64,000 bases of DNA, taken from NCBI GenBank assembly GCA_017307375.1, contig JAFKFH010000004.1:186001-250000 (forward strand), given 5' to 3'. Below the pieces are notes generated by a model, which made no database searches, was not told the DNA's origin, and saw only the letters and a program-made list of their open reading frames with translations. A program made the position numbers and the translations under genes. Of the stretch, positions 1 to 64,000 are shown one piece after another. This DNA comes from Alphaproteobacteria bacterium. GTDB taxonomy: Bacteria > Pseudomonadota > Alphaproteobacteria > Ferrovibrionales > Ferrovibrionaceae. The first letter of the stretch is position 1. Each line of letters starts with the position of its first letter.

Positions 1-1
1 G

Positions 2-430
2 CGCAAGGATCCGTTCGCCGAGGACGATACCAACGGCGACGGCGTCGTCTCGGCCGACGAGTTCAAGACCGGCTTTGCCGCGCGCCAGGGCGACAACACC
101 TCCGGTCCGTCGGCCGACGACGTGTTCTCGTCGATCGATACCAACGGCGACGGCCAGATCGACCGTTCGGAAGTCGAGGCGTCGCGCCAGGCCCAGGGCG
201 GCCGCGGCCCCGGCGGGCCGGGCGGCCCGCCCCCCGGCCCGCCGCCGTCGGACGACAGCGAGACTGCGTCGACCTCCAGCACCACGACGACGGCGTCGAC
301 CGACAGCAGCACCTCGGGCGCCGAGGCGCTGGCCTCGCTGCTGCTCAGGTTCTATCAGGATGCGCAGGCCCGCAGCACCACGTCGGCCACCTCGTCCACC
401 ACGGCCAGCTCGCTCGCCGCGGTGGCCTGA
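2..430 (+). CDS. EF-hand calcium-binding protein, 5' end missing
   Basis: The reading frame is open from the left edge, so the amino terminus lies outside the window. Two EF-hand loops are visible, DTNGDGVVSADE and DTNGDGQIDRSE, each with Asp/Asn at loop positions 1, 3 and 5 and an acidic residue at 12. They are followed by a Gly/Pro-rich linker and a Ser/Thr-rich tail that ends in an alanine-rich segment. This is the layout of secreted or periplasmic EF-hand proteins of Proteobacteria, which bind Ca2+. The downstream neighbours on the other strand include a metal-sensor-type ECF sigma cluster, and EF-hand genes are often found near such clusters, but a functional link here is an inference. 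The apparent internal GTG at 122 lies between the two EF-hands and is not a start. Confidence 0.8.
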   Translation, partial: RKDPFAEDDTNGDGVVSADEFKTGFAARQGDNTSGPSADDVFSSIDTNGDGQIDRSEVEASRQAQGGRGPGGPGGPPPGPPPSDDSETASTSSTTTTASTDSSTSGAEALASLLLRFYQDAQARSTTSATSSTTASSLAAVA

Positions 431-449
431 CGACAGCCGCTGGGCGACC

Positions 450-2111
450 TCAGGGCTCGCCCAGCGGGTTCGCCGGCGCCGGCACCGGTGCCGGCGAAAT
501 CGTGTTGAGCAGGTGCCAGGGCCCGGGCATCTCGCCCACCGGCACCTCGATCAGGATCGGCCGGTCGCCGGTCGCGGCATCGCGGATCGCCGCGGTCAGC
601 GCGGCCGGCGTCGCGACCCGCAGGCCGTCGACGCCGAAGGCGCGGGCCAGCGCGACGAAATCGGGGTTGTGCAGGTCGGCGCCGAGATTGCGGCCGAAGG
701 TCTGGCTCTGGATCCGCCGGACATTGCCGAAAGCGTCGTCGCGGAATACCACGGTGATCAGCCTCAGCCGGTATTTCGCCGCCGTCGCCAGTTCCTGCAG
801 GCCCCAGCCGAACCCGCCGTCGCCATTGATCGAGACGACGACCTTGTCGGGATTGCCGGCGGCGACGCCGAGGCCCGTGTTGAAGCCATAGCCCAGCGTG
901 CCCTGGTAACCCGGCGTGATCAGCCCGCGCGGTCGATAGACCGGATAGGCGATCGCGGCAAGATAGCCGACCTGGGTGAATTCGTTCACCAGGATGCCGT
1001 CGTCGGGGATCGCGTCGCGCAAGGCGCCGATCCAGCCCATCTGCGGCTCCAGCCGCGCGAGCTGGGCTGCGCACCACCGGCGCACCGGCGCGCAGGCCGC
1101 CTCGCCCGGACCTTGCGCGGCGCCGGCGGGCAGGGCGGCGGCGAGGTGTTCGAGGCCGATGCGGGCATCGCCGACCAGCGCCAAGCCCGGCGGGCGTGGG
1201 CCGCCGATGTCGCGCGGGTCGGCATTGAGATAGATGAATCGCGCTTTCGGCGCGGCGATGTCGACCTGGCCGCGGACATTGACATAGCGGCTGCCCACGA
1301 CCAGGACGACGTCGGCATGCGGCAGGACGGCGCGGCCGCCCAGCGTCGACAGGGCCAGCGGGTCGCGGTCCGAAAGCGCGCCCCGGCCATTCTCGCTCAT
1401 CACCACCGGGGCACCGAGGCGACGGGCGAGTGCGGCCAGTGCCGCCGAGCCACCGGCGGCAAGCACCCCGGACCCTGCCCAGATCACCGGGAAGCGTGCC
1501 GCCGCCAGCAGGCCCGCGGCCTGCTCGATGACCCGGGCCGCCGGCGCGGCCGGTTCGGGTGTCGCTGCGGGGGCGAGCAGGGACACGGTTTCCCTGGCCC
1601 GCAGAACATCCGGCGGCAGTTCGATGGCCACAGGTTGCGGCCGGCCGGTGCGGACCTGCCGGTAGGCCTCGCGCACCAGCCCGGGAATATCGTCCGGTCG
1701 GCGCGCCAGGGCCGACCATTTGGTGACGCTTTCCAGCAGGCGCGATTGCTGCGGCACCTCGTGCAGCAGGCCGAGGCCCTGGCCGATCGCCGGCAGCGGG
1801 ATCTGGCCGACCAGGCAGATCACCGGCGACGAGCAGGCATAGGCGGTGGCCAGTCCGGCCATGGCGTTCAGCAGGCCCGGGCCCGGCACCACCATGCACA
1901 GCCCCGGCTCGCCGGTCGAGCGGGCGAAGCCGTCTGCCATGTAGGACGTGGCCTGTTCGTGGCGCGGCACGGTGAAGGCGATCCGGTCGCCGACGTCGAT
2001 CAGCGCATCGACCGCCCAGTCGAGCTGCACGCCCGGCAGGCCGAAGATCTGTCGGGCACCCTCGCGCGCCAATTGTTGGGCCAGGGCCTGGCCGCCGGTC
2101 ATGTCCTGCAT
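450..2111 (-). CDS. Thiamine-diphosphate-dependent enzyme, acetolactate synthase-like
   Basis: A 553-residue member of the acetolactate synthase / benzoylformate decarboxylase superfamily. The N-terminal pyrimidine-binding domain carries the catalytic glutamate in PRHEQATSYMADGFAR (about residue 51), a central domain follows, and the C-terminal diphosphate-binding domain has the GDGGFGWGLQEL...FGN metal/ThDP motif. Such enzymes decarboxylate or ligate 2-oxo acids; the substrate cannot be read from sequence. No ilvN-type regulatory subunit is adjacent, which argues against the biosynthetic acetolactate synthase and for a catabolic or specialised enzyme. It starts 6 bp after the MarR gene on the same strand, so the two are probably cotranscribed and the regulator may control it. 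Confidence 0.85.
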   Translation of the reverse strand: MQDMTGGQALAQQLAREGARQIFGLPGVQLDWAVDALIDVGDRIAFTVPRHEQATSYMADGFARSTGEPGLCMVVPGPGLLNAMAGLATAYACSSPVICLVGQIPLPAIGQGLGLLHEVPQQSRLLESVTKWSALARRPDDIPGLVREAYRQVRTGRPQPVAIELPPDVLRARETVSLLAPAATPEPAAPAARVIEQAAGLLAAARFPVIWAGSGVLAAGGSAALAALARRLGAPVVMSENGRGALSDRDPLALSTLGGRAVLPHADVVLVVGSRYVNVRGQVDIAAPKARFIYLNADPRDIGGPRPPGLALVGDARIGLEHLAAALPAGAAQGPGEAACAPVRRWCAAQLARLEPQMGWIGALRDAIPDDGILVNEFTQVGYLAAIAYPVYRPRGLITPGYQGTLGYGFNTGLGVAAGNPDKVVVSINGDGGFGWGLQELATAAKYRLRLITVVFRDDAFGNVRRIQSQTFGRNLGADLHNPDFVALARAFGVDGLRVATPAALTAAIRDAATGDRPILIEVPVGEMPGPWHLLNTISPAPVPAPANPLGEP

Positions 2112-2117
2112 CGGAAA

Positions 2118-2633
2118 TTATTCCTGTTCTTGCGCCGTCATCAGGCGGGTTGCGTCGATCAGCTTTTCAATGGCCGCGCCGAGGATGCGGCATTCGTCGT
2201 CGGTCAGTGCCGCCGCCCAGCGGCGGTTGCGGTCGACTGCGTCTGCGTAGACCGCGTGGTACGTCGCCGTGCCGGCCGGCGTCAGCCTGACCGAGATCGC
2301 GCGCAGGTCGGCGGCATCGCCGACCTTCTCGACCAGCCGGCGGTCGATCAGCCGGGTGACGAGGCGGCTGGCATGCGCCTTCTCGATGTCGGTCTCGCCG
2401 CAGATCCGTTTCAGCGACAGGGCGCCTTCCGGCCCGATCACCCCGATGATGCGGCATTCGAGCAGACGCAGACCGAAGCGGCGCTGGAAGTGCAACTCGG
2501 CATGGCGCAGCGACAGCCCTGCGAGGAGATGGACCCGAAACGAGGTCAGAGCGCGAAAGCCGCCTATCGCCGGCCCGGCCGGATCGACGGTCGGCACGAC
2601 GCCGCGCATCGGATTGTTGCTTTTAGCAATCAT
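2118..2633 (-). CDS. MarR-family transcriptional regulator
   Basis: A 171-residue protein with a winged-helix core typical of MarR: a dimerisation helix, a recognition helix region around TDIEKAHASRLVTRLIDRRL (about residues 82-101), and a wing followed by RAISVRLTPAG, the usual MarR wing exit. MarR proteins repress their own operon and release DNA on binding a small ligand, often an aromatic acid. The gene precedes the ThDP enzyme by 6 bp, so it is likely first in a two-gene operon. No Shine-Dalgarno is visible before the ATG; a promoter placed as described for the palindrome at 2652-2672 would make the mRNA nearly leaderless. Confidence 0.88.
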   Translation of the reverse strand: MIAKSNNPMRGVVPTVDPAGPAIGGFRALTSFRVHLLAGLSLRHAELHFQRRFGLRLLECRIIGVIGPEGALSLKRICGETDIEKAHASRLVTRLIDRRLVEKVGDAADLRAISVRLTPAGTATYHAVYADAVDRNRRWAAALTDDECRILGAAIEKLIDATRLMTAQEQE

Positions 2634-2651
2634 GTCGCCATTTAAGGCGAA

Positions 2652-2672
2652 ATAGTTGTCTGCGACAACTAT
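2652..2672. promoter_or_regulatory. Palindromic operator in the MarR promoter
   Basis: Perfect inverted repeat with 9-bp arms ATAGTTGTC and GACAACTAT separated by TGC. A second, imperfect palindrome AAACTT-GTT-AAGTTT (2673-2687) abuts it. On the minus strand TTGTCG (2668-2663) and TTAAAT (2645-2640) are 17 bp apart and could be -35 and -10 elements of the regulator gene; the perfect repeat then covers the -35. This is where a MarR dimer would bind for autorepression. The sequence symmetry is seen directly; the protein partner is inferred. Confidence 0.65.
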
Positions 2673-2723
2673 AAACTTGTTAAGTTTTATCTCGCGATGC
2701 GCTTACAGGTAGTGGCAGCGCCG

Positions 2724-3257
2724 CTACTGCGACGGCGGCGGTGGCGGCGCACCGCCGGGCGGCGCCATGATCAGGATGTCGCGCTGCGGCCCCCCGGGAC
2801 CCGGGCCCGGGCGGCCGGGGCGGGGCAGGATATCGGCCAGGGCGCGCCGCCCGGTCGCCGACATTTCCCCGGCGGCGTCGAGGATCGTGGCCTGGTAGTA
2901 GCCGCCGATCGCCATCGCCGCCTTGTGGACTGCCTGACCCGCCGCCGCAGCCCGGGCCGGATCGTAGGGATCGGCCAGGATCGCATCGCGCAAAGCCTGG
3001 CTGGCGGCGGTCATGTCCTGTTCGGCCGTCTTCTCCGCCACGCGCTCCCTGGCGATGACCGCCAGCAGCTTGGCGCCGTCCTCCGGCGGCAGGCGCCGCG
3101 CCAGCCGTTCCAGCATGTGTTCGCCGACCGGGCCGGGCGGCGGGGGCGGCGGGCGGAACAGCACGAACGACAACAGGAAGCCGACCCCGACGAGGTTCAG
3201 TGCCACCGACAGGCCCAGGCCGATCGCCAGCGCGTGAATCGGGTTGCGCAGGCTCAT
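2724..3257 (-). CDS. Periplasmic heavy-metal sensor (CnrX/Spy-like)
   Basis: 177 residues: a short cytoplasmic start, one membrane segment (about 10-36, ALAIGLGLSVALNLVGVGFL), a proline run, then a helical periplasmic domain with the pattern of the metal-resistance/CpxP-Spy family (ERLARRLPPEDGAKLLAVI ... ALRDAILADPYDPA), ending in a Gly/Pro-rich tail. In CnrYXH-type systems this type of protein senses metal in the periplasm and controls release of the sigma factor. Its ATG overlaps the stop codon of the anti-sigma gene (ATGA), so the sigma, anti-sigma and sensor genes are translated as one unit. The metal is not predictable from sequence; no obvious His/Met cluster is present. Confidence 0.75.
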   Translation of the reverse strand: MSLRNPIHALAIGLGLSVALNLVGVGFLLSFVLFRPPPPPPGPVGEHMLERLARRLPPEDGAKLLAVIARERVAEKTAEQDMTAASQALRDAILADPYDPARAAAAGQAVHKAAMAIGGYYQATILDAAGEMSATGRRALADILPRPGRPGPGPGGPQRDILIMAPPGGAPPPPPSQ

Positions 3258-3715
3258 GAGGAGAACCCGGCAGTCAAGGCCGGGCCGCCCAGCAGCAGCA
3301 TCTGTTCGGCCTCGGCCGTGGTCGTCTGCGACAGCGACACGCTGCGGCCGAGCAACAGGCCGAGCCCGACCAGCGCCACGGCCGCGACGGCGAAGACGGT
3401 GGTGACCATGCCCCGCGGCAGCCGCGACCGGGCCATCGCCACCGGTGCCGGCAGGGCCGGCGGCATCGCCGCCTCGCGCGCGTCGAGGGTGGCCATGATG
3501 CGGTCTGCCAGGGCCAGCATCGACGCATCCGTCGGCGGCGGCGGCGCGGTCCGGTCGATCAACGCGTCGAGCCGGCGCGCGGCCGCGAGTTCGGCGGTTG
3601 CCGCCGGATGGCGCGCGACCCAGTCGCGCCCGGCGTGGCGCTCGGCCTCCGGCCAGCGGGCGGGATCGGCGCCGTGGGCGGCGACCAGGCGGGCAAAGCG
3701 GCGCTCAGTCATCAT
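3254..3715 (-). CDS. Small single-pass anti-sigma factor (putative)
   Basis: 153 residues when started at the first of two consecutive ATGs, which overlaps the sigma-factor stop (ATGA). The first 95 residues are soluble and rich in Arg/Ala (RFARLVAAHGADPARWPEAE), then comes one membrane helix (about 103-124, GMVTTVFAVAAVALVGLGLL) and a short periplasmic tail of about 28 residues. Position directly after an ECF sigma gene and before a periplasmic sensor, plus the topology, make an anti-sigma role likely. It has no zinc-binding HxxxCxxC motif, so it is not a ZAS-type anti-sigma factor and resembles CnrY in layout only. The next gene overlaps it by 4 bp. Confidence 0.68.
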   Translation of the reverse strand: MMTERRFARLVAAHGADPARWPEAERHAGRDWVARHPAATAELAAARRLDALIDRTAPPPPTDASMLALADRIMATLDAREAAMPPALPAPVAMARSRLPRGMVTTVFAVAAVALVGLGLLLGRSVSLSQTTTAEAEQMLLLGGPALTAGFSS

Positions 3716-4299
3716 GATGCGGCATCCTCGTCGACGAAATCGACCAAACGCGATCGCAAGGTGCGGCGGGCGCGCACCAGCAACCCTTCGAGGGCGGCGA
3801 CGGAGACGTCCAGGAGATCGGCGGCTTCTGCATTGCTCACCCCTTGATGGTAACACAAGACCAGTGCCACACGCTGCCGTTCGGGCAGGGCGGTGATGGC
3901 CTTTTCGACGGCAGCATTGCGCTCCCGGTCCAGCAGCACCGAATCCGCCGCCGGTCGCGGATCCGCCGGTTCCTCGATGCTGTCGAGCGGCGCCCCGGCC
4001 GGCTTGCGCAGCCGGTCGAGGCACAGATTGACGGCAATGCGGCGCATCCAGGCGGGCGCGCCACCGGCGCGCGGGGTCCAGCGGTCGGCCTGGCGCCATA
4101 CCCGAAGAAAGGTTTCCTGCCCGACATCCTCGGCGTCCGACGCATTGCGCAGGATGCCGTGCGCGATCCCGACGATTCGCGCCAGATGCCGCGCCATCAG
4201 CATGCCGAAGGCCCGGCGATTGCCGGCGGCAATCGCGAACATCAACTCGTCGTCCGGCGTGTCCGGCGAGATTTCCAGCCGCAGGCTCCCAGGTCGCAA
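3712..4299 (-). CDS. ECF RNA polymerase sigma factor
   Basis: 195 residues with region 2 (LARIVGIAHGILRNASDAED, then VGQETFLRVW, the core-binding and -10 recognition parts) and region 4 (ITALPERQRVALVLCYHQG, then SNAEAADLLDVSVAALEGLL, the -35 helix-turn-helix). Length and absence of regions 1 and 3 place it in the ECF group. A stop codon lies two codons upstream of the TTG used here as the start, so the protein cannot begin much earlier. The gene is first of the three-gene sigma / anti-sigma / sensor unit. ECF factors usually transcribe their own operon, but I could not pick out a convincing ECF promoter in the 62 bp upstream. Confidence 0.9.
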   Translation of the reverse strand: MRPGSLRLEISPDTPDDELMFAIAAGNRRAFGMLMARHLARIVGIAHGILRNASDAEDVGQETFLRVWRQADRWTPRAGGAPAWMRRIAVNLCLDRLRKPAGAPLDSIEEPADPRPAADSVLLDRERNAAVEKAITALPERQRVALVLCYHQGVSNAEAADLLDVSVAALEGLLVRARRTLRSRLVDFVDEDAAS

Positions 4300-4361
4300 C
4301 CACTAACAAAATGTAAACGGGCTGCCGGGGAAAACCCTGCGCGAATTTGCCGGAAAAATTT

Positions 4362-4937
4362 CTATGGGGTCGAACGCGGTGCCGGGCGGCTGGCGCCGGT
4401 GCTGCGGGCGGCGGGGGCGGCGCTGCCGGTGGCGGCGGGCCGGGCCTGGGCATCGCGCGCCTGGGCGGGCGAGACGATGACGTCGATCTCGGTCGAGCCG
4501 TCGCCCGATCCGAACACGCCGCCACCGCTTTTCGGGGCGATGCGGACGATGGCGACCCGGTCGTCGCGGGTGAACGAGATTGCGACGCGCCGGCTGCGCA
4601 CGATCGCGGTCTCGACCCAGCCGTATTTCGGCATTTCCTGGCGGAAGAACAGCGTCACCTGGACGACACGATAGGGGGCGGTCATCACGACCTGGCCGGT
4701 CCAGGATTCGTCGGCCCCGACGATGACGGTGTCTTCCAGCGCGATCTGTGCCTCGGGCGGCACCGGGATCTGGGGGACGGTGAAGATGTTGGGCGGTACC
4801 AGCGTGGTGTCGCCGGTCGAGGTCGGCTGCGAGGTGGTCTGCGCGCCGGTTGGACCTGCGCCGGCACAAGCCAGCGGCAGGCAGGCCAGCAGCGAGACGA
4901 ATGACCGTCGGGCCAGGGCAACGCGCCGTTCACTCAT
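4362..4937 (-). CDS. Exported protein of unknown function
   Basis: I do not recognise the family. The ATG at 4937 (GTG at 4949 is an alternative) gives 191 residues that start with Arg-rich MSERRVALARRSF and a hydrophobic stretch SLLACLPLACAGAG, so export is likely; the Cys could be a lipoprotein site, but the lipobox is poor (Pro at -3). A compact middle domain has a beta-rich look (TGQVVMTAPYRVVQVTLFF, then VRSRRVAISFTRDDRVAIV), and the tail is Ala/Pro/Ser-rich and probably disordered. It lies 62 bp upstream of the ECF sigma gene on the same strand and may share its transcript. Confidence 0.6.
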   Translation of the reverse strand: MSERRVALARRSFVSLLACLPLACAGAGPTGAQTTSQPTSTGDTTLVPPNIFTVPQIPVPPEAQIALEDTVIVGADESWTGQVVMTAPYRVVQVTLFFRQEMPKYGWVETAIVRSRRVAISFTRDDRVAIVRIAPKSGGGVFGSGDGSTEIDVIVSPAQARDAQARPAATGSAAPAARSTGASRPAPRSTP

Positions 4938-5046
4938 TGCCGGACCCACCCCATTCCACCCCAGATGATTCGCCCCCGTCTATTCTCAAGCCTATAGCAG
5001 CAACATCTTGAATTTTGCGTAAATTATATCCGGGGCGCCGATATCC

Positions 5047-5820
5047 TCAGTCGCGCAGCGTGCAGATCACCGGCGTATGGTCGGAAGCCTTTTCCCGACC
5101 GCGCGGGCCGACATCGATCTCGCATTTTTCCAGCCGGTCGGCGGCAAGTCCCGACAGCAGGAAGTGATCGATGCGCAGGCCATCGCCGCGCTCGAAGGCG
5201 CGGCCCTGATAATCCCAGAAGGTGTAGTGATGCGCGGCGTTCGGGTGCAGCGCGATGTAGGCTTCGGTGAAGCCGACATTGAGCAGCGCGCGGAAGGCGG
5301 CACGGCTGGCCGGCAGGCACAGCGCGTCGGTGGCGAAGCCGATCGGGTCGTAGACGTCGAAATCGGTCGGGCAGACGTTGTAGTCGCCGGTCAGCACCAC
5401 CGGCAGGTCGCCCTGCACCAGGTCCTCGGCATGGGCGCGCAGCCGCGCCATCCAGGCCAGCTTGTAGTCGTATTTCGGCCCCGGGGCCGGATTGCCGTTG
5501 GGCAGGTACAGCCCGCCGATGCGCAAGCCCCTGACCGTCGCCTCGATATAGCGCGCCTGTTCGTCGCTATCGTCGCCGGGCAGGCCCAGCCGGACATCCT
5601 CGATCGGATGGCGCGACAGGATGGCGACGCCGTTGTAGCTCTTCTGGCCCAGCGCCACCGCCTGATAGCCGGCGGCGCGGATCTCCATCAGCGGGAAGTC
5701 GTCGGTCTGGCATTTGATTTCCTGCAGCAGCAGGACGTCGGGCTGCGCCGCGGCCAGCCACTCCAGCAGGTTGGGCAGGCGGGCCTTGACCGAATTGATG
5801 TTCCAGGTGGCGATCTGCAT
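5047..5820 (-). CDS. xthA: Exodeoxyribonuclease III (AP endonuclease)
   Basis: 257 residues, the usual length for ExoIII. Visible family motifs are the N-terminal metal/active site (ATWNINSVKARLPNL), LLQEIKC with the catalytic Glu, the GDYNVCPTDFDVYDP segment, and the terminal RIDHFLLS and SDHTPVI boxes. It cuts DNA 5' of abasic sites in base-excision repair and has 3'-5' exonuclease activity. It follows erpA by 27 bp on the same strand, an arrangement common in alphaproteobacteria. Confidence 0.96.
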   Translation of the reverse strand: MQIATWNINSVKARLPNLLEWLAAAQPDVLLLQEIKCQTDDFPLMEIRAAGYQAVALGQKSYNGVAILSRHPIEDVRLGLPGDDSDEQARYIEATVRGLRIGGLYLPNGNPAPGPKYDYKLAWMARLRAHAEDLVQGDLPVVLTGDYNVCPTDFDVYDPIGFATDALCLPASRAAFRALLNVGFTEAYIALHPNAAHHYTFWDYQGRAFERGDGLRIDHFLLSGLAADRLEKCEIDVGPRGREKASDHTPVICTLRD

Positions 5821-5847
5821 GCCGCCACTTATAGCGGCAGCACCAGG

Positions 5848-6216
5848 CTACATCGAGAAGGAAGTGCCGCAGCCGCAGGAGGAAACCGCATTGGGGTTGC
5901 GCACCTGGAAACCGGCCTGGGTCAGATCCTCGACGAAGTCGACCTCGGACCCGCGCAGCAGGTCGAGCGACACGGTATCGACCAGAAGCGTGGCCCCGTC
6001 GCGTTCGATCATGACGTCGTCGGCCGTCGTCTCGTCGTCCAGGCTGAAGCCGTAGGAAAAGCCCGAACAACCCCCGCCCGAAACCGCCAGCCGCAGCTTC
6101 AGCTTGGGGTTGCCCTCGGCCGCGACGATCCGCGCGATGCGGCGGGCCGCGGCGGCCGTCAGCGTCAGGGCGTCGGTGGCAACAGTCTCGGCCGGCAGGG
6201 CGGTCGCGGCATCCAT
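5848..6216 (-). CDS. erpA: Iron-sulfur cluster insertion protein, A-type
   Basis: 122 residues of the HesB/IscA/ErpA family. The three cluster-ligand cysteines are present, one in VSGGGCSGFSYGF and two in SSCGCGTSF near the C terminus. A-type carriers pass Fe-S clusters to apo-proteins in the cytoplasm. There is an N-terminal extension of about 18 residues rich in Ala/Thr. It is divergent from argS; in many alphaproteobacteria a dGTPase gene (dgt) sits between these two, but the 174 bp here leave no room for it. ErpA is preferred over IscA because no isc/suf genes are adjacent, but the two names are hard to separate by sequence alone. Confidence 0.9.
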   Translation of the reverse strand: MDAATALPAETVATDALTLTAAAARRIARIVAAEGNPKLKLRLAVSGGGCSGFSYGFSLDDETTADDVMIERDGATLLVDTVSLDLLRGSEVDFVEDLTQAGFQVRNPNAVSSCGCGTSFSM

Positions 6217-6390
6217 GGTGGTCGGGCTACCTGTGAAAATGCTTTCGTCTCAGTCCCACTAAATGTAGATACGGACCCGGCAATGTCAAACGGCGGGCGC
6301 AACCGACGGCGTGGCTTGCGTCGCCTGTAAGCCAAGGTTAGCGTTGCCCTGGCATCTGCGCCCCATATCTAGTGTGGATTTGCCCCGTTG

Positions 6391-8127
6391 ATGAACCTGT
6401 TTGCTGAATTCCGCAATGCGGTGATCGATGCCGTTTCCGGTCTCGTCGCCGCCGGCACCCTGCCCGAGGGGCTCGACACCGCGGCCGTGACGGTCGAGCC
6501 GCCGCGCGACCCCGCGCATGGCGACATCGCGACCAATGCCGCGCTGGTGCTGGCCAAGCCCGCCCGCGCGAATCCGCGCGCCATCGCCGAGGCGCTGGCC
6601 GAGCGGCTCAAGGGGCTGCCGGCCGTTACGGCCGTCGAGATCGCCGGTCCAGGGTTCCTCAACCTGCGGCTGGCCACCGCGTTCTGGCAGGACCGGCTGC
6701 GCGACATCCTGATGGCGGGCGTGGCCTACGGCCAGTCGACGATGGGCGCGGGATCGAAGGTCGACGTCGAATATGTCTCGGCCAACCCGACAGGTCCGCT
6801 GCATGTCGGCCATTGCCGCGGCGCCGTCTATGGCGACGCGCTGGCGGCGCTGCTGCAGAAGGCGGGCTACGACGTCTGCCGCGAATACTACATCAATGAT
6901 GCCGGCGCCCAGGTCGACGTGCTGGCCCGCTCGGCCCATCTGCGCTATCGCGAAGCGCTGGGCGACGAGATCGGCGAAATCCCGGCCGGGCTCTATCCCG
7001 GCGACTACCTGAAGCCGGTCGGCCAGGCGCTGGCCGCCAAGTACGGCGACCGCTACCGCGCGCTGCCGGAGGCGGAGTGGCTGGAGATCTTCCGCGACGA
7101 GACCGTCGCGGCGATGCTGGATCTGATCCGCGACGATCTGAAGGCGCTGAACATCGTCCACGAGGTCTTCTCGTCCGAGCGTGCCTTGCATGTCGGCGGC
7201 AAGATCGACGAGGCGGTGGCCGCGCTGCAGGCCCAGGATCTCGTCTATACCGGCGTGCTCGAGCCGCCGAAGGGCAAGACGCCCGAGGACTGGGAGCCGC
7301 GGCCGCAGCTGTTGTTCCGCGCTGCCCAGTTCGGCGACGATACCGACCGGCCCCTGAAGAAGTCGGACGGGGCCTGGACCTATTTCGCCGCCGACATCGC
7401 CTATCACTACGACAAGTACCGCCGCGGCTTTGCCGACCAGATCAACGTCTGGGGCGCCGATCATGGCGGTTACGTCAAGCGGACCCGGGCGGCGCTGGCC
7501 GCGACCTCGGGCGGCCGGGCGACGCTCGACGTCAAGCTCTGCCAGATGGTCAACCTGCTCGACGGCGGCGTGCCGGTGAAGATGTCGAAGCGGGCAGGGC
7601 GGTTCGTCACCTTGCGCGACATCGTCGACGAGGTCGGCCCCGACGTCACCCGCTTCATCATGCTGACGCGCAAGAACGACGCGCCGCTCGACTTCGATTT
7701 CCAGAAGGTGACCGAGCAGTCTAAGGACAACCCCGTCTTCTACGTCCAGTATGCCCATGCCCGCTGCCACAGCCTGTTCCGCCAGGCGGGCATTGCCCCG
7801 GCCGAGGTTGCGGGCGCCGACGTCTCGCGCCTCGGCCATCCCGGCGAACTGGCCCTGATCCGGCTGCTGGCGTCGTGGCCGCGCCAGGTCGAGATCGCGG
7901 CGCTGGCCCATGAACCGCATCGCATCGCCTTCTTCCTCCAGGAAGTCGCGGCCGCGTTCCATGCCTTCTGGAATCTCGGCAATGACGATGTCGGCCTGCG
8001 CTTCGTCATCGCCGGCGACGACGCGATGACCCGTGCGCGCCTGGCCCTGGCCCAGGGCGTCGCCACCGTCATTGCCTCCGGCCTCGGCGTGATGGGGGTG
8101 ACACCCGTCGAGGAGCTGCGCTCATGA
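6391..8127 (+). CDS. argS: Arginyl-tRNA synthetase
   Basis: 578 residues from the ATG at 6391; the TTG directly before it is not needed. Class I synthetase: N-terminal additional domain ([20 protein letters not shown]), HIGH-type motif in [24 protein letters not shown] motif in [19 protein letters not shown], and the C-terminal DALR anticodon-binding domain ending in [12 protein letters not shown]. It charges tRNA-Arg. The gene heads a five-gene operon in which each following start overlaps or lies within the previous gene. Confidence 0.98.
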
Positions 8128-9155
8128 CCGAATTCCGCCCGGATCCGTTCGATCGCCCGGCGCCGCAGCCGGCGCCCGAAGGCGGTGGCATGATCGGCCG
8201 CCGGCTGGTCCTGGCCCTGGTCGGTCTCGGTGCCGTCGCGGTGGCCGCGGCCGGCATCTGGTTTGCCTACGACCAGGGTGTCAAGCGCGGCGCCGGTGGC
8301 GGCCCGATGCTGATCAAGGCCGATAACGGCCCGGTCAAGACCGCGCCGGAAAACCCGGGTGGCATGCAGGTGCCGAACCAGGACAAGCAGGTTTTCGAAC
8401 GGCTGACCGGGCGTCAGATGGGGCAGGGCACCGCGACGGTGGAAAACCTGCTGCCGCCGCCCGAGCAGCCGGTACCCCAGCAGCCGCTGCCGGCCGACCC
8501 GGCGCCCGCCCAGGCCCCCGTCGCCCCCGCCGTGCCCGGTATCGTCGCCGCCCTGCCGCCGGCTACCCCGCAGGCCGCGCCGGCCACCCCAGCGGCCCCG
8601 GCCGCTGCTGCCCCTGCCGCACCCGCGACAGCGGCCAAGCCGGCTGCGAATGCCCCGGCCGCGACTGCACCGGCCGCGACTGCACCGGCCGCCGCGGCAC
8701 CGCCGGCCGTTGCCGCCGCCCCGCTGCAGCCGGTGACACCGGCCCCTGCCGCGCAATCCGCCCCCGTCCCCGCCCAGCAGCAGACCGCCGCGGCCGGTCC
8801 GCGCCAACTGACCGTGCCGACGACGCCGGCCCCGGCGGCCCCACCTGCGACGACGACCGCCGCCGCGACCCCGGCCCCCAAGGCCGCTGCCCCGGCCCCC
8901 GCTGCCGGCGGCAGCTGGCGCATCCAGCTGTCGTCGGTGCGCAGCGAAGCCGATGCCGACAAGGAGTGGCGCCGGTTGAAAGGCAAGCACCCCGATCCCC
9001 TGAGCCCGCTGTCGGCGCGCTACGTCCGTGTCGATCTCGGCGAGAAGGGCATCTGGTGGCGCGTCCAGGCCGGTCCGGTCGGCGACAAGCCGGCGGCCGA
9101 GGCGGCCTGCACGAAACTCAAGGCGCAAGGCCAAGGCTGTACCATTGTCCAGTAA
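8124..9155 (+). CDS. SPOR-domain membrane protein
   Basis: 343 residues. A short cytoplasmic part, one membrane helix (about 30-50, [20 protein letters not shown]), a long low-complexity linker of Ala/Pro/Thr (about 110-255, including a tandem 15-bp repeat at about 8655-8690), then a SPOR domain (about 260-343, [20 protein letters not shown] ... [20 protein letters not shown]). SPOR domains bind peptidoglycan stripped of stem peptides at the division site. The start overlaps the argS stop by 4 bp, and a SPOR gene between argS and nagZ is a conserved alphaproteobacterial arrangement. A role in septal wall turnover fits the neighbour nagZ. Confidence 0.9.
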
Positions 9156-10170
9156 CGCGACCTGCGCTCCGGTCATCTTCGGCTGCGCCGGCAAGACGCT
9201 GACGGCGAACGAGCGCGCGCTGTTTGCCGCCACGCGGCCGCTCGGCTTCATCCTGTTCAAGCGCAATCTGGACCATCCGGCCCAGGTCGCCGCACTGGTT
9301 GCCGACTTGCGCGATGCGGCCGGCCGGAGCGATGCCCCGGTGCTGATCGACCAGGAGGGCGGGCGCGTCGCCCGGCTGGGGCCGCCGCACTGGCGCCGCC
9401 CGCCGCCGGCCGGCGCCTTCGCCGACCTGCACGCCCACGACGAGGCCCGCGGCCTCAACGCCGCCTGGCTCAACGCCCGCGCCATCGCTCATGACCTGCA
9501 CAGCCTCGGCATCGACGTCGACTGCGCCCCGGTGCTGGACCTGCTGCTGCCCGACGCCCATGACGTCATCGGCGACCGCGCCTATGGCGCCACCCCGGCG
9601 CGGGTGATCGCGCTGGGCCGGGCTGTCTGCGACGGGCTGCTGGCCGGCGGGGTGTTGCCGGTGATCAAGCACATGCCGGGGCACGGCCGGGCGCTGGCCG
9701 ACAGCCACCACGAACTGCCGGTCGTGCGGGCCAGCGAAGCGGAGCTGGAGGCGGATTTCGCCCCGTTCCGGGCCCTGGCCGACGCGCCGCTGGCGATGAC
9801 GGCCCATATCGTCTATCCGGCTTATGATCCCGATCGGCCGGCCTCGACCTCCGCCATCGTCATCGACCGGATCATCCGCGGTGCGATCGGCTTCGACGGC
9901 GTGCTGCTGTCCGATGACATCAACATGTCGGCGCTGCAGGGCTCGATCGCCGAGCGGGCGGTTGCCTGCCTGGCGGCGGGCTGCGACGTCGCGCTGCATT
10001 GCTCGGGCCGCCTCGACGAGATGCAGGCCGTTGCCGCCGCGCTGCCGCCGATGACCGCCGATGCCGCCCGGCGGCTCGACCGGGCCCTGGCGCAGCGGCG
10101 GGCACCCGGCCGGTTCGACCCGACCGGCTCGCTGGCGCGGCTCGATGCGATGCTGCAGATGGCGTCATGA
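9145..10170 (+). CDS. nagZ: Beta-N-acetylhexosaminidase NagZ
   Basis: Glycoside hydrolase family 3, cytoplasmic, removing GlcNAc from anhydro-muropeptides in peptidoglycan recycling. Motifs: VLIDQEGGRVARL, the substrate loop KHMPGHGRALADSHHELPVV with the general-acid His/Asp, and the nucleophile Asp in LLSDDINMSAL. I place the start at TTG 9145, inside the last codons of the SPOR gene, giving 341 residues, which is the normal size; the frame stays open further upstream but that part is only Arg-rich shadow sequence. A later start would cut into the conserved VIFGCAGKTL strand. Confidence 0.93.
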   Translation: MSSNATCAPVIFGCAGKTLTANERALFAATRPLGFILFKRNLDHPAQVAALVADLRDAAGRSDAPVLIDQEGGRVARLGPPHWRRPPPAGAFADLHAHDEARGLNAAWLNARAIAHDLHSLGIDVDCAPVLDLLLPDAHDVIGDRAYGATPARVIALGRAVCDGLLAGGVLPVIKHMPGHGRALADSHHELPVVRASEAELEADFAPFRALADAPLAMTAHIVYPAYDPDRPASTSAIVIDRIIRGAIGFDGVLLSDDINMSALQGSIAERAVACLAAGCDVALHCSGRLDEMQAVAAALPPMTADAARRLDRALAQRRAPGRFDPTGSLARLDAMLQMAS

Positions 10171-11006
10171 GCGATGTGACGTTCGAGGACGACCGGCCCA
10201 GGCCGGAAGGCGATGTCGCGCTGGTGGTCACGCTCGACGGCTTCGCCGGTCCGCTCGACCTGTTGCTGACCCTGGCCCGCGACCAGAAGGTCGACCTGCG
10301 CCAGATCTCGATCCTGGCTTTGGCCGAGCAGTATCTCGCCTATATCGCCGAGGCGCGCCGGCGCCGGCTCGAAGTCGCGGCCGACTATCTCGTCATGGCC
10401 GCCTGGCTCGCCTATCTGAAGTCGCGCCTGCTGCTGCCGCCGACCGAAAAGCCCGGCGAGGAGGAGCCGAGCGGCGAGGAACTGGCCGCGCGGCTCGCCT
10501 TCCAGCTGCGCCGGCTGGAAGCGATGCGCGAAGCCGCCGACAAGCTGATGGCGATGCACCGCTTGGGCCGCGACGTGTTCCCGCGCGGCATGCCCGAGGG
10601 CATCCGCGTCCTGCGCCGCGCCGCCTATCATTGCACGCTCTACGATCTGCTGAAGGCCTATGGCGACTTCCTGACCATGCGCGGCTCGACCGAGGCGCTG
10701 ACCATGAAGGTCGCCCGCCGCAAGATCGTGTCGGTCGAGGAAGCGCTGGTGCGGCTGTCGGCCATGCTGGGCCAGACGCTCGACTGGACGATGCTGCAGA
10801 CCTTCCTGCCGCCCGACCTGACCGACGCGTTCACCCAGCGCTCGGCGCTGGCCTCGACCTTCAACGCCACGCTCGAAATGGCCAAGCAGGGCAAGCTCGA
10901 ACTGCGCCAGACCCACACCTTCGGGCCGATCTTCCTGCGCAAGGCAGACCGGATCGAGCCCGCCATGATCGAACACTCCGACTTGAACGACGACGAAGCA
11001 TCATGA
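10167..11006 (+). CDS. scpA: Segregation and condensation protein A
   Basis: 279 residues from the ATG that overlaps the nagZ stop (ATGA). Signature ScpA N-terminal kleisin region FAGPLDLLLTLARDQKVDLR followed by ISILALAEQYLAYI and AADYLVMAAWLAYLKSRLLL, with the C-terminal winged helix near KIVSVEEALVRLS. ScpA bridges SMC heads and recruits ScpB in the condensin that organises the chromosome. ScpB follows with another 4-bp overlap. Confidence 0.96.
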   Translation: MSDVTFEDDRPRPEGDVALVVTLDGFAGPLDLLLTLARDQKVDLRQISILALAEQYLAYIAEARRRRLEVAADYLVMAAWLAYLKSRLLLPPTEKPGEEEPSGEELAARLAFQLRRLEAMREAADKLMAMHRLGRDVFPRGMPEGIRVLRRAAYHCTLYDLLKAYGDFLTMRGSTEALTMKVARRKIVSVEEALVRLSAMLGQTLDWTMLQTFLPPDLTDAFTQRSALASTFNATLEMAKQGKLELRQTHTFGPIFLRKADRIEPAMIEHSDLNDDEAS

Positions 11007-12070
11007 CCGATCTCCTGCCCGGCGCCGTCATCACCGATCCGCAGCATGTGCGCATGGCCGAGGCCCTGCTGTTTGCCGCCGCCGAGCCGCTCGACGAAGC
11101 CTCGATCCGCAAGCGCCTGCCCGACGACGTCGACGTCGTCGCGGTGCTGGCCGAACTGCAGGCCCAATACGCCGGGCGCGGCGTCGTGCTGGGGCGCGTC
11201 GCCGGGCGCTGGGCCTTCCATACCGCGCCGGACCTTACCTACCTGCTGGAAGATCACCGCCATATCCAGCGCAAGCTGTCGCGCGCGGCGATCGAGACGC
11301 TCGCCATCATCGCCTATCACCAGCCGGTGACCCGTGCCGAGATCGAGGAGATTCGCGGCGTGTCGCTGTCGAAGGGCACGCTGGACGTGCTGCTCGAAAC
11401 CAACTGGGTCCGGTTGCGCGGCCGCCGCCGGGCGCCGGGCCGGCCGGTCACCTATGGCACGGCCGACGAGTTCCTGATCCATTTCGGCCTGGAGGACCTG
11501 CGCAACCTGCCGGGCCTCGACGAACTGCGGGCCGCGGGCCTGCTGGAAGGCCGCCCCACCGGCCTCGGCATCTTCGCCGACCGCGAGCCCGAGGCGGTGG
11601 CCGAGGATCCGCTGGCCGAGGATGACGACGGCCGCGAATATCTCGACCCGTTGCCCGATCCCGAGGCCGATACGGCGCCGGAAGAAGCGGCGGCCGAGGA
11701 CGAGGAGGAAGGCATCAGCCGGCCCGATATCGATCCCTTGGTCGAAGACGAGGAACCGGCGGCGGCGGAGGCGGTTGAGGCTGACCCTGTCGACGCGGAA
11801 CTCGCGGCGGCGGAAGAAGTCGCCAGCCTGGAGACCGAGCCGATGCCCGTCACGGCGGAAGAAATTCCCGAGATCGAAGAAAAGCCCGAGCCGGAACCGG
11901 AGATCGAGCGCGAGCCCGATATCGACCCGCTGCCGGAACCCGACCGTGAAATCGATCCAAATCCGGCACCGACGCCCGAGATCGAGCCGGAGCCCGGGCC
12001 GATCGACCAGCCGCCCGAGGATGAGCAGCCTGGGGTCGATCAGAATGACAGGATCGATCCCAGCAGATAG
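11003..12070 (+). CDS. scpB: Segregation and condensation protein B with long acidic tail
   Basis: 355 residues. The first 190 or so are a normal ScpB with two winged helices (MAEALLFAAAEPLDEASIRK ... ETLAIIAYHQPVTRAEIEEI, then RGVSLSKGTLDVLLE). From about residue 195 a 160-residue tail begins that is almost all Glu, Asp, Pro and Ala, with recurring DIDPL/DPLP and EPEIE units; the family is normally about 180-240 residues. The tail runs into the convergent porin gene and the two coding regions overlap by 31 bp. In many alphaproteobacteria tatABC follows scpB; here it does not. Confidence 0.94.
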   Translation: MTDLLPGAVITDPQHVRMAEALLFAAAEPLDEASIRKRLPDDVDVVAVLAELQAQYAGRGVVLGRVAGRWAFHTAPDLTYLLEDHRHIQRKLSRAAIETLAIIAYHQPVTRAEIEEIRGVSLSKGTLDVLLETNWVRLRGRRRAPGRPVTYGTADEFLIHFGLEDLRNLPGLDELRAAGLLEGRPTGLGIFADREPEAVAEDPLAEDDDGREYLDPLPDPEADTAPEEAAAEDEEEGISRPDIDPLVEDEEPAAAEAVEADPVDAELAAAEEVASLETEPMPVTAEEIPEIEEKPEPEPEIEREPDIDPLPEPDREIDPNPAPTPEIEPEPGPIDQPPEDEQPGVDQNDRIDPSR

Positions 12071-13221
12071 GCCGTGCCGCGGTTCTGGTCGGCCGGGGCA
12101 TGGCTATAGCTGCGCCACTGGCCGGTCTCGATGCCGCCATTGACCAGGATGCCCGGACCGAGGCGATAGCCTGCACCCACCGAGACGCCCTGATAGCGGT
12201 CCTGGCCGAGCCTGGCGCCGGTATCGTCTCGGGCCTCGACGGCCGACGTGTAATAGCCGACGCCGATGCGCCAGCGTTCCCAGGCATAGGTCAGCCCGAC
12301 GTTCCAGTGATGCTGGCGCGAGGGCAGTGGATTGAACACCAGGCCTTTGGCGATGCCCGAATTGTCGGTCATGTAGCCGGCACCCAGTGTGAAGCCGGCA
12401 TAAGCGATCTGCGCGCCGATGTTCCAGGAGCGCCGGTTGGAGAACACGTTGTTGCCGGTGTTGGCCTCGAGCGTCGAGCCATACCAGCCGGCCGAGGCGA
12501 GGAAATCGATGCCGGCAAAGCCGATCGCATAGTTGGCCGCGATGCCCAGGCCATCCTTCTGCTCGCCGATCAGATTGTCCGGGTTGAAGGCGGTGCCGAT
12601 GCCGCAGACATTGGGCCCGGTCGGCGCGCCGACCGAACAGCTCTGCGGCGCATAGGACATGCCGACCTGGAGGCCGGCCAGACGTGGCGTGTAGTAGGCG
12701 ATCTTCTCGTATTTGAACGTGTCGATATAGGTCAGGTGCCCGCCGACCAGCTTTACCATGTTGGTGCTGGGTGCGGTCAGGCCGACGAAGTCGGGATAAT
12801 CCTGGCCGAAGCCGCGGCCTTCGACGTCGAACGGATTGGGCGCGGCGACATGCATCTGGAAGGCCGGGCCGCGCTGCTTGCCCAGCTCGAACCGACCGAT
12901 CGGCGTGTCGCCGAAGATGTAGGACCGGTCGATCTGGTCGCCTTGCGAGGCCTCGCCGCGCAACTGGACGCGGAAGCCGACCTTGATGCCGTTGTCGAGG
13001 CGGCCCAACCCCTCGAACTCGATGCGCGACTTGCGGAAGATGCCGTAGTTGCGGATATCCTCGCCGGGCTGGCCGACGCCGTCCTGCTCGGATTTGCCCG
13101 CCATGTAGCCCATGAAATAACCGCCGATCGACAGCTGGATCGGTTTCTCTGCCTGCGCGGTGGCAACACTCGGCAGCAAAGCGGCGACGGCCGCGCCGAC
13201 AAACCCCATCAATGCCCGCAT
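12040..13221 (-). CDS. Outer-membrane porin
   Basis: 393 residues: signal peptide (MRALMGFVGAAVAALLPSVATAQA), alternating beta-strand sequence with the general diffusion porin pattern (FEGLGRLDNGIKVGFRVQLR, RSYIFGDTPIGRFELGKQRG), a probable constriction-loop segment around the two cysteines (SCSVGAPTGPNVCG), and a terminal Phe that is the usual BAM recognition residue. It should form a channel for small hydrophilic solutes. The gene is convergent with scpB and overlaps it by 31 bp at the 3' end. Confidence 0.9.
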   Translation of the reverse strand: MRALMGFVGAAVAALLPSVATAQAEKPIQLSIGGYFMGYMAGKSEQDGVGQPGEDIRNYGIFRKSRIEFEGLGRLDNGIKVGFRVQLRGEASQGDQIDRSYIFGDTPIGRFELGKQRGPAFQMHVAAPNPFDVEGRGFGQDYPDFVGLTAPSTNMVKLVGGHLTYIDTFKYEKIAYYTPRLAGLQVGMSYAPQSCSVGAPTGPNVCGIGTAFNPDNLIGEQKDGLGIAANYAIGFAGIDFLASAGWYGSTLEANTGNNVFSNRRSWNIGAQIAYAGFTLGAGYMTDNSGIAKGLVFNPLPSRQHHWNVGLTYAWERWRIGVGYYTSAVEARDDTGARLGQDRYQGVSVGAGYRLGPGILVNGGIETGQWRSYSHAPADQNRGTAYLLGSILSF

Positions 13222-13266
13222 TGCTGTCCCCCCATGGATTGCAACCGGCCCTCGGTGCCGCCTTGG

Positions 13267-14325
13267 TCAGTTCCGCGGCGCCAGCGCGATCCTTAGTGCC
13301 ACGGTGTTTGGTGCCAGCAGAGAGGCCGACGTTGCGCTATCGAACGCGACTGTGATCGGACCGAGATCGGTCCCGCAATCGGCCGGCCCGGTAGCGGCCC
13401 CGGTGCAGCGCCTGAGATCGGCGGTGAAGACGTTGTCGCGACCGAGGGCGCCTTCCGCGGTGCTCCAGGTGGGCGAACCCTGGCCGTCGAAACCGAGAAC
13501 GATCAGCCGCAGTCCGCTGCCGGTCGTCTCGAGCAGATAGCCTGTGCCGCCGCCTGCGGCGTACCACAGGCCCGATCGCGGGCGGATCGGGGCGGCCAAC
13601 ATGTCGGGGGCGCCGGTGATGGCGGTGGGTAGGCAACGCCCGATCGACCCGCTGCCGCAGACCGTGCCATCGATCCAGGCGGCGCCGGTCAGATCAGCAT
13701 TCTGCAAGTTGGTGAAGTTGGTGCTGGCGGTACCGAGGCGGGCGCCGGTCAGGTTGGCGCCGCGCAGCACGGCACCGGAGAGATTGGCACCCAGCAGATT
13801 GGCGCGGACCATGTTCGCGCCTGTGAACCTGGTGTTCCGTGCCGTTGTTGCCGCCAGATTCGCATCGGTGAAATTGGCGCCGGTCAGGTCAGCCCGGTCG
13901 AACGAGGAACCCAGAAGATCCGCGCGAAGCCACACCGACATGGGGGCGTAGACATCGCTGAAGTCCGAACTCCAGGTGATGCTGTCGGTCAGCGTCGTCT
14001 GGGCCATCTCGGCACCCGTGAGCAATATGGGCAGCGTGGCTTTGCTCAGATCGGCACCGTTGAGATAGCTGTATCGCAGATCGGCCGCGAGGAACGAGGC
14101 CCCGGTCAGCTTGGCGCCGGTCAGATCCACGCCGGTCATGGCCGATTCCATCAGGTAGATCCCGGTCAGGTCGCGGCCGCGCAGATCCTTGCCGACTAGA
14201 ACGGAGCGCATGCAGTTGGCATGGGGCTGCACGGTTGCGACGGTGCATGCAGCCATGGCCGGGCCGGCCAAGCAGGTGCCGAGAGAGCCGATGAGCAACG
14301 AGATGGCAAAGACGACACGCTGCAT
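13267..14325 (-). CDS. Secreted pentapeptide-repeat protein with C-terminal WY-type domain
   Basis: 352 residues from the ATG at 14325, which has GGGGAG 9 bp upstream. A signal peptide (VVFAISLLIGSLGTCLAGPAMA) leads to two blocks of pentapeptide repeats, about 48-100 (DLRGRDLTGIYL, DLTGAKLTGASF) and about 140-205 (ADLTGANFTDANL, ANLSGAVLRGANL), expected to form a right-handed quadrilateral beta-helix. The last 115 residues are a different domain beginning SGLWYAAGGGTGYLLET, which resembles the two terminal domains of the metalloprotease at 25705-27684. Export is unusual for this repeat family, whose well-known members (MfpA, Qnr) are cytoplasmic. Function unknown. Confidence 0.8.
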   Translation of the reverse strand: MQRVVFAISLLIGSLGTCLAGPAMAACTVATVQPHANCMRSVLVGKDLRGRDLTGIYLMESAMTGVDLTGAKLTGASFLAADLRYSYLNGADLSKATLPILLTGAEMAQTTLTDSITWSSDFSDVYAPMSVWLRADLLGSSFDRADLTGANFTDANLAATTARNTRFTGANMVRANLLGANLSGAVLRGANLTGARLGTASTNFTNLQNADLTGAAWIDGTVCGSGSIGRCLPTAITGAPDMLAAPIRPRSGLWYAAGGGTGYLLETTGSGLRLIVLGFDGQGSPTWSTAEGALGRDNVFTADLRRCTGAATGPADCGTDLGPITVAFDSATSASLLAPNTVALRIALAPRN

Positions 14326-14423
14326 GACAAAGCACTCCCCAATGCTTGGTTGTCCTGGCAGCAAGGCTGGATCGCCTTTCGCCTTTCGTATGTGATCTCT
14401 ATCATGAATTGGACGGCAGTTGC

Positions 14424-14828
14424 CTAATCATCGCCGCGTTGCTGCACCAGGTTCATTGCGAAGCGGCCATTGCCGACCGACCAGTCCGAGTAGTCGTTCT
14501 CGTGGGTGAAGATGAAGACGTCGCGCGGGTTCACCCCGGCCGCCCGTTCGAGATTGGCTGCGATCCGGGCATAGAGGTCGCGCTTCATCGCATCCGACCG
14601 GCCGCGGCGCATGGTGATCTCGACGACAACAAGGTCGTCGGAGCGGCTGATGCCGTTGAAGCGGCGGTCGTAGAAGAAGTCGTCAGGCTCGTAACGGTTG
14701 ACCTGGTTGAACAATTCGTCCGCCGGCATGGCGATGGCTGCGATCAGCGCATCGTGAATGCCATGCACGATGGCCGAGGTGCGCTCCGGGCTGGTATCCC
14801 GGCGGACAGAGGTGCGGATGAACGGCAT
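14424..14828 (-). CDS. Tautomerase-family protein
   Basis: 134 residues beginning MPFIRTSVRRD, so Pro2 would become the N-terminal catalytic proline after Met removal. The rest fits the long tautomerase family (YEPDDFFYDRRFNGISRSDD ... VVVEITMRRGRSDAMKRDLY, VNPRDVFIFTHENDYSDWSV). Members are small cytosolic enzymes acting on enols or 2-oxo acids; the substrate is not predictable. It is divergent from a LysR gene with 107 bp between starts, the usual LysR-target layout. Confidence 0.88.
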   Translation of the reverse strand: MPFIRTSVRRDTSPERTSAIVHGIHDALIAAIAMPADELFNQVNRYEPDDFFYDRRFNGISRSDDLVVVEITMRRGRSDAMKRDLYARIAANLERAAGVNPRDVFIFTHENDYSDWSVGNGRFAMNLVQQRGDD

Positions 14829-14935
14829 TTTCCTGTTTCCTCGTCTTGAAAGGTGACGCGCAGGATGGCGCTGGCATGGCTCCAGGCGAAACGATAGTTT
14901 TGCGCCGTCATGTGAGCGGAAATCACGAGGAAGCC

Positions 14936-15841
14936 ATGCGCCGTCGCCTGCCGCCGCTCGGCGCGTTGCGCGCCTTCGAGGCCGCCGCCCGGCTGGGCGG
15001 CATGACCCGGGCGGCCGACGAACTCTGTGTCACCCACGGCGCGGTGAGCCGCCAGGTGAGGGGGCTGGAGGCCGAACTCGGCGTCGCCCTGTTCTGCGGG
15101 CCGAAGGGACGGCTGCGCCTGACGGCGGAGGGCGAGCGGCTGCAGGCCGTGCTGGTCGATGCCTTCGACCGGGTCGCGCGCGGCGTGGCCGATGTCAGTG
15201 CCCGGGCCGAGGGAGAATTGACCGTCTCCTGCCTGGGCAGTTTCGCCATGCGCTGGCTGATCCCGCGTCTGCCGCGCTTCCAGGCCGGCCACCCCCATGT
15301 CGAGGTAAGGCTGACCACCACCGATGTATCGAGCCCGTCGATGCCCGAAGGCATCGATCTTGCTATCCGCGTCGGCGGTCCAGCGTGGCCGCGTTCGGTC
15401 GCGGTCCGGCCGTTGTTTGCCGAACAGGCTGGCCCGGTGCTGGCTCCGGCGCTGGCCCGGGGACTCCAGCAGTGCCGGCCGGCCGATCTGGCCCGGCTGA
15501 CGCTGCTGCATACCGCGACGCGACCCGAATCCTGGGACGAATGGTTCGCGATCCGCGCGCTGGCCCGGCCGCTGGCCGCGGTGTCGCGGCAGTTCGAGCA
15601 TTTCTATTTCATGCAGGAGGCGGCCTTGGCCGGCCTGGGCGTCGCTGTCGGCTACTGGCATCTGGTGGCCGACGACGTCATGGCCGGGCGGCTGGTGGCG
15701 CCGTTCGGCTTCGACGCTTCGGGACGCCGCTATGTCGCGCTGATGTCGCAGCACGAGCGGCCGGCCGCACGATTGTTTGCGGACTGGCTGGCCGACGAGG
15801 TCGCGACCTTCGAGGCGGAAAGGCCGTTGCCTGCCGGGTAA
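14936..15841 (+). CDS. LysR-family regulator (GcvA-like)
   Basis: 301 residues from the ATG at 14936, which has GAGGAA 5 bp upstream; an earlier in-frame start exists but lacks conservation. N-terminal helix-turn-helix LGALRAFEAAARLGGMTRAA...VTHGAVSRQVRGLEAELG, and a LysR substrate-binding domain with the GcvA-type segments GELTVSCLGSFAMRWLIPRL and EGIDLAIRVGG. The divergent tautomerase and the following transaminase (84 bp downstream) are both candidate targets. Confidence 0.9.
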   Translation: MRRRLPPLGALRAFEAAARLGGMTRAADELCVTHGAVSRQVRGLEAELGVALFCGPKGRLRLTAEGERLQAVLVDAFDRVARGVADVSARAEGELTVSCLGSFAMRWLIPRLPRFQAGHPHVEVRLTTTDVSSPSMPEGIDLAIRVGGPAWPRSVAVRPLFAEQAGPVLAPALARGLQQCRPADLARLTLLHTATRPESWDEWFAIRALARPLAAVSRQFEHFYFMQEAALAGLGVAVGYWHLVADDVMAGRLVAPFGFDASGRRYVALMSQHERPAARLFADWLADEVATFEAERPLPAG

Positions 15842-15925
15842 GAATTGCTTTTAGAAAAAATAAAATGCAATATTGCCGCCGGGCCAGCAACGGGCCCCTT
15901 GTTCATATGGAAGGAGTGCCTGGCA

Positions 15926-17260
15926 ATGGCAGCGACGATCGAAGGCGGCAACCGCGACGCAAAGGCAGCGTTCTGGATGCCGTTCACGGCGAACCGGCAG
16001 TTCAAGCAGGCGCCAAAGGTGTTCGTCAGCGCCGATCGCATGCATTACCGGACCGATGACGGCCGCCAGGTGCTGGACGGCATGGCGGGATTGTGGTGCG
16101 TCAACGCCGGCCACAACCAGCGACCGATCGTCGAGGCGATCAAGGCCCAGGCCGACAAGCTCGACTTCGTCTCGTCGTTCTCGATGAGCCATCCCGGCGG
16201 CTTCGACGTCGCCAGCAAGATCGCCGCCCTGACCCCCGGCACGCTCGACCATGTCTTCTTCACCAATTCGGGCTCCGAGGCGGTCGATACCGCGCTGAAG
16301 ATCGCCCGTGCCTACCACCGCGTCCGCGGCGAGGTCGGCCGCACCCGCTTCATCGGCCGCGCCCGCGCCTATCACGGTGTCGGCTGGGGCGGGTTGTCGG
16401 TCGGCGGCATCGGCCGCCAACGCAAGGATTTCGTGCCGCTGCTGGCGGATGTGGCCCATCTGTCCGCCACCCATTCGCTGGAACATCAGGCCTTCACCCG
16501 GGGCCAGCCCGAATGGGGCGCGCATCTGGCCGACGAACTGCTGACCCAGATCCAGATCCACGACGCCTCGACGATCGCCGCCGTGATCGTCGAGCCGGTT
16601 GCCGGGTCGGGCGGCGTGCTGCCGCCGCCGAAGGGATATCTGGAGCGCCTGCGCGCGATCTGCGACCAGCACGGCATCCTGCTGATCTTCGACGAGGTCA
16701 TCACCGGCTTCGGCCGTCTCGGCACGCCGTTCGCGGCCGAGGCGCTGGGCGTCATCCCCGACCTGATCACCTGCGCCAAGGGCCTGACCAACGGTTCGGT
16801 GCCGATGGGGGCGGCGATCGCCAGCCAGAAGGTGTTCGACGCGTTCATGGGCCTGCCCGAAGGTGCGGTCGAGTTCATGCACGGCTACACCTATTCGGCC
16901 CATCCGCTGGCCTGTGCCGCCGCCGCGGCCACCATCGACGTCTACAAGGACCAGGGCCTGTTCGAGCGGGCGGGGCGGATCGCCCCGCTCTGGGAGGAGG
17001 CGGTGCATTCGCTGCGCGGCGCCGCGCCCGACGTGATCGACATCCGCAATCACGGTATCCTCGCCGCCATCGAACTGGCGCCGCGGGCCCCGGGCCAGCC
17101 GTCGCGTGCCGGGGCGGTGTCGCAGCACGCCTACGAGAATGGTGTGCTGGTGCGCCTGGCCGGCGATGCGCTGGTGCTGTCGCCCCCGCTGATCATCGAG
17201 GAGAGCCATATCGGCCAGATCGTCGATACCCTGGCCACGGCGCTGAAGGCGGTCGCCTGA
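15926..17260 (+). CDS. Omega-amino acid:pyruvate aminotransferase
   Basis: 444 residues from ATG 15926, with AAGGAG 10 bp upstream. Class III PLP-dependent aminotransferase: PLP-phosphate binding FFTNSGSEAVDTALKIARAY, Asp in LLIFDEVITGFGRLG, and Lys285 in CAKGLTNGSVPMGAA forming the Schiff base. The N terminus (FWMPFTANRQFKQAPKVFVS) matches the beta-alanine/omega-amino acid:pyruvate group. It would transfer amino groups from beta-alanine-like donors to pyruvate. It sits between a LysR gene upstream and a GntR gene downstream, so it is probably regulated by one of them. Confidence 0.92.
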   Translation: MAATIEGGNRDAKAAFWMPFTANRQFKQAPKVFVSADRMHYRTDDGRQVLDGMAGLWCVNAGHNQRPIVEAIKAQADKLDFVSSFSMSHPGGFDVASKIAALTPGTLDHVFFTNSGSEAVDTALKIARAYHRVRGEVGRTRFIGRARAYHGVGWGGLSVGGIGRQRKDFVPLLADVAHLSATHSLEHQAFTRGQPEWGAHLADELLTQIQIHDASTIAAVIVEPVAGSGGVLPPPKGYLERLRAICDQHGILLIFDEVITGFGRLGTPFAAEALGVIPDLITCAKGLTNGSVPMGAAIASQKVFDAFMGLPEGAVEFMHGYTYSAHPLACAAAAATIDVYKDQGLFERAGRIAPLWEEAVHSLRGAAPDVIDIRNHGILAAIELAPRAPGQPSRAGAVSQHAYENGVLVRLAGDALVLSPPLIIEESHIGQIVDTLATALKAVA

Positions 17261-17273
17261 AAAGCCTGCCTAT

Positions 17274-17313
17274 GTCCATCGCCGGGGCAAATGGAGTAGC
17301 CTCGGCGATGGAC
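17274..17313. promoter_or_regulatory. Long inverted repeat before the GntR gene
   Basis: Arms GTCCATCGCCGGGGC (17274-17288) and GCCTCGGCGATGGAC (17299-17313) pair over 15 positions with a single G-T wobble and a 10-nt loop. It could be a terminator for the transaminase, but no T-tract follows, only CGACTTTAG. It lies 25 bp before the GntR start, so an operator or a leader hairpin is equally possible. Confidence 0.6.
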
Positions 17314-17338
17314 CGACTTTAGGGGGCCTTTCCCAGCG

Positions 17339-18292
17339 ATGACCGACGTGGACGCCAAGATGATCGGGGAAGAGCGTGTCAGCGCGCTGCAGACCGACCT
17401 GGTGCGCCAGATCCTGGCCTGGATCGGCCGCACCGAGGTGGCGGTCGGCACGCCGCTGCGCGAGGTGGCGCTGGCCAACACCTTCGGCGTCTCGCGCACG
17501 CCGGTGCGCTCGGCGCTGCTGATGCTGGAGAAGCTCGGCTATGTTTCGTCCAGTCCGCGGCGCGGCTTCGTGCTGGCGAAGGCCGTTGATGCCGAGCAGG
17601 CGCTCGACGACGGCGCCTTGCCGCGCTCGGCGCTCGACGAACTGCAGGAAGCGGTCATCGCCGACCGGGCTTCGGGCCGGTTGCCGGCGGAGGTGTCCGA
17701 GGCCGAACTGATCGCCCGTTACGGCCAGTCGCGCGGGGTCATCCGCCGGGTGATGATGCGCCTGTCGGACGACGGCATCGCCCAGCGGCTGAGCGGGCAT
17801 GGCTGGGGCTTTGCCGAGGCGCTCGATTCGATGGCGGCGATCCGCGACAGCTATCACTTCCGCATCGTCATCGAATGCGGGGCGATGCGCGAACCCCGCT
17901 TCCGGCCCGACCCGGTCGAGCTGCGCCGCCTGCGCGAGGCGCATGTTGCGGCGATCGAGGGCACCGGCAAGCTCGACTCGCGCGCCTGGTTTGCAATCAA
18001 CAGCCGCTTTCACGAGGCGATCGCCACCTGGTCGGGCAACCGCTTCTTCGTCGAGGCCGCGCGGCGCCAGACCGCACTGCGCCGGCTGTCGGAATACCGG
18101 GCTTTCCCGAACATCGCCCGCGAGGGTGTCGAGCGGTCGTCGGCCGAGCATCTCGCCATCCTCGACGCGGTGGTGGCGGGCGACTATGCCTGGGGGGCGA
18201 CGCTGCTGCAGCGTCATCTCGAGGTCAATCTGCGCGAATACGTCGCCAAGTACGAAGATACCGGCGAGACGGGCGTGATTCGCCGAGGGTAG
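17339..18292 (+). CDS. GntR/FCD regulator with two winged-helix domains
   Basis: 317 residues. A first GntR winged helix (about 15-80, REVALANTFGVSRTPVRSAL) is followed by a second, more diverged one (about 100-160, EAELIARYGQSRGVIRRVMM) and then a helical FCD ligand domain (about 165-300, with EAHVAAIEG, RFHEAIATWSGNRFF and EHLAILDAVVAGDY, the last two carrying the expected His residues). A normal FCD regulator has one DNA-binding domain and about 230 residues. The gene follows the transaminase by 78 bp and probably senses a related carboxylate or amino acid. Confidence 0.85.
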   Translation: MTDVDAKMIGEERVSALQTDLVRQILAWIGRTEVAVGTPLREVALANTFGVSRTPVRSALLMLEKLGYVSSSPRRGFVLAKAVDAEQALDDGALPRSALDELQEAVIADRASGRLPAEVSEAELIARYGQSRGVIRRVMMRLSDDGIAQRLSGHGWGFAEALDSMAAIRDSYHFRIVIECGAMREPRFRPDPVELRRLREAHVAAIEGTGKLDSRAWFAINSRFHEAIATWSGNRFFVEAARRQTALRRLSEYRAFPNIAREGVERSSAEHLAILDAVVAGDYAWGATLLQRHLEVNLREYVAKYEDTGETGVIRRG

Positions 18293-18293
18293 A

Positions 18294-19022
18294 TTGAGCT
18301 TTAAGAGCTTAAAGTACAAAAATGACGAGGTTGCCCGGGCGGTAGGCGCGGCTTGGCTGGTCTCCGCGCCCGCAGGACCGGCGCTGCGTCTTTCTTCGCT
18401 GGTGGCGCCGGGCCGGCTGGAAGCGCTGATCGGCGAAGCGGCGAGGCTCGAGCCTGACGGTGCCTGTCGCCGGGCCATCGCCTCGGTCTGGAGCAAGCGG
18501 CTGTTTCAGGCGGTGCTGTCGGCCGCGCTGACGGCTGATCTGCTGGGCGAGGCGCCCGACGACGATCCGCTGCTGACGCTGGATGGCCATCTGGTGGCCG
18601 CAGCCGTCGTCGCCTGGCCCGGACCGCCCCGCCGGCACCCGGTCGAAGACTGGATCGACGGCACGATGGCGCCGGCGATCGGCCGATTGTCCGCGGCAGG
18701 CGGCCTGTCGCCCCGGGTGTTCTGGTCGAATGCGGCGGCGATGGCTGCCTGGCTGTACGAGCATTGGATGCGTCTGCCGGGCTGGGAAACGGCCGCGGCG
18801 TCGCGTCGCCACGCGGTAGTCGAGGCCGACCGTCCCGACCGGCGCCCCAATCCGCTGCGCGACCACATCGTCTACCGCCCCTGCGCCGTGCCGGGCTACG
18901 AGTCCGGGGCCCGCATGCGCAAGGTCTGCTGCCTGCGCGACCGCCTGGGGCAACGGCTTTGTGCCGGTTGCCCCAAGATCGACCCGGCCGCCCGCGATCG
19001 GCTGCTGGCCGGCGAGGCGTAG
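18294..19022 (+). CDS. fhuF: Ferric siderophore reductase, FhuF-like
   Basis: 242 residues. The C terminus carries the FhuF [2Fe-2S] ligands Cys212, Cys213, Cys223 and Cys226 (KVCCLRDRLGQRLCAGCP), and the body has the alpha-helical siderophore-reductase look (VFWSNAAAMAAWLYEHW). FhuF reduces ferric iron bound to hydroxamate siderophores in the cytoplasm. No ATG or GTG is in frame near the beginning; I use the TTG right after the previous stop, but the first ten codons are AT-rich and contain a palindrome, so the true start may be further in. No siderophore transporter is nearby. Confidence 0.82.
   Translation: MSFKSLKYKNDEVARAVGAAWLVSAPAGPALRLSSLVAPGRLEALIGEAARLEPDGACRRAIASVWSKRLFQAVLSAALTADLLGEAPDDDPLLTLDGHLVAAAVVAWPGPPRRHPVEDWIDGTMAPAIGRLSAAGGLSPRVFWSNAAAMAAWLYEHWMRLPGWETAAASRRHAVVEADRPDRRPNPLRDHIVYRPCAVPGYESGARMRKVCCLRDRLGQRLCAGCPKIDPAARDRLLAGEA
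18299..18314. promoter_or_regulatory. AT-rich palindrome at the fhuF 5' end
   Basis: Arms CTTTAAG and CTTAAAG with AG between them, in a low-GC patch of a GC-rich region. It sits on the first codons of fhuF as annotated, which suggests an operator for an iron-responsive repressor and a translation start slightly downstream. The repressor is not identified. Confidence 0.4.
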
Positions 19023-19049
19023 GCGCCGATCGGTCGGCGATCGGCGCCC
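19023..19049. terminator. Hairpin between convergent genes
   Basis: Perfect 11-bp stem GGCGCCGATCG / CGATCGGCGCC with loop GTCGG, filling the 37-bp space between fhuF and the convergent solute-binding-protein gene. There is no T-tract on either side, so a factor-assisted bidirectional terminator is the likely role. Confidence 0.6.
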
Positions 19050-19059
19050 GTCCCGTCGG

Positions 19060-20613
19060 CTATTGCTTCCAGACCCCCCAGGTGATCGGCCGGTCGACCG
19101 GCCAGGTCTGCCAACCCTTGACCTTGGTCTGCGTGGCCGCGGCGGTCGGCTCGAAATAGAGGCCGATCGTCGGCACCTGGGCCTTCATCAGCCCGTGCAG
19201 CTCGGCAAAGATCTGGCGCCGGCGCGGCTCGTCCGACGTTTCCAGGCTTTCCTTCAGCAGGGCCAGCGCCTTGGGGTCGTCCCACTGCGCCCAGCCGAAC
19301 TTCTCCATGTCCGCGAGGATGGTGCCATAGGACAGGGCGGGATCGGTGCGCGGCGAGAAGGCAAAGGACTGCAGCTGGAACGAGCGCTTGAGGTAGTTGT
19401 TCAGCTGGGTGGCCCATTCCAGCACCTCGATCCGCGCGTTGAACCCGGCTGCGGCCAGCATCGCCTGGATCACCACCGCATTGCGGTACATGGTGGGATA
19501 ACGCTGGTTGGTCTGGATCCGGATCTCCTGGTTGGCATAGCCCGCTTCCTTCAGCAGGGCTGCCGACTTCTTGGGATCGTATTCCGGCCAGGACAGGAAT
19601 CCCTTGTCGAAATAGGCAGAGGCATTCGCAATGGCCGAGGGATTGGGTTCGGACAGGCCGTTCACGCCACCCGCCACGATTTCCTTGAGGTCGAGCGCAT
19701 GGGCCAGCGCCAGCCGCATCTTCGGATTGCTGAACAGCGGGTCGCGATTGTTGATCAGCAGCGTGTCCCAGCCGAGTCCGGGCGAGACCTGCACGTTGAG
19801 CCCGGCTTTCTTCAGGTCGTCGAGGCTTTCCTCGTTCGGGGCCGGTAGCACGTCGATGCCGCCGGATTTCAGCGCCGCCACCGCAGCGGAGGCGTCGGGG
19901 ATGATCTGGAACTGCAACTGATCGAGATGAACGATGCGGGCGCCGGAATAGCCGTTCGCCGGTGCCGCCGACGGCTTGTAATCGGCAAAGCGGGCCAGCA
20001 CGACCGCCTGGCCGGTCTTCCATTCCTTGAGGGACCAGGGGCCGGTCCCGATCGGGGTCTTCCAGGCGCCCTTGTCGTCGACCGAAGAAGGATGCGAGAC
20101 CAGAACGCCGCACTGGACGATGGCGAGCTGCTTGAGGAAGGTGCCCGACGGGCTGGCCAGCCGGTAGACCACGGTGCGCGGATCGGGTGCCTCGACCGCT
20201 TCGACCTTGGCGCCGGCAGTCCCGTCGAAGCCGTTCTTGCAGTTCCAGCCGGCCTGGCCGGACAGCCGCTCCCAGCTCCATTTGACCTCGGCCGAGGTCA
20301 ACGGGGCGCCGTTATGGAACTTGACGCCCTCGCGCAGCGTGAAGCGGTAGGTCCGGCCATCGGCGGAAACCGTCCAGCTGTCGGCCAGCGCCGGGCCGAC
20401 GGTCAGGTCGGTGCGATAGGCGACCAGGCCTTCGAACATCTGGTGGATGACGCTGTCGGTATTGGTGTCGCGGTTGATGCCGGGTTCGAGGCTGCGGATA
20501 TCGGAGTTGATGCCGACCAGCAGCGTGCCCCCGGCCTTGGGGCTGTCCTGTGCCACCGCCGCGCCGGCCAGGGCGATGGAGGAGGTTGCGGCAAGCAATA
20601 GGAAAAGTCTCAT
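19060..20613 (-). CDS. ABC transporter solute-binding protein, family 5
   Basis: 517 residues: signal peptide (MRLFLLLAATSSIALAGAAVAQ), then the peptide/nickel-type binding protein fold with its N-terminal signature GGTLLVGINSDIRSLEPGIN, DGRTYRFTLREGVKFHNGAP and IGTGPWSLKEWKTGQ. Family members bind peptides, opines, glutathione or other organic solutes in the periplasm. It is the last gene of an operon with an amidase and an alpha/beta hydrolase (35 bp after the latter), but no permease or ATPase genes are present, so it must use a transporter encoded elsewhere or be an orphan receptor. Confidence 0.93.
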   Translation of the reverse strand: MRLFLLLAATSSIALAGAAVAQDSPKAGGTLLVGINSDIRSLEPGINRDTNTDSVIHQMFEGLVAYRTDLTVGPALADSWTVSADGRTYRFTLREGVKFHNGAPLTSAEVKWSWERLSGQAGWNCKNGFDGTAGAKVEAVEAPDPRTVVYRLASPSGTFLKQLAIVQCGVLVSHPSSVDDKGAWKTPIGTGPWSLKEWKTGQAVVLARFADYKPSAAPANGYSGARIVHLDQLQFQIIPDASAAVAALKSGGIDVLPAPNEESLDDLKKAGLNVQVSPGLGWDTLLINNRDPLFSNPKMRLALAHALDLKEIVAGGVNGLSEPNPSAIANASAYFDKGFLSWPEYDPKKSAALLKEAGYANQEIRIQTNQRYPTMYRNAVVIQAMLAAAGFNARIEVLEWATQLNNYLKRSFQLQSFAFSPRTDPALSYGTILADMEKFGWAQWDDPKALALLKESLETSDEPRRRQIFAELHGLMKAQVPTIGLYFEPTAAATQTKVKGWQTWPVDRPITWGVWKQ

Positions 20614-20648
20614 GACGTGAAAGCTCCTGTTGTCGGTTTATGACTGGT

Positions 20649-21485
20649 TCATTTGCCGTAGGCCCGATCGAGAAAATCCTCGATCGCCGGCATCAGCCCG
20701 TCGCGCCGGTGGGCGACGCCGGGCACGACGTCGTGGCGGACGGCGATGCCGTGAGTTTCGAGGCTTGCCTTCAGCGATTTCATCCGGTCCTGGCGATTGG
20801 CGCCGGCAAGCGTGGCGCCGGGCATCCACATCGGGCTGTCCGGCGTGATCGCGATCTCCCAGGTATCGGTATCGTCGCCACCGATCACCATCTGCACCTC
20901 GACGCGGCGGATCGCGTCGATGTCGAGCGGCTTGGCAAACACCGTCTCGAAGTCGCGGACCCCGACCCAGAAGTCGTGGTCGGCATCGAGCAGCGTGACG
21001 ATGCCCGGCGCGCCGATCGATACCGTCGAAAGGCGCTCGGGGTGGAGATAGAGGAAGCGATGGGCGAAATGGCCGCCGCCGGAAAAGCCGAACAGCCCGA
21101 ATCGCCCGCAATCGAGGCGGTAGCGCTGTGCCATCTCGTCGACCATCGACAGCAGGATGGCGTCGTAGTGCAGCGTGCCCGCCCGCATCATCTTGTAGCT
21201 CGACAATTCGCCGGGTGCGGTGATCCCGGCGGGAAACAGGGGCGCGAGGATGATGACCTGGTGGCGCTCGGCGAAACCGATGAAGGCGTCGCGGTGGTCG
21301 CCGATATCCCGCATCGTGCCATGCACCGAGACGAACAGCCGGTATCGGTCGGTGCCGTCCTCGTCATAGGAGCGCGGGACATAGGCGCAGTAGGAGAAGC
21401 GCTTGTCGACCTGGGCGCAATGCACGGTCGTGCGGCCGAAGTCGTAATAGGACAGCGTCCTGCCGTGGCCGGGCTTGTCGCGCAT
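20649..21485 (-). CDS. Alpha/beta hydrolase
   Basis: 278 residues from ATG 21485, 5 bp after the amidase stop. Alpha/beta hydrolase with nucleophile elbow GFSGGGHFAH, oxyanion segment FVSVHGTMRD and a terminal His in VPGVAHRRDGLMPAIEDF. No signal peptide, so cytoplasmic. The overall look is of the PHB-depolymerase/feruloyl-esterase-like group, but the substrate is unknown. Being between an amidase and a transporter binding protein, it probably helps break down the imported compound. Confidence 0.8.
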   Translation of the reverse strand: MRDKPGHGRTLSYYDFGRTTVHCAQVDKRFSYCAYVPRSYDEDGTDRYRLFVSVHGTMRDIGDHRDAFIGFAERHQVIILAPLFPAGITAPGELSSYKMMRAGTLHYDAILLSMVDEMAQRYRLDCGRFGLFGFSGGGHFAHRFLYLHPERLSTVSIGAPGIVTLLDADHDFWVGVRDFETVFAKPLDIDAIRRVEVQMVIGGDDTDTWEIAITPDSPMWMPGATLAGANRQDRMKSLKASLETHGIAVRHDVVPGVAHRRDGLMPAIEDFLDRAYGK

Positions 21486-21490
21486 CGGCG

Positions 21491-22903
21491 TCAGCCTCGC
21501 GGATCGATCGGAACCATTGGTCCGACATGGGCCTCGATCACCTCGGCCGCATCGAAACAGATATCCTCGCGATAGCGTCCGGCCACCAGCTGGACCCCGG
21601 TCGGCAGGCCGTCGGCCACGCCCGTCGGGACGGAAAGCCCGGGCAGGCCCAGCACCGATACCGCCAGCATCGGCGTCTGCCGCGCCAGCAACTGCGCCGT
21701 GGCCTCGGCACTGGCGATATCGGCATCGTTGAGGAAGGCCTGGTCGCCGGAAACCGGCATCACGATCAGCGGATGACGTTCGAAGAAGTCCTGCCACAGC
21801 CGCAGCAGGCGGGCGCGGTCACCCAGCGCCGCCAGGGTGTCTTCGGCCGAGCCGTCGCCCCACACCTCGCTCCAGAATTTCAGGGCCTTGCGGATGCCGT
21901 CGTCGCCGTTCTTCTCGGCCAGCGGGCGCAACTGCGCGATGACGTCGCCCTGGGCCAGCTTGGGCCACAGCGCCGCGGCTTCGGCAAAGCCCGGCGGCGC
22001 GACCTCCTCGACCTGGTAGCCCGCAGCAGCCAGCGCGGCGCCGGCGCGGCGCACCGCGGCCGCGATCGCCGGCGCGGTCGGGCAGCCCTCGGGTTCGGCT
22101 ATCAGCGCGACGCGCAGCGGACGGGTCGGCGGCGCGAAGGGGGCGGGATCGACGCAGCGCGGATCGCGCGGATCGGGCACCGCCATCGCGGCGAAGGCCA
22201 GCCGCATGTCGGCGACGCTGCGTGTCAGCGGACCCTGGACCGCCATCAGCGACGCGGAGATCGTGGCGCGGCCCTGCGCGGTCGCATTGAACGAGGGGAT
22301 CCGGCCATAGGTCGGGCGCAGGCCGAGTACTCCGTTGCAATAGGCGGGATAACGCACCGAGCCGGCGATGTCGTTGCCATGGGCGATCGCCCCGATGCCG
22401 GACGCGACCGCCGAACCGGCGCCGCCGGACGAGCCGCCGGGGGTATGCGCGGCACTCCACGGATTGCGAGTGCGGCCGTGCAGCGCGTTGTCGGTATCGT
22501 AGCGCATCGAATAGCAGGGCGTGTTGGTCCGCCCGATGACGATGCCGCCGGCCCGGCGCAGATTGGCCACGACCGGATTGTCCTGGGTCGCGACGTTGTC
22601 GCGATAGGCCACGACGCCGCCGTCGGTCGGATGTCCGGCCTGATCGATGTTGACCTTGATGGTGATCGGCACGCCGTGCAGCGGCGGCAGCGCCTCGCCG
22701 GTGGCGCGGCGACGATCGGCGGCATCCGCCGCGGCCATGGCCTCGGCATGCAGCGGCCGGACGACGGCGTTCAGCGCCGGATTGACTTCGTCGAGACGGG
22801 CAAGGGCCGCGGCGGTCGCCTCGCGGGCCGATACCACGCCGTTGCGGATGAGGGTGGCGAGGGTCGCGGCGTCGAGCCGCCAGAGATCCGCCGTACCGGA
22901 CAT
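21491..22903 (-). CDS. Amidase signature family enzyme
   Basis: 470 residues from ATG 22903, which has GGAGG upstream; a TTG three codons earlier is less well placed. The Ser-cisSer-Lys triad is visible: Lys83 in VPITIKVNIDQAG, and the Ser residues of TPGGSSGGAGSAVASGIGA and HGNDIAGSVRYPA. It hydrolyses an amide, substrate unknown. It is first gene of a three-gene operon (amidase, hydrolase, solute-binding protein) and the 150 bp upstream are AT-rich and should hold the promoter. Confidence 0.92.
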   Translation of the reverse strand: MSGTADLWRLDAATLATLIRNGVVSAREATAAALARLDEVNPALNAVVRPLHAEAMAAADAADRRRATGEALPPLHGVPITIKVNIDQAGHPTDGGVVAYRDNVATQDNPVVANLRRAGGIVIGRTNTPCYSMRYDTDNALHGRTRNPWSAAHTPGGSSGGAGSAVASGIGAIAHGNDIAGSVRYPAYCNGVLGLRPTYGRIPSFNATAQGRATISASLMAVQGPLTRSVADMRLAFAAMAVPDPRDPRCVDPAPFAPPTRPLRVALIAEPEGCPTAPAIAAAVRRAGAALAAAGYQVEEVAPPGFAEAAALWPKLAQGDVIAQLRPLAEKNGDDGIRKALKFWSEVWGDGSAEDTLAALGDRARLLRLWQDFFERHPLIVMPVSGDQAFLNDADIASAEATAQLLARQTPMLAVSVLGLPGLSVPTGVADGLPTGVQLVAGRYREDICFDAAEVIEAHVGPMVPIDPRG

Positions 22904-22989
22904 GAAATTCAAAGCCTCCGTGGGTCCTTCGTGGATCCACGGTATTGTATTTTACATATTCAAGAAACAAGAAATTGGATGTCTATGTC

Positions 22990-23022
22990 CAAAAACGCTG
23001 CGGGGCGCTGTAGGCGCCCCGC
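22990..23022 (-). terminator. Intrinsic terminator of the metY operon
   Basis: On the minus strand, 38 nt after the metY stop: stem GCGGGGCGC / GCGCCCCGC with loop CTACA, then AGCGTTTTT. A strong stem with a T-run, so an ordinary rho-independent terminator. Confidence 0.85.
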
Positions 23023-23060
23023 ATGCTACTGCATTTTATCGGTGAATAATGCGCCGATAT

Positions 23061-24344
23061 TCAACCGTGGCCGAGCGCCTGGTCAAGGTCGGCGATGATG
23101 TCGTCGACCGACTCCAGCCCGATCGACAGCCGTACCACGTCCGGGCCGGCACCGGAGGCGATGCGCTGCTCGGGCTCGAGCTGGCGGTGGGTGGTCGAGG
23201 CGGGGTGCAGGATCAGGCTGCGGGTATCGCCGATATTGGCCAGATGCGACAGGATGTTCACCTGCTCGACCATCCTGACGCCGGCGTCATAGCCCCCCTT
23301 CAGCCCGAAGGTGAAGACCGAGCCGGCGCCCCTGGGCAGGTACTTCTTCGCCAGGCCGTTGTACTTGTCGCCGGGCAGACCGGCATAGGACACCCAGGCG
23401 ACCTTCGGATGATCCTTCAGGAAGGCGGCGACCTTCATGGCGTTGGCGGTATGGCGCTCCATCCGCAGGGCGAGGGTCTCGATGCCGGTCAGGATCATGA
23501 AGGCGTTGAACGGCGACAGCGCCGGGCCGAGGTCGCGCAGGCCCACGGCGCGGCAGGCCACAGCAAAGGCCATGTCGCCGAAGGTCTCCCAGAAGCGCAG
23601 GCCGTGATAGCTGTCGGTCGGCTGCGACAGGTGGGGAAACCTGTCCGACGCGCCCCAGTCGAACTTGCCGGAATCGACGATCATGCCGCCGAGCGAATTG
23701 CCGTGGCCGCCCAGGAATTTCGTCAGCGAGTGCAGCACGATGTCCGCGCCCCACTGGACCGGCTGGCACAGATAGGGCGAGGCCAGCGTGTTGTCGACGA
23801 TCAGCGGCAGGCCGGCATCGTGCGCCACCTTGGCCAGCGCCTCGAGATCGGTGACGATGCCGCCGGGATTGGCGATCGATTCGCAGAAGATCGCCTTGGT
23901 CTTCGGCGTGATCGCGGCGGCGAACCCGTCGATGTCGTCGGGATCGACGAAGGTCGACTGCCAGTCGAAGCGCTTGAACGAATGGGCGATCTGGGTGATC
24001 GAGCCGCCGTAGAGCTTCTTCGACGCGACGATATGGTCGCCCGGTCCCATCAGCGTATGGAACGCGATCAGCTGGGCGGCGTGCCCCGAGGCGACGGCCA
24101 GCCCGGCCCGCCCGCCTTCGAGGGTCGCGACGCGTTCTTCCAGCACCGAGTTGGTCGGGTTGGTCAGGCGCGAGTAGATATTGCCGAAGACCTGCAGGTT
24201 GAACAACGAGGCGGCGTGGTCGACGTCGTCGAAGACGTAGGAGGCGGTCTGGAAGATCGGCGTGGTGCGCGCGCCGGTCGTCGGGTCGGGGGCGGCGCCG
24301 GCATGGATGGCCAGGGTTTCGAAACCCGGCTTCTGGTTGGTCAT
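23061..24344 (-). CDS. metY: O-acetylhomoserine aminocarboxypropyltransferase (sulfhydrylase)
   Basis: 427 residues, the length of MetY. Cys/Met-metabolism PLP enzyme with ETLAIHAGAAPDPTTGARTT at the start, the active Lys in HSLTKFLGGHGNSLGGMIVD and the typical NAFMILTGIETLALRMERH and NIGDTRSLILHPASTTHRQL segments. It makes homocysteine (or methionine with methanethiol) from O-acetylhomoserine. The start lies 5 bp after the CoA-binding gene, so it is the last gene of the ECH / CoA-binding / metY unit. MetZ (O-succinyl) specificity cannot be excluded by eye, but length and motifs favour MetY. Confidence 0.92.
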   Translation of the reverse strand: MTNQKPGFETLAIHAGAAPDPTTGARTTPIFQTASYVFDDVDHAASLFNLQVFGNIYSRLTNPTNSVLEERVATLEGGRAGLAVASGHAAQLIAFHTLMGPGDHIVASKKLYGGSITQIAHSFKRFDWQSTFVDPDDIDGFAAAITPKTKAIFCESIANPGGIVTDLEALAKVAHDAGLPLIVDNTLASPYLCQPVQWGADIVLHSLTKFLGGHGNSLGGMIVDSGKFDWGASDRFPHLSQPTDSYHGLRFWETFGDMAFAVACRAVGLRDLGPALSPFNAFMILTGIETLALRMERHTANAMKVAAFLKDHPKVAWVSYAGLPGDKYNGLAKKYLPRGAGSVFTFGLKGGYDAGVRMVEQVNILSHLANIGDTRSLILHPASTTHRQLEPEQRIASGAGPDVVRLSIGLESVDDIIADLDQALGHG

Positions 24345-24349
24345 ACGCG

Positions 24350-24865
24350 TCAAACCCTTCTGTAACGCTTGGACGAGATCACGCCCGTATTGATGCCGAG
24401 CCAGCCGATCTCGCCGGACAGGCGGCCGTATTCGATCTTGGGGCAGCGGTTCATCACGACCTTGAGGCCGGCGGCCTCGGCGATCGCCGCGCCCTCGTCG
24501 CTGCGGATGCCGAGCTGCATCCACAGGACCTTCGCCCCCTTCTGCACCGCCTCGCGCGCGATTTCGGGGATCGCTTCGGCGGCCCGGAAGCAATCGACCA
24601 TGTCGACCGCCTCGGGGATCTCGATCAGCGAGCCGTAGACCTTCTCGCCGAGGATCTCCTTGCCGAGTTCCCGCGGGTTGACGGGGATGACGCGGAACCC
24701 CTTGGCCTGCAGGTATTTCATCGCGAAATACGAGGGCCGGTTCCAGTTGGCCGAGGCGCCGACCATGGCGATCACCTTGGTCTGGCGCAGGATGGCGCGG
24801 ATGTAGTTTTCGTCGTAGCCGTCGTGATCGCCGATCACGCCGGCCGGATGGCTTTGCACGCTCAA
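24350..24865 (-). CDS. CoA-binding (Rossmann) domain protein
   Basis: 171 residues from a TTG at 24865 that has GGAG 7 bp upstream (GTG at 24859 is possible). A single CoA_binding domain with KVIAMVGASANWNRPSYFAM, KGFRVIPVNP and KVLWMQLGIRSDEGAAIAEA, like E. coli YccU. The biochemical role of these small proteins is not established. It starts 13 bp after the enoyl-CoA hydratase stop and ends 5 bp before metY. Confidence 0.88.
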   Translation of the reverse strand: MSVQSHPAGVIGDHDGYDENYIRAILRQTKVIAMVGASANWNRPSYFAMKYLQAKGFRVIPVNPRELGKEILGEKVYGSLIEIPEAVDMVDCFRAAEAIPEIAREAVQKGAKVLWMQLGIRSDEGAAIAEAAGLKVVMNRCPKIEYGRLSGEIGWLGINTGVISSKRYRRV

Positions 24866-24878
24866 GGCAGTACTCCGG

Positions 24879-25688
24879 TCAATCGTCTTGCCAGTGGGGT
24901 TTGCGCTTTTCGATGAAGGCACCGATCCCTTCCGCGGCATCGCGGGTCTCGAGATTGGCCGTCATCACCTCGGCGCAGTAGCTGTAGGCATCCTCCAGCG
25001 TCATCTCGAGCTGGTTGTAGAACGCTTCCTTGCCGATCTTCAGCGTGCGCATCGATTTCGAGGCGATCTGGTGGGCCAGGCCCTCGGCCTCGTCCTCCAG
25101 ATAGGCCGGCGGCACCACCCGGTTGACCAGGCCGAAGCGCAGGGCGGTGGCCGCGTCGATCATCTCGCCGGTCAGCAGCATTTCCATCGCCTGCTTGCGG
25201 CCGACATTGCGCGACAGCGCGACCATCGGGGTCGAGCAGAACAGGCCGATATTGACGCCCGGCGTGGCGAAGCGGCAATCGTCGGTCGCCACCGCCAGGT
25301 CGCAGGAAGCGACAAGCTGGCAGCCCGCGGCGGTGGCCACGCCATGCACCCGGGCGATCACCGGCTTGGGCAGCCGGACGATCGCCTGCATCAGGTCCGA
25401 GCATTGCCGGAACAGCGCAAGCCGGGCATCGTGGTCGGCCAGCGCCCGGACCTCCTTGAGATCGTGGCCGGCGCAGAAGGACGGTCCGGCGGCGGCCAGG
25501 ATGACGACGCGGACGGCCGTATCGTCTGCCGCCGCCGCCAGTTCGGCCCGCAGCGCCGTCATCATGCCCGATGACAGGGCATTGCGGCTGGCCGGGCGGT
25601 TCAGGGTCAGGGTGCGGACCCCGTGGCTGTCGTCGTCGAGCAGGACCAGCGGGGCATCGGCGGCGGTCAGCGGGGCGGTCGCGGTCAT
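24879..25688 (-). CDS. Enoyl-CoA hydratase/isomerase family protein
   Basis: 269 residues of the crotonase fold: oxyanion segments SFCAGHDLKEV and VATAAGCQLVASCDLAV, and the ATPGVNIGLFCSTPMVALSR stretch characteristic of the ECHDC3-type branch. In the position of the usual second catalytic Glu there is Cys/Ser sequence (GLFCSTP), so classical hydratase activity is uncertain. It lies 16 bp downstream of the metalloprotease gene and 13 bp before the CoA-binding gene on the same strand. Confidence 0.9.
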   Translation of the reverse strand: MTATAPLTAADAPLVLLDDDSHGVRTLTLNRPASRNALSSGMMTALRAELAAAADDTAVRVVILAAAGPSFCAGHDLKEVRALADHDARLALFRQCSDLMQAIVRLPKPVIARVHGVATAAGCQLVASCDLAVATDDCRFATPGVNIGLFCSTPMVALSRNVGRKQAMEMLLTGEMIDAATALRFGLVNRVVPPAYLEDEAEGLAHQIASKSMRTLKIGKEAFYNQLEMTLEDAYSYCAEVMTANLETRDAAEGIGAFIEKRKPHWQDD

Positions 25689-25704
25689 CTCTCCTCCTGT
25701 GCCG

Positions 25705-27684
25705 TCAGGTGCCGTAGCGCGTCAGCGTCAGGCTGCGCGTCGGCAGGGTTACGCGGGCCGTGCGGTTGGTCGAGAACCGCACGGTCACCGCGCCGCGGTC
25801 GACCGTCGAGGTCGGCGGCGTCGCCGCCGAGGTCAGCGATCCGCCGCCGGCATATTCGGTCAGGCGGCCTTCGAACGTGGTCGTGTTGGTCATCCCGCCG
25901 GTGGCCAGATACCAGGTCGGCCGGCCGGCCGAATTGTACATGTAGGCCAGTGCGAACATCTGGTTGGGCGTGGCCGACTGGGTCTCGAAGAACCAGCCGG
26001 AGCCGCCCTCGCTGGTCGAGTAGTACCACCCGTTCTGCACCGAACCGTTCAGGTCCGGGCTGAGGCTGCCGTCGGTGCCGTCGAGCGGGTAGCGGGTGAG
26101 GCCGACGGTACCGCCGGGCCAGGTCATCGTGCCGTTCTTGGAATCCGAGAAGGCGAGGGCGATCTGCCCGACCGTGCCGGTCTGGCCGACGCCGGAGGCG
26201 GTCGACGAGGTCAGCGTCGATCCGCCGGCATAGGCGGCAAGTTGACCGCTGCACGTGCCGCCGCTGAGCGCGCAGGTGCTGACATACCAGGTCGACGAAC
26301 CGTCGGTGTTGTAGAGGAAGCCGCCGAAGAACAGGTTGCCGGTATCGGGATAGAACTCGATGGCATAGCCGCGGCCGCCTTGTGCCGTGTTCCACCACAT
26401 GCCGGTCTGCGGGATGACCAGGGTCGGCGGCGTGCCGTTGCGGAAATCGGTCGCCACCTGTGACCGCTCCCAGATGGCGCGGGCGTTGTCGGTCGCAAGA
26501 CCGGCGCCCAGCGCAACGCCCAGCGGCCGGCCGTTCAGGGTGAGGGTGGGCGACGAGAAATAGCCGACGCGGGTGCAGTTGAAGCCGGCGTCCGAGCAGG
26601 CGTTGTTATAGGCCATGATCGTGCGGACGCGGGCGGTGGAGTCGACATAGCCGAAATTGTAGGCGGTCGTCGAACTCGACGGGTCGACATAGCGGTCGTG
26701 CCTGGCGCCGAGATTGTGGCCGATCTCGTGCGGGAACGACAGGTTGCTGATCGCGCAGGAGCGGACGATCGACGAATAGGCGCTGGCGGCACCGGGCGTC
26801 AGCCAGGCAAGTCCGCAATAGGCATCGGAGACTTCCGAGACGAGCGTCACGAGATCGGCCTGGGCGGTGTTGCGCCAGCCTTCGATCGTCGAATTGCCGG
26901 TAATGGTGTTGAGAATCGTATCGAGATCGCCATTGTCGGTGACCCCGGTGAATTGCCGGATGCCGACGAGGTCGAGCTGCACCGCCATGCCCGAGCGGGC
27001 ATAGGCCTGGTTGGTCACCGCGACCGCCAGGCCAAGTTCGTCGACGATGTTGTAGCTCGCCGCCTTCGCCTCGGGCGTGTAGAGCGCCAGCAGCGTCACG
27101 CGGGTGGCGCTGGTCGTGGCGCGGCCGAAGCCGCTGACCGCCTTGCCCGTCGTCGAGGCCTTCGGCATCGGCAGCGGCGTCGGGGCCGCCGGATCCTCGC
27201 GGAAATCGTTGTGTTCGTCGGGGAAGGCCTGCTGGTCGATCTCGACGATGCGATGGCGCCCCTGGCCCAGCGGCCTGATCTCGAACACCTGGTTGTTGGC
27301 GATCACCGAACCGGTGACGTCGGCGCCGTTGACCACCAGCACCGCATGGCCGAAGCGGTCGCCGGAAACGCCGCCTGTCCATATCGTGGCACCGTTGGCG
27401 GCCGTCGATTGCCGTTCGGGCGTCGCGCTGACGGTCACCCCGGGGAACAGGTCGAGTTCGAGGGTCGGCTGGGCGCTGCGGCCGGAGGTCAGCCCGGCGG
27501 CCACGCCGAGATTGAGCAGCACGTCGCGCTGGCGCAGCGACCGGGCAACCGGTGCGGCAGCGGCGTCGGCGGCGACGCTACGCCCGGTTTCTTCCAGGAA
27601 CAGCGATTGCGCGGCGGCAGGACCCGCCACCAGGACGAGGGCGAGCAGCGCGACGGCGGAAAGACGGAACAGCGGCATGATCAT
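25705..27684 (-). CDS. Secreted zinc metalloprotease (reprolysin-like)
   Basis: 659 residues: signal peptide (FRLSAVALLALVLVAGPAAA), a propeptide-like region to about 190, then a metzincin domain with HEIGHNLGARHD (His319, Glu320, His323, His329) and a Met-turn candidate in RTIMAYNNAC. Two similar terminal domains follow, about 430-545 (GMWWNTAQGGRGYAIEF, then GSSTWYVSTCALSGGTCSG) and about 546-659 (GWYYSTSEGGSGWFFET, then GRPTWYLATGG). These are not catalytic and may be binding domains. The ATG overlaps the stop of the decayed upstream gene (ATGA), which suggests old translational coupling. Confidence 0.88.
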   Translation of the reverse strand: MIMPLFRLSAVALLALVLVAGPAAAQSLFLEETGRSVAADAAAAPVARSLRQRDVLLNLGVAAGLTSGRSAQPTLELDLFPGVTVSATPERQSTAANGATIWTGGVSGDRFGHAVLVVNGADVTGSVIANNQVFEIRPLGQGRHRIVEIDQQAFPDEHNDFREDPAAPTPLPMPKASTTGKAVSGFGRATTSATRVTLLALYTPEAKAASYNIVDELGLAVAVTNQAYARSGMAVQLDLVGIRQFTGVTDNGDLDTILNTITGNSTIEGWRNTAQADLVTLVSEVSDAYCGLAWLTPGAASAYSSIVRSCAISNLSFPHEIGHNLGARHDRYVDPSSSTTAYNFGYVDSTARVRTIMAYNNACSDAGFNCTRVGYFSSPTLTLNGRPLGVALGAGLATDNARAIWERSQVATDFRNGTPPTLVIPQTGMWWNTAQGGRGYAIEFYPDTGNLFFGGFLYNTDGSSTWYVSTCALSGGTCSGQLAAYAGGSTLTSSTASGVGQTGTVGQIALAFSDSKNGTMTWPGGTVGLTRYPLDGTDGSLSPDLNGSVQNGWYYSTSEGGSGWFFETQSATPNQMFALAYMYNSAGRPTWYLATGGMTNTTTFEGRLTEYAGGGSLTSAATPPTSTVDRGAVTVRFSTNRTARVTLPTRSLTLTRYGT

Positions 27685-27982
27685 TCCAGATGTTTCTTCC
27701 AGGTGGCGGCATAGGTGCCGTTATTCAGGGCGGCGTGCAACCAGGTATCGACCCATTCATTCAGCACGATGTCGCGCGGCATCCAATAGCCCTTCTCCGA
27801 GAAGTCGAAGGGCTTGTCGGCATTCAGCGCGCACAGGCTGGGCCGGAGTTTCTGCTGCAGCAGGGTCTCGGCCTTGTTCTGCACGATCTGGACGAAGATC
27901 GTGACGTCGTCGTCGTAGCCTCTGCCTGGACGGCGATCGCGACGATGGCTGCTGCAGGCAGGCCAAGAATTCGCTTCCCCAT
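27681..27982 (-). pseudogene. Remnant of a periplasmic solute-binding protein (family 3)
   Basis: A plausible start at 27982 with GGGGGAAAC upstream encodes a signal peptide (MGKRILGLPAAAIVAIAVQA) that soon goes out of frame. In another frame the DNA encodes the C-terminal part of a family 3 amino-acid/cyclohexadienyl-dehydratase-type protein: LLQQKLRPSLCALNADKPFD, GYWMPRDIVLNEWVDTWL, then a terminal Lys-rich helix. About 160 residues that should lie between are missing. So both ends of the gene survive, joined by a deletion and out of frame. Confidence 0.7.
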
Positions 27983-28223
27983 GTTTCCCCCGCGATGTCC
28001 GATGTCCGTCGGTTCGTCCTTTAGCCTAGTCCGGTCGGACCTGTTCGTCATCCCGTGTGAGCCGCCCCGGTCGTTCTGGATCCGCAGGCGCCGGAAACCT
28101 GCCGGCAGCTGCGCGCGCTCAGCGCGTCCTCGTCCATCGGCCGAGCTAAACCGCCGCCATGCTTGCCAAGGCGTCCCGGACATGGTTTCTGGCCCAGGCT
28201 TTGGCATGGCCGGGGAGGGCAGC

Positions 28224-28667
28224 GTGAAGGGCGAACTGGCGATGGACGCGGTGGCCCTGCACCGCTTCCTGGATACCGAGTTTCCGCAGATCGAAGGCCT
28301 CAATCTGCGTATCGAGGCCCTGCAGCCCGGGCGGATGCGGCTGCGCGTTCCGGTGGCCTATCAGCATCTGCGGCCGGGCGGGACGATTTCCGGCCCGACG
28401 ATGATGACGATGGCCGATGCCGGGCTCTACCTGCTGATCCTGGCGCATATCGGTCCGGTTGCGCAGGCGGTCACCACCAACCTCAACATCAATTTCCTGC
28501 GTCGGCCCGACCCGGTCGACCTGGTGGCGGATTTCAAGCTGCTCAAGCTCGGCAAGCGCCTGGCCGTCGGCGAGGCGACGATCTATTCCGACGGGGCCGA
28601 GGATCCGGTCGCCCACGCCACCCTGACCTACTCGATCCCGCCGGTCGGGCAAAGTACTGCGGTATGA
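28224..28667 (+). CDS. PaaI-type hotdog thioesterase
   Basis: 147 residues from GTG 28224, chosen because GGGGAGGG lies just upstream; ATG 28206 in the same frame is the alternative. Hotdog fold with the [20 protein letters not shown] helix and the [10 protein letters not shown] strand of the PaaI/YdiI type. It would hydrolyse acyl- or aryl-CoA thioesters. The 240 bp before it hold the decayed solute-binding gene promoter region and nothing else that I can recognise. Confidence 0.85.
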
Positions 28668-28710
28668 TATTACCCAAGCGAAAAATCCCAGGAAATCCCG
28701 GCCTTTCCGC

Positions 28711-28738
28711 TTGACGCACCGGGCAATTCGGCTAAGTT
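28711..28738 (+). promoter_or_regulatory. Promoter of rplM-rpsI
   Basis: TTGACG (28711-28716) and TAAGTT (28733-28738) with a 16-bp spacer, a good housekeeping-type promoter. Transcription would start near 28745, giving a leader of about 62 nt before rplM. Confidence 0.7.
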
Positions 28739-28744
28739 CCCGGC

Positions 28745-28806
28745 CGGAGACGACGCGGCCCACCGGGCCGCGTCGCGTTTTCGCCTACAGCGAACAGGAT
28801 TGCATC
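28745..28806 (+). promoter_or_regulatory. Structured leader of rplM mRNA
   Basis: The predicted leader begins with an 11-bp perfect hairpin, CGACGCGGCCC / GGGCCGCGTCG (28751-28775, loop ACC), followed by CGTTTT, and then a weaker stem TTCGC / GCGAA (28780-28794, loop CTACA) that ends 12 nt before the ATG. It may serve autoregulation by L13 or S9; alternatively the first hairpin is a terminator for the upstream thioesterase gene. No known L13-leader class is recognised. Confidence 0.5.
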
Positions 28807-29274
28807 ATGAAGACCTATTCGGCCAAGCCAGCGGAGGTCAAAAAGGACTGGGTCCTTATCGACGCCGATGGTGTTGTGCTCGGCCGCCTGGCGGCCCTCA
28901 TCGCCACGCGCCTGCGCGGCAAGCATAAGCCGGGCTACACCCCGCATGTCGATTGCGGCGACAACGTGATCGTGGTCAATGCGGAGAAGGTCAAGCTGAC
29001 CGGCCGCAAGCGCGAGAACGAGGTGTTCTACTGGCACACCGGCCATCCCGGCGGCATCAAGGGCCGGACCTTCGCCGAGCGTCTCGACGGCCGTTTCCCG
29101 GAGCGCGTGCTGCTCAAGGCGGTCGAGCGCATGCTGCCGAAGGAGAGCCCGCTGGCCCGCCGCCAGCTCGGCCATCTCAAGGTTTACAAGGGGAGCGAGC
29201 ATCCCCATGAGGCTCAGACGCCCGCGACCCTCGACGTCGCCGCGCTGAACCCGAAGAACAAGAGGAGTGATTGA
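28807..29274 (+). CDS. rplM: 50S ribosomal protein L13
   Basis: 155 residues, standard length. Signature segments [55 protein letters not shown] and [19 protein letters not shown]. The frame is open further upstream but ATG 28807 gives the conserved MKTYSAKP start. rpsI follows 2 bp after the stop, the universal L13-S9 pair. Confidence 0.98.
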
Positions 29275-29276
29275 GC

Positions 29277-29732
29277 ATGGCTCTCGACGAGCTCAAGACC
29301 CTGGTGACCGAGCAGAAGCCGGTGCACGAGCGCAAGGTCGACGCGCAGGGTCGCTCCTATGCCACCGGCAAGCGCAAGAACGCGGTCGCCCGCGTCTGGA
29401 TCAAGCCGGGCACCGGCAAGGTCGTCGTCAACGGCCGTGAGTCGGACGTGTATTTCGCCCGTCCGGTTCTGCGCATGCTGATCCAGCAGCCGTTCATCGT
29501 CGCCGACCGTTCGGACCAGTTCGACGTCTACGCGACCGTCTCGGGCGGCGGCCTCTCGGGCCAGGCCGGCGCGCTGCGCCACGGCCTGTCGAAGGCCCTG
29601 ACCTATTTCGAGCCGGGCCTGCGCCCGGTGCTGAAGTCGGTCGGCTTCCTGACCCGCGATTCGCGCGTGGTCGAGCGCAAGAAGTACGGCAAGCCCAAGG
29701 CCCGACGTTCGTATCAGTTCTCCAAGCGCTGA
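29277..29732 (+). CDS. rpsI: 30S ribosomal protein S9
   Basis: 151 residues. Conserved [20 protein letters not shown] and the basic C-terminal tail ending SYQFSKR, which reaches into the ribosomal P site. ATG 29277 has AGGAG upstream within the end of rplM; the TTG two codons earlier is unnecessary. The N-terminal extension of about 25 residues is typical of alphaproteobacterial S9. A strong terminator follows 28 bp after the stop. Confidence 0.98.
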
Positions 29733-29760
29733 CCGAACCTCGTTTGCGTTTGTGCATGTG

Positions 29761-29795
29761 GAGGGCCCGGCCAGCGCCGGGCCCTCTTCTTTTTT
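29761..29795 (+). terminator. Rho-independent terminator of rplM-rpsI
   Basis: Stem GAGGGCCCGGC / GCCGGGCCCTC with loop CAGC, followed by TTCTTTTTT. A textbook intrinsic terminator. Confidence 0.95.
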
Positions 29796-29883
29796 GGCCC
29801 TTTTTTCGGCTTGCCGTGCGTCGCGGAATTGACGCGGACCGGCGATAGACTTTCAAATCAGCTCATCGAAGCGGAAGGGTGTC

Positions 29884-30939
29884 ATGGCGTTTCAAGTCGA
29901 CAAGAAGATCAAGATCGCGATCCTCGGTGCCTCCGGCTATACCGGCGCCGAACTGCTGCGCCTCCTGCTGCGCCATCCGGCCGCCGAGATCGTCGCCCTG
30001 ACCGCCGACCGCAAGGCGGGCGAACTGATCGACGCCGTGTTTCCCCATCTGGCCGGGTTCGGCCTGCCGCGCCTGACCACGATCGCCGATGTCGACTGGA
30101 CCGGCATCGACCTCGTGTTCTGCGCCCTGCCGCATGCGACCACGCAGGAAGTGGTGGCCAAGCTGCCGCGGCATCTGAAGGTCGTCGACCTCTCGGCCGA
30201 TTTCCGGCTGCGCGATCCGGCCGCCTATGCCAAGTGGTACGGTCATGAGCATCATGCGCTCGACCTGCAGGCCGAGGCGGTCTACGGCCTGACCGAGATC
30301 GCGCGTGACAAGATCGCCAAGGCGCGGCTGATCGCCAATCCCGGCTGCTATCCGACCTCGGCGCTGCTGCCGCTGATCCCGCTGATCGAAGCCGGGCTGA
30401 TCGACGACAAGTCGATCATCATCGACGCGAAGTCGGGCGTGACCGGGGCCGGCCGGGCGGCGAAGGAAGGCTCGCTGTTTGCCGAGGTATCGGAAGGCAT
30501 GCATGCCTATGGCGTCGCCAGCCACCGCCACGGCCCGGAGATCGAACAGTCGCTGACCGACGCGGCCGGCCACCCGGTGGCCGTCACCTTCACGCCGCAT
30601 CTGATGCCGATGAACCGCGGCATGCTGTCGACGATCTATGTTCAGGTGGCCCCCGGCAAGACCGCCGACGACCTGCACGAGGTGCTGGCCGGACGCTACA
30701 AGGCCGAACCGTTCGTGACCGTGGTGCCGAAGGGCGTGGTGCCCCAGACGCGGCATGTCCGCGGGTCCAACCACTGCCTGATCGGCGTCGTCGCCGACCG
30801 CGTGCCGGGCCGGGTGATCCTGCTGTCGGTCATCGACAACCTGGTCAAGGGCGCCTCCGGCCAGGCGGTGCAGAACATGAACCTGATCTGCGGCCTGCCC
30901 GAGACGCTGGGCCTCGAACAGGTACCGATGTTCCCGTGA
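29884..30939 (+). CDS. argC: N-acetyl-gamma-glutamyl-phosphate reductase
   Basis: 351 residues. NADP-binding GASGYTGAELLRLLLRHP, active-site Cys in ANPGCYPTSALLPL, and HLMPMNRGMLSTIY. Third step of arginine synthesis: reduction of N-acetylglutamyl phosphate to the semialdehyde. The next gene starts within its stop codon (GTGA). Confidence 0.97.
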   Translation: MAFQVDKKIKIAILGASGYTGAELLRLLLRHPAAEIVALTADRKAGELIDAVFPHLAGFGLPRLTTIADVDWTGIDLVFCALPHATTQEVVAKLPRHLKVVDLSADFRLRDPAAYAKWYGHEHHALDLQAEAVYGLTEIARDKIAKARLIANPGCYPTSALLPLIPLIEAGLIDDKSIIIDAKSGVTGAGRAAKEGSLFAEVSEGMHAYGVASHRHGPEIEQSLTDAAGHPVAVTFTPHLMPMNRGMLSTIYVQVAPGKTADDLHEVLAGRYKAEPFVTVVPKGVVPQTRHVRGSNHCLIGVVADRVPGRVILLSVIDNLVKGASGQAVQNMNLICGLPETLGLEQVPMFP

Positions 30940-31469
30940 CCGCGCTGCTGATGCCCTGGCGGGGCAAGGCGCCGGTCGTCGCGGCCGACGCCTTCGTCGC
31001 CCCGAACGCCACCCTGATCGGCGATTGCGAGATCGCCGCCCAGGCCTCGGTCTGGTTCAACGTCACCTTGCGCGCCGATGTCGAGAAGATCCGCGTCGGC
31101 GCGCGGTCGAACATCCAGGACGGGTCGGTCGTGCATGTCACGACCGATCGCTGGCCGACCATCATCGGCGCCGACGTGCTGATCGGCCATCTGGTGCTGC
31201 TCCATGGCTGCGTCATCGAGGACACGGCCTTCATCGGCATGCGGGCGACGGTGATGGACGGCGCGGTGATCGAAGGCGGCGCGATGGTCGCCGCCGGCGC
31301 GCTGATCTCGCCGGGCAAGCGCGTCCGGACCGGCGAGGTCTGGGCCGGCAGCCCCGCCAAGCTCTGGCGCAGCGTCACCGAAGACGACCTCAAGGCGATG
31401 AAATACGGCCCGAGCCATTATGTAGAACTCGCCGCCGAGTATCGCGTGGCGCTGGACGGGCCGAAGTAA
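30936..31469 (+). CDS. Gamma-carbonic anhydrase family protein
   Basis: 177 residues starting at GTG that overlaps the argC stop. Left-handed beta-helix hexapeptide repeats (VWFNVTLRADVEKIRVGARS, NIQDGSVVHV, IGADVLIGHLVLLHGCVI) with the three zinc-ligand histidines His67, His85 and His90 in the spacing of gamma-CA/YrdA/PaaY proteins. It may hydrate CO2 or act on CoA compounds; many members have no proven activity. Coupling to argC is a common alphaproteobacterial arrangement. Confidence 0.9.
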   Translation: MTALLMPWRGKAPVVAADAFVAPNATLIGDCEIAAQASVWFNVTLRADVEKIRVGARSNIQDGSVVHVTTDRWPTIIGADVLIGHLVLLHGCVIEDTAFIGMRATVMDGAVIEGGAMVAAGALISPGKRVRTGEVWAGSPAKLWRSVTEDDLKAMKYGPSHYVELAAEYRVALDGPK

Positions 31470-31710
31470 CCGCGATTAGCGGTTTCCTCTTTGCGCCTCC
31501 GCGATGATGCTGTCCATTTAGGCCAGCACCTCGTTGAGCGTGGAGGCCTCTTATCAATCTGCTTCCGCCATGGCGGCGTCCAGCATTGCCCTGAATTGAC
31601 GGCGCTGCTCGTCGAAGTCTTGGCCTTGGGTGCATCGGCCGCCACATGCGTCTCCGTATGTCCTGCCCGCCGAGATCGGATGAGGAGGAACACAAAGGGA
31701 GGCAACATGA
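31470..31710. other. Intergenic stretch without a recognisable gene
   Basis: No frame has plausible start, length and codon use. On the minus strand short pieces such as FDEQRRQFRAMLDAAMAEA are interrupted by stops, which suggests old coding DNA in decay, but I cannot name its source. Several stops occur in all frames. Confidence 0.5.
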
Positions 31711-32122
31711 ATGCGCAGCGTCGCCCGGAACTGCGCCGGCGGTTTCCCGCGCAAGTGGGCGGAGCTTGACGATTTCCTGTCGGCGGGCCCCTGCCTGTTC
31801 TTCGTCGGCGATCTCAACCACAACTTTAGGCCGGACGGCACGCGCTCGCGAGAACGTGTCCGCGACGTCGTGGAGCGGCTGGCGGCGGCGGGGCTGGTCC
31901 AGCGCTTGGCATGCGGTGACCGGCGAGGCGCACGGTGCCGAAAGCCGGCCGACACTGTTCTTCCTGTGGAATGAGACAAGGTGGTTCCACATCGACTACG
32001 TCTTTGCCCCCGTCGGCTGGGTCCGGGCGGCCACGGTCGGCAGTTACGCCGAGTGGGTGGCCACCCGGTTGTCCGATCACGTGCCGGTCACCGTAGACCT
32101 GAGGGTACCGCGTAGCGGGTGA
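31711..32122 (+). pseudogene. Broken endonuclease/exonuclease/phosphatase-family gene (3' part)
   Basis: One frame encodes WAELDDFLSAGPCLFFVGDL and continues to AAAGLVQ; about position 31900-31910 the homology jumps by one base to another frame that encodes SAWHAVTGEAHGAESRPTLF, TRWFHIDYVFAPVGW and TRLSDHVPVTVDLRV to a stop at 32122. GDLNHN, HIDYVF and SDHVPVTVDL are active-site motifs of the DNase I-like superfamily. The N-terminal half with its catalytic Glu is absent. The 3' end overlaps the convergent P460 gene by 35 bp. Confidence 0.75.
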
Positions 32123-32594
32123 AGACGTAGTCGCGGTCTTTCACCCGCCCCTCATGGCAGGCAAAGCAGGTCTCGTGCTGGGCTACGTCGACCGGCTGGC
32201 CGTCGATGAAGCGGCCGTAGCCCCAGCCGCCGCTGGCCGCGTACTTCCGTGAATCCTTGGCCATGACCTGAACGGTCGTGGCCGGACCCGGCACAGAGGC
32301 CGGCGCGAAGTCGGGCGACTGCAGGCGCTTCCAGGCGAGCTTGACCAGGACGGCGCCGTCGGGAAAGGGCAGGGTGCCGGCGCGATAGGCGTCGACCGCG
32401 GTCCTGTTGCCGACGACGATGCGCAGCTCGTCGAGCGGTTCGGCCTCCAGCGCCGGGGCGATGAATTCCCATTGGCGATAGCCGTCGGGGATGGTCACGC
32501 CGTAGATCGGCGAGGTCGGGCTGCCCGCGGCGGCGACCGCCGCCGCGAGCATCGCCGGGGCCAGCATCGCCGCGGCGAGGTGGAGCGGCTTCAC
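32088..32594 (-). CDS. Cytochrome P460-family protein
   Basis: 168 residues from a GTG start, 4 bp after the upstream hydrolase. Signal peptide (Ala-rich, to about 22), P460 domain segments GYRQWEFIAPAL and VLVKLAWKRLQ, and a c-type heme site CFACHEG (CxxCH) near the C terminus. P460 proteins bind a modified c heme in the periplasm and some oxidise hydroxylamine; this one may only be a mono-heme electron carrier. It follows the hydrolase gene and shares its operon. Confidence 0.85.
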   Translation of the reverse strand: MKPLHLAAAMLAPAMLAAAVAAAGSPTSPIYGVTIPDGYRQWEFIAPALEAEPLDELRIVVGNRTAVDAYRAGTLPFPDGAVLVKLAWKRLQSPDFAPASVPGPATTVQVMAKDSRKYAASGGWGYGRFIDGQPVDVAQHETCFACHEGRVKDRDYVFTRYAVPSGLR

Positions 32595-32598
32595 CGGC

Positions 32599-33618
32599 TC
32601 AGCCGCGATCGACGTCGATCACGGCCTGGGCGAAGGCCTGCGGCGCTTCCTGCGGCAGGTTGTGGCCGATGCCGCCGGTGAGGTTGCGATGCTGATAGCG
32701 GCCGGAGAATCGCTTGGCATAGGCGGCGGGATCGGGATGCGGCGCGCCGTTGGCGTCACCTTCCAACGTGATTGTCGGGACGGCGATGCCGGGGAGGGCG
32801 GCAAGCTTCCTCTCCAGTTCGTCGTACCGCGCCTCGCCCTCAGCCAATCCCAGCCGCCAGCGGTAGTTGTGGATCGAGATCGCGACGTGATCGGGATTGT
32901 CGAATGCCCTGGCCGAGCGGTCGAAGGTCGCGTCGTCGAACTTCCACTGCGGCGAGGCCAGTTCCCAGATCAGCCGGGCGAAGTCGTGCGTGTACTTGGC
33001 GTAACCCGCTTCGCCGCGCCGGGTGGCGAAATAGAATTGGTACCACCACTGCAGCTCGGCTTTTGGCGGCAGCGGCGCGCGGTTGGCTTCCTGACTGCCG
33101 ATCAGGTAGCCGCTGACCGAGACCAGCGCCTTGGCACGCGCCGGCCAGATCGCGGCGAGGATGCAGGCGGTGCGCGCTCCCCAGTCGCAACCGGCGACGA
33201 TGGCCTTGTCGATCTTCATCGCATCCATCAGGTCGATTGCATCGACCGCCAGCGCCGCCTGTTGGCCGTTGCGCATCGTCTCGGCCGACAGGAAACGGGT
33301 CTCGCCGTAGCCGCGCAGGAAGGGCACGATCACCCGGTAGCCGGCCTGGGCCAGCAACGGCGCGACATCGACATAGGTATGGATGTCATAGGGCCAGCCG
33401 TGGAACAGGATGACCGGTGGGCCGTCGGCAGGGCCGGCCTCGGCATAGGCGACGTCGAGTACGCCCGCCTGGATCCGCTTGAGCGGGCCGAAGCTGGCAT
33501 TCGACGAAGTCCTGTTCTGCGCCGAGGCGTGCGACAGGACCCCAAGTTGCGCGACCGCGAAGGCCGCGGCGGCCGAGCCGAGGATCAGGCGGCGCTGCTG
33601 GTTGATCGGTTCTGACAT
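32599..33618 (-). CDS. Exported alpha/beta hydrolase (epoxide hydrolase-like)
   Basis: 339 residues. The start has twin arginines and a hydrophobic stretch (QQRRLILGSAAAAFAVAQLG), consistent with Tat or Sec export. Fold motifs: oxyanion HGWP in VILFHGWPYDIH, nucleophile Asp in AGCDWGARTACILAAIWP, and a C-terminal catalytic His in GGIGHNLPQEAP. An Asp nucleophile points to epoxide hydrolase or haloalkane dehalogenase type chemistry. GGAGT lies upstream of the ATG. Part of the DipZ cluster on this strand. Confidence 0.85.
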   Translation of the reverse strand: MSEPINQQRRLILGSAAAAFAVAQLGVLSHASAQNRTSSNASFGPLKRIQAGVLDVAYAEAGPADGPPVILFHGWPYDIHTYVDVAPLLAQAGYRVIVPFLRGYGETRFLSAETMRNGQQAALAVDAIDLMDAMKIDKAIVAGCDWGARTACILAAIWPARAKALVSVSGYLIGSQEANRAPLPPKAELQWWYQFYFATRRGEAGYAKYTHDFARLIWELASPQWKFDDATFDRSARAFDNPDHVAISIHNYRWRLGLAEGEARYDELERKLAALPGIAVPTITLEGDANGAPHPDPAAYAKRFSGRYQHRNLTGGIGHNLPQEAPQAFAQAVIDVDRG

Positions 33619-33719
33619 TGTGCTTACTCCTGAAGCAGGAACTAGATCCGGTGTGGTGGAGATCAGTAGCGGCGAATTGGCGTCCAGTTATGGTCCCATA
33701 CGACGGTATGGTGTTCGGA

Positions 33720-35375
33720 TCAGCCGAAGGTGAAGGCGTAGGCTTCCGCCTCGGCATCGAGGAAGCGGATCTCGAACAGGCGCGGTCCCATCTCGTCCGA
33801 CTGGCGTACCAGCTGGTAGAGTCTGGTCTCGGTGATCGTTCCGTGGCCCTGCGCATCGATGTCTGTGCCGTGGTCGGGCCCCGGTGCTCGGCCGTCGATC
33901 GTCACCTGGAACCGCACCGGCCGGCCGTCGGGCGGGATGCCGAGCACCAGATGCAGGTCGCGCGCGCTGAAGCGGAAGAGGATCGCGCCGCCGGGCCGGG
34001 CCGATATCGCGCGCTCCGCTGCGATCGTCCAGCTGCCGTCGAGCGCCCAGCGGTTCACCGCCAGCGGCCCGATCGTGTAATCGCGCTCGCGATCGGCTGC
34101 GATCCCCTCCGGCGAGGCGAAGTTGGCCGTATGGCGATAGCCGACATAGGTTTCGCCGGAACGCAGGGCGGTGAGGTCGGGGGCGGCCTGCTCCGCCTTC
34201 GCCCGCGGCGCGACGAAGCGGCCGGTCGAATCGGAGAGCAGGGCCTGAATCGCCTCCTCGGTCTGTCGATAGTGGCCTTCGCCGAAATTGTGATAACGGA
34301 TGCGGCCCTCGGCATCGATCAGGTACTGGGCCGGCCAGTAGTTGTTGGCGAAGGCGCGCCAGATGCGGAACTCGCTGTCGATGGCGACAGGATAGGCGAC
34401 GTGGAAGCGCCGGATTGCGCGCTCGACATTGCCCTGGATCTTCTCGAAGGCGAATTCGGGCGTGTGCACGCCGATTACCACCAGTCCCTTGTCACGATAC
34501 TTTTCGGCCCAGGCATCGACGTAGGGAAGTGAGCGGATGCAGTTGATGCAGGAATAGGTCCAGAAATTGACCAGCACGGTCTTGCCGCGCAGCCGTTCCG
34601 CTGTCAGCGGGCCGGAATTCAGCCAAGCGGTGGCGCCGGCCAGCGACGGAAAGCCGCCCTCGACTGCGCGCGGCTGGGGGGCCGCCGAATGCTGCAGCAG
34701 CGACTGCTCGATTCCGGCCGTGCCGGCATAGGACAGCCGCGCCAGCAGGCTGGAATCGAGGCCCAGGGCGATGATGCAGACAGCGGCGAGAACGGCACCC
34801 CCCAAGCCCTGGCGCAAACGGACGCCGAAGCCGAGCGAGCGCTTCATCGCCAAGAGGACCCGGCCGCCAGCCAGAACGGCCAGCGCCAGCGAGGTCGCCG
34901 CCCCGGCGCCGTAGGCGACGAGCAGGGAGCCGGTGCCGCGTGCCGCCGCGCCGGTCAGTATCAGGCCCAGCACCGGCCCGGCGCAGGGCGCCCATAGCAG
35001 GCCGGTGGCAATGCCGAGCAGGACCGAGCCGCCTATGCCGTCGCCGGCGCGAACCGAGAGACGATTGCCCAACGCGACGATCGGCCGGGTGAAGAACGCG
35101 GCCAGATGCGGCGAGACCAGCGTCAGCCCGAACAGAGCCAGGGCCGCGATGGCAACATAGCGTCCGATCTCGTTGACCTGCGCCGCCCAGGCGCCGACGG
35201 TCGCGCCCAGCGTGGTGACGGCGGCGAAGGTCACCGCCATGCCCGCGAGCAGCGGCAGCGTATGGCGCAGGAAGGGACGGTCGGCCCGGGCGAAGACGAA
35301 GGGAAGTACCGGCAGGATGCAGGGGCTGACGATTGTCAGCATCCCGGCCAGATAGGAAATTATGGACAGCATCAT
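33720..35375 (-). CDS. dipZ: DipZ-type protein: CcdA membrane domain fused to thioredoxin domain
   Basis: 551 residues. Residues 1-215 are a CcdA/DsbD-like membrane domain with the paired cysteines in VSPCILPVLPFVF and APCAGPVLGL. A periplasmic thioredoxin-like domain follows with Cys276-Ile-Asn-Cys279 (WTYSCINCIRSLPYVDAWAE), then a C-terminal beta domain (about 410-551) as in mycobacterial DipZ. It moves reducing equivalents from the cytoplasm to the periplasm. It starts 10 bp after an exported hydrolase gene and precedes another, so the cluster probably acts in the periplasm. Confidence 0.92.
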   Translation of the reverse strand: MMLSIISYLAGMLTIVSPCILPVLPFVFARADRPFLRHTLPLLAGMAVTFAAVTTLGATVGAWAAQVNEIGRYVAIAALALFGLTLVSPHLAAFFTRPIVALGNRLSVRAGDGIGGSVLLGIATGLLWAPCAGPVLGLILTGAAARGTGSLLVAYGAGAATSLALAVLAGGRVLLAMKRSLGFGVRLRQGLGGAVLAAVCIIALGLDSSLLARLSYAGTAGIEQSLLQHSAAPQPRAVEGGFPSLAGATAWLNSGPLTAERLRGKTVLVNFWTYSCINCIRSLPYVDAWAEKYRDKGLVVIGVHTPEFAFEKIQGNVERAIRRFHVAYPVAIDSEFRIWRAFANNYWPAQYLIDAEGRIRYHNFGEGHYRQTEEAIQALLSDSTGRFVAPRAKAEQAAPDLTALRSGETYVGYRHTANFASPEGIAADRERDYTIGPLAVNRWALDGSWTIAAERAISARPGGAILFRFSARDLHLVLGIPPDGRPVRFQVTIDGRAPGPDHGTDIDAQGHGTITETRLYQLVRQSDEMGPRLFEIRFLDAEAEAYAFTFG

Positions 35376-35385
35376 CGCGAACCCG

Positions 35386-36156
35386 TCACTGCGCGGCTGC
35401 CTTGGCCGCGTCGATGATCAGCGCGGCGACCTCGGCCGGGCGGGAAGCATAGGCGGCGTGGCTGGCCTCGACCTCCCATACCTTGGATTGGGCGCGCCGG
35501 GCCATGTCGCGCTCCAGATCCGGATTGATCGACCGGTCCCGGGTGGCGATCAGCGCCCAGCTCGGCTTCGACTTCCAGGCGGGATCGCCGGCCGGCGCGG
35601 TGAAGGCGCGCTTGGCGGCGAAGACCTGCGAACGGGCGAGGAAGCCCGCCTCGTCCTTGGGCAGATCGGCGGCGAACGCCGCCGGGAAGGTCTTGGGATC
35701 GAGATAGAGATAGCCGTCGTCGGTCGCCTTGATCGCGCCGGGCACCGCGTCGGTCACCGGTCTCCGGTCGGCCAGTGCCGCCAGGCTCTCGCCCTTGTCG
35801 GGCTGGAACGCCGCGACATAGACGAGGCCCGCGACGCGATCGTCGCGCCCGGCATCCGAGATCACCATGCCGCCATAGGAATGCCCGACCAGGATCGCGG
35901 GACCGTCCTGCAGCGCCAGCACACGGCGGGTGGCGGCGACGTCGGCTTCGAGCGAAGTCAGCGGCTGCTGCACGATCGAGACGCGATAGCCGCGGGCTTC
36001 CAGCAGGTCGGAAACCTTGCGCCAGCCCGAGCCGTCCGCGAAGGCGCCGTGGACGATGACGACGTTCGTGATCTCGGCGGCGCAGGCGGCAGGCACGGCG
36101 CCCATCAGCGACAAGGCGACACCGGCGGTAGCGAGCGGGCGGAACGGGACGCGCAT
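35386..36156 (-). CDS. Exported alpha/beta hydrolase (esterase type)
   Basis: 256 residues from ATG 36156, preceded by AGGAG. Signal peptide (TAGVALSLMGAVPAACAA), oxyanion VVIVHGAFADGSGW, nucleophile Ser in LVGHSYGGMVISDAG, and His in EVEASHAAYASRPAEVA near the end. The type often acts on small esters. It is the first gene of the DipZ cluster and is divergent from the response-regulator gene with 162 bp between, so shared regulation is possible. Confidence 0.88.
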   Translation of the reverse strand: MRVPFRPLATAGVALSLMGAVPAACAAEITNVVIVHGAFADGSGWRKVSDLLEARGYRVSIVQQPLTSLEADVAATRRVLALQDGPAILVGHSYGGMVISDAGRDDRVAGLVYVAAFQPDKGESLAALADRRPVTDAVPGAIKATDDGYLYLDPKTFPAAFAADLPKDEAGFLARSQVFAAKRAFTAPAGDPAWKSKPSWALIATRDRSINPDLERDMARRAQSKVWEVEASHAAYASRPAEVAALIIDAAKAAAQ

Positions 36157-36259
36157 GGCGTAAACTCCTGGGATCGGGGTCAAGTACGTCGATACGTAGC
36201 TGCGCCCCGGCGCCCTTGCGACCTGCATGTTGTCCGCCGCGGTATCAGGACGGCGGCCG

Positions 36260-36275
36260 GATACACGGTGATACA
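36260..36275 (+). promoter_or_regulatory. Candidate OmpR-type direct repeat
   Basis: Two copies of GATACA (36260-36265 and 36270-36275) exactly 10 bp apart, 44 bp before the response-regulator start and inside the region shared with the divergent hydrolase-dipZ operon. Direct repeats spaced one helical turn apart are typical of OmpR/PhoB-family sites. Further GATAC copies lie at 36191 and, inverted, near 36242. Confidence 0.45.
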
Positions 36276-36318
36276 AATCTCCGTCGCTCACAGCCCCTCG
36301 ACCTGCTAGACCAGCGTC

Positions 36319-37059
36319 ATGGACCATGTCGATCATGTGCTGATCGTCGACGATGACCGGGAAATCCGCGATCTCGTCGCCGGTTACCTGAAGAAGAATG
36401 GCCTGCGCGTAACGATCGCCGCGGACGGCCGGCAGATGCGCGCCTTCCTCGAGGCCGACCGCGTCGACCTGATCGTGCTCGACATCATGCTGCCTGGCGA
36501 TGACGGCCTGGTCCTGTGCCGCGAGCTGCGTGCCGGACGGCACAAGGCGACCCCGATCCTGATGCTGACCGCGCGCAGCGACGAGACCGACCGCATCGTC
36601 GGGCTGGAGATGGGCGCCGATGATTACCTGGTCAAACCGTTCGCGGCGCGAGAGCTGCTGGCCCGCATCAACGCCGTCCTGCGGCGCACGCGGATGATGC
36701 CGCCCAATCTGCAGGTGGCCGAGGCCGGGCAGTTGCTGGTCTTCGGTGCCTGGCGGCTCGACACCACGGCCCGGCATCTGCTGGACCGGGAGGGTACCGC
36801 CGTTGCCCTGAGCGGGGCGGAATATCGGCTGCTGCGCGTCTTCCTCGACCATCCGCAGCGCGTGCTGTCGCGCGACCAGCTGCTCAATCTGACGCAGGGG
36901 CGCGAGGCCGAATTGTTCGAGCGGTCGATCGACCTCCTGGTCAGCCGGCTGCGCCAGCGCCTGCGCGACGATGCGCGGGAGCCTGCCTATATCAAGACCG
37001 TGCGGGCCGAGGGCTACGTCCTCGCCACGCCGGTCGAGATCGCGACCCTGCGGCGATGA
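36319..37059 (+). CDS. OmpR-family response regulator
   Basis: 246 residues. Receiver domain with acidic pocket HVLIVDDDREIRD, phosphoacceptor Asp55 in LIVLDIMLPGDDG and Lys in DDYLVKPFAARE; C-terminal winged helix ending in SIDLLVSRLRQRLRD and YIKTVRAEGYVLATP. Transcription factor of a two-component pair. The kinase gene overlaps its stop by 4 bp. The divergent DipZ cluster is the closest candidate target. Confidence 0.95.
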   Translation: MDHVDHVLIVDDDREIRDLVAGYLKKNGLRVTIAADGRQMRAFLEADRVDLIVLDIMLPGDDGLVLCRELRAGRHKATPILMLTARSDETDRIVGLEMGADDYLVKPFAARELLARINAVLRRTRMMPPNLQVAEAGQLLVFGAWRLDTTARHLLDREGTAVALSGAEYRLLRVFLDHPQRVLSRDQLLNLTQGREAELFERSIDLLVSRLRQRLRDDAREPAYIKTVRAEGYVLATPVEIATLRR

Positions 37060-38342
37060 ACTGGCGGCCGCGCACGCTGCGCTGGCGCTTGTTCCTGATC
37101 CTGTTCGCGGGACTGGCGCTGGCCCACGGCCTGTCCTTCGGCATCCTGTTTCTGGAGCGCTACGTCAGCGCCCGGGCTGTCATGCTGACCAACCTGGAGA
37201 ACGACGTCGGCACTTCGATCGCGCTGCTCGACCGGCTGCCGGCGTCCGAGCGCCCGCTCTGGCTCGCCCGGCTGGCACGGCCGAATTATCGCTACGAGAT
37301 CGGGCCGGGCCTGCCCGGCGAGCCGGAGCTGAACCGGCGCGCCGCCGAGATCGCCGACACCATCGGCGAAGCGGCTGGGCGGCGCTTTCCTGTCGCGGTC
37401 GAGCGGATCCCCGGCCCGAGGCTGCACCTGCAGGCGCATGTGACCTTGAGCGACGGATCGATCGTCACGATCGATCTGCTGCCGCAGGTCATGCCGCTGG
37501 CCGACTGGCTGCCCTATGTGCTGGCGGCGCAGCTTGTGCTGCTGGTCCTGTGCAGCGGGATCGCGGTGCGGCTGGCGATCCGCCCGCTGCTGCGCTTTGC
37601 CGGCGCGGCCGAGATGCTCGACCCCGCCAGGTCGGCGGCGCGGCTGGACGAAGGGGGCCCGACCGAGGTCGCCTATGCCGCGACGGCCTTCAACGCGATG
37701 CGCGACCGCATCGCCCATTATCTGGAGGAACGCGTCCAGATCCTCGCCGCGATCAGCCACGATCTGCAGACGCCGATCACACGGATGAAACTGCGGGCCG
37801 AGATGGGCCCGGACGGACCGGAGAAGGACAAGCTGATCGGCGACCTGACCGAGATCGAACTGATGGTGCGCGAAGGCGTCGCCTATGCAAAGAGCGCGCA
37901 TGGCGATGCCGAAACGCCGGCGCGCATCGAGATCGGCTCGTTCGTCGAGAGCCTGGTCTTCGACTATCAGGATATCGGCAAGCCGGTCGCCTGCATCGGC
38001 CGGGTCGAGGCGGTCGTCACCACGCGGCCGCTGGCGTTGCGCCGGATCCTGACCAACCTGATCGACAACGCGCTGAAATTCGGGGGCGCGGTCGAGGTCG
38101 ACCTCGTTGCCGGGCCCGGCCGCGTCCGCATCGGCGTGCTCGACCGTGGCCCGGGGATACCGGACGATCAGCTGCAGGCGGTGCTGCAGCCGTTCTATCG
38201 CCTCGAACAATCGCGCAGCCGCGATACCGGCGGCATCGGCCTGGGCCTTGCCATCGCCCATCAACTGACGCGCGCGATCGGCGGATCACTGACCCTGAAG
38301 AACCGTGACAGCGGCGGTCTCGCCGCCGAGATCGAGATCTGA
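37056..38342 (+). CDS. Sensor histidine kinase, EnvZ-like
   Basis: 428 residues. Two membrane segments (about 8-30 and 150-172) flank a periplasmic domain of about 120 residues. A HAMP linker follows, then HisKA with His235 in ILAAISHDLQTPITRMK, and the ATPase domain with Asn in NLIDNALKF and DRGPGIPDDQL, then SRDTGGIGLGLAIAHQL. Phosphorylates the OmpR-type partner encoded just before it. The stimulus is unknown; a periplasmic redox or chemical cue would fit the neighbouring DipZ operon. An ABC-F gene starts 2 bp downstream. Confidence 0.94.
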   Translation: MNWRPRTLRWRLFLILFAGLALAHGLSFGILFLERYVSARAVMLTNLENDVGTSIALLDRLPASERPLWLARLARPNYRYEIGPGLPGEPELNRRAAEIADTIGEAAGRRFPVAVERIPGPRLHLQAHVTLSDGSIVTIDLLPQVMPLADWLPYVLAAQLVLLVLCSGIAVRLAIRPLLRFAGAAEMLDPARSAARLDEGGPTEVAYAATAFNAMRDRIAHYLEERVQILAAISHDLQTPITRMKLRAEMGPDGPEKDKLIGDLTEIELMVREGVAYAKSAHGDAETPARIEIGSFVESLVFDYQDIGKPVACIGRVEAVVTTRPLALRRILTNLIDNALKFGGAVEVDLVAGPGRVRIGVLDRGPGIPDDQLQAVLQPFYRLEQSRSRDTGGIGLGLAIAHQLTRAIGGSLTLKNRDSGGLAAEIEI

Positions 38343-38344
38343 CC

Positions 38345-39931
38345 ATGGCGTCCATCACCCTGTCGGGCCTCAGTTGGGCGACGCCCGACGGCCGCCGGAT
38401 TCTCTCCGGCCTCGACCTCGCCTTCGGGCGCGAGCGGGCCGGGCTGGTCGGGCGCAACGGCACTGGCAAGACCACGCTGCTGAAGCTGATCGAGGGCCGA
38501 CTGCAGCCCGCGGCCGGCAGCGTGGCGGTTTCGGGCACGGTGGGCGTGCTGCGGCAGACGGTGCAGGTACGTCCCGAGGAGACCATCGCCGACCTGTTCG
38601 GCGCCGGCGGAGCGCTGGAAATTCTGCGTCGCGCCGAGGCCGGCCTGGCTGATGCCGATGAACTGTCCCGGGCCGACTGGACGATCGAGGAACGCATTGC
38701 CGCCGCCCTGGCGCGTGTCGGTCTCGATGCGCAGATCGGAACGTGTCTGGCAGCCCTTTCCGGCGGCCAGCGCACGCGGGCGAGCCTGGCGGCGGTGACC
38801 TTCGCCGAACCCGATTTTCTGCTGCTGGACGAGCCGACCAACAACCTCGACAGGGCAGGGCGGCAGGCCGTCGTCGACCTTTTGGCCGGTTGGCGCGCCG
38901 GCGCGGTCGTCGTCAGCCACGACCGCGAACTGCTCGAGGAGATGGATGCGATCGTCGAGCTGACCACGCTGGGCGCGACGCGCTACGGCGGCAACTGGAG
39001 CCGGTATCGCGCGCGCAAGGCCATCGAGCTGGAGGCGGCCCGGCACGATCTGGACCAGGCCAAGAAGCAGGTCGACGAGGTGAAGCGCAAGGCCCAGGCG
39101 GCGGCCGAGCGGCAGGACCGCCGTGATTCGGCCGGCGCCCGCAAGGGGGCGAAGGGCGACATGCCGCGCATCCTGCTGGGCGGCTGCAAGAGCCGCGCGG
39201 AAGCCAGTCGGGGTGACGGTATGCGGCTGGCCGAGCGTCAGCAGGCCCGGGCGCAATCGGGTCTGGCCGAGGCGCGCGCCCGCATCGAGATCCTGCAGAT
39301 GCTGTCGGTCGTCCTGCCTTCGACCGGCCTCGGCGCCGGACGGCGGGTCTTGCGGCTGGACCGGGTGGCGGCGGGCTATGACCGTCCTCTGATCCACGAT
39401 CTGTCCTTCGCGATGACCGGGCCGGAGCGTGTCGCCGTCGTCGGCCCGAACGGCGCGGGCAAGACGACGTTGCTGAGACTGATCGCCGGGCAGATGCAGC
39501 CCTTAGCCGGCACGGTCGCGGTGATGGTCGAGGCTGCGCTGCTCGATCAGCGGGTCGGCCTGCTCGACCCCGCGCGCTCGATCCTGGAAAACTTCGCGCG
39601 GCTCAATCCCGACGCCAGCGACAATGCCTGCCGCGCCGCCCTGGCCGGTTTCCTGTTCCGTGCCGACGCGGCCTTGCAGCGCGTCGGCAGCCTGAGCGGC
39701 GGGCAGATGCTGCGTGCCGGCCTCGCCTGCGTGCTGGGCGGGGCCCGGCCGCCGCCCCTGCTGATCCTCGACGAGCCGACCAACCATCTCGACGTCGAGG
39801 CGATCGAAGCGATCGAGGCCGGGCTGGCCGCCTATGACGGCGCGCTGCTGGTGGTCAGCCACGACGAGACCTTTCTGACCAATATCGGCATCGTCAGAAG
39901 GCTTGATCTTTCTCCCGGATCAACTCGATGA
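38345..39931 (+). CDS. ABC-F family ATPase
   Basis: 528 residues with two ABC domains and no membrane segments. Walker A in GRNGTGKTTLLKLIEG and GPNGAGKTTLLRLIAG, signature ALSGGQRTRASLA and SLSGGQMLRAGLA, Walker B LLLDEPTNNLD and LILDEPTNHLDVEAI. The linker between them is Lys/Ala/Gln-rich and helical. ABC-F proteins act on ribosomes, in translation control or antibiotic protection. It is 2 bp after the kinase gene, so it is likely expressed with the two-component system. The 3' end overlaps the convergent LysR gene by 38 bp. Confidence 0.92.
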   Translation: MASITLSGLSWATPDGRRILSGLDLAFGRERAGLVGRNGTGKTTLLKLIEGRLQPAAGSVAVSGTVGVLRQTVQVRPEETIADLFGAGGALEILRRAEAGLADADELSRADWTIEERIAAALARVGLDAQIGTCLAALSGGQRTRASLAAVTFAEPDFLLLDEPTNNLDRAGRQAVVDLLAGWRAGAVVVSHDRELLEEMDAIVELTTLGATRYGGNWSRYRARKAIELEAARHDLDQAKKQVDEVKRKAQAAAERQDRRDSAGARKGAKGDMPRILLGGCKSRAEASRGDGMRLAERQQARAQSGLAEARARIEILQMLSVVLPSTGLGAGRRVLRLDRVAAGYDRPLIHDLSFAMTGPERVAVVGPNGAGKTTLLRLIAGQMQPLAGTVAVMVEAALLDQRVGLLDPARSILENFARLNPDASDNACRAALAGFLFRADAALQRVGSLSGGQMLRAGLACVLGGARPPPLLILDEPTNHLDVEAIEAIEAGLAAYDGALLVVSHDETFLTNIGIVRRLDLSPGSTR

Positions 39932-40793
39932 AGGCGCGCAGCTTTGCCGGTACGTGCCGGCGGCCGGGATAGTACAGGCTGAGACCGTCATAAGGCGGCG
40001 TCCATTGGTCCAGCACCTGGACCAGCCGGCCGTCGGCGAGTTCGGCGGCTACCTGCTGCGCGTGCAGATAGGCCAGCCCCGCACCAGCCAGCGCCGCCTT
40101 CCGCATCAAGTCGCTGTCGTCGAGGATCAGCGTGCCCGGCACGTCGAGGACGAAGGCGCTGCCATGCCGTTCGAATTCCCAGCGATAGATCCGGCCCGAA
40201 GCCATGCGGCCACGGATGCACTGATGGCGCAGCAGGTCGTCGGGCCGGCCTGGCGTGCCGTGGGCTGCAAGATAGGCCGGTGATCCGACGATCGCCGGCC
40301 GGATGGTCGGGATGATCGGCACCGCGATCATGTCCGGCGGTATCGCCTCGGCCAGCCGGATGCCGGCATCGAAGCCCTGGCCGACGATATCGACCAGGGC
40401 GCCTTCGGTGACGATCTCGACCTGCATCAGCGGGTAGCGGCGCAGATACTCCAGGACAAGCGGTTCCAGCAGCAGCCGCGCCGCCCCCAGCGCCATGTTG
40501 AGCCGCAAGGTCCCGGACGGCTCGGCGCGCTGTTCGCCGATCCGCTCGATGGCCTGATCGATGGCTGAAAGGGCCGGGGCGACTTCGGCCAGAAATTGCT
40601 CGCCCGCCGCCGTAAGGGCGACGCTGCGGGTGGTGCGGTTGAACAGCCGCACGCCGATCCGTGCCTCCAGCCCGGCGACGGCATGGCTCAAGGCCGAGGA
40701 GGACATGTTCAGGTCGCGCGCCGCGGCACGGAAGCCGCCGCGGCGCGCGACGGCCACGACTGCCTCCAGCTCGGCGGTGCTCCATCGTGCCAT
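39894..40793 (-). CDS. LysR-family regulator
   Basis: 299 residues from ATG 40793. Helix-turn-helix RGGFRAAARDLNMSSSALSH and AVAGLEARIGVRLFNRTTRS, then a substrate-binding domain of the CrgA-like type (PSGTLRLNMALGAARLLLEP, FDAGIRLAEAIPPDMIAVPI). It is divergent from an aldehyde dehydrogenase gene; the 102 bp between hold two direct copies of CTTATCA, 27 bp apart (40806 and 40833), and it probably regulates that gene. Confidence 0.92.
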   Translation of the reverse strand: MARWSTAELEAVVAVARRGGFRAAARDLNMSSSALSHAVAGLEARIGVRLFNRTTRSVALTAAGEQFLAEVAPALSAIDQAIERIGEQRAEPSGTLRLNMALGAARLLLEPLVLEYLRRYPLMQVEIVTEGALVDIVGQGFDAGIRLAEAIPPDMIAVPIIPTIRPAIVGSPAYLAAHGTPGRPDDLLRHQCIRGRMASGRIYRWEFERHGSAFVLDVPGTLILDDSDLMRKAALAGAGLAYLHAQQVAAELADGRLVQVLDQWTPPYDGLSLYYPGRRHVPAKLRAFIELIREKDQAF

Positions 40794-40895
40794 TGCGCGA
40801 TATTCCTTATCAACCCGTCTAATATTGGCCTGCTTATCAGATCGGTGGCGAGGCCGCATATGGCGATCCATCACCCATTCGCCAGGAAACCCGCC

Positions 40896-42311
40896 ATGCA
40901 CATCATCGACCGCACCTATATCGACGGCGACTTCGTCGTGCCGCAGGGGCGCGACCGCGCCGCACTGTTCAACCCCTCGACCGAGGAGAAGATCGGCGAG
41001 GTCCGGCTGGGCGACGCCGCCGATGCCGGGCGTGCCGTTGCCGCCGCCAGACGTGCCTTTCCCGCCATGGCCGCGACCACGCCCGCACAACGGATTGCGA
41101 TGCTGCGACGGCTGCGGGACGCGGTTGCCGCCCGGGCCCCGGCCCTGGCCGCGGCGATGGCCGCTGAATACGGCGCGCCCGCCCGGTTCGCCGAGTTTGC
41201 CGTGCCCTACGCCGCCCAGGCGTTCGAGGACATGGCCCGGACAGTGGAAACCTATCCGTTCCGGCGCACGATCGGCCGCGCGGAAATCAGCATGGAGCCG
41301 CTGGGGGTCGTGGCGGCGATCACGCCATGGAACTCGAACGCCGGCTTCATCTGCGCCAAGCTCGCCGCGGCCATCGCCGCCGGGGCGACGATCGTCATCA
41401 AGCCGTCGGAGATGAGCGCGATCCAGACCCAGGTCGTCGCCGAGGCGCTGCACGAGGCCGGCCTGCCGCGCGGCGTCTGCAACATCGTCAACGGCGCCGG
41501 CCAGGTGGTGGGCGAGGCGCTGAGCCGGCATCCTGACATTGCCAAGATCACGTTCACCGGGTCGACCGCGACCGGCCGCGCGATCCTGGCCGCGGCGGCC
41601 GCGACGTTCAAGCGGGTGACGCTGGAGCTGGGGGGCAAGGGGCCGCAGATCCTGCTCGACGATGCCGATCTCGATCGTGCGGTACCGACGATGCTGATGT
41701 CGGGTTTTGCCAATTCGGGCCAGGCCTGTATCGCCGGCACCCGTCTCCTGGTGCCCGCGCACCTGATGGACGAGGTCTCGGGGCGCCTGCGGGTGGCGGC
41801 TGCGGCGGTCAAGGTCGGTCCGCCGTCCGAGGCCGGCAGCATGATCGGTCCGATGGTCAGTGCCAGGCAGTGGGACCGCGTGCAGTCCTATATCCGGCTG
41901 GGGCTGGACGAGGGCGCGACCTTGCTTGCCGGCGGCGAGGGCCGTCCCGCGGGGCGCGATCGCGGCTGGTTCGTGCGGCCGACGATCTTTGCCGGCGTGA
42001 CCAACGCCATGCGCATCGCGCGGGAGGAGATCTTCGGTCCGGTGCTCTGCGTCATCCCCTATCGCGACGAAACCGAGGCCGTCGCGATCGCCAACGACAG
42101 CGACTACGGCCTGCAATCCTACGTGCTGTCCACCGATATGGCCCGGGCGAACCGAGTTGCCAGCCGGTTGCAGGCAGGCAGGGTGGTGATCAACGGCGCC
42201 CCGCATGAGCCGCTGGCACCGTTCGGCGGCTTCAAGCATTCGGGCATCGGCCGTGAATTCGGGGCCTTTGGCCTCGACGCCATGCTCGAACCGAAGGCGG
42301 TGCTGGCCTGA
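40896..42311 (+). CDS. NAD(P)-dependent aldehyde dehydrogenase
   Basis: 471 residues from ATG 40896, which has AGGAAA 8 bp upstream; ATG 40860 adds 12 non-conserved residues. General-base Glu244 in VTLELGGKGPQILLDDADLD and nucleophile Cys278 in FANSGQACIAGTRLLVP; cofactor site around ITPWNSNAGFICAKLAAAIA and FTGSTATGR. Oxidises an aldehyde to the acid; substrate unknown. Divergent from a LysR gene. Confidence 0.93.
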   Translation: MHIIDRTYIDGDFVVPQGRDRAALFNPSTEEKIGEVRLGDAADAGRAVAAARRAFPAMAATTPAQRIAMLRRLRDAVAARAPALAAAMAAEYGAPARFAEFAVPYAAQAFEDMARTVETYPFRRTIGRAEISMEPLGVVAAITPWNSNAGFICAKLAAAIAAGATIVIKPSEMSAIQTQVVAEALHEAGLPRGVCNIVNGAGQVVGEALSRHPDIAKITFTGSTATGRAILAAAAATFKRVTLELGGKGPQILLDDADLDRAVPTMLMSGFANSGQACIAGTRLLVPAHLMDEVSGRLRVAAAAVKVGPPSEAGSMIGPMVSARQWDRVQSYIRLGLDEGATLLAGGEGRPAGRDRGWFVRPTIFAGVTNAMRIAREEIFGPVLCVIPYRDETEAVAIANDSDYGLQSYVLSTDMARANRVASRLQAGRVVINGAPHEPLAPFGGFKHSGIGREFGAFGLDAMLEPKAVLA

Positions 42312-42335
42312 CGACGGCCGGGCGGCTTCATGCGC

Positions 42336-42725
42336 TCAGGACTTCGGCGCGACCCAGGTTCCCGGCATCACCGGATTCCTGTCGTTGCAGCTTTGCCGCG
42401 CCATGTCGGCCGCCGCCTGGTCGTAATAGAAGACGGTTGCCGGCCCGCGGCTCGGCTTGCAGCCGCCCTTGTGGTCCGCCGGGCAGGCGGGCATGTCCCG
42501 GTAGTCGATCCGGGCGCCCGGCATCGCGGCGGCACCTTGGGCGGCCCTGGCCACGTCGCAGGCGGGACCCGCCGCCGGCATGCCCGGGGTCAATTCGATG
42601 CAGGTCACCGATTTCTGCCCGGCAATCTCGGCATCGATGTAGCAGGCGGAGGCCCGGGCCGGGCCGGTCTCGAGGCCCAGGAACGTCAGGCCGAGCGACA
42701 GGATCGCAAGCTTCGCAGCATGCAT
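42336..42725 (-). CDS. Small exported cysteine-rich protein
   Basis: 129 residues from ATG 42725 (GTG 42734 is possible), with GGGAG 10 bp upstream. Signal peptide (AAKLAILSLGLTFLGLETG, cleaved near ARASA). The mature part has six cysteines, of which CYIDAEIAGQKSVTC, MPACPADHKGGC and SCNDRNPV are the recognisable environments, suggesting three disulfides in a periplasmic protein. I do not recognise the family. A 33-bp palindrome lies 38 bp upstream of the ATG. Confidence 0.65.
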   Translation of the reverse strand: MHAAKLAILSLGLTFLGLETGPARASACYIDAEIAGQKSVTCIELTPGMPAAGPACDVARAAQGAAAMPGARIDYRDMPACPADHKGGCKPSRGPATVFYYDQAAADMARQSCNDRNPVMPGTWVAPKS

Positions 42726-42763
42726 GAAGGGCACTCCCAGTACGGCATCGGGAGGCCGAGGTT

Positions 42764-42796
42764 ATCGCAAGCTTTCATAAGATGAAAGCTTGCGAT
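42764..42796. repeat. Perfect 15-bp-arm palindrome
   Basis: Arms ATCGCAAGCTTTCAT (42764-42778) and ATGAAAGCTTGCGAT (42782-42796) with AAG between. It lies between the small Cys-rich gene start and the purC stop (both minus strand). No T-run follows on either strand, so it is not an obvious terminator. The size and perfection suggest an operator or the site of a DNA-binding or nicking protein. A second short palindrome AATTCA-A-TGAATT is at 42825-42837. Confidence 0.75.
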
Positions 42797-42853
42797 GCCG
42801 GGTGGTATTCTGGATTTCTGTTCAAATTCAATGAATTGGACAGTGATCTTATC

Positions 42854-43831
42854 TCAGGAGAACAACGGCTTCAGGTTGGCGCGGATCCGGTCGATGGCCG
42901 GGACGCCGGGGTCCGGCAGATCGAAGGGGCGGCCGGTGATGGTCTCGTAGACCTCGATATAGAGGCGCGAAGCCTCGAGGACGATCTCGGCCGGAATCGC
43001 CGGGATCTCGTCCTTGTAGGGGTCGCAGCGCTTGACCACCCAGCTGCGCACGAAATCCTTGTCGAAGCTTTGCGGCGCGAGGCCCGCATTGATCCGTTCG
43101 GCGAGCGTCGCGGCAAACCAGTAGCGGCTGGAATCGGGCGTATGGATCTCGTCGGCCAGCACGATCCGCCCCTCGGCGTCGAAGCCGAACTCGTATTTGG
43201 TATCGACCAGCACGAGGCCGCGGCCGGCGGCGATCTCGCGGCCGCGCGCGAACAGCGCCAGCGCCTTGGCCGAGACTTCGTCCCATTGCGCCTGGGTCAG
43301 GAGGTTGCGGCCGACGATCTCGGCCGCGGTCAGTTCCTCGTCATGGCCGCCGTCGAAGGCCTTGGTGGTCGGCGTGATGATCGTGTGGGGCAGCTTCTGG
43401 TTCGGCGTCAGCCCGTCGGGAAAACGGTGGCCGTACATCTCGCGCCGGCCGGCGTTATACATCGACAGGATCGAGGTGGAGGTGGTGCCGGCGAGATAGT
43501 CGCGGACGACGATTTCGACGGGCATGATGTCGAGCCGGCGCGAGATCAGGACATTCGGATCGGGGTAGGCCACGACATGGTTCGGGCACAGATCGGCGGT
43601 GGCCTCGAACCAGAACCGTGCCAGCTGGGTCAGGACCTGGCCCTTCAGCGGCACCGCCGTCAGGATGCGGTCGAAGGCCGACAGCCGGTCGGTCGCAATG
43701 ATGACACGTCGCCCGTCGGGCAGGTCGTAATTGTCGCGCACCTTGCCGCGATAATGGGCGGGCAGCTCGGCGATGGTGGCATCGGCGAGCACGTAGTCGC
43801 GATAGGGCGCGAGGGCGGCGGCGTCGGTCAC
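42854..43831 (-). CDS. purC: Phosphoribosylaminoimidazole-succinocarboxamide synthase
   Basis: 325 residues (the longer form of the family) from a GTG start. ATP-grasp-like SAICAR synthetase motifs: [73 protein letters not shown] and [13 protein letters not shown]. Catalyses addition of aspartate to CAIR in purine synthesis. It lies 74 bp after the DUF2845 gene on the same strand, probably a separate unit. Confidence 0.96.
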
Positions 43832-43905
43832 GTCAGGGCGCTCCGGTCTTTCGGATGAGGCGTCGAGACTTACGACGCCACGCCCGGCGGATCAACCGGA
43901 AGCCG

Positions 43906-44244
43906 TCAGTAGCTGCCGGTGCGAATCTCGGTGACCCGGCCGTCCTCGACCGTCAGGTAGCGGGCGAGGGTCGAATTCGAGCCGGAATAGGTCCAGCGCT
44001 GGATCTCGATGATGACCTTCTCGCCGATCGACATATTGGTGGTCAGCGGCGAGGTGCCCATGCGCAGCGAGCGCTCGACATACTGGCGGTCGATATAGGC
44101 AGGCTGGCCGCAATAGCGCAGCACCTCGTCGACCCGGATGCCGACGTCGATGACCTTGCTCTGGCAGTAGAAGCTCTGGGCGGCGGCCGGCTGGGCGAGA
44201 GCCAGCAGGCTCAGGATGCCCAGCGCGGCGAGGGGGTACTTCAT
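43906..44244 (-). CDS. Exported DUF2845-type protein
   Basis: 112 residues from ATG 44244. Signal peptide (AALGILSLLALAQPAAAQ), then CQSKVIDVGIRVDEVLRYCG and GRVTEIRTGSY, the Cys-x(n)-Cys-Gly-Pro opening and strand pattern of DUF2845. Function unknown, periplasmic. Its start overlaps the phaC stop by 4 bp (ATGA), so it is translated together with the PHA synthase. Confidence 0.8.
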   Translation of the reverse strand: MKYPLAALGILSLLALAQPAAAQSFYCQSKVIDVGIRVDEVLRYCGQPAYIDRQYVERSLRMGTSPLTTNMSIGEKVIIEIQRWTYSGSNSTLARYLTVEDGRVTEIRTGSY

Positions 44245-46046
44245 TCGACGGCTCTGACCTTCACATAGGAGCCCGGCGCATCCTCGATCACCTTCAGCTT
44301 GCCCGATCCGGGAATGCGGGCCTTGACCTTGGGACCCGACTTCTTGGACAGCCACTTGTCCCAATCATTCCACCAGGATCCTGGATTTTCTGTGGCGCCC
44401 GCCATCCATTCGTCGAGGGTGGGCGGGTTGGTCTTGGTCTCGTTCAGCCAGTGCTGGTACTTCTTGGCCGCCGGGGCATTGACCACCCCCGCGATATGGC
44501 CGGAGCCAGCCAGCATGAAGCGCACCGGGCCGGCATAAAGCTGCGTTGCCTTGTAGACCGAGCGCGCCGGCGCGATGTGGTCCTCGCGTCCGGCCTGGAT
44601 GTAGATCGGGATGTCGACCTGGGTCAGGTCGATCGGCACGCCGTTCAGGGTCAGGCCACCCGGCTGCACCAGCAGGTTCTTCTGGTACATGTTGTGCAGA
44701 TAATAGCTGTGCATCTTGGCCGGCATCCGGGTCGCGTCCGAATTCCAGTAGAGCAGGTCGAACGGGAACGGTTCCTTGCCGAGCAGGTAGTTGTTGACCA
44801 CGAACGACCAGATCAGGTCGTTGGCGCGCAGCATGTTGAAGGTGGTCGCCATCTCGCCGCCGTCGAGATAGCCGCGCTTCGACATCAGGTCGTCGAGATA
44901 GGCGAGCTGTTCCTCGTCGACGAACACGGTCAGTTCCCCGGCTTCCGAGAAATCGACCTGTGCGGTGAAGAACGTGGTCGCCTTGATGCGGTCGTCGCCC
45001 TTGGCCTTGCAGTAGGCCAGGGCGGCGGCCATCAGCGTGCCGCCGAGGCAGTAGCCGATGGTGGTGACCTCGCGCTCGCCGGTCGCCTTCTCGATCGCGT
45101 CGAGCGCCGCGAGGATGCCTTCGTTCAGGTAGCTCTCGAACGTCTTGTCGGCATGGCGCTCGTCGGGGTTGACCCAGGAAATCACGAAGACGGTATAGCC
45201 GCGGTCGACCGTCCACTTGATCAGCGAGTTGTCCTGGCGCAGGTCGAGGATGTAGAACTTGTTGATCCAGGGCGGCGCGATCAGCAGGGGGCGCTTGTAG
45301 ACCTGCTCGGTCGTCGGCGAATACTGGATCAGCTGGATCAGGTCGTTCTGGTAGACCACCTTGCCCGGCGTGATCGCGACGTTCTCGCCGACCTTGAACG
45401 CCTTCATGTCGGTCATGCGGATGGCAAGCTTGCCCTTGCCGCGCTCGAGGTCCTGCAGCATCGCGTCGAGCCCCTTGACCAGGTTCTCGCCGCTCGATTC
45501 GATCGTGGTCCGCAGTACTTCCGGATTGGTCAGCACGAAATTCGACGGCGCCATCGCGTCGACGAACTGGCGCGTATAGAAATCGAGCTTCTTGTGGGTC
45601 TTGGGGTCGAGCCCGTCGACGGCATGAACGGTCGACTGCATCCACCGTGCGGTCAGCAGGTAGGACTGCTTGATGAAGTCGAACACCTGGTTCTCGTCCC
45701 AGGCCGCGTCCTTGAAGCGGCGGTCGCCCTTGTCCGGGGTCGCGACCGGCGCAACTTCCTGGCCGAGCAGGCGTTGCGTGGTGGTCGACCACAGCGACAG
45801 GTATTTCTGCCAGAGGTCGAACTGCGCCTCCACCAGCAGCGTCGGGTTCGCCATCATCTTGGCGGTCATCTCGATGAACGCGCCGCCCAGGTTCAGCGGA
45901 TCGACGCTGCCGAGTTCGCCGTTGCCGGCGTTGCGCGACAGGAAATCGGTCACCAGTTGCTGGCTCTGCGCGGCGATCCGCATCATGTTCTTGGAAAGTT
46001 CCGCCGGATCGGGCAACTTGATATCGGTGCCGGGTTGATCGGCCAT
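44241..46046 (-). CDS. phaC: Class I poly(3-hydroxyalkanoate) synthase
   Basis: 601 residues, class I length. The alpha/beta hydrolase catalytic part has the Cys lipase-like box GYCLGGTLMAAALAY (Cys333), Asp in IYIQAGREDHIAPA and His in MLAGSGHIAGVVN. N-terminal segment typical of class I (LFDLWQKYLSLW). Polymerises 3-hydroxyacyl-CoA, the last step of PHB storage. No phaA/phaB or phasin gene is nearby. The 157 bp to the divergent OmpA-like gene hold its promoter. Confidence 0.96.
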   Translation of the reverse strand: MADQPGTDIKLPDPAELSKNMMRIAAQSQQLVTDFLSRNAGNGELGSVDPLNLGGAFIEMTAKMMANPTLLVEAQFDLWQKYLSLWSTTTQRLLGQEVAPVATPDKGDRRFKDAAWDENQVFDFIKQSYLLTARWMQSTVHAVDGLDPKTHKKLDFYTRQFVDAMAPSNFVLTNPEVLRTTIESSGENLVKGLDAMLQDLERGKGKLAIRMTDMKAFKVGENVAITPGKVVYQNDLIQLIQYSPTTEQVYKRPLLIAPPWINKFYILDLRQDNSLIKWTVDRGYTVFVISWVNPDERHADKTFESYLNEGILAALDAIEKATGEREVTTIGYCLGGTLMAAALAYCKAKGDDRIKATTFFTAQVDFSEAGELTVFVDEEQLAYLDDLMSKRGYLDGGEMATTFNMLRANDLIWSFVVNNYLLGKEPFPFDLLYWNSDATRMPAKMHSYYLHNMYQKNLLVQPGGLTLNGVPIDLTQVDIPIYIQAGREDHIAPARSVYKATQLYAGPVRFMLAGSGHIAGVVNAPAAKKYQHWLNETKTNPPTLDEWMAGATENPGSWWNDWDKWLSKKSGPKVKARIPGSGKLKVIEDAPGSYVKVRAVE

Positions 46047-46203
46047 GGCGTGTTCCTCTATACCTGCCGCAGTCTCTGTCGCTCAAGTCAGGCGGGTCGT
46101 CTAAGCTCCCTATCGTATTGATCGGTAGCATGAATTCATGTCGGCCCGTAAGTGCGATTTGTCACCGTCGCCGCAAGTCGGCGGCCTCTGGAAGGACCTG
46201 AAC

Positions 46204-47532
46204 ATGCGGATGCATGCAATGGCGGCTCCCTCGCGGCTAGGACTTGCCGCGCTGGCCGTTGTCCTGTCGCTCGGGCTTGCCGCCTGCTCGAGCTCGAGTT
46301 CGACGTCGTCTGCCCAGGCGTCGAAATCGGCAAAATCCTCGACCGCCTGGTACAACCCGGCCGGATGGTTCGAATCGGGCCCGGAAAAGGGCGATCCGGC
46401 GCCGATCGACGGCACCGCCCCGGACGTCGCCGACGTGCCCAACCGGCCCGATGCCAAGGCCAATGCCGCGGCGCAGCGCAAGGAATTGGCGCAAGGTCTG
46501 ATCGCCGATCGCGACAATGCCCGGTACACCGACGAGGAGTTGCGCGGCCGTCCGGCCGGCGCCCCGCCGCCGCCGGTGAGCGCGACGCCGCGGGCAACCC
46601 CGACGCCGAGCTTCCCGACACCGGCTGCGGCCCCGCGTACCGGCGTCGAACCGGCCGAACTGCCGCCGCCGCCCGCCCCGACCAAGCCGCAGGCCGCGGC
46701 CGAGCCGGCCCAGCCGGCACCGGCCGTGGCCGCGGCAACGCCCGAGCCGGCGCCGGCGGAGCCGGTCGCGGTCGCTGCGGTCCAGCCGGTCCCGGCGGCG
46801 GCACAGTCCGCCCCCGCCGCGCCGGCGGCGGCCGGCGAGAACATCAATGTCGTACCCGGCGCCATGCCGATCACCACGACATCCGAACTGGCGCCGGCCC
46901 CGCGCCCGGTGGCGGCCGCAATGGCGGCGGCGGTCCCGGTGACCGTCGCGGCGGCGGCCCCGCCGGCGCCTGCCGCGCCGCCGGTCGATGCGCCGGCCAC
47001 CAACCTGATGCAGGACGCCTTCACCCGTGCGCTGGCCCAGGCCGAGGCCGGCAACCGGGCCCCGGTCAGCCCGCCGGCCGCCGTCGCGGCCCCGGCGCTG
47101 GCCGGCGGTCCGTCGCCGGTGCAGGTCCAGCAGGCCGCCGCTTCGCCGGCTGCCGTCGCCGGCTTCCCGCCGGTCGGCGCGGCCAGCCCCGAATTCCCCG
47201 GTACCGGCCGCCAGACGCCGGTGGCGCAGATCAACTTCGCGGCCGGTTCGGCCAAGCTGCCGGCCGATGCCGGTGCGTCGTTGCGTCGCGCCGCCGACGC
47301 CTGGCGGCAGGCCGGCGGCCTGTTGCGCATCGTCGGCCGTGCCGCCCCGGTCGAGGCCGACCGGACCGGCCGCGACGTGATGGCGAGTTTCACCCTGGCG
47401 ATGAACCGGGCCGAGGCGGTGGGGCGCGAACTGGCGCGGATCGGGGTCAGCCCGGCGGCGCTGCAGATCGACGGACAGGGCGGCGACCCCGGCGCCCGCG
47501 TCGCGGCCACAGAAATCATCCTCGAAAACTGA
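46204..47532 (+). CDS. OmpA-like lipoprotein with Pro/Ala linker
   Basis: 442 residues from ATG 46204, which has GAAGGA upstream. Lipobox LAAC after a hydrophobic segment ([18 protein letters not shown]). A long disordered Pro/Ala region fills about 130-340. The last 100 residues are an OmpA/MotB-type peptidoglycan-binding domain: [20 protein letters not shown] opens it, and [20 protein letters not shown] follows; its loop residues are somewhat diverged. It probably tethers the outer membrane to the wall. Followed by an aminotransferase gene after 104 bp. Confidence 0.8.
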
Positions 47533-47636
47533 CCGGGGATGGGGTAGATAGCGGGGCCGGCGCGGGCGCGCCGGTGAGGGCGGGCGCGTGCGCGGCCGCC
47601 TCCCGCATCAGTCTTCGAACATTGGACGATTCCGCT

Positions 47637-48836
47637 ATGGACGGGGAATTCTATCGCATCAAACGGCTGGCGCCGTATGTCTTCGAAGAAGTCAACCGGA
47701 TGAAGGCCGCCGCCCGGGCCGCCGCCGAGGACATCATCGATTTCGGCATGGGCAACCCCGACATGCCGACCCCGCCCCATATCGTCGAGAAGCTGGTCGA
47801 ATCCGCCCGCAATCCGCGCGCGCATCGCTATTCGATGAGCCGCGGCGTGCCCGGCCTGCGCAAGGCGCTGTCGAACTATTACGGCCGCCGCTTCGGCGTC
47901 GATGTCGATCCGGAGTCGGAGGCGATCGTCACGCTCGGCTCGAAGGAAGGCCTTGCCAATCTCGCCATGGCGATCTCGGCCCCCGGCGACGCGATCCTGG
48001 TGCCGAACCCGAGCTATCCGATCCATCCCTACGGCTTCATCATCGCCGGCGCCTCGATCCGCTCGTTCCCGATCGGTCCGGGCATCGACTTCATGCAGGC
48101 TCTGGCCCGCGCCCATCGCCATTGCGTGCCCAAGCCGGTGGCCCTGGTCGTCTCGTTCCCGGCGAACCCGACGGCCGAGGTCGTCGGTCTCGATTTCTAT
48201 CGGGAGGTCGTCGACTTCGCGAAGAAGAACGACCTGATCATCATCTCCGACCTGGCCTATTCGGAAATCTATTTCGACGACGTGCCGCCGCCCTCGATCC
48301 TGCAGGTGCCCGGCGCCAAGGACGTGGCGATCGAGTTCACCTCGCTGTCGAAGACCTACAACATGCCGGGCTGGCGCATCGGCTTCGGTGCCGGCAACAA
48401 GAAGCTGATCGCGGCGCTGGCGCGCGTGAAGTCCTATCTCGATTACGGCGCCTTCACGCCGATCCAGGTGGCGGCGACCGCCGCCTTGAACGGCCCGCAG
48501 GATTGCGTCGCCGAGATCCGGGCGATGTACAAGGCGCGCCGCGACGTGCTGATCAAGGGCCTGGCCCAGGCCGGCTGGGACGTGCCGTCGCCTTCGGCCT
48601 CGATGTTTGCCTGGGCGCCGATCCCGGAACGCTACCGCCACATGGGCTCGCTCGAATTCTCGAAGTTCCTGCTGCGCGAGGCCAAGGTCGCCGTGGCGCC
48701 CGGTCTCGGCTTCGGCGAATACGGCGACGAGCATGTGCGCATCGCCCTGGTCGAGAATGAACATCGTATCCGTCAGGCCGTCCGCAATATCCGCAAGGCC
48801 CTGGGTACCGCCACCAACCTGGAGCCGGCGGCATGA
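47637..48836 (+). CDS. Class I/II PLP-dependent aminotransferase (AlaC/LL-DAP-AT like)
   Basis: 399 residues from ATG 47637. Aminotransferase fold [40 protein letters not shown], the [16 protein letters not shown] stretch, PLP Lys in [20 protein letters not shown]. This is the group often annotated as LL-diaminopimelate aminotransferase, but AlaC-type alanine synthesis or a threonine/methionine-pathway aminotransferase are equally possible. The start of hom overlaps its stop (ATGA), suggesting a role in the aspartate family. Confidence 0.88.
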
Positions 48837-50131
48837 GTGACGCGTTGCGGGTCGGCATTGCCGGCCTTGGTACTGTCGGCGCGGGTGTCCTCAAGTTGCT
48901 GGCCGAGAATGCCGACCGGGTCGCCGCCCGGGCTGGCCGGCCGATCCAGGTCGTCGCCGTATCCGCGCGCGATCGCAAGAAGAAGCGCGGCATCTCGCTG
49001 AAGGGCATCAAGTGGCATGACGATGCGCTGGCCCTGGCCGACGATCCGAAGGTCGACGTCGTCGTCGAGCTGATCGGCGGGTCGGACGGGCTTGCCCGCA
49101 AGCTGTTCGACCGGGCCGTGACCAATGGTCGTGCGGTCGTCACCGCCAACAAGGCGCTGCTGGCCCATCATGGCGTCGCGCTGCTCGGCCGGGCCGAGGA
49201 TCTCGGCGTACCCGTCGGCTTCGAGGCGGCGGTCGCCGGCGGCATCCCGATCCTGAAGGCGCTGCGCGAGGGCCTGGCCGGCAACAATCTCAGCCGCGTC
49301 TACGGCATCCTCAACGGCACCTGCAACTATATCCTGACCGAGATGCGCCGGACGGGCCGGGATTTCGCCGACGTGCTGGCCGAGGCCCAGGCGCTGGGTT
49401 ATGCCGAGGCCGATCCGAGCTTCGATGTCGACGGCATCGATGCCGCCCACAAGCTGTCGATCCTGGCCAGCCTCGCCTTCAACACGCCGATCGACTTCAA
49501 GTCGGTGCGGATCGAGGGCATTCGCAAGGTTTCCGCCGTCGATATCGCCTATGCCGAGGAATTCGGCCTGCGCATCAAGCTGCTGGCGGTCGCGACCCGG
49601 ACCGAGCATGGCCTGGAGCAGACCGTGCAGCCGAGCCTGGTGCCGGTCGGCACCCCGATCGCCCATGTCGACGGCGTGTTCAACGCCGTGGTCGCCGAAG
49701 GCGATTTCGTCGGGCGCGCGATGTTCGAAGGCCGCGGCGCCGGTGCCGGCCCGACCGCCTCGGCAGTCGTCGCCGATCTGATCGACCTCGCCGCGGGCCG
49801 CTATGGGCCGCCGCTGGGCGTGCCGGTCGGCGAACTGCGCAAGCTGCCCGCCGCGCCGATGAAGCGCCATGTCGGCCGCACCTACATGCGGCTGTCGGTG
49901 CTGGACCAGCCCGGCGTGCTCGCCTCGGTGTCGGCGATCCTGCGTGACCTCGACGTCTCGATCGAATCGCTGGTCCAGCGCGGCCGCGCCACCAAGGCGA
50001 ACGAGCCTGTCGCCGTCGTCATCATCACCCATGAGGCCGAGGAGGCCGCGGTCGCCAAGGCGGCCGAGCGTATCGGCAAGCTCAAGTTCGCGACCGAGCC
50101 GCCGCATCTGATGCGGATCGAACAGCTCTGA
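48833..50131 (+). CDS. hom: Homoserine dehydrogenase
   Basis: 432 residues. NAD(P)-binding [20 protein letters not shown]; catalytic domain [35 protein letters not shown] and [23 protein letters not shown] domain at about 350-430 ([20 protein letters not shown]), normally for threonine feedback. Reduces aspartate semialdehyde to homoserine. Part of aminotransferase-hom-glpX-recJ, a conserved alphaproteobacterial run. Confidence 0.97.
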
Positions 50132-50177
50132 CCCGCGTTCCCAGTTCCTGACCAAGACTGAAGACGGAAGACAAGCA

Positions 50178-51146
50178 ATGACCAAGCGCAGCGCCATGGA
50201 GCGCAACTTCACCCTCGAGGCAGTCCGGGTCACCGAGGCCGCGGCGATCGCCGCGGCCAAGCTGGTCGGCCAGGGCGACGAGAAGGCCGCCGACCAGGCT
50301 GCCGTCGATGCCATGCGCACCGCGCTGAACGGCATCGCCATGGCCGGCAAGGTCGTGATCGGCGAGGGTGAGCGCGACGAGGCGCCGATGCTGTTCATCG
50401 GCGAGGAAGTCGGCACCGGCAAGGGCGCGCGCATCGACATCGCGCTCGACCCGCTGGAGGGCACGACCCTCACCGCCAAGGACATGCCGGGCGCCTGCGC
50501 CGTCTGCGCCTTTGCCGAGGAGGGGGGCTTCCTGCATGCCCCCGACGTCTACATGGACAAGATCGCCGTCGGCGGCGGCCTGCCCGACGGCGTCGTCGAC
50601 CTCGACGCCGGCCCGGCCGAGAACATCCGCAGCCTGGCCAAGGCCAAGAAGGTCGAGCCGGCGCAGATCACCGCGCTGATCCTCGATCGTCCCCGCCATG
50701 CCGAGCTGATCCAGGCCGTGCGCTCGACCGGGGCACGCATCCGCCTGATCACCGACGGCGACGTCGCCGGCGTCATCGCCACGACCGATCCGTCGACCGG
50801 CATCGACATCTACATGGGCTCGGGCGGGGCGCCGGAAGGCGTGCTGGCCGCGGCTGCGCTGCGCGCCATCGGCGGGCAGATGCAGGGCCGGCTCCTGTTC
50901 CGCAACGATGACGAGCGCGGCCGCGCCCATCGCCTGGGGATCACCGATCTGAACCGCAAGTACAGCCTGACCGACCTGGCTTCCGGCGACGTCATCTTCT
51001 CGGCCACCGGCGTCACCAACGGCCACCTGCTCGACGGCGTCAAGACCGGGCTGGGCGGCGGCCTCGTCACCCATTCGCTGGTGATGCGTTCCAAGACCGG
51101 CACGCTGCGCTGGATCAAGGCGCATCACGGCGTCGGGCGCAGCTGA
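50178..51146 (+). CDS. glpX: Fructose-1,6-bisphosphatase, class II
   Basis: 322 residues. GlpX motifs GEGERDEAPMLFIGEEVGTG and DIALDPLEGTTLTAKDMPGA (metal and phosphate binding), GGAPEGVLAAAALRAIGGQM and the C-terminal SLVMRSKTGTLRWIKAHHG. Gluconeogenic phosphatase, cytoplasmic. Lies 46 bp after hom and 8 bp before recJ. Confidence 0.97.
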   Translation: MTKRSAMERNFTLEAVRVTEAAAIAAAKLVGQGDEKAADQAAVDAMRTALNGIAMAGKVVIGEGERDEAPMLFIGEEVGTGKGARIDIALDPLEGTTLTAKDMPGACAVCAFAEEGGFLHAPDVYMDKIAVGGGLPDGVVDLDAGPAENIRSLAKAKKVEPAQITALILDRPRHAELIQAVRSTGARIRLITDGDVAGVIATTDPSTGIDIYMGSGGAPEGVLAAAALRAIGGQMQGRLLFRNDDERGRAHRLGITDLNRKYSLTDLASGDVIFSATGVTNGHLLDGVKTGLGGGLVTHSLVMRSKTGTLRWIKAHHGVGRS

Positions 51147-51154
51147 CGCCGATC

Positions 51155-52936
51155 ATGGCGGATGCCGCGGCGCCGGCATTTCTCGGCGTCGAACGGTCGC
51201 TGACCGGCCGCCGCTGGCGCTCGCGCGTCGCCGACGATCGGCTGGCCCAGGCGCTGTCGCAGCGCCTGGGGCTGCCCGAACTGGTCGGCCGGGTGCTGGC
51301 CGCGCGGGGCGTCAGCCTCGACGATGCCGAGCTCTACATGGCGCCGACGCTGAAGGCGCTGCTGCCGGATCCGTCGCGGTTTCTCGACATGGATCGCGCG
51401 GCGGGCCGGCTGGTTCAGGCCGTGACCGCGGGCGAGCGGATCGCGATATTCGGCGACTACGACGTCGACGGCGCCACCTCGTCGGCACTGCTGATCCGCT
51501 TCTTCCGCCATATCGGGATCGAGCCGCGCCTCTACATTCCGGACCGCATGGTCGAGGGCTACGGCCCGAACATTCCGGCGATGCGGCGCCTGGCCGGCGA
51601 AGGCGTGCGTCTCGTCATCACCGTCGATTGCGGAACGCTTGCCTTCCAGCCGCTCGCCGCGGCGCGGGAGGCGGGCCTCGACGTGCTGGTCGCCGACCAT
51701 CATCTGGCCGAGCCCGAACTGCCCGACGCCTTCGCGCTGGTCAATCCCAACCGGCTGGACGAGGTGGTGGGCCACCGTCAGCTCGCGGCGGTCGGCGTGA
51801 CCTTCCTGCTGATCGTGGCCGCCAACCGCGCCTTGCGCGCGGCCGGCTGGTACGGCCCGGGGCGCAGCGAACCCGACCTGATGGCCTGGCTCGACCTCGT
51901 GGCGCTGGGCACGATCTGCGACGTGGTGCCGCTGACCGGTCTCAATCGTGCACTGGTCGCCCAGGGGCTGAAGGTGATGGCCCAGCGCCGCAATCCCGGC
52001 ATCGCCGCGTTGGCCGACATCGCCGGGCTGAGCGAGAAGCCTGGCTGCTATCACTGCGGTTTCCTGCTCGGTCCCCGCGTCAATGCCGGCGGCCGGGTCG
52101 GGCGCGCCGATCTCGGGGCGCGGCTGTTGTCGACCGACGATGCCGCAGAGGCGGCAAGCCTTGCCGCCGAACTCGACCGTCACAACCGCGAGCGCCAGGC
52201 GATCGAAGCGCAGGTGCTGGAACAGGCGCTGGCCCAGGTCGCCGACGGCATCGAGGGGGCGGTGGCGGTCGTCGCCGGCGAGGGGTGGCATCCGGGCGTC
52301 GTCGGCATCGTCGCCGCACGGGTGCGCGAAGCGACCAACCGGCCCAGCCTGGTCATCGCCGTCGACGAGAACGGCGTCGCCAAGGGGTCGGGCCGCTCGG
52401 TGCCGGGCATCGACCTCGGGACCGCCGTCGTCGCCGCCCTGCAGGCCGGCATCCTGGTCAATGGCGGTGGCCATGCGATGGCGGCCGGCGTCACCCTGCA
52501 TGCCAGCCGCATCGGCGAGCTGAAGGAATTCCTCGATGCGCGGCTGGCCACGCCGGTCGCGGCACTCGGCGACGTCCGCAGCCTCGGCCTCGACGGTGCG
52601 GTTTCGGTCGACGGGGCGAATGCCCAGCTGCTCGAACTGCTCGATCGCGCCGGTCCCTACGGCTCGGGCAATGCCGAACCGCGGCTGGTGCTGCCGCAGG
52701 CACGCGTCGTCGACGCCTCGATCGTCGGCGAGAAGCATGTCCGCGTCGTGCTGTCCGGTATGGGCGGCGGTCGCCTGAAGGGCATTGCCTTTCGTGCCCT
52801 CGACAACGAGCTCGGCAAGTTCCTGCTCGGGCCCGGGCGCGACGGGCTGCATGTCGCCGGCCATCTGCGCGCCGACAACTGGCGGGGCGAGCGCCGCGTC
52901 CAACTGGTGATAGAGGACGCGGCGCCGCTGCGCTGA
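51155..52936 (+). CDS. recJ: Single-strand DNA exonuclease RecJ
   Basis: 593 residues. DHH phosphoesterase motifs: IFGDYDVDGATSSALLIRFF (I), LVITVDCGTLAF and VADHHLAEPELPDAFALVNP (III), and the DHHA1 domain with NGGGHAMAAGVTLHASRIG. 5'-3' exonuclease for recombination and mismatch repair. Ends exactly adjacent (0 bp) to the convergent phoD stop. Confidence 0.97.
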   Translation: MADAAAPAFLGVERSLTGRRWRSRVADDRLAQALSQRLGLPELVGRVLAARGVSLDDAELYMAPTLKALLPDPSRFLDMDRAAGRLVQAVTAGERIAIFGDYDVDGATSSALLIRFFRHIGIEPRLYIPDRMVEGYGPNIPAMRRLAGEGVRLVITVDCGTLAFQPLAAAREAGLDVLVADHHLAEPELPDAFALVNPNRLDEVVGHRQLAAVGVTFLLIVAANRALRAAGWYGPGRSEPDLMAWLDLVALGTICDVVPLTGLNRALVAQGLKVMAQRRNPGIAALADIAGLSEKPGCYHCGFLLGPRVNAGGRVGRADLGARLLSTDDAAEAASLAAELDRHNRERQAIEAQVLEQALAQVADGIEGAVAVVAGEGWHPGVVGIVAARVREATNRPSLVIAVDENGVAKGSGRSVPGIDLGTAVVAALQAGILVNGGGHAMAAGVTLHASRIGELKEFLDARLATPVAALGDVRSLGLDGAVSVDGANAQLLELLDRAGPYGSGNAEPRLVLPQARVVDASIVGEKHVRVVLSGMGGGRLKGIAFRALDNELGKFLLGPGRDGLHVAGHLRADNWRGERRVQLVIEDAAPLR

Positions 52937-54514
52937 TCAGGTTTCCGGCGTCAGGGCCGTCGACCAGACTTCCCGGCCGTCGATGTCGTGCAGCGACATG
53001 GTCAGCACGTTGGTCCGGGCATCGAGCCTGCCGCGGCCGAAGAACTGCAGGCCGTCCGCCGGCGAGCGATTCTGTTTCATCCCCTCGGGGATGCCGACGA
53101 AGCGGACGTCCGGCCCGAAGGTCGGGTCGATCGCGCCGGGGCCGAAGGTGCCGGCATTCAGCGGCCCGGCGACGATCTCCCAGAACGGCTTGAACTCGGC
53201 AAAGCCCGCCGCCTTTGCGGGATCGTAGTAGGTGGCCGACGGATAGTGCACGTCGGCGGTGACCCAGACGACATTGCGGATGTTGTTGTCGCGGATGAAC
53301 TTGAGCAGCAGCGCCAGCTCGAGCTCGCGGCCGAGCGGCTTGCCCGGCTCGCCGTTGGCCCAGGCCTCGAACGTGCCCTTCTCGACATCCGGGTTGCCAT
53401 CGGGCACGACGATCGAGATCGGCATGTCGCTGGCGATCACCTTCCAGGTCGCGCGCGAGCGCTTCAGCCGTGTCTTCAGCCAGTCGATCTGGTCGGCGCC
53501 CAGGAAGGCCGCGCCGCCTTCCTCGCGGTTGGGGGTGTTGGGGCCCCGATAGCTGCGCTCGTCCAGCATGAAGACGTCGAGGCCGGGGCCGAAGGCGAAA
53601 CTGCGATAGAGCCGCTCCGGATCGAACGGATCGCGGCGGATCGGATTGAAGTCGAACATCGCCCGGCGGGCGCGGGCCGCCAGCAGCGAGGCGTCCCGCT
53701 GCTGATAGCGCTGGTCGCCGATGGTCTGTCCGGGGAACCAGTTGTTGCGGACTTCGTGGTCGTCCCACTGCACCAGGAAAGGCACGTCGGCGGCGAAGCG
53801 CCGCTTGTTCTCGTCCATCAGGTTGTAGGCGAAGGCGCCGCGAAAGTCGGCGACCGTCTCGCAGACCTTCGACTTCGCCTCGGTGACGACGTTCTTCCAG
53901 ATCGTGCCGTCGTCGAGCTTCACTTCCGCCTGCAGCGGCCCGTCGGCATAGATCTGGTCGCCCGAGTGAATGAAGAAGTCGGGCTGCTGCCGCCGCATCG
54001 CCTCATAGAGGCGATAGCCGCCGCGTTCCGGGTTGATGCCCCAGCCCTGGCCGGCCTCGTCGCCGGAGAAGACGAACGTCACGTCGCGCCGCTCCTCGCG
54101 GGCGGGGACGACGATGCGCCCGGTCAGCGCTTCGGACCGGATGGCGGCATCGCCGACATCCTGGAACTGGACGCGGTAGAAGATCGTCTGGCCCTGCGGC
54201 AGACCGGCCAGTTCGACCCGGGCGGTATGGTCGGATTCAGGCAGCGCCACCTCGCCGGTGACACGATGGACGTCGCGAAAGGCCTCCGTCGTCGACCACT
54301 CGACCAGCATCTGGGCCGGGCGGTCGCTGCGGCTCCAGATCACCGCGCGGTCGCCGTCGATGTCGCCTGCCATGATGCCCGACGGCAGCAACGGCCGGCG
54401 CCGCTCGGCCGTCACTACGGCCGGCGCCTGGGCGCGCAGGATCCGCGGGACGGCAAGGCCGGCGGTACCGGCGGCGGCACCGACGAGGAAACGACGACGA
54501 CTGGCACGGGACAT
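52937..54514 (-). CDS. phoD: Alkaline phosphatase D-type phosphoesterase
   Basis: 525 residues from ATG 54514 with AGGAGG upstream. Tat signal SRRRFLVGAAAGTAGLAVP. PhoD N-terminal domain (LPSGIMAGDIDGDRAVIWSR) and metallophosphatase residues in FVFSGDEAGQGWGI, FFIHSGDQIYADGP, VQWDDHEVRNNWFPGQT, WVTADVHYPSATYYDP. Hydrolyses phosphodi- or monoesters in the periplasm, with Ca2+/Fe3+ in known members. Downstream of the manganese exporter by 88 bp; shared transcription is uncertain. No Pho box was seen. Confidence 0.92.
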   Translation of the reverse strand: MSRASRRRFLVGAAAGTAGLAVPRILRAQAPAVVTAERRRPLLPSGIMAGDIDGDRAVIWSRSDRPAQMLVEWSTTEAFRDVHRVTGEVALPESDHTARVELAGLPQGQTIFYRVQFQDVGDAAIRSEALTGRIVVPAREERRDVTFVFSGDEAGQGWGINPERGGYRLYEAMRRQQPDFFIHSGDQIYADGPLQAEVKLDDGTIWKNVVTEAKSKVCETVADFRGAFAYNLMDENKRRFAADVPFLVQWDDHEVRNNWFPGQTIGDQRYQQRDASLLAARARRAMFDFNPIRRDPFDPERLYRSFAFGPGLDVFMLDERSYRGPNTPNREEGGAAFLGADQIDWLKTRLKRSRATWKVIASDMPISIVVPDGNPDVEKGTFEAWANGEPGKPLGRELELALLLKFIRDNNIRNVVWVTADVHYPSATYYDPAKAAGFAEFKPFWEIVAGPLNAGTFGPGAIDPTFGPDVRFVGIPEGMKQNRSPADGLQFFGRGRLDARTNVLTMSLHDIDGREVWSTALTPET

Positions 54515-54602
54515 GGCTGCCTCCTGGGGCGGGAAGACGGTGATGCAGGAAATCCGCACCACCGTTCTATCCGCGCTCCGGGTCAGTGCGATGACATGCC
54601 GG

Positions 54603-55226
54603 CTACCAGACCTGGAACAAGGTCATCACCCCGATCAGCGCAAACAGCAGCGCCGCACCGCGACGGATCCAGCCCAGCGGCAGGCGGCCGGCAAAACGAT
54701 GACCGAGCCAGATTGCCGGCAGGTTGGCGAGCGCCATGCCGACCGTGGTGCCGACGACCACGGCGACGAGCGAGTCGGCACGGGCAGCCAGCGCCACGGT
54801 GGCCAATTGCGTCTTGTCGCCGATCTCGGCCAGGAAGAAGGCGACCACGGTGGTGACGAACGGCCCCCAGGCGCTCAGCCGCGACAGCAGCGTCTCCTCG
54901 CCGTCCTGGTCGAGCTTGTCGGGGATCAGCGCCCATCCCGCCATGGCCAGGAACGACAGCCCGATCAGCCAGCGCAGGATTTCCGGGCCGAGCAGGGCGG
55001 AAAGCCAGCCGCCGGCCGCGCCGGCGATGGCATGGTTGAACAGGGTGGCGGCGATCATGCCCCAGGCGATCGGCCAGGGGCGGCGGAAGCGGGCGGCGAG
55101 CACCAGGGCGAGCAACTGGGTCTTGTCGCCGATCTCGGCGATGGTGACGGTTGCGGCCGACAGGGCGAAGTCGCCGAGCCCGAGATGCGAAAGGGTCAGG
55201 GCCGACGGCAGGGCGATGGCTTGCAT
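54603..55226 (-). CDS. GDT1/TMEM165-family manganese exporter
   Basis: 207 residues, six predicted membrane segments in two inverted repeats. Each repeat carries the family signature E-x-G-D-K-T/S: TIAEIGDKTQLLALVLAARF and FFLAEIGDKTQLATVALAAR. Bacterial members (MneA/MntX-type) export Mn2+. A Mn2+ riboswitch (yybP-ykoY class) lies directly upstream, which independently supports this role. Translation starts at ATG 55226; the leader from the aptamer to the ATG is about 80 nt and no strong Shine-Dalgarno is seen. Part of the metal-homeostasis theme in the window. Confidence 0.93.
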   Translation of the reverse strand: MQAIALPSALTLSHLGLGDFALSAATVTIAEIGDKTQLLALVLAARFRRPWPIAWGMIAATLFNHAIAGAAGGWLSALLGPEILRWLIGLSFLAMAGWALIPDKLDQDGEETLLSRLSAWGPFVTTVVAFFLAEIGDKTQLATVALAARADSLVAVVVGTTVGMALANLPAIWLGHRFAGRLPLGWIRRGAALLFALIGVMTLFQVW

Positions 55227-55245
55227 TTGGCTACGCTTGGGTCGT

Positions 55246-55311
55246 GGGGACAGGCGCATGAACCAATGACAGCGATGCGCCGCCCATCCCCGGATGCGCG
55301 GCATCGCTGTC
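55246..55311 (-). promoter_or_regulatory. Expression platform of the Mn riboswitch
   Basis: On the minus strand: an 11-bp perfect stem GACAGCGATGC (55311-55301) / GCATCGCTGTC (55278-55268), whose first three bases GAC (55311-55309) are also the end of aptamer helix P1. Further on, CCTGTCCCC (55254-55246) is the exact complement of GGGGACAGG inside the aptamer (55348-55340). No T-run follows the stem, so control may be at translation or through alternative pairing rather than by intrinsic termination. Confidence 0.6.
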
Positions 55312-55441
55312 AAAGGTCTCGCCAGAACCGCCGGGTGAACCTGTCCCCGGCGCCTCATGCGCGCCATGGCGCCGGTCGCCCGGCAGCCAAGTCTGTTGAC
55401 GCACATCCCGCTGGAGTTGCGGAAGGCTACTCCCCAATGAC
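55309..55441 (-). ncRNA. yybP-ykoY manganese riboswitch aptamer
   Basis: Read on the minus strand the 5' end has GTCATTGGGGAGTAGCC (55441-55425), containing the hallmark GGGGAGUAG loop. Then comes GTCAACAGACTTGGC (55400-55386), close to the CAACAUACU loop of the second leg, and the 3' end is GGCGAGACCTTTGAC, matching the conserved GCAAGACCUUU close. Bases GTCA/TGAC and GG/CC of the two ends can form helix P1. These are the defining features of the yybP-ykoY class, which binds Mn2+ between the two docked loops and turns on Mn exporters. It lies 82 bp upstream of a GDT1 exporter. One loop base differs (G for U in CAACAGACU). Confidence 0.85.
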
Positions 55442-55471
55442 GCGGCGGACGCTAAGGCCTTCGTCCGCCGC
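55442..55471 (-). other. GC-rich hairpin after the oxidoreductase gene
   Basis: Perfect 10-bp stem GCGGCGGACG / CGTCCGCCGC, 10-nt loop, starting 21 nt after the oxidoreductase stop and ending next to the aptamer. No T-tract, so a weak terminator or an insulator between the upstream gene and the riboswitch. Confidence 0.5.
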
Positions 55472-55492
55472 CTTCAAGCGGAAAAATCGATC

Positions 55493-56515
55493 TCAGTTAT
55501 CCGAAACTTCGATCACCAGCTTGCCGAAGTTGCGGCCTTCGAGCAGGCCGATGAACGCTTCCGGCGCGTTTTCGAGCCCGCGCACGATATCCTCGCGATA
55601 GCGCAGCCGGCCGCTGGCGATCCAGCCGGCCATGTCGCGATAGAAGGCGGGGCGCTGGTCGGCGAACTCGCGCTGAATGAAGCCGCGCAGCGTCAGGCTC
55701 TTGGAGAGCACGTCGCGCATGACCACGGGCAGACGGTCGGGACCGGGGAAGTCGCCGGTCGCATTGTACTGGGCGATCAGGCCGCAGACCGGGATGCGCG
55801 CGAACTCGTTCAACAGCGGGAAGACCGCGTCCCAGACCGCGCCGCCGACATTCTCGAAATAGACGTCGATGCCGTTGGGGCAGGCGGTCGCCAGTCGGGC
55901 AGCAAAATCGGGCGCGCGATGGTCGATGGCGTCGTCGAAGCCGAGGTCGCGCACGAACGCGCATTTGTCGGCACCGCCGGCGATGCCGACGGCGCGCGCG
56001 CCGTGGATGCGCGCGATCTGGCCGACCGCCGAACCGACGGGGCCGGAGGCCGCCGCGACCACGACGGTCTCGCCGGATTTGGGTTTCCCGATGGTCAGCA
56101 GCCCGGCATAGGCGGTGAAGCCGGGCATGCCGAGCACGCCCAGCGCCGTCGAGACCGGGGCCGCGTCGGGATCGAGCTTGCGCAGCGCGGCGCCGTCGGC
56201 CACGGCGTGGGTCTGCCAGCCGGAATGAGACAGGACGATGTCGCCGACCGCGAAGTCGGGATGGCGTGTGGCCAGGACGCGGCCAACCGTGCCGCCTTCC
56301 ATCACGGCACCCAGTTCGACCGGCTTGGCGTAGGAGCGCGCGGCACTCATCCGTCCGCGCATGTAGGGGTCGAGCGAGAGGTATCTGATGCCAAGCAGCA
56401 CCTGACCCTCGGCGGGCGAAGGGATCGGCACTTCCTCAAGACGGAAATCGTCGGGTGTCGGTTTTCCGTTCGGCCGGGCGGCAAGGACGATCCGGCGGTT
56501 GAGGGCGTCACTCAT
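55493..56515 (-). CDS. NADP-dependent oxidoreductase (CurA/leukotriene B4 12-hydroxydehydrogenase type)
   Basis: 340 residues from ATG 56515 with AGGAAG upstream. Medium-chain dehydrogenase without zinc ligands: RYLSLDPYMRGRMSAARSYA, ALGVLGMPGFTAYAGLLTIG, nucleotide site VVVAAASGPVGSAVGQIARI and FENVGGAVWDAVFPLL. Reduces double bonds of enones with NADPH. No obvious functional tie to its neighbours. Confidence 0.93.
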   Translation of the reverse strand: MSDALNRRIVLAARPNGKPTPDDFRLEEVPIPSPAEGQVLLGIRYLSLDPYMRGRMSAARSYAKPVELGAVMEGGTVGRVLATRHPDFAVGDIVLSHSGWQTHAVADGAALRKLDPDAAPVSTALGVLGMPGFTAYAGLLTIGKPKSGETVVVAAASGPVGSAVGQIARIHGARAVGIAGGADKCAFVRDLGFDDAIDHRAPDFAARLATACPNGIDVYFENVGGAVWDAVFPLLNEFARIPVCGLIAQYNATGDFPGPDRLPVVMRDVLSKSLTLRGFIQREFADQRPAFYRDMAGWIASGRLRYREDIVRGLENAPEAFIGLLEGRNFGKLVIEVSDN

Positions 56516-57020
56516 GGACGGCTTCCTATGTGTTGGGAATGGTTGCGGTGCCACGGCATCTTAGCGCAGGCGCGGCTCAGCCATAATCTTGCGGGCGATG
56601 CGGAACCAAATACGCTGCGCGGCGTTGGCGCCGCGGGACAAACGTGCACGACCAATGCCGCGCCCATGAAAAAGCACTGGCGTTCCGGCGGCAAAATAGT
56701 TAATAATTCGTAAACACGATGCCGGCGGCGTTAACCGGGCAGGTACGGACCCGCTGGAGCCGTAAGGAAACTGGGGATGGCAACAGCCGACATGACCACG
56801 GGAAAGCAGGCGCGGCGACGGCGTTTGGCCGTGCGCGTGCAGCCTTATCCCTGAATTCGTGACCAAATTTCGCCGGGGCCTGTTGGCGGTTGCCAAGGGT
56901 CGCGAGACTATGACAAGGTTGTAAGAGTACAGGCGTCAGCCGACCAAACCGCAGCTTGTATCGACAGACTGAGCCGCGTTTGATATATATCAAATTAGCG
57001 GTAAATTTTAGGAGAGTGCC
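56516..57020. other. 505-bp non-coding region
   Basis: Between the divergent oxidoreductase and TetR genes. It has a low-GC patch around 56700-56720 and the palindrome at 56979-56994. A possible small frame, ATG 56777 to stop 56854, would encode a 25-residue Arg-rich peptide (KQARRRRLAVRVQPYP) with AAGGAA 9 bp upstream. I cannot support it as a gene. Nothing else recognisable. Confidence 0.4.
56979..56994. promoter_or_regulatory. FNR-like palindrome in the TetR promoter
   Basis: A 16-bp perfect palindrome, TTTGATATATATCAAA, whose core TTGAT-ATAT-ATCAA fits the FNR/FixK consensus TTGAT(N4)ATCAA exactly. TTGATA (56980) and TAAATT (57002), 16 bp apart, could be -35 and -10 of the TetR gene, so the palindrome covers the -35. 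That placement suits repression, by TetR itself or by an FNR-type protein. Confidence 0.6.
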
Positions 57021-57701
57021 ATGACCGCCATGATCACCGTCGAGGAAAGCGCTCCTCTCCGCCGCGCCCGCCGACCGAAAGGTGAAGCCACCCGGCGCCG
57101 TATCCTGGAAGCCACCCTGGCCGTGATCGCCCGCGCCGGTGTCCATGGCGTGACCCATCGCGCCGTCGCCGCCGAGGCCGGGGTCCAGCTGTCGCTGACC
57201 ACCTATTTCTTCCGCAGCCTGAACGACATGATCGAGCAGGCTTACGAGCATTTCATCAGCGGTGACCGCCCGGATCGCGACGCGGCCTGGGCGCGGCTCG
57301 ATGCCGTCCTGGATCGCCATGGCCCGGCCGAACTGCTCGACCCCGCGGTGCGGCGCAGCCTGGTGCCGGAACTGGCGGCGATCACGACCGAACTGATCCT
57401 CGATCAGGTTCAGCGCGACTCCGTCGGCCTCGGAGTCGAGGCGACGGTCGCTTATGGTTATCGCCTCAACGAAGGCCTGCGCCATCTGGTACAGCGTCAG
57501 CGTGAGCGCAATCTGGCCCGTTTCGCCGATCTGTGGCGCCGCTTCGGCGCCGCCGACCCGGAGTTGGAGGCCGAGCTGACCCTGGCGCTGCTGCAACGGC
57601 TCGAGTTCGAATGCGCCGCCAAGCACGAGGCACCGTCGCGCGAGCGGATCTTCTCGCAACTGGCTCGGCTGCTTGCCGCCCAGCTCGGCATTCCCGCCTG
57701 A
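57021..57701 (+). CDS. TetR-family regulator
   Basis: 226 residues, ATG with AGGAGAG 4 bp upstream. N-terminal helix-turn-helix: RRRILEATLAVIARAGVHGV, then THRAVAAEAGVQLSLTTYFF and the usual helix into DMIEQAYEHF. The C-terminal ligand domain is not assigned. No adjacent same-direction target gene; its own promoter has a perfect palindrome. A terminator-like hairpin follows the stop. Confidence 0.92.
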   Translation: MTAMITVEESAPLRRARRPKGEATRRRILEATLAVIARAGVHGVTHRAVAAEAGVQLSLTTYFFRSLNDMIEQAYEHFISGDRPDRDAAWARLDAVLDRHGPAELLDPAVRRSLVPELAAITTELILDQVQRDSVGLGVEATVAYGYRLNEGLRHLVQRQRERNLARFADLWRRFGAADPELEAELTLALLQRLEFECAAKHEAPSRERIFSQLARLLAAQLGIPA

Positions 57702-57724
57702 AAGTTGTAGCCTGACACGAAAAT

Positions 57725-57747
57725 GACGGCCGGCCCTGCCGGCCGTC
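57725..57747 (+). terminator. Hairpin after the TetR gene
   Basis: Perfect 10-bp stem GACGGCCGGC / GCCGGCCGTC with loop CCT, 23 bp after the stop, followed by TTCGCG rather than a T-run. Likely a terminator of modest strength. Confidence 0.6.
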
Positions 57748-57805
57748 TTCGCGTGCGTGTGAGATTGTTGTATGGTCGCCCAATAAAAACGGGGAGACAT
57801 CAACG

Positions 57806-57840
57806 ATGCAACACGTGTAGCCGCCTTTGGGCGGCCTTTT
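57806..57840 (+). promoter_or_regulatory. Leader mini-frame and terminator-like hairpin before the chemoreceptor
   Basis: GGGGAG (57791) then ATG CAA CAC GTG TAG, i.e. a well-placed ATG followed by an amber codon four codons later, in the same frame as the chemoreceptor. The amber codon runs into a hairpin GCCGCC (57820) / GGCGGC (57835) with loop TTTG and then CTTTT. Either the gene has a nonsense mutation near its start, or this is a leader-peptide/attenuator arrangement. Confidence 0.55.
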
Positions 57841-60034
57841 GGCGTTGTTCACGGATCGGTCGATCAAGACCCAGATCTTCGTCGGTTTCCTGGTAACTCT
57901 CGGCTTCCTGCTGGCGCTCGGCGGCATGACCTATGTCGCGTTCGACGATGTCGAGCTGGCTTTCCGGTCATTTGCCCAGAAGGTCGACGAAGCCGGCCTG
58001 GTCCGCGAAATCGACCGCGACTTCACCGAGATGCGCCGCAACGTCGATCTCTATGCCCTTGCCGGCGGCGAGGAGCGGCTGGCCCAGGCCCAGGCTGCCG
58101 GCCAGGCGATCCTGGCGCGGGTCGACCAGAGCGTCGCGGCAGTCGGGGATCGCGATCCGCAACTGGTCGAGAGCCTGACGGCCGTGCGCGCCGGCGCCGA
58201 CGGCTATCTTGGCGATCTCACGCAGATCGCCGAATTGAAGCAGCGTCAGGCCGCGCTGATCGAGGGCGAGGCGGACCCGCTGGCCCGGAAACTGCGCCAG
58301 TCGTTCCAGGACCTGATGCAATTGACCGCCGAAGGCGGCAATGCCGAGAATCTGATGGTCGTGGCGATCGGCATGCAGGACGTGATCGAAATCCGCCTGA
58401 AGCTCCTGGCTCTGCTCGACAGCTACGACGAAGCGCTGGCCGACGAGACGGGGCGCCAGATCGAGGCCTTGACCCAGTCGGTCATGAGCCTGGCCCGGAT
58501 GGGTGGTTCCCGCGACGCGCGCCGCCTGGTCGGCGACCTGCGCAAGGCGGCCGAGACGTTCCGCAACACGAGCGGCGAGTTCAAGGAGACCGCTGCCCGG
58601 CTGGATCAGCTGGCCAGGAAGGACATGGCGGCCAAGGCGCAGCGCATCGCTCAGTCGACCCAGGCGATTCGCGGGCGCGCACTTGCCGAACAGGCAGAGA
58701 TCGGCGGCGCGACCGAGGCTGCGGTCGCGTCGACCCAGACCTATCTGGGCGGCGTCATGCTCGGCGCTCTCGTGCTCGGGCTGATCTTTGCCTGGGGCAT
58801 CGGCACGTCGATCGCGCGCCCGATCGTCGCGATGACCGCGATCATGGAGCGGCTGGCCGGCCGCGACTGGGCGGCCGAGGTGCCGTCGCGCGGCAGCGCC
58901 AACGAAATCGGCGCGATGGCGCGCGCGGTCCAGCATTTCAAGGAAGCGGGGCTCGAGAACGAACGCCTGCAGGGCGAGGCGGACGAGGCGCGCGGGCGCG
59001 AGGAACAGCGGCGGCGCGAGGAGGAACTGCGCGAACGCGAGGCGCTGGCCGAAACCCGCCGCCGCGAGGAAGAGGCGCGCCTGGCCGATGAACGGCAGCG
59101 TCGCGAAGCCGCCGAGGCCGAGCGCCGGGCCGAAGCCGAGCGTCTGATCGCCGAGGAGACGCAGCGCAACGAGGCGGCAGCGCGCCGCAAGGCCGAGATG
59201 CAGGGCCTGGCCGACAGCTTCGAACGGGCCGTGGGCGGGGTTGTCGCCCGGGTCACCGCGGCGGCCGGCGAGATGCAGGGGACGGCGGCGTCGATGACCG
59301 CGATCGCCGACCAGACCTCGCAGCGTTCCGAGGCCGCGGCCAGCGCGACCGGCAGGGCCGCGTCGAACGTGGCGACCGTTGCGGCGGCAGCCGAGGAACT
59401 GTCGGCCTCGATCGGCGAGATTGCGGCCCAGGTCGCCAGTGCATCGACCGTCGCGGCCCAGGCGGTGGAACAGGCCCATCGCACCGATCAGATCGTCCGC
59501 GGCCTTGCCGCCTCCGCCGAACGCATCGGCGAGGTGGTCAGCCTGATCAACCAGATCGCCGGACAGACCAATCTGCTGGCCCTGAATGCGACGATCGAGG
59601 CGGCGCGGGCGGGCGAGGCCGGCAAGGGATTTGCGGTCGTGGCTTCGGAAGTGAAGAACCTTGCCAACCAGACGTCGAAGGCTACCGACGAGATCGGGCA
59701 GCAGATTTCCGACGTCCAGGGGGCGACGCAGGAGGCGGTGGCGGCGATCCGCTCGATTTCGGGCATCATCGACAAGGTCAGCGCCATTTCCGGCTCGATC
59801 GCCGCTGCCGTCGAGGAGCAGGGGGCGGCAACGCGCGAGATCGCCCGGTCGGTCGAGGATGCGTCGGCGGGCACCCGCGAAGCGTCGAGCCATGTCGAGC
59901 AGGTCAAGCATTCTGCGGCCGAGGCAGGCAATGCCGCCGGGCAGGTGCTGGCCGCGTCGGCCGACCTGACCGGCCTGGCCGATCAGCTGAGCGACGAGGT
60001 CGATCGGTTCACGGCACGGGTACGGGCGGGCTAG
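57827..60034 (+). CDS. Methyl-accepting chemotaxis protein
   Basis: 735 residues if translation begins at TTG 57827; the better ATG (57806) is in frame but separated by an amber codon. Membrane helix 1 (about 18-40), a helical periplasmic ligand region of about 270 residues, helix 2 (about 305-327), HAMP, a long charged coiled coil ([20 protein letters not shown]), then the signalling domain with the hairpin tip [20 protein letters not shown] and [20 protein letters not shown]. Signals to CheA/CheW in response to an unknown ligand. No C-terminal CheR-binding pentapeptide. Overlaps the convergent GGDEF gene by 26 bp. Confidence 0.9.
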
Positions 60035-61412
60035 GCGCCAGCGGCGCGCCGTACTGCGCGGCGCGATTCTTGCCGGCCTGCTTGGCGCGGTACATCGCCT
60101 GGTCGGCGCGCGAGACCAGGGTGGCGACGTCGCTGCCGTCCTGCGGATAGATCGCGACGCCGACGGACGCCGAAAGGACGACGGCGTTGCCTTGCGCATC
60201 GATCGGCTGCCGCACCAGTTCGATGATCTTTTCGGCGACGAGCATCGCGTCCGAGTGGCGCGCGATCTGCGCCAGGACCACGACGAATTCGTCGCCGCCG
60301 ACGCGGGCGACCGTGTCGCTGCGCCGGACGGCGCCGTTGAGGCGGTCGGCGACGGCAACCAGCGCCGCGTCGCCGGCGCGATGGCCATAGGCATCGTTGA
60401 CCGGCTTGAAGTCGTCGAGGTCGAGATGCAGCACCGCCAGCGCCTGCCCCTGCCGCCCCGCCGCGAGGATCGCCTGCGAGATGCGGTCGCCGAGCAGGGC
60501 GCGGTTGGGCAGGCCGGTCAGCGGATCGGTCAGCGCCAGCGTGCGGACGCGCTGGTTGGAATCGCTCAACAGGAAGACCGCGACACCGACGACCAGCGCG
60601 AGCAAGGCGCCGCCGATGCGCACGATGTCGCGTTCGGGCGCCGCCGGATACCAGCCGCCGCGCGGTATCGCATAGAGCCGCCAGCTGCCTTCGGCCAGGC
60701 GGACGTCCAGCATCACCGGTTGGCTGCGCTGGATCGCCTCGTCGCCGAAGAAGGTCGCACCCTCGGGCCCCAGACCGTCGACGCCGCGGATCGAGATCGC
60801 GATCGGCGAGACGGGATCATCGGCACCGGCGTCGCGCAGCAGCGCCTCGACATGCAGCACGGCGGCGGTGATGCCCCAATAGCGCCCGCCGTCGGGCCCG
60901 ATGAAGATCGGCGAGCGGCTGACCAGGCCCTTCCCGCCCTGGACCAGGTCGAGCGGCCCGGCGACGACGGTGGTCCGCGTGCGGATCGCCCGCAGCACCG
61001 CGTCGCGCTGCGCGGGATTGGCCATGTAGTTCATGCCCAGGGCGGATTCGTTGCCGGCACGCGGATGGATGAACACCAGGGTGCTGCCGCGGGCGATCGC
61101 CAGGCTGCGGATCAGCGGATTGCCGGCCATCAGCGTGGTCGACAGGGCGGTCAGTTCCGCCTCGTCGATCTCAGGCTGGGTCGATACGACCGCCGCCAGG
61201 AAGCGCGACAGGTTGGGGCCGACGGACAACCGGCCTTCCAGCTTGGCCGAGATCACGGCCAGACGATCGGTGACGGCGGTGCGCTGACGCTCGAGCGCAC
61301 TGCGGTGGAGCATGCCTTCCAGCACCAGGACGGTCGCGGTGACCAGGGCAACCGCGAGCAAGGCCAGCATCGCGGATCGGAAACGATGGGGTGACAGGCG
61401 GTGATGCGCCAT
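60009..61412 (-). CDS. Membrane diguanylate cyclase (GGDEF)
   Basis: 467 residues from ATG 61412 (a TTG seven codons earlier is possible). Two membrane segments (about 15-38 and 262-285) enclose a periplasmic sensor domain of about 220 residues with a CHASE-like look. The GGDEF domain has [20 protein letters not shown] and the intact active site [12 protein letters not shown], with the product-inhibition site RRSD five residues before it. It should make c-di-GMP. Converges with a chemoreceptor gene, so both may bear on motility. Confidence 0.93.
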
Positions 61413-61517
61413 CCGATCTGCCCCCGCAGTCAAGAGCGTCGATCAATGGCCAGACGCTAGCATCGTCCAATTTTCCACTCAAGTATCGCGTGTCCGACAG
61501 GCGATTTGCCAGGCCGA

Positions 61518-62594
61518 TCAGCCATCTGCGAGGGCAACGGTCTTCACCACGGCGAACACGGCCAGGCCCGTCCGCAGGCCCAGCTGGTCGACCGCCCGCC
61601 GGGTCAGCGAGGCCAGCAGGGCTTGGCCGCGGCAATCGAGCCTGATGTCGACGCTGCCGCCGGCGGGCCGACCGATCTCGGCGATCGTCCCCTGCAGGAT
61701 GTTCTGGGCGCTGATTCCCGACGGTTCGACGGTTGCGATCATCACGTCGCGCGCCTGGATGCGTATCCGCGTGATCGCCCCGGCGGGCCGGTCAAGCCGC
61801 GGCACGACAATCTCCCCGGCGGCGCAGGACAGCACCGTCAGGTCGTAGCGGGCATCGTGGCGTTCGATCCGGGTATCGAGGATGGCACCCCCCTCGCGGC
61901 CGCCGGTCGCGGTCATCAGGTCGAGACGACCCAGGACGTCGACGGCATCGCCGGTCGCCACGACCCGGCCGGCAGCGAGCAGCACGACCGTGCTGGCCAG
62001 CCGTGCGACCTCCGAGACCGCATGGCTGACATAGACGATCGGGACCTGCCCTTCGTCGCGCAGGCGCTCGACATAAGGCAGGATCTCGGCCTTGCGCGCC
62101 TCGTCGAGCGCCGCCAGCGGCTCGTCCATCAGGAGCACCCGGGGGCTCGACAGCAGGGCGCGGCCGATTGCGACGCGCTGCTTCTCGCCGCCCGACAGCA
62201 GGGCCGGCCGGCGATCGAGCAGCGGGCCGATGCCGAGCATCGCGACGACGCCGTCGAAGCTGCCCCAGCGGGCCGACGCCGGGGTGAACCAGCGGCCATA
62301 GGTCAGGTTCTGCCGCACCGTCAGATGGGGGAACAGCCGGCCTTCCTGGAAGACATAGCCGACGCGCCGCCGATGGGGCGGCAGGTCGATGCCGCGCCCG
62401 GTATCGGCCAGCACCACGCCGTCGACGACGATGCGGGCGCGATCGGGCCGGGTCAGCCCGGCGATGATGTTGATCAGCGAGGTCTTGCCCGCCCCCGAAC
62501 GGCCGAACAGCGCGGTCAGGCGGCCGGTCGCGGTGAACTGCGCCTGCAGCGTGACCGTGCCCAGCCGGTGTTCGACATCGACCTCGAGGCTCAT
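61518..62594 (-). CDS. modC: Molybdate ABC transporter ATPase
   Basis: 358 residues. Walker A FGRSGAGKTSLINIIAG, signature LLSGGEKQRVAIGRALLSSP, Walker B VLLMDEPLAALDEARKAEIL, and a C-terminal TOBE (Mo-binding) domain, about 295-358 (QNILQGTIAEIGRPAGGSVD). Powers molybdate import. Overlaps the modB stop by 4 bp. Confidence 0.95.
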   Translation of the reverse strand: MSLEVDVEHRLGTVTLQAQFTATGRLTALFGRSGAGKTSLINIIAGLTRPDRARIVVDGVVLADTGRGIDLPPHRRRVGYVFQEGRLFPHLTVRQNLTYGRWFTPASARWGSFDGVVAMLGIGPLLDRRPALLSGGEKQRVAIGRALLSSPRVLLMDEPLAALDEARKAEILPYVERLRDEGQVPIVYVSHAVSEVARLASTVVLLAAGRVVATGDAVDVLGRLDLMTATGGREGGAILDTRIERHDARYDLTVLSCAAGEIVVPRLDRPAGAITRIRIQARDVMIATVEPSGISAQNILQGTIAEIGRPAGGSVDIRLDCRGQALLASLTRRAVDQLGLRTGLAVFAVVKTVALADG

Positions 62595-63286
62595 GCCCGG
62601 CGGATCCTGCGTTCGACGACGCGCGCCAGCCATTCGGATGCCAGCAATGCCGCCAGCGAGATCGCGACGGAAATGGCGGTCAGCCGCATCGCCCCGGCAT
62701 CGCCTCCAGGTACCTGGGTGAGGGTATAGATCGCCGAGGGCAGGGTCTGGGTTTCCCCGGGAATGTTGGAGACGAAGGTGATGGTCGCGCCGAACTCGCC
62801 CATCGCCTTGGCGAAGCCCAGGATCGCGCCGGCAATGACGCCCGGCAGGGCCAGCGGCAGCGTTACCGTCGCAAACACCCACAGCCGATGGGCGCCCAGC
62901 GTGCCGGCCGCTTCCTCGAGCCGGGGATCGACCGCCTCTATCGACAGGCGGATGGCGCGCACCAGCAGCGGAAACCCCATGACGGCGCAGGCGACCACGG
63001 CCCCGGTCCAGCGGAAGGCCAGCACGATGCCGAAGGTGTCGGCGAGGATCTGGCCGATCGGGCCGCGCCGGCCGAGCAGCAGCAGCAGGATGTAGCCGGT
63101 GACGACCGGCGGCAGGATCAGCGGCAGATGCACCAGGCCGTTCAGCACCGAGCGGCCCCAAAACCGGCCCCGGGCCAGCGCCCAGGCGACGAGGATGCCG
63201 AACGGCAGGCTGACGACCGTCGCCCACAGGGCGACCTTCAGGCTCAACCGCACCGCGGTGAGTTCTTCGGGCGTCAGGTCCAGCAT
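62591..63286 (-). CDS. modB: Molybdate ABC transporter permease
   Basis: 231 residues, five or six membrane segments, with the permease EAA loop EEAAGTLGAHRLWVFATVTL and GAILGFAKAMGEFGATITFV. Forms the membrane channel with ModC. No modA binding-protein gene precedes it in the window; the gene before it on this strand is a TrmO-domain gene. A candidate ModE box lies 39-62 bp upstream. Confidence 0.95.
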   Translation of the reverse strand: MLDLTPEELTAVRLSLKVALWATVVSLPFGILVAWALARGRFWGRSVLNGLVHLPLILPPVVTGYILLLLLGRRGPIGQILADTFGIVLAFRWTGAVVACAVMGFPLLVRAIRLSIEAVDPRLEEAAGTLGAHRLWVFATVTLPLALPGVIAGAILGFAKAMGEFGATITFVSNIPGETQTLPSAIYTLTQVPGGDAGAMRLTAISVAISLAALLASEWLARVVERRIRRA

Positions 63287-63324
63287 CGCGCGAACCTTAG
63301 ACTCCGGGGGTCGAGTTTCCCAAG

Positions 63325-63348
63325 CGTTATATTCGTCGGGAAATGACG
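63325..63348 (-). promoter_or_regulatory. Candidate Mo-box upstream of modBC
   Basis: On the minus strand, CGTCATTT - 8 bp - ATATAACG. The right half matches the ModE half-site ATATAACG exactly and the left matches CGNTATAT in most positions, with the 8-bp spacing of the Mo-box. An overlapping perfect repeat ATTCGTC (63331) / GACGAAT (63351) also exists. Confidence 0.45.
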
Positions 63349-63350
63349 AA

Positions 63351-64000
63351 TCAGGGGCCGTAATGCGGCTTGATATCGATCAGCGGGGTCCGGTCGAGGC
63401 AATCGAGGCCGCGGACGTGCAGCACCGACCCCTCGACACCGACCAGGTCCACGATCGACGATGCGACCGGATTCGGCCGGATCGGCGAGCGGACCGTGAA
63501 GGCACCCAGGATGCGGCCATCGCCTTTCGGCCGCTGCACCAGCACGTCGCGGCGGGCCAGGTGCATCCAGTAAAGAACTTGCAACTGCCGATGCCGCTCG
63601 ATGCCGGCGAGGCCGGCCACCCATGGCGGATCGACCTCGATCCGGCAGGCCGGGCCATCTGGCGCGCCATGGCTGGGGCAATCGCCGCGCCGGGTCCAGG
63701 GCGTGCGGATCAGCCCGATGAAGACGAGCCCGGCATCGATCCGGTCGGGCAGGGGGGCCACGACCTCGCCCGGCCGCGGATCGTCGACCGAGCCGCCGGC
63801 GCGGGCCAGCGCCAGCGGCAGCACGACGTCGCGCACCAGGCCGGACAACGGTGCCTCGCCCGGGGCCGCCGGATCGACCCAGCGCCCCGCCATCGTCGCC
63901 GTCGCGGTCAGGAATAGATCGGCGTCCCCGAAGGCGCCGAGCGGGATGGCGTCGGCCGGGATGTCGTCGAGTTCGGGCAGGCCGTCGCCTGCGACCAGCA
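63351..64000 (-). CDS. trmO: TrmO/TsaA-domain protein, 5' end outside the window
   Basis: The frame is open from the right edge with no stop, and the first ATG (63893) has no Shine-Dalgarno, so the gene probably starts outside the window. The last 125 residues form a TsaA/TrmO methyltransferase domain: FIGLIRTPWTRRGDCP, QVLYWMHLARRDVLVQRP, GAFTVRSPIRPNPVASSIVD and GLDCLDRTPLIDIKPHYG. TrmO methylates N6-threonylcarbamoyl-A37 of tRNA. At least 90 residues precede the domain and are not recognised (VDPAAPGEAPLSGLVRDVVL). It ends 64 bp before modB. Confidence 0.75.
   Translation of the reverse strand, partial: LVAGDGLPELDDIPADAIPLGAFGDADLFLTATATMAGRWVDPAAPGEAPLSGLVRDVVLPLALARAGGSVDDPRPGEVVAPLPDRIDAGLVFIGLIRTPWTRRGDCPSHGAPDGPACRIEVDPPWVAGLAGIERHRQLQVLYWMHLARRDVLVQRPKGDGRILGAFTVRSPIRPNPVASSIVDLVGVEGSVLHVRGLDCLDRTPLIDIKPHYGP

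Follow-up and report, generated by a model that had tools for sequence, protein, structure and literature searches.

A predicted manganese riboswitch upstream of a putative GDT1-family exporter gene in an alphaproteobacterium, with a second helix interleaved in its leader

Results

Genes and features at the locus

We analyzed a 64-kb stretch of an alphaproteobacterial genome (hereafter, the window), whose minus strand carries a predicted riboswitch aptamer, a leader with two further helices, and a gene of the GDT1/UPF0016 family (Table 1). The translated gene scored 144.6 bits against PF01169 (Pfam cut-off 27), and the protein has two repeats and two EIGDKT motifs that fit the pattern E-x-G-D-(K/R)-(T/S), in agreement with the original prediction made from the letters of the window, which had named a TMEM165/GDT1-type product with two such motifs. 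A search for solved structures resembling this protein by sequence found none. We placed the start codon at the AUG at position 55226, 83 nt beyond the P1 3' strand, because the distance to the start is nearly constant in relatives: about 75–102 nt separate GAGACC from the start codon in almost every GDT1 locus.

The gene is flanked upstream by a gene for an NADPH-dependent curcumin/dihydrocurcumin reductase-type enzyme (55493-56512, minus strand; NCBIfam 552 bits, cut-off 440) and downstream by one for a PhoD-like phosphatase (52937-54514, minus strand). The interval from the reductase gene to the riboswitch contains, directly upstream of P1, a perfect 9-bp inverted repeat (CGGCGGACG-N10-CGTCCGCCG, 55443-55470), the exact form of which is unique in the genome. 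This repeat could terminate the upstream transcript or overlap the promoter; its role as a repeated operator was rejected, with 11 near matches compared to 24 in the reversed control.

Table 1 Features of the predicted riboswitch, its leader and the downstream gene (positions in the window)
Feature	Positions	Strand	Sequence	Basis
yybP-ykoY (RF00080) predicted Mn2+ riboswitch aptamer	55293..55448	-		cmscan, 51.6 bits
P1 5' strand	55434..55441	-	GUCAUUGG	Sequence; a-pairing positions exceed shuffles in relatives
L1 motif	55427..55435	-	GGGGAGUAG (GGGGAGTAG)	Sequence; aligned to conserved consensus
L3 motif	55390..55400	-	GUCAACAGACU (GTCAACAGACT)	Sequence; consensus alignment; 141-locus tally; PMC6754395 for structural roles
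P1 3' strand, common to P1 and the competing hairpin	55309..55316	-	CCUUUGAC	Sequence; pairs with P1 5' strand or a'
Strand a	55301..55312	-	UGACAGCGAUGC	12-bp perfect helix with a'; covariation in 81 leaders
Strand b	55281..55291	-	GGGGAUGGGCG	11-bp helix with b'; b-b' covariation in 81 leaders
Strand a'	55267..55278	-	GCAUCGCUGUCA	Helix search; covariation in 81 leaders
Strand b'	55246..55256	-	CGCCUGUCCCC	Helix search; covariation; ends 19 nt before start codon
GDT1/UPF0016 divalent cation/H+ antiporter (putative Mn2+ exporter), 207 aa	54603..55226	-		PF01169, E 1.1e-42

A yybP-ykoY aptamer

The original prediction had assigned the RNA to the yybP-ykoY class and named a covariance search as its check, with a score below the family threshold as the outcome that would speak against it. 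Using cmscan with Rfam, we obtained a match to RF00080 (Manganese, yybP-ykoY) at 55448-55293 of the minus strand with 51.6 bits, where 45 is the gathering score, and the assignment holds. This was the sole Rfam match in the window (64 kb scanned with 4227 families; E 8.3e-11), and a search of the whole 7.54-Mb genome returned one RF00080 match only (E 2.3e-12). The three conserved blocks, GGGGAGTAG, GTCAACAGACT and GCGAGACCTTTGAC, were all located on the minus strand as predicted, the third at 55322-55309. The ends form helix P1 by pairing of GTCA-TT-GG (55441-55434) with CC-TT-TGAC (55316-55309), and the span first proposed for the element, 55309-55441, runs exactly from one P1 strand to the other. 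Folding of the full leader is 4 sd more favorable than that of its dinucleotide shuffles. With L1 (GGGGAGUAG), an L3 CAACA containing the Mn-sensing A, a P1 switch helix with a competing strand downstream, and a position upstream of a PF01169 GDT1 membrane transport gene, the RNA has all the defining features of the yybP-ykoY class for which a sequence can be examined, and the locus is a further example of that class, ordinary as a riboswitch.

Four overlapping sets were searched for RF00080, namely 116 relatives, 18 genomes from the order, 385 from the class and 398 from the phylum; within the order, 12 of the 18 genomes carry it. A gene with the E-x-G-D-K-T motif follows RF00080 in 106 of the 141 proteobacterial loci with readable motifs; by inspection, the remaining loci mostly lie before genes for MntP-like or other membrane proteins.

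The variable base of loop L3

One loop base was also predicted to depart from CAACAUACU, to touch the metal site and possibly to change metal selectivity. The departure is real, since L3 reads CAACAGACU here and differs from CAACAUACU at G55393, the variable base next to the Mn-sensing A (A55394), which is kept. It is not rare, though: in the tally of 141 RF00080 loci from Proteobacteria, CAACA is followed by U in 59, G in 41, C in 35 and A in 6, and among the alphaproteobacterial loci sampled G is the most frequent (34/69). The sensing A, by comparison, is retained in 140 of the 141 loci and in the present RNA.

The supposed contact with the metal was not borne out. In the crystal structure of the X. 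oryzae RNA, with the loop ACA48-U49-ACU52, Mn2+ is held by phosphates and by N7 of A48, the sensing group, while U49 forms the U-turn and is not the sensing base (PMC6754395). In X. oryzae numbering, A48 corresponds to A55394 and is kept, and U49 is replaced by G. The L. lactis RNA has a different loop sequence at the same place and identical metal contacts (PMC6754395). A shift of selectivity through G55393, for example towards another divalent ion, could be argued from the position of this base, which lies beside the sensing A and gives the L3 turn its shape, yet we consider it extremely improbable: loci with different bases lie mostly upstream of the same exporter types, those bearing G largely precede the same GDT1 genes, and the metal is contacted by phosphates and by the A before this base, in the same way in two structures that differ in the loop. 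The 141-locus tally and the published structures led us to discard altered selectivity, and G55393 is a neutral natural variant, ordinary in relatives.

Two interleaved helices downstream of the aptamer

Downstream of the aptamer, the elements follow one another in the order a (which starts in the P1 3' strand), b, a', b' and start codon. Strands a and a' form a perfect 12-bp helix equalled by none of 100 shuffles of this leader, and a' is followed by the UUGG that also occurs in the P1 5' strand. Strands b and b' form an 11-bp helix, as good as which were 2 of 100 shuffles. Among 104 leaders, a-a' and b-b' interleave (a-b-a'-b') in 90; b-b' is rare in shuffles (≤5/100) for 86, and a-a', in a search restricted to ungapped helices, for 58. 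The same helix search at non-GDT1 loci, where start codons are less certain, gave a mixed picture, with 14 of 35 at ≤5/100 shuffles.

We examined covariation in A1, a structure-blind MAFFT alignment of 81 proteobacterial leaders with <75% identity. For a-a', 83.5% of cells were paired, with two-sided changes in all nine pairs. Taken jointly, a-a' and b-b' had 83.0% of cells paired compared to 66.9 ± 0.8 in shuffled alignments, and a covariation score of 0.455 compared to 0.210, with none of 500 shuffles as good. For b-b' alone the values were 82.4% compared to 73.8 ± 0.8 for pairing and 0.287 compared to 0.180 ± 0.010 for covariation, the latter again reached by 0 of 500 shuffles. These shuffles ignore relatedness, and slides and an alignment-free test therefore matter. 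When slid by one column, pairing fell to 42-46% for the two helices jointly and to 51-57% for b-b'. In the alignment-free test, 35 of the 77 loci had a b' strand whose fit was equalled by no more than 5% of the b' strands from other loci. RNAalifold recovered only a 4-bp core of a-a' from the platform alignment, probably because interleaved helices and indels defeat the program.

The aptamer, the exporter gene and the competing hairpin with its covariation can be read from the sequences themselves. P1 and a-a' are mutually exclusive because both the P1 5' strand and a' pair with one and the same set of nucleotides in a, which agrees with the published model of strand invasion. In relatives, pairing of the a nucleotides with the P1 5' strand exceeds the shuffle mean at positions -1, -2 and -3, beyond which the pairs are mostly constant; the tendency of a' to resemble the P1 5' strand of its own locus more than those of other loci was weak, with means of 6.1 and 5.8 of 10 identities. 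The interleaved arrangement (here 55246-55316, minus strand) is conserved in Alpha-, Beta- and Gammaproteobacteria. Most of the sampled GDT1 leaders from Proteobacteria contain helix b-b', and inspection places it before a number of mntP genes too. Ending next to the ribosome-binding region, it is a conserved part of the expression platform in Proteobacteria.

These data bear on whether the leader could work by plain transcription attenuation, with a-a' acting as a terminator and b-b' as an incidental structure of GC-rich leaders. Such a mode would suit the Xanthomonas and Bordetella members, which are described as transcriptional, and some gammaproteobacterial leaders that are U-rich after a'. 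We nonetheless regard it as unlikely, as at least five U in the 8 nt after a' occur in 11 of 104 leaders (2 of 61 in the alphaproteobacterial set), and the covariation of b-b' lies above all shuffles and slides. In the present leader, where we looked for a GC-rich hairpin followed by a U-tract, there is no intrinsic-terminator-like site, a' being followed by UUGGUUCAUG, and an intrinsic terminator was rejected as the expression platform here. Nor does the sequence of this leader contain a clear Shine-Dalgarno sequence. Control here may run through Rho, through initiation or through both.

Predicted folds of the leaders

According to a folding program that cannot score pseudoknots, 90 of 104 leaders form b-b' in their predicted fold if strand a is withheld, which mimics the Mn-bound state, and 51 do so if a is free. 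A role of b-b' as a latch of the ON state, removing b from the a-a' hairpin, is therefore favored. In the present leader with a withheld, b-b' is near-isoenergetic with alternatives (-27.1 vs -25.8 kcal/mol); it lies outside the predicted minimum here, and the latch step therefore rests on the relatives.

The opposite role for b-b' was also weighed, in which it would act in the OFF state: with b near the loop of the a-a' hairpin, b' would pair with it as an H-type pseudoknot, the stack beside the ribosome-binding region would block initiation, and Mn2+ would dismantle it by returning a to P1; this differs from our preferred explanation solely in the role of b-b'. The geometry would suit it: the two helices interleave and both covary, the a'-to-b' gap has a median of 10 nt, and b' ends a median of 14 nt before the start codon, adjoining Shine-Dalgarno-like motifs in the leaders that have them. 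The E. coli mntP leader, with the order a, b, a', b' by inspection, has its ribosome-binding site masked without Mn2+ (PMC11647493). The more frequent prediction of b-b' with a sequestered points the other way, with the reservation on pseudoknots given above, and in the present leader the apical stem of the a-a' hairpin uses up part of b. The folding energies of this leader do not discriminate between latch and pseudoknot. An OFF-state pseudoknot is in our view possible, if rather doubtful.

In the minimum-energy fold of the whole leader, the L1 strand UGGGGA (55431-55436) pairs with the C-run of b' (about 55245-55250, minus strand). Pairing of a freed L1 GGGG with this C-run is a possible third use of an aptamer strand in the predicted folds.

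Discussion

We propose with high confidence that the locus encodes a Mn2+ ON riboswitch of the yybP-ykoY class that controls a putative GDT1-family Mn2+ exporter, in which P1 competes with a-a', a conserved helix b-b' probably holds the ON state, and G55393 is neutral. In the presence of Mn2+, L1 and L3 would dock around the ion held by A55394 and stabilize P1, so that its 3' strand, the beginning of a, stays in place and expression proceeds. In the absence of Mn2+, a would pair with the longer downstream a', breaking P1 and lowering expression by termination, by Rho or by blocked initiation. The most likely role of b-b' is to withdraw b from the apical portion of the a-a' hairpin once P1 has prevailed, which would hold the ON state.

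That the RNA works as a Mn2+ ON switch is the most likely reading by analogy, and both this direction and the competition between P1 and a-a' are drawn from X. oryzae, B. pertussis, E. coli mntP and Vibrio mneA. In X. oryzae, P1.1 is stabilized by Mn2+ against strand invasion (PMC6754395). The yebN leader of that organism (PDB 6N2V, PMC6754395) resembles the present one in its L1 and L3 motifs, in its invariant sensing A and in a P1 switch helix that competes with a downstream strand, whereas it has U rather than G after the sensing A, controls YebN rather than preceding GDT1, and differs from the present leader, which has no recognizable U-tract after the competing hairpin. The riboswitch-controlled exporter of B. 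pertussis is induced by Mn2+, and its transcripts end early without the ion (PMC8546581); we liken this gene, BP3410, to ours by description, its Mn2+ induction being experimental and that of our locus predicted.

When Mn2+ is lacking, the E. coli mntP leader has its ribosome-binding site masked, and transcription is terminated by Rho (PMC11647493). This leader (PMC11647493, PMC9603457) shares the aptamer class and, by inspection, the a-b-a'-b' order, but its target belongs to the MntP family rather than GDT1 and its platform contains extra sequence. A RefSeq hypothetical protein annotated inside this E. coli riboswitch (L150, 304-426) is probably a spurious open reading frame. The Vibrio protein MneA, of the TMEM165/UPF0016 type, is Mn-induced and encoded downstream of a yybP-ykoY riboswitch (PMC13274385); it comes from a distant organism and is likened to ours by protein family and riboswitch class, not by leader sequence. 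From MneA and from the riboswitch, Mn2+ export is the putative function of the GDT1 protein described here.

In the literature searched, which leaves aside the founding 2015 papers (PMC4376352, PMC4703321), neither a pseudoknot nor a second helix in the platform turned up for this class. Helix b-b', interleaved with a-a', may not have been described before, and we make no claim of priority. We suggest tentatively, at a little less than even chances, that the two interleaved helices are an undescribed platform shared by proteobacterial Mn2+ riboswitches, a latch or pseudoknot that acts at more than one level of expression and that may hold the decision after Mn2+ has left.

As a riboswitch, the locus extends a widespread class by one alphaproteobacterial genome, and its analysis removes a false lead on metal selectivity. 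The wider point lies in the expression platform, where a second, strongly covarying helix is interleaved with the switching hairpin; this helix could help to account for the action of a single aptamer at both the transcriptional and the translational level.
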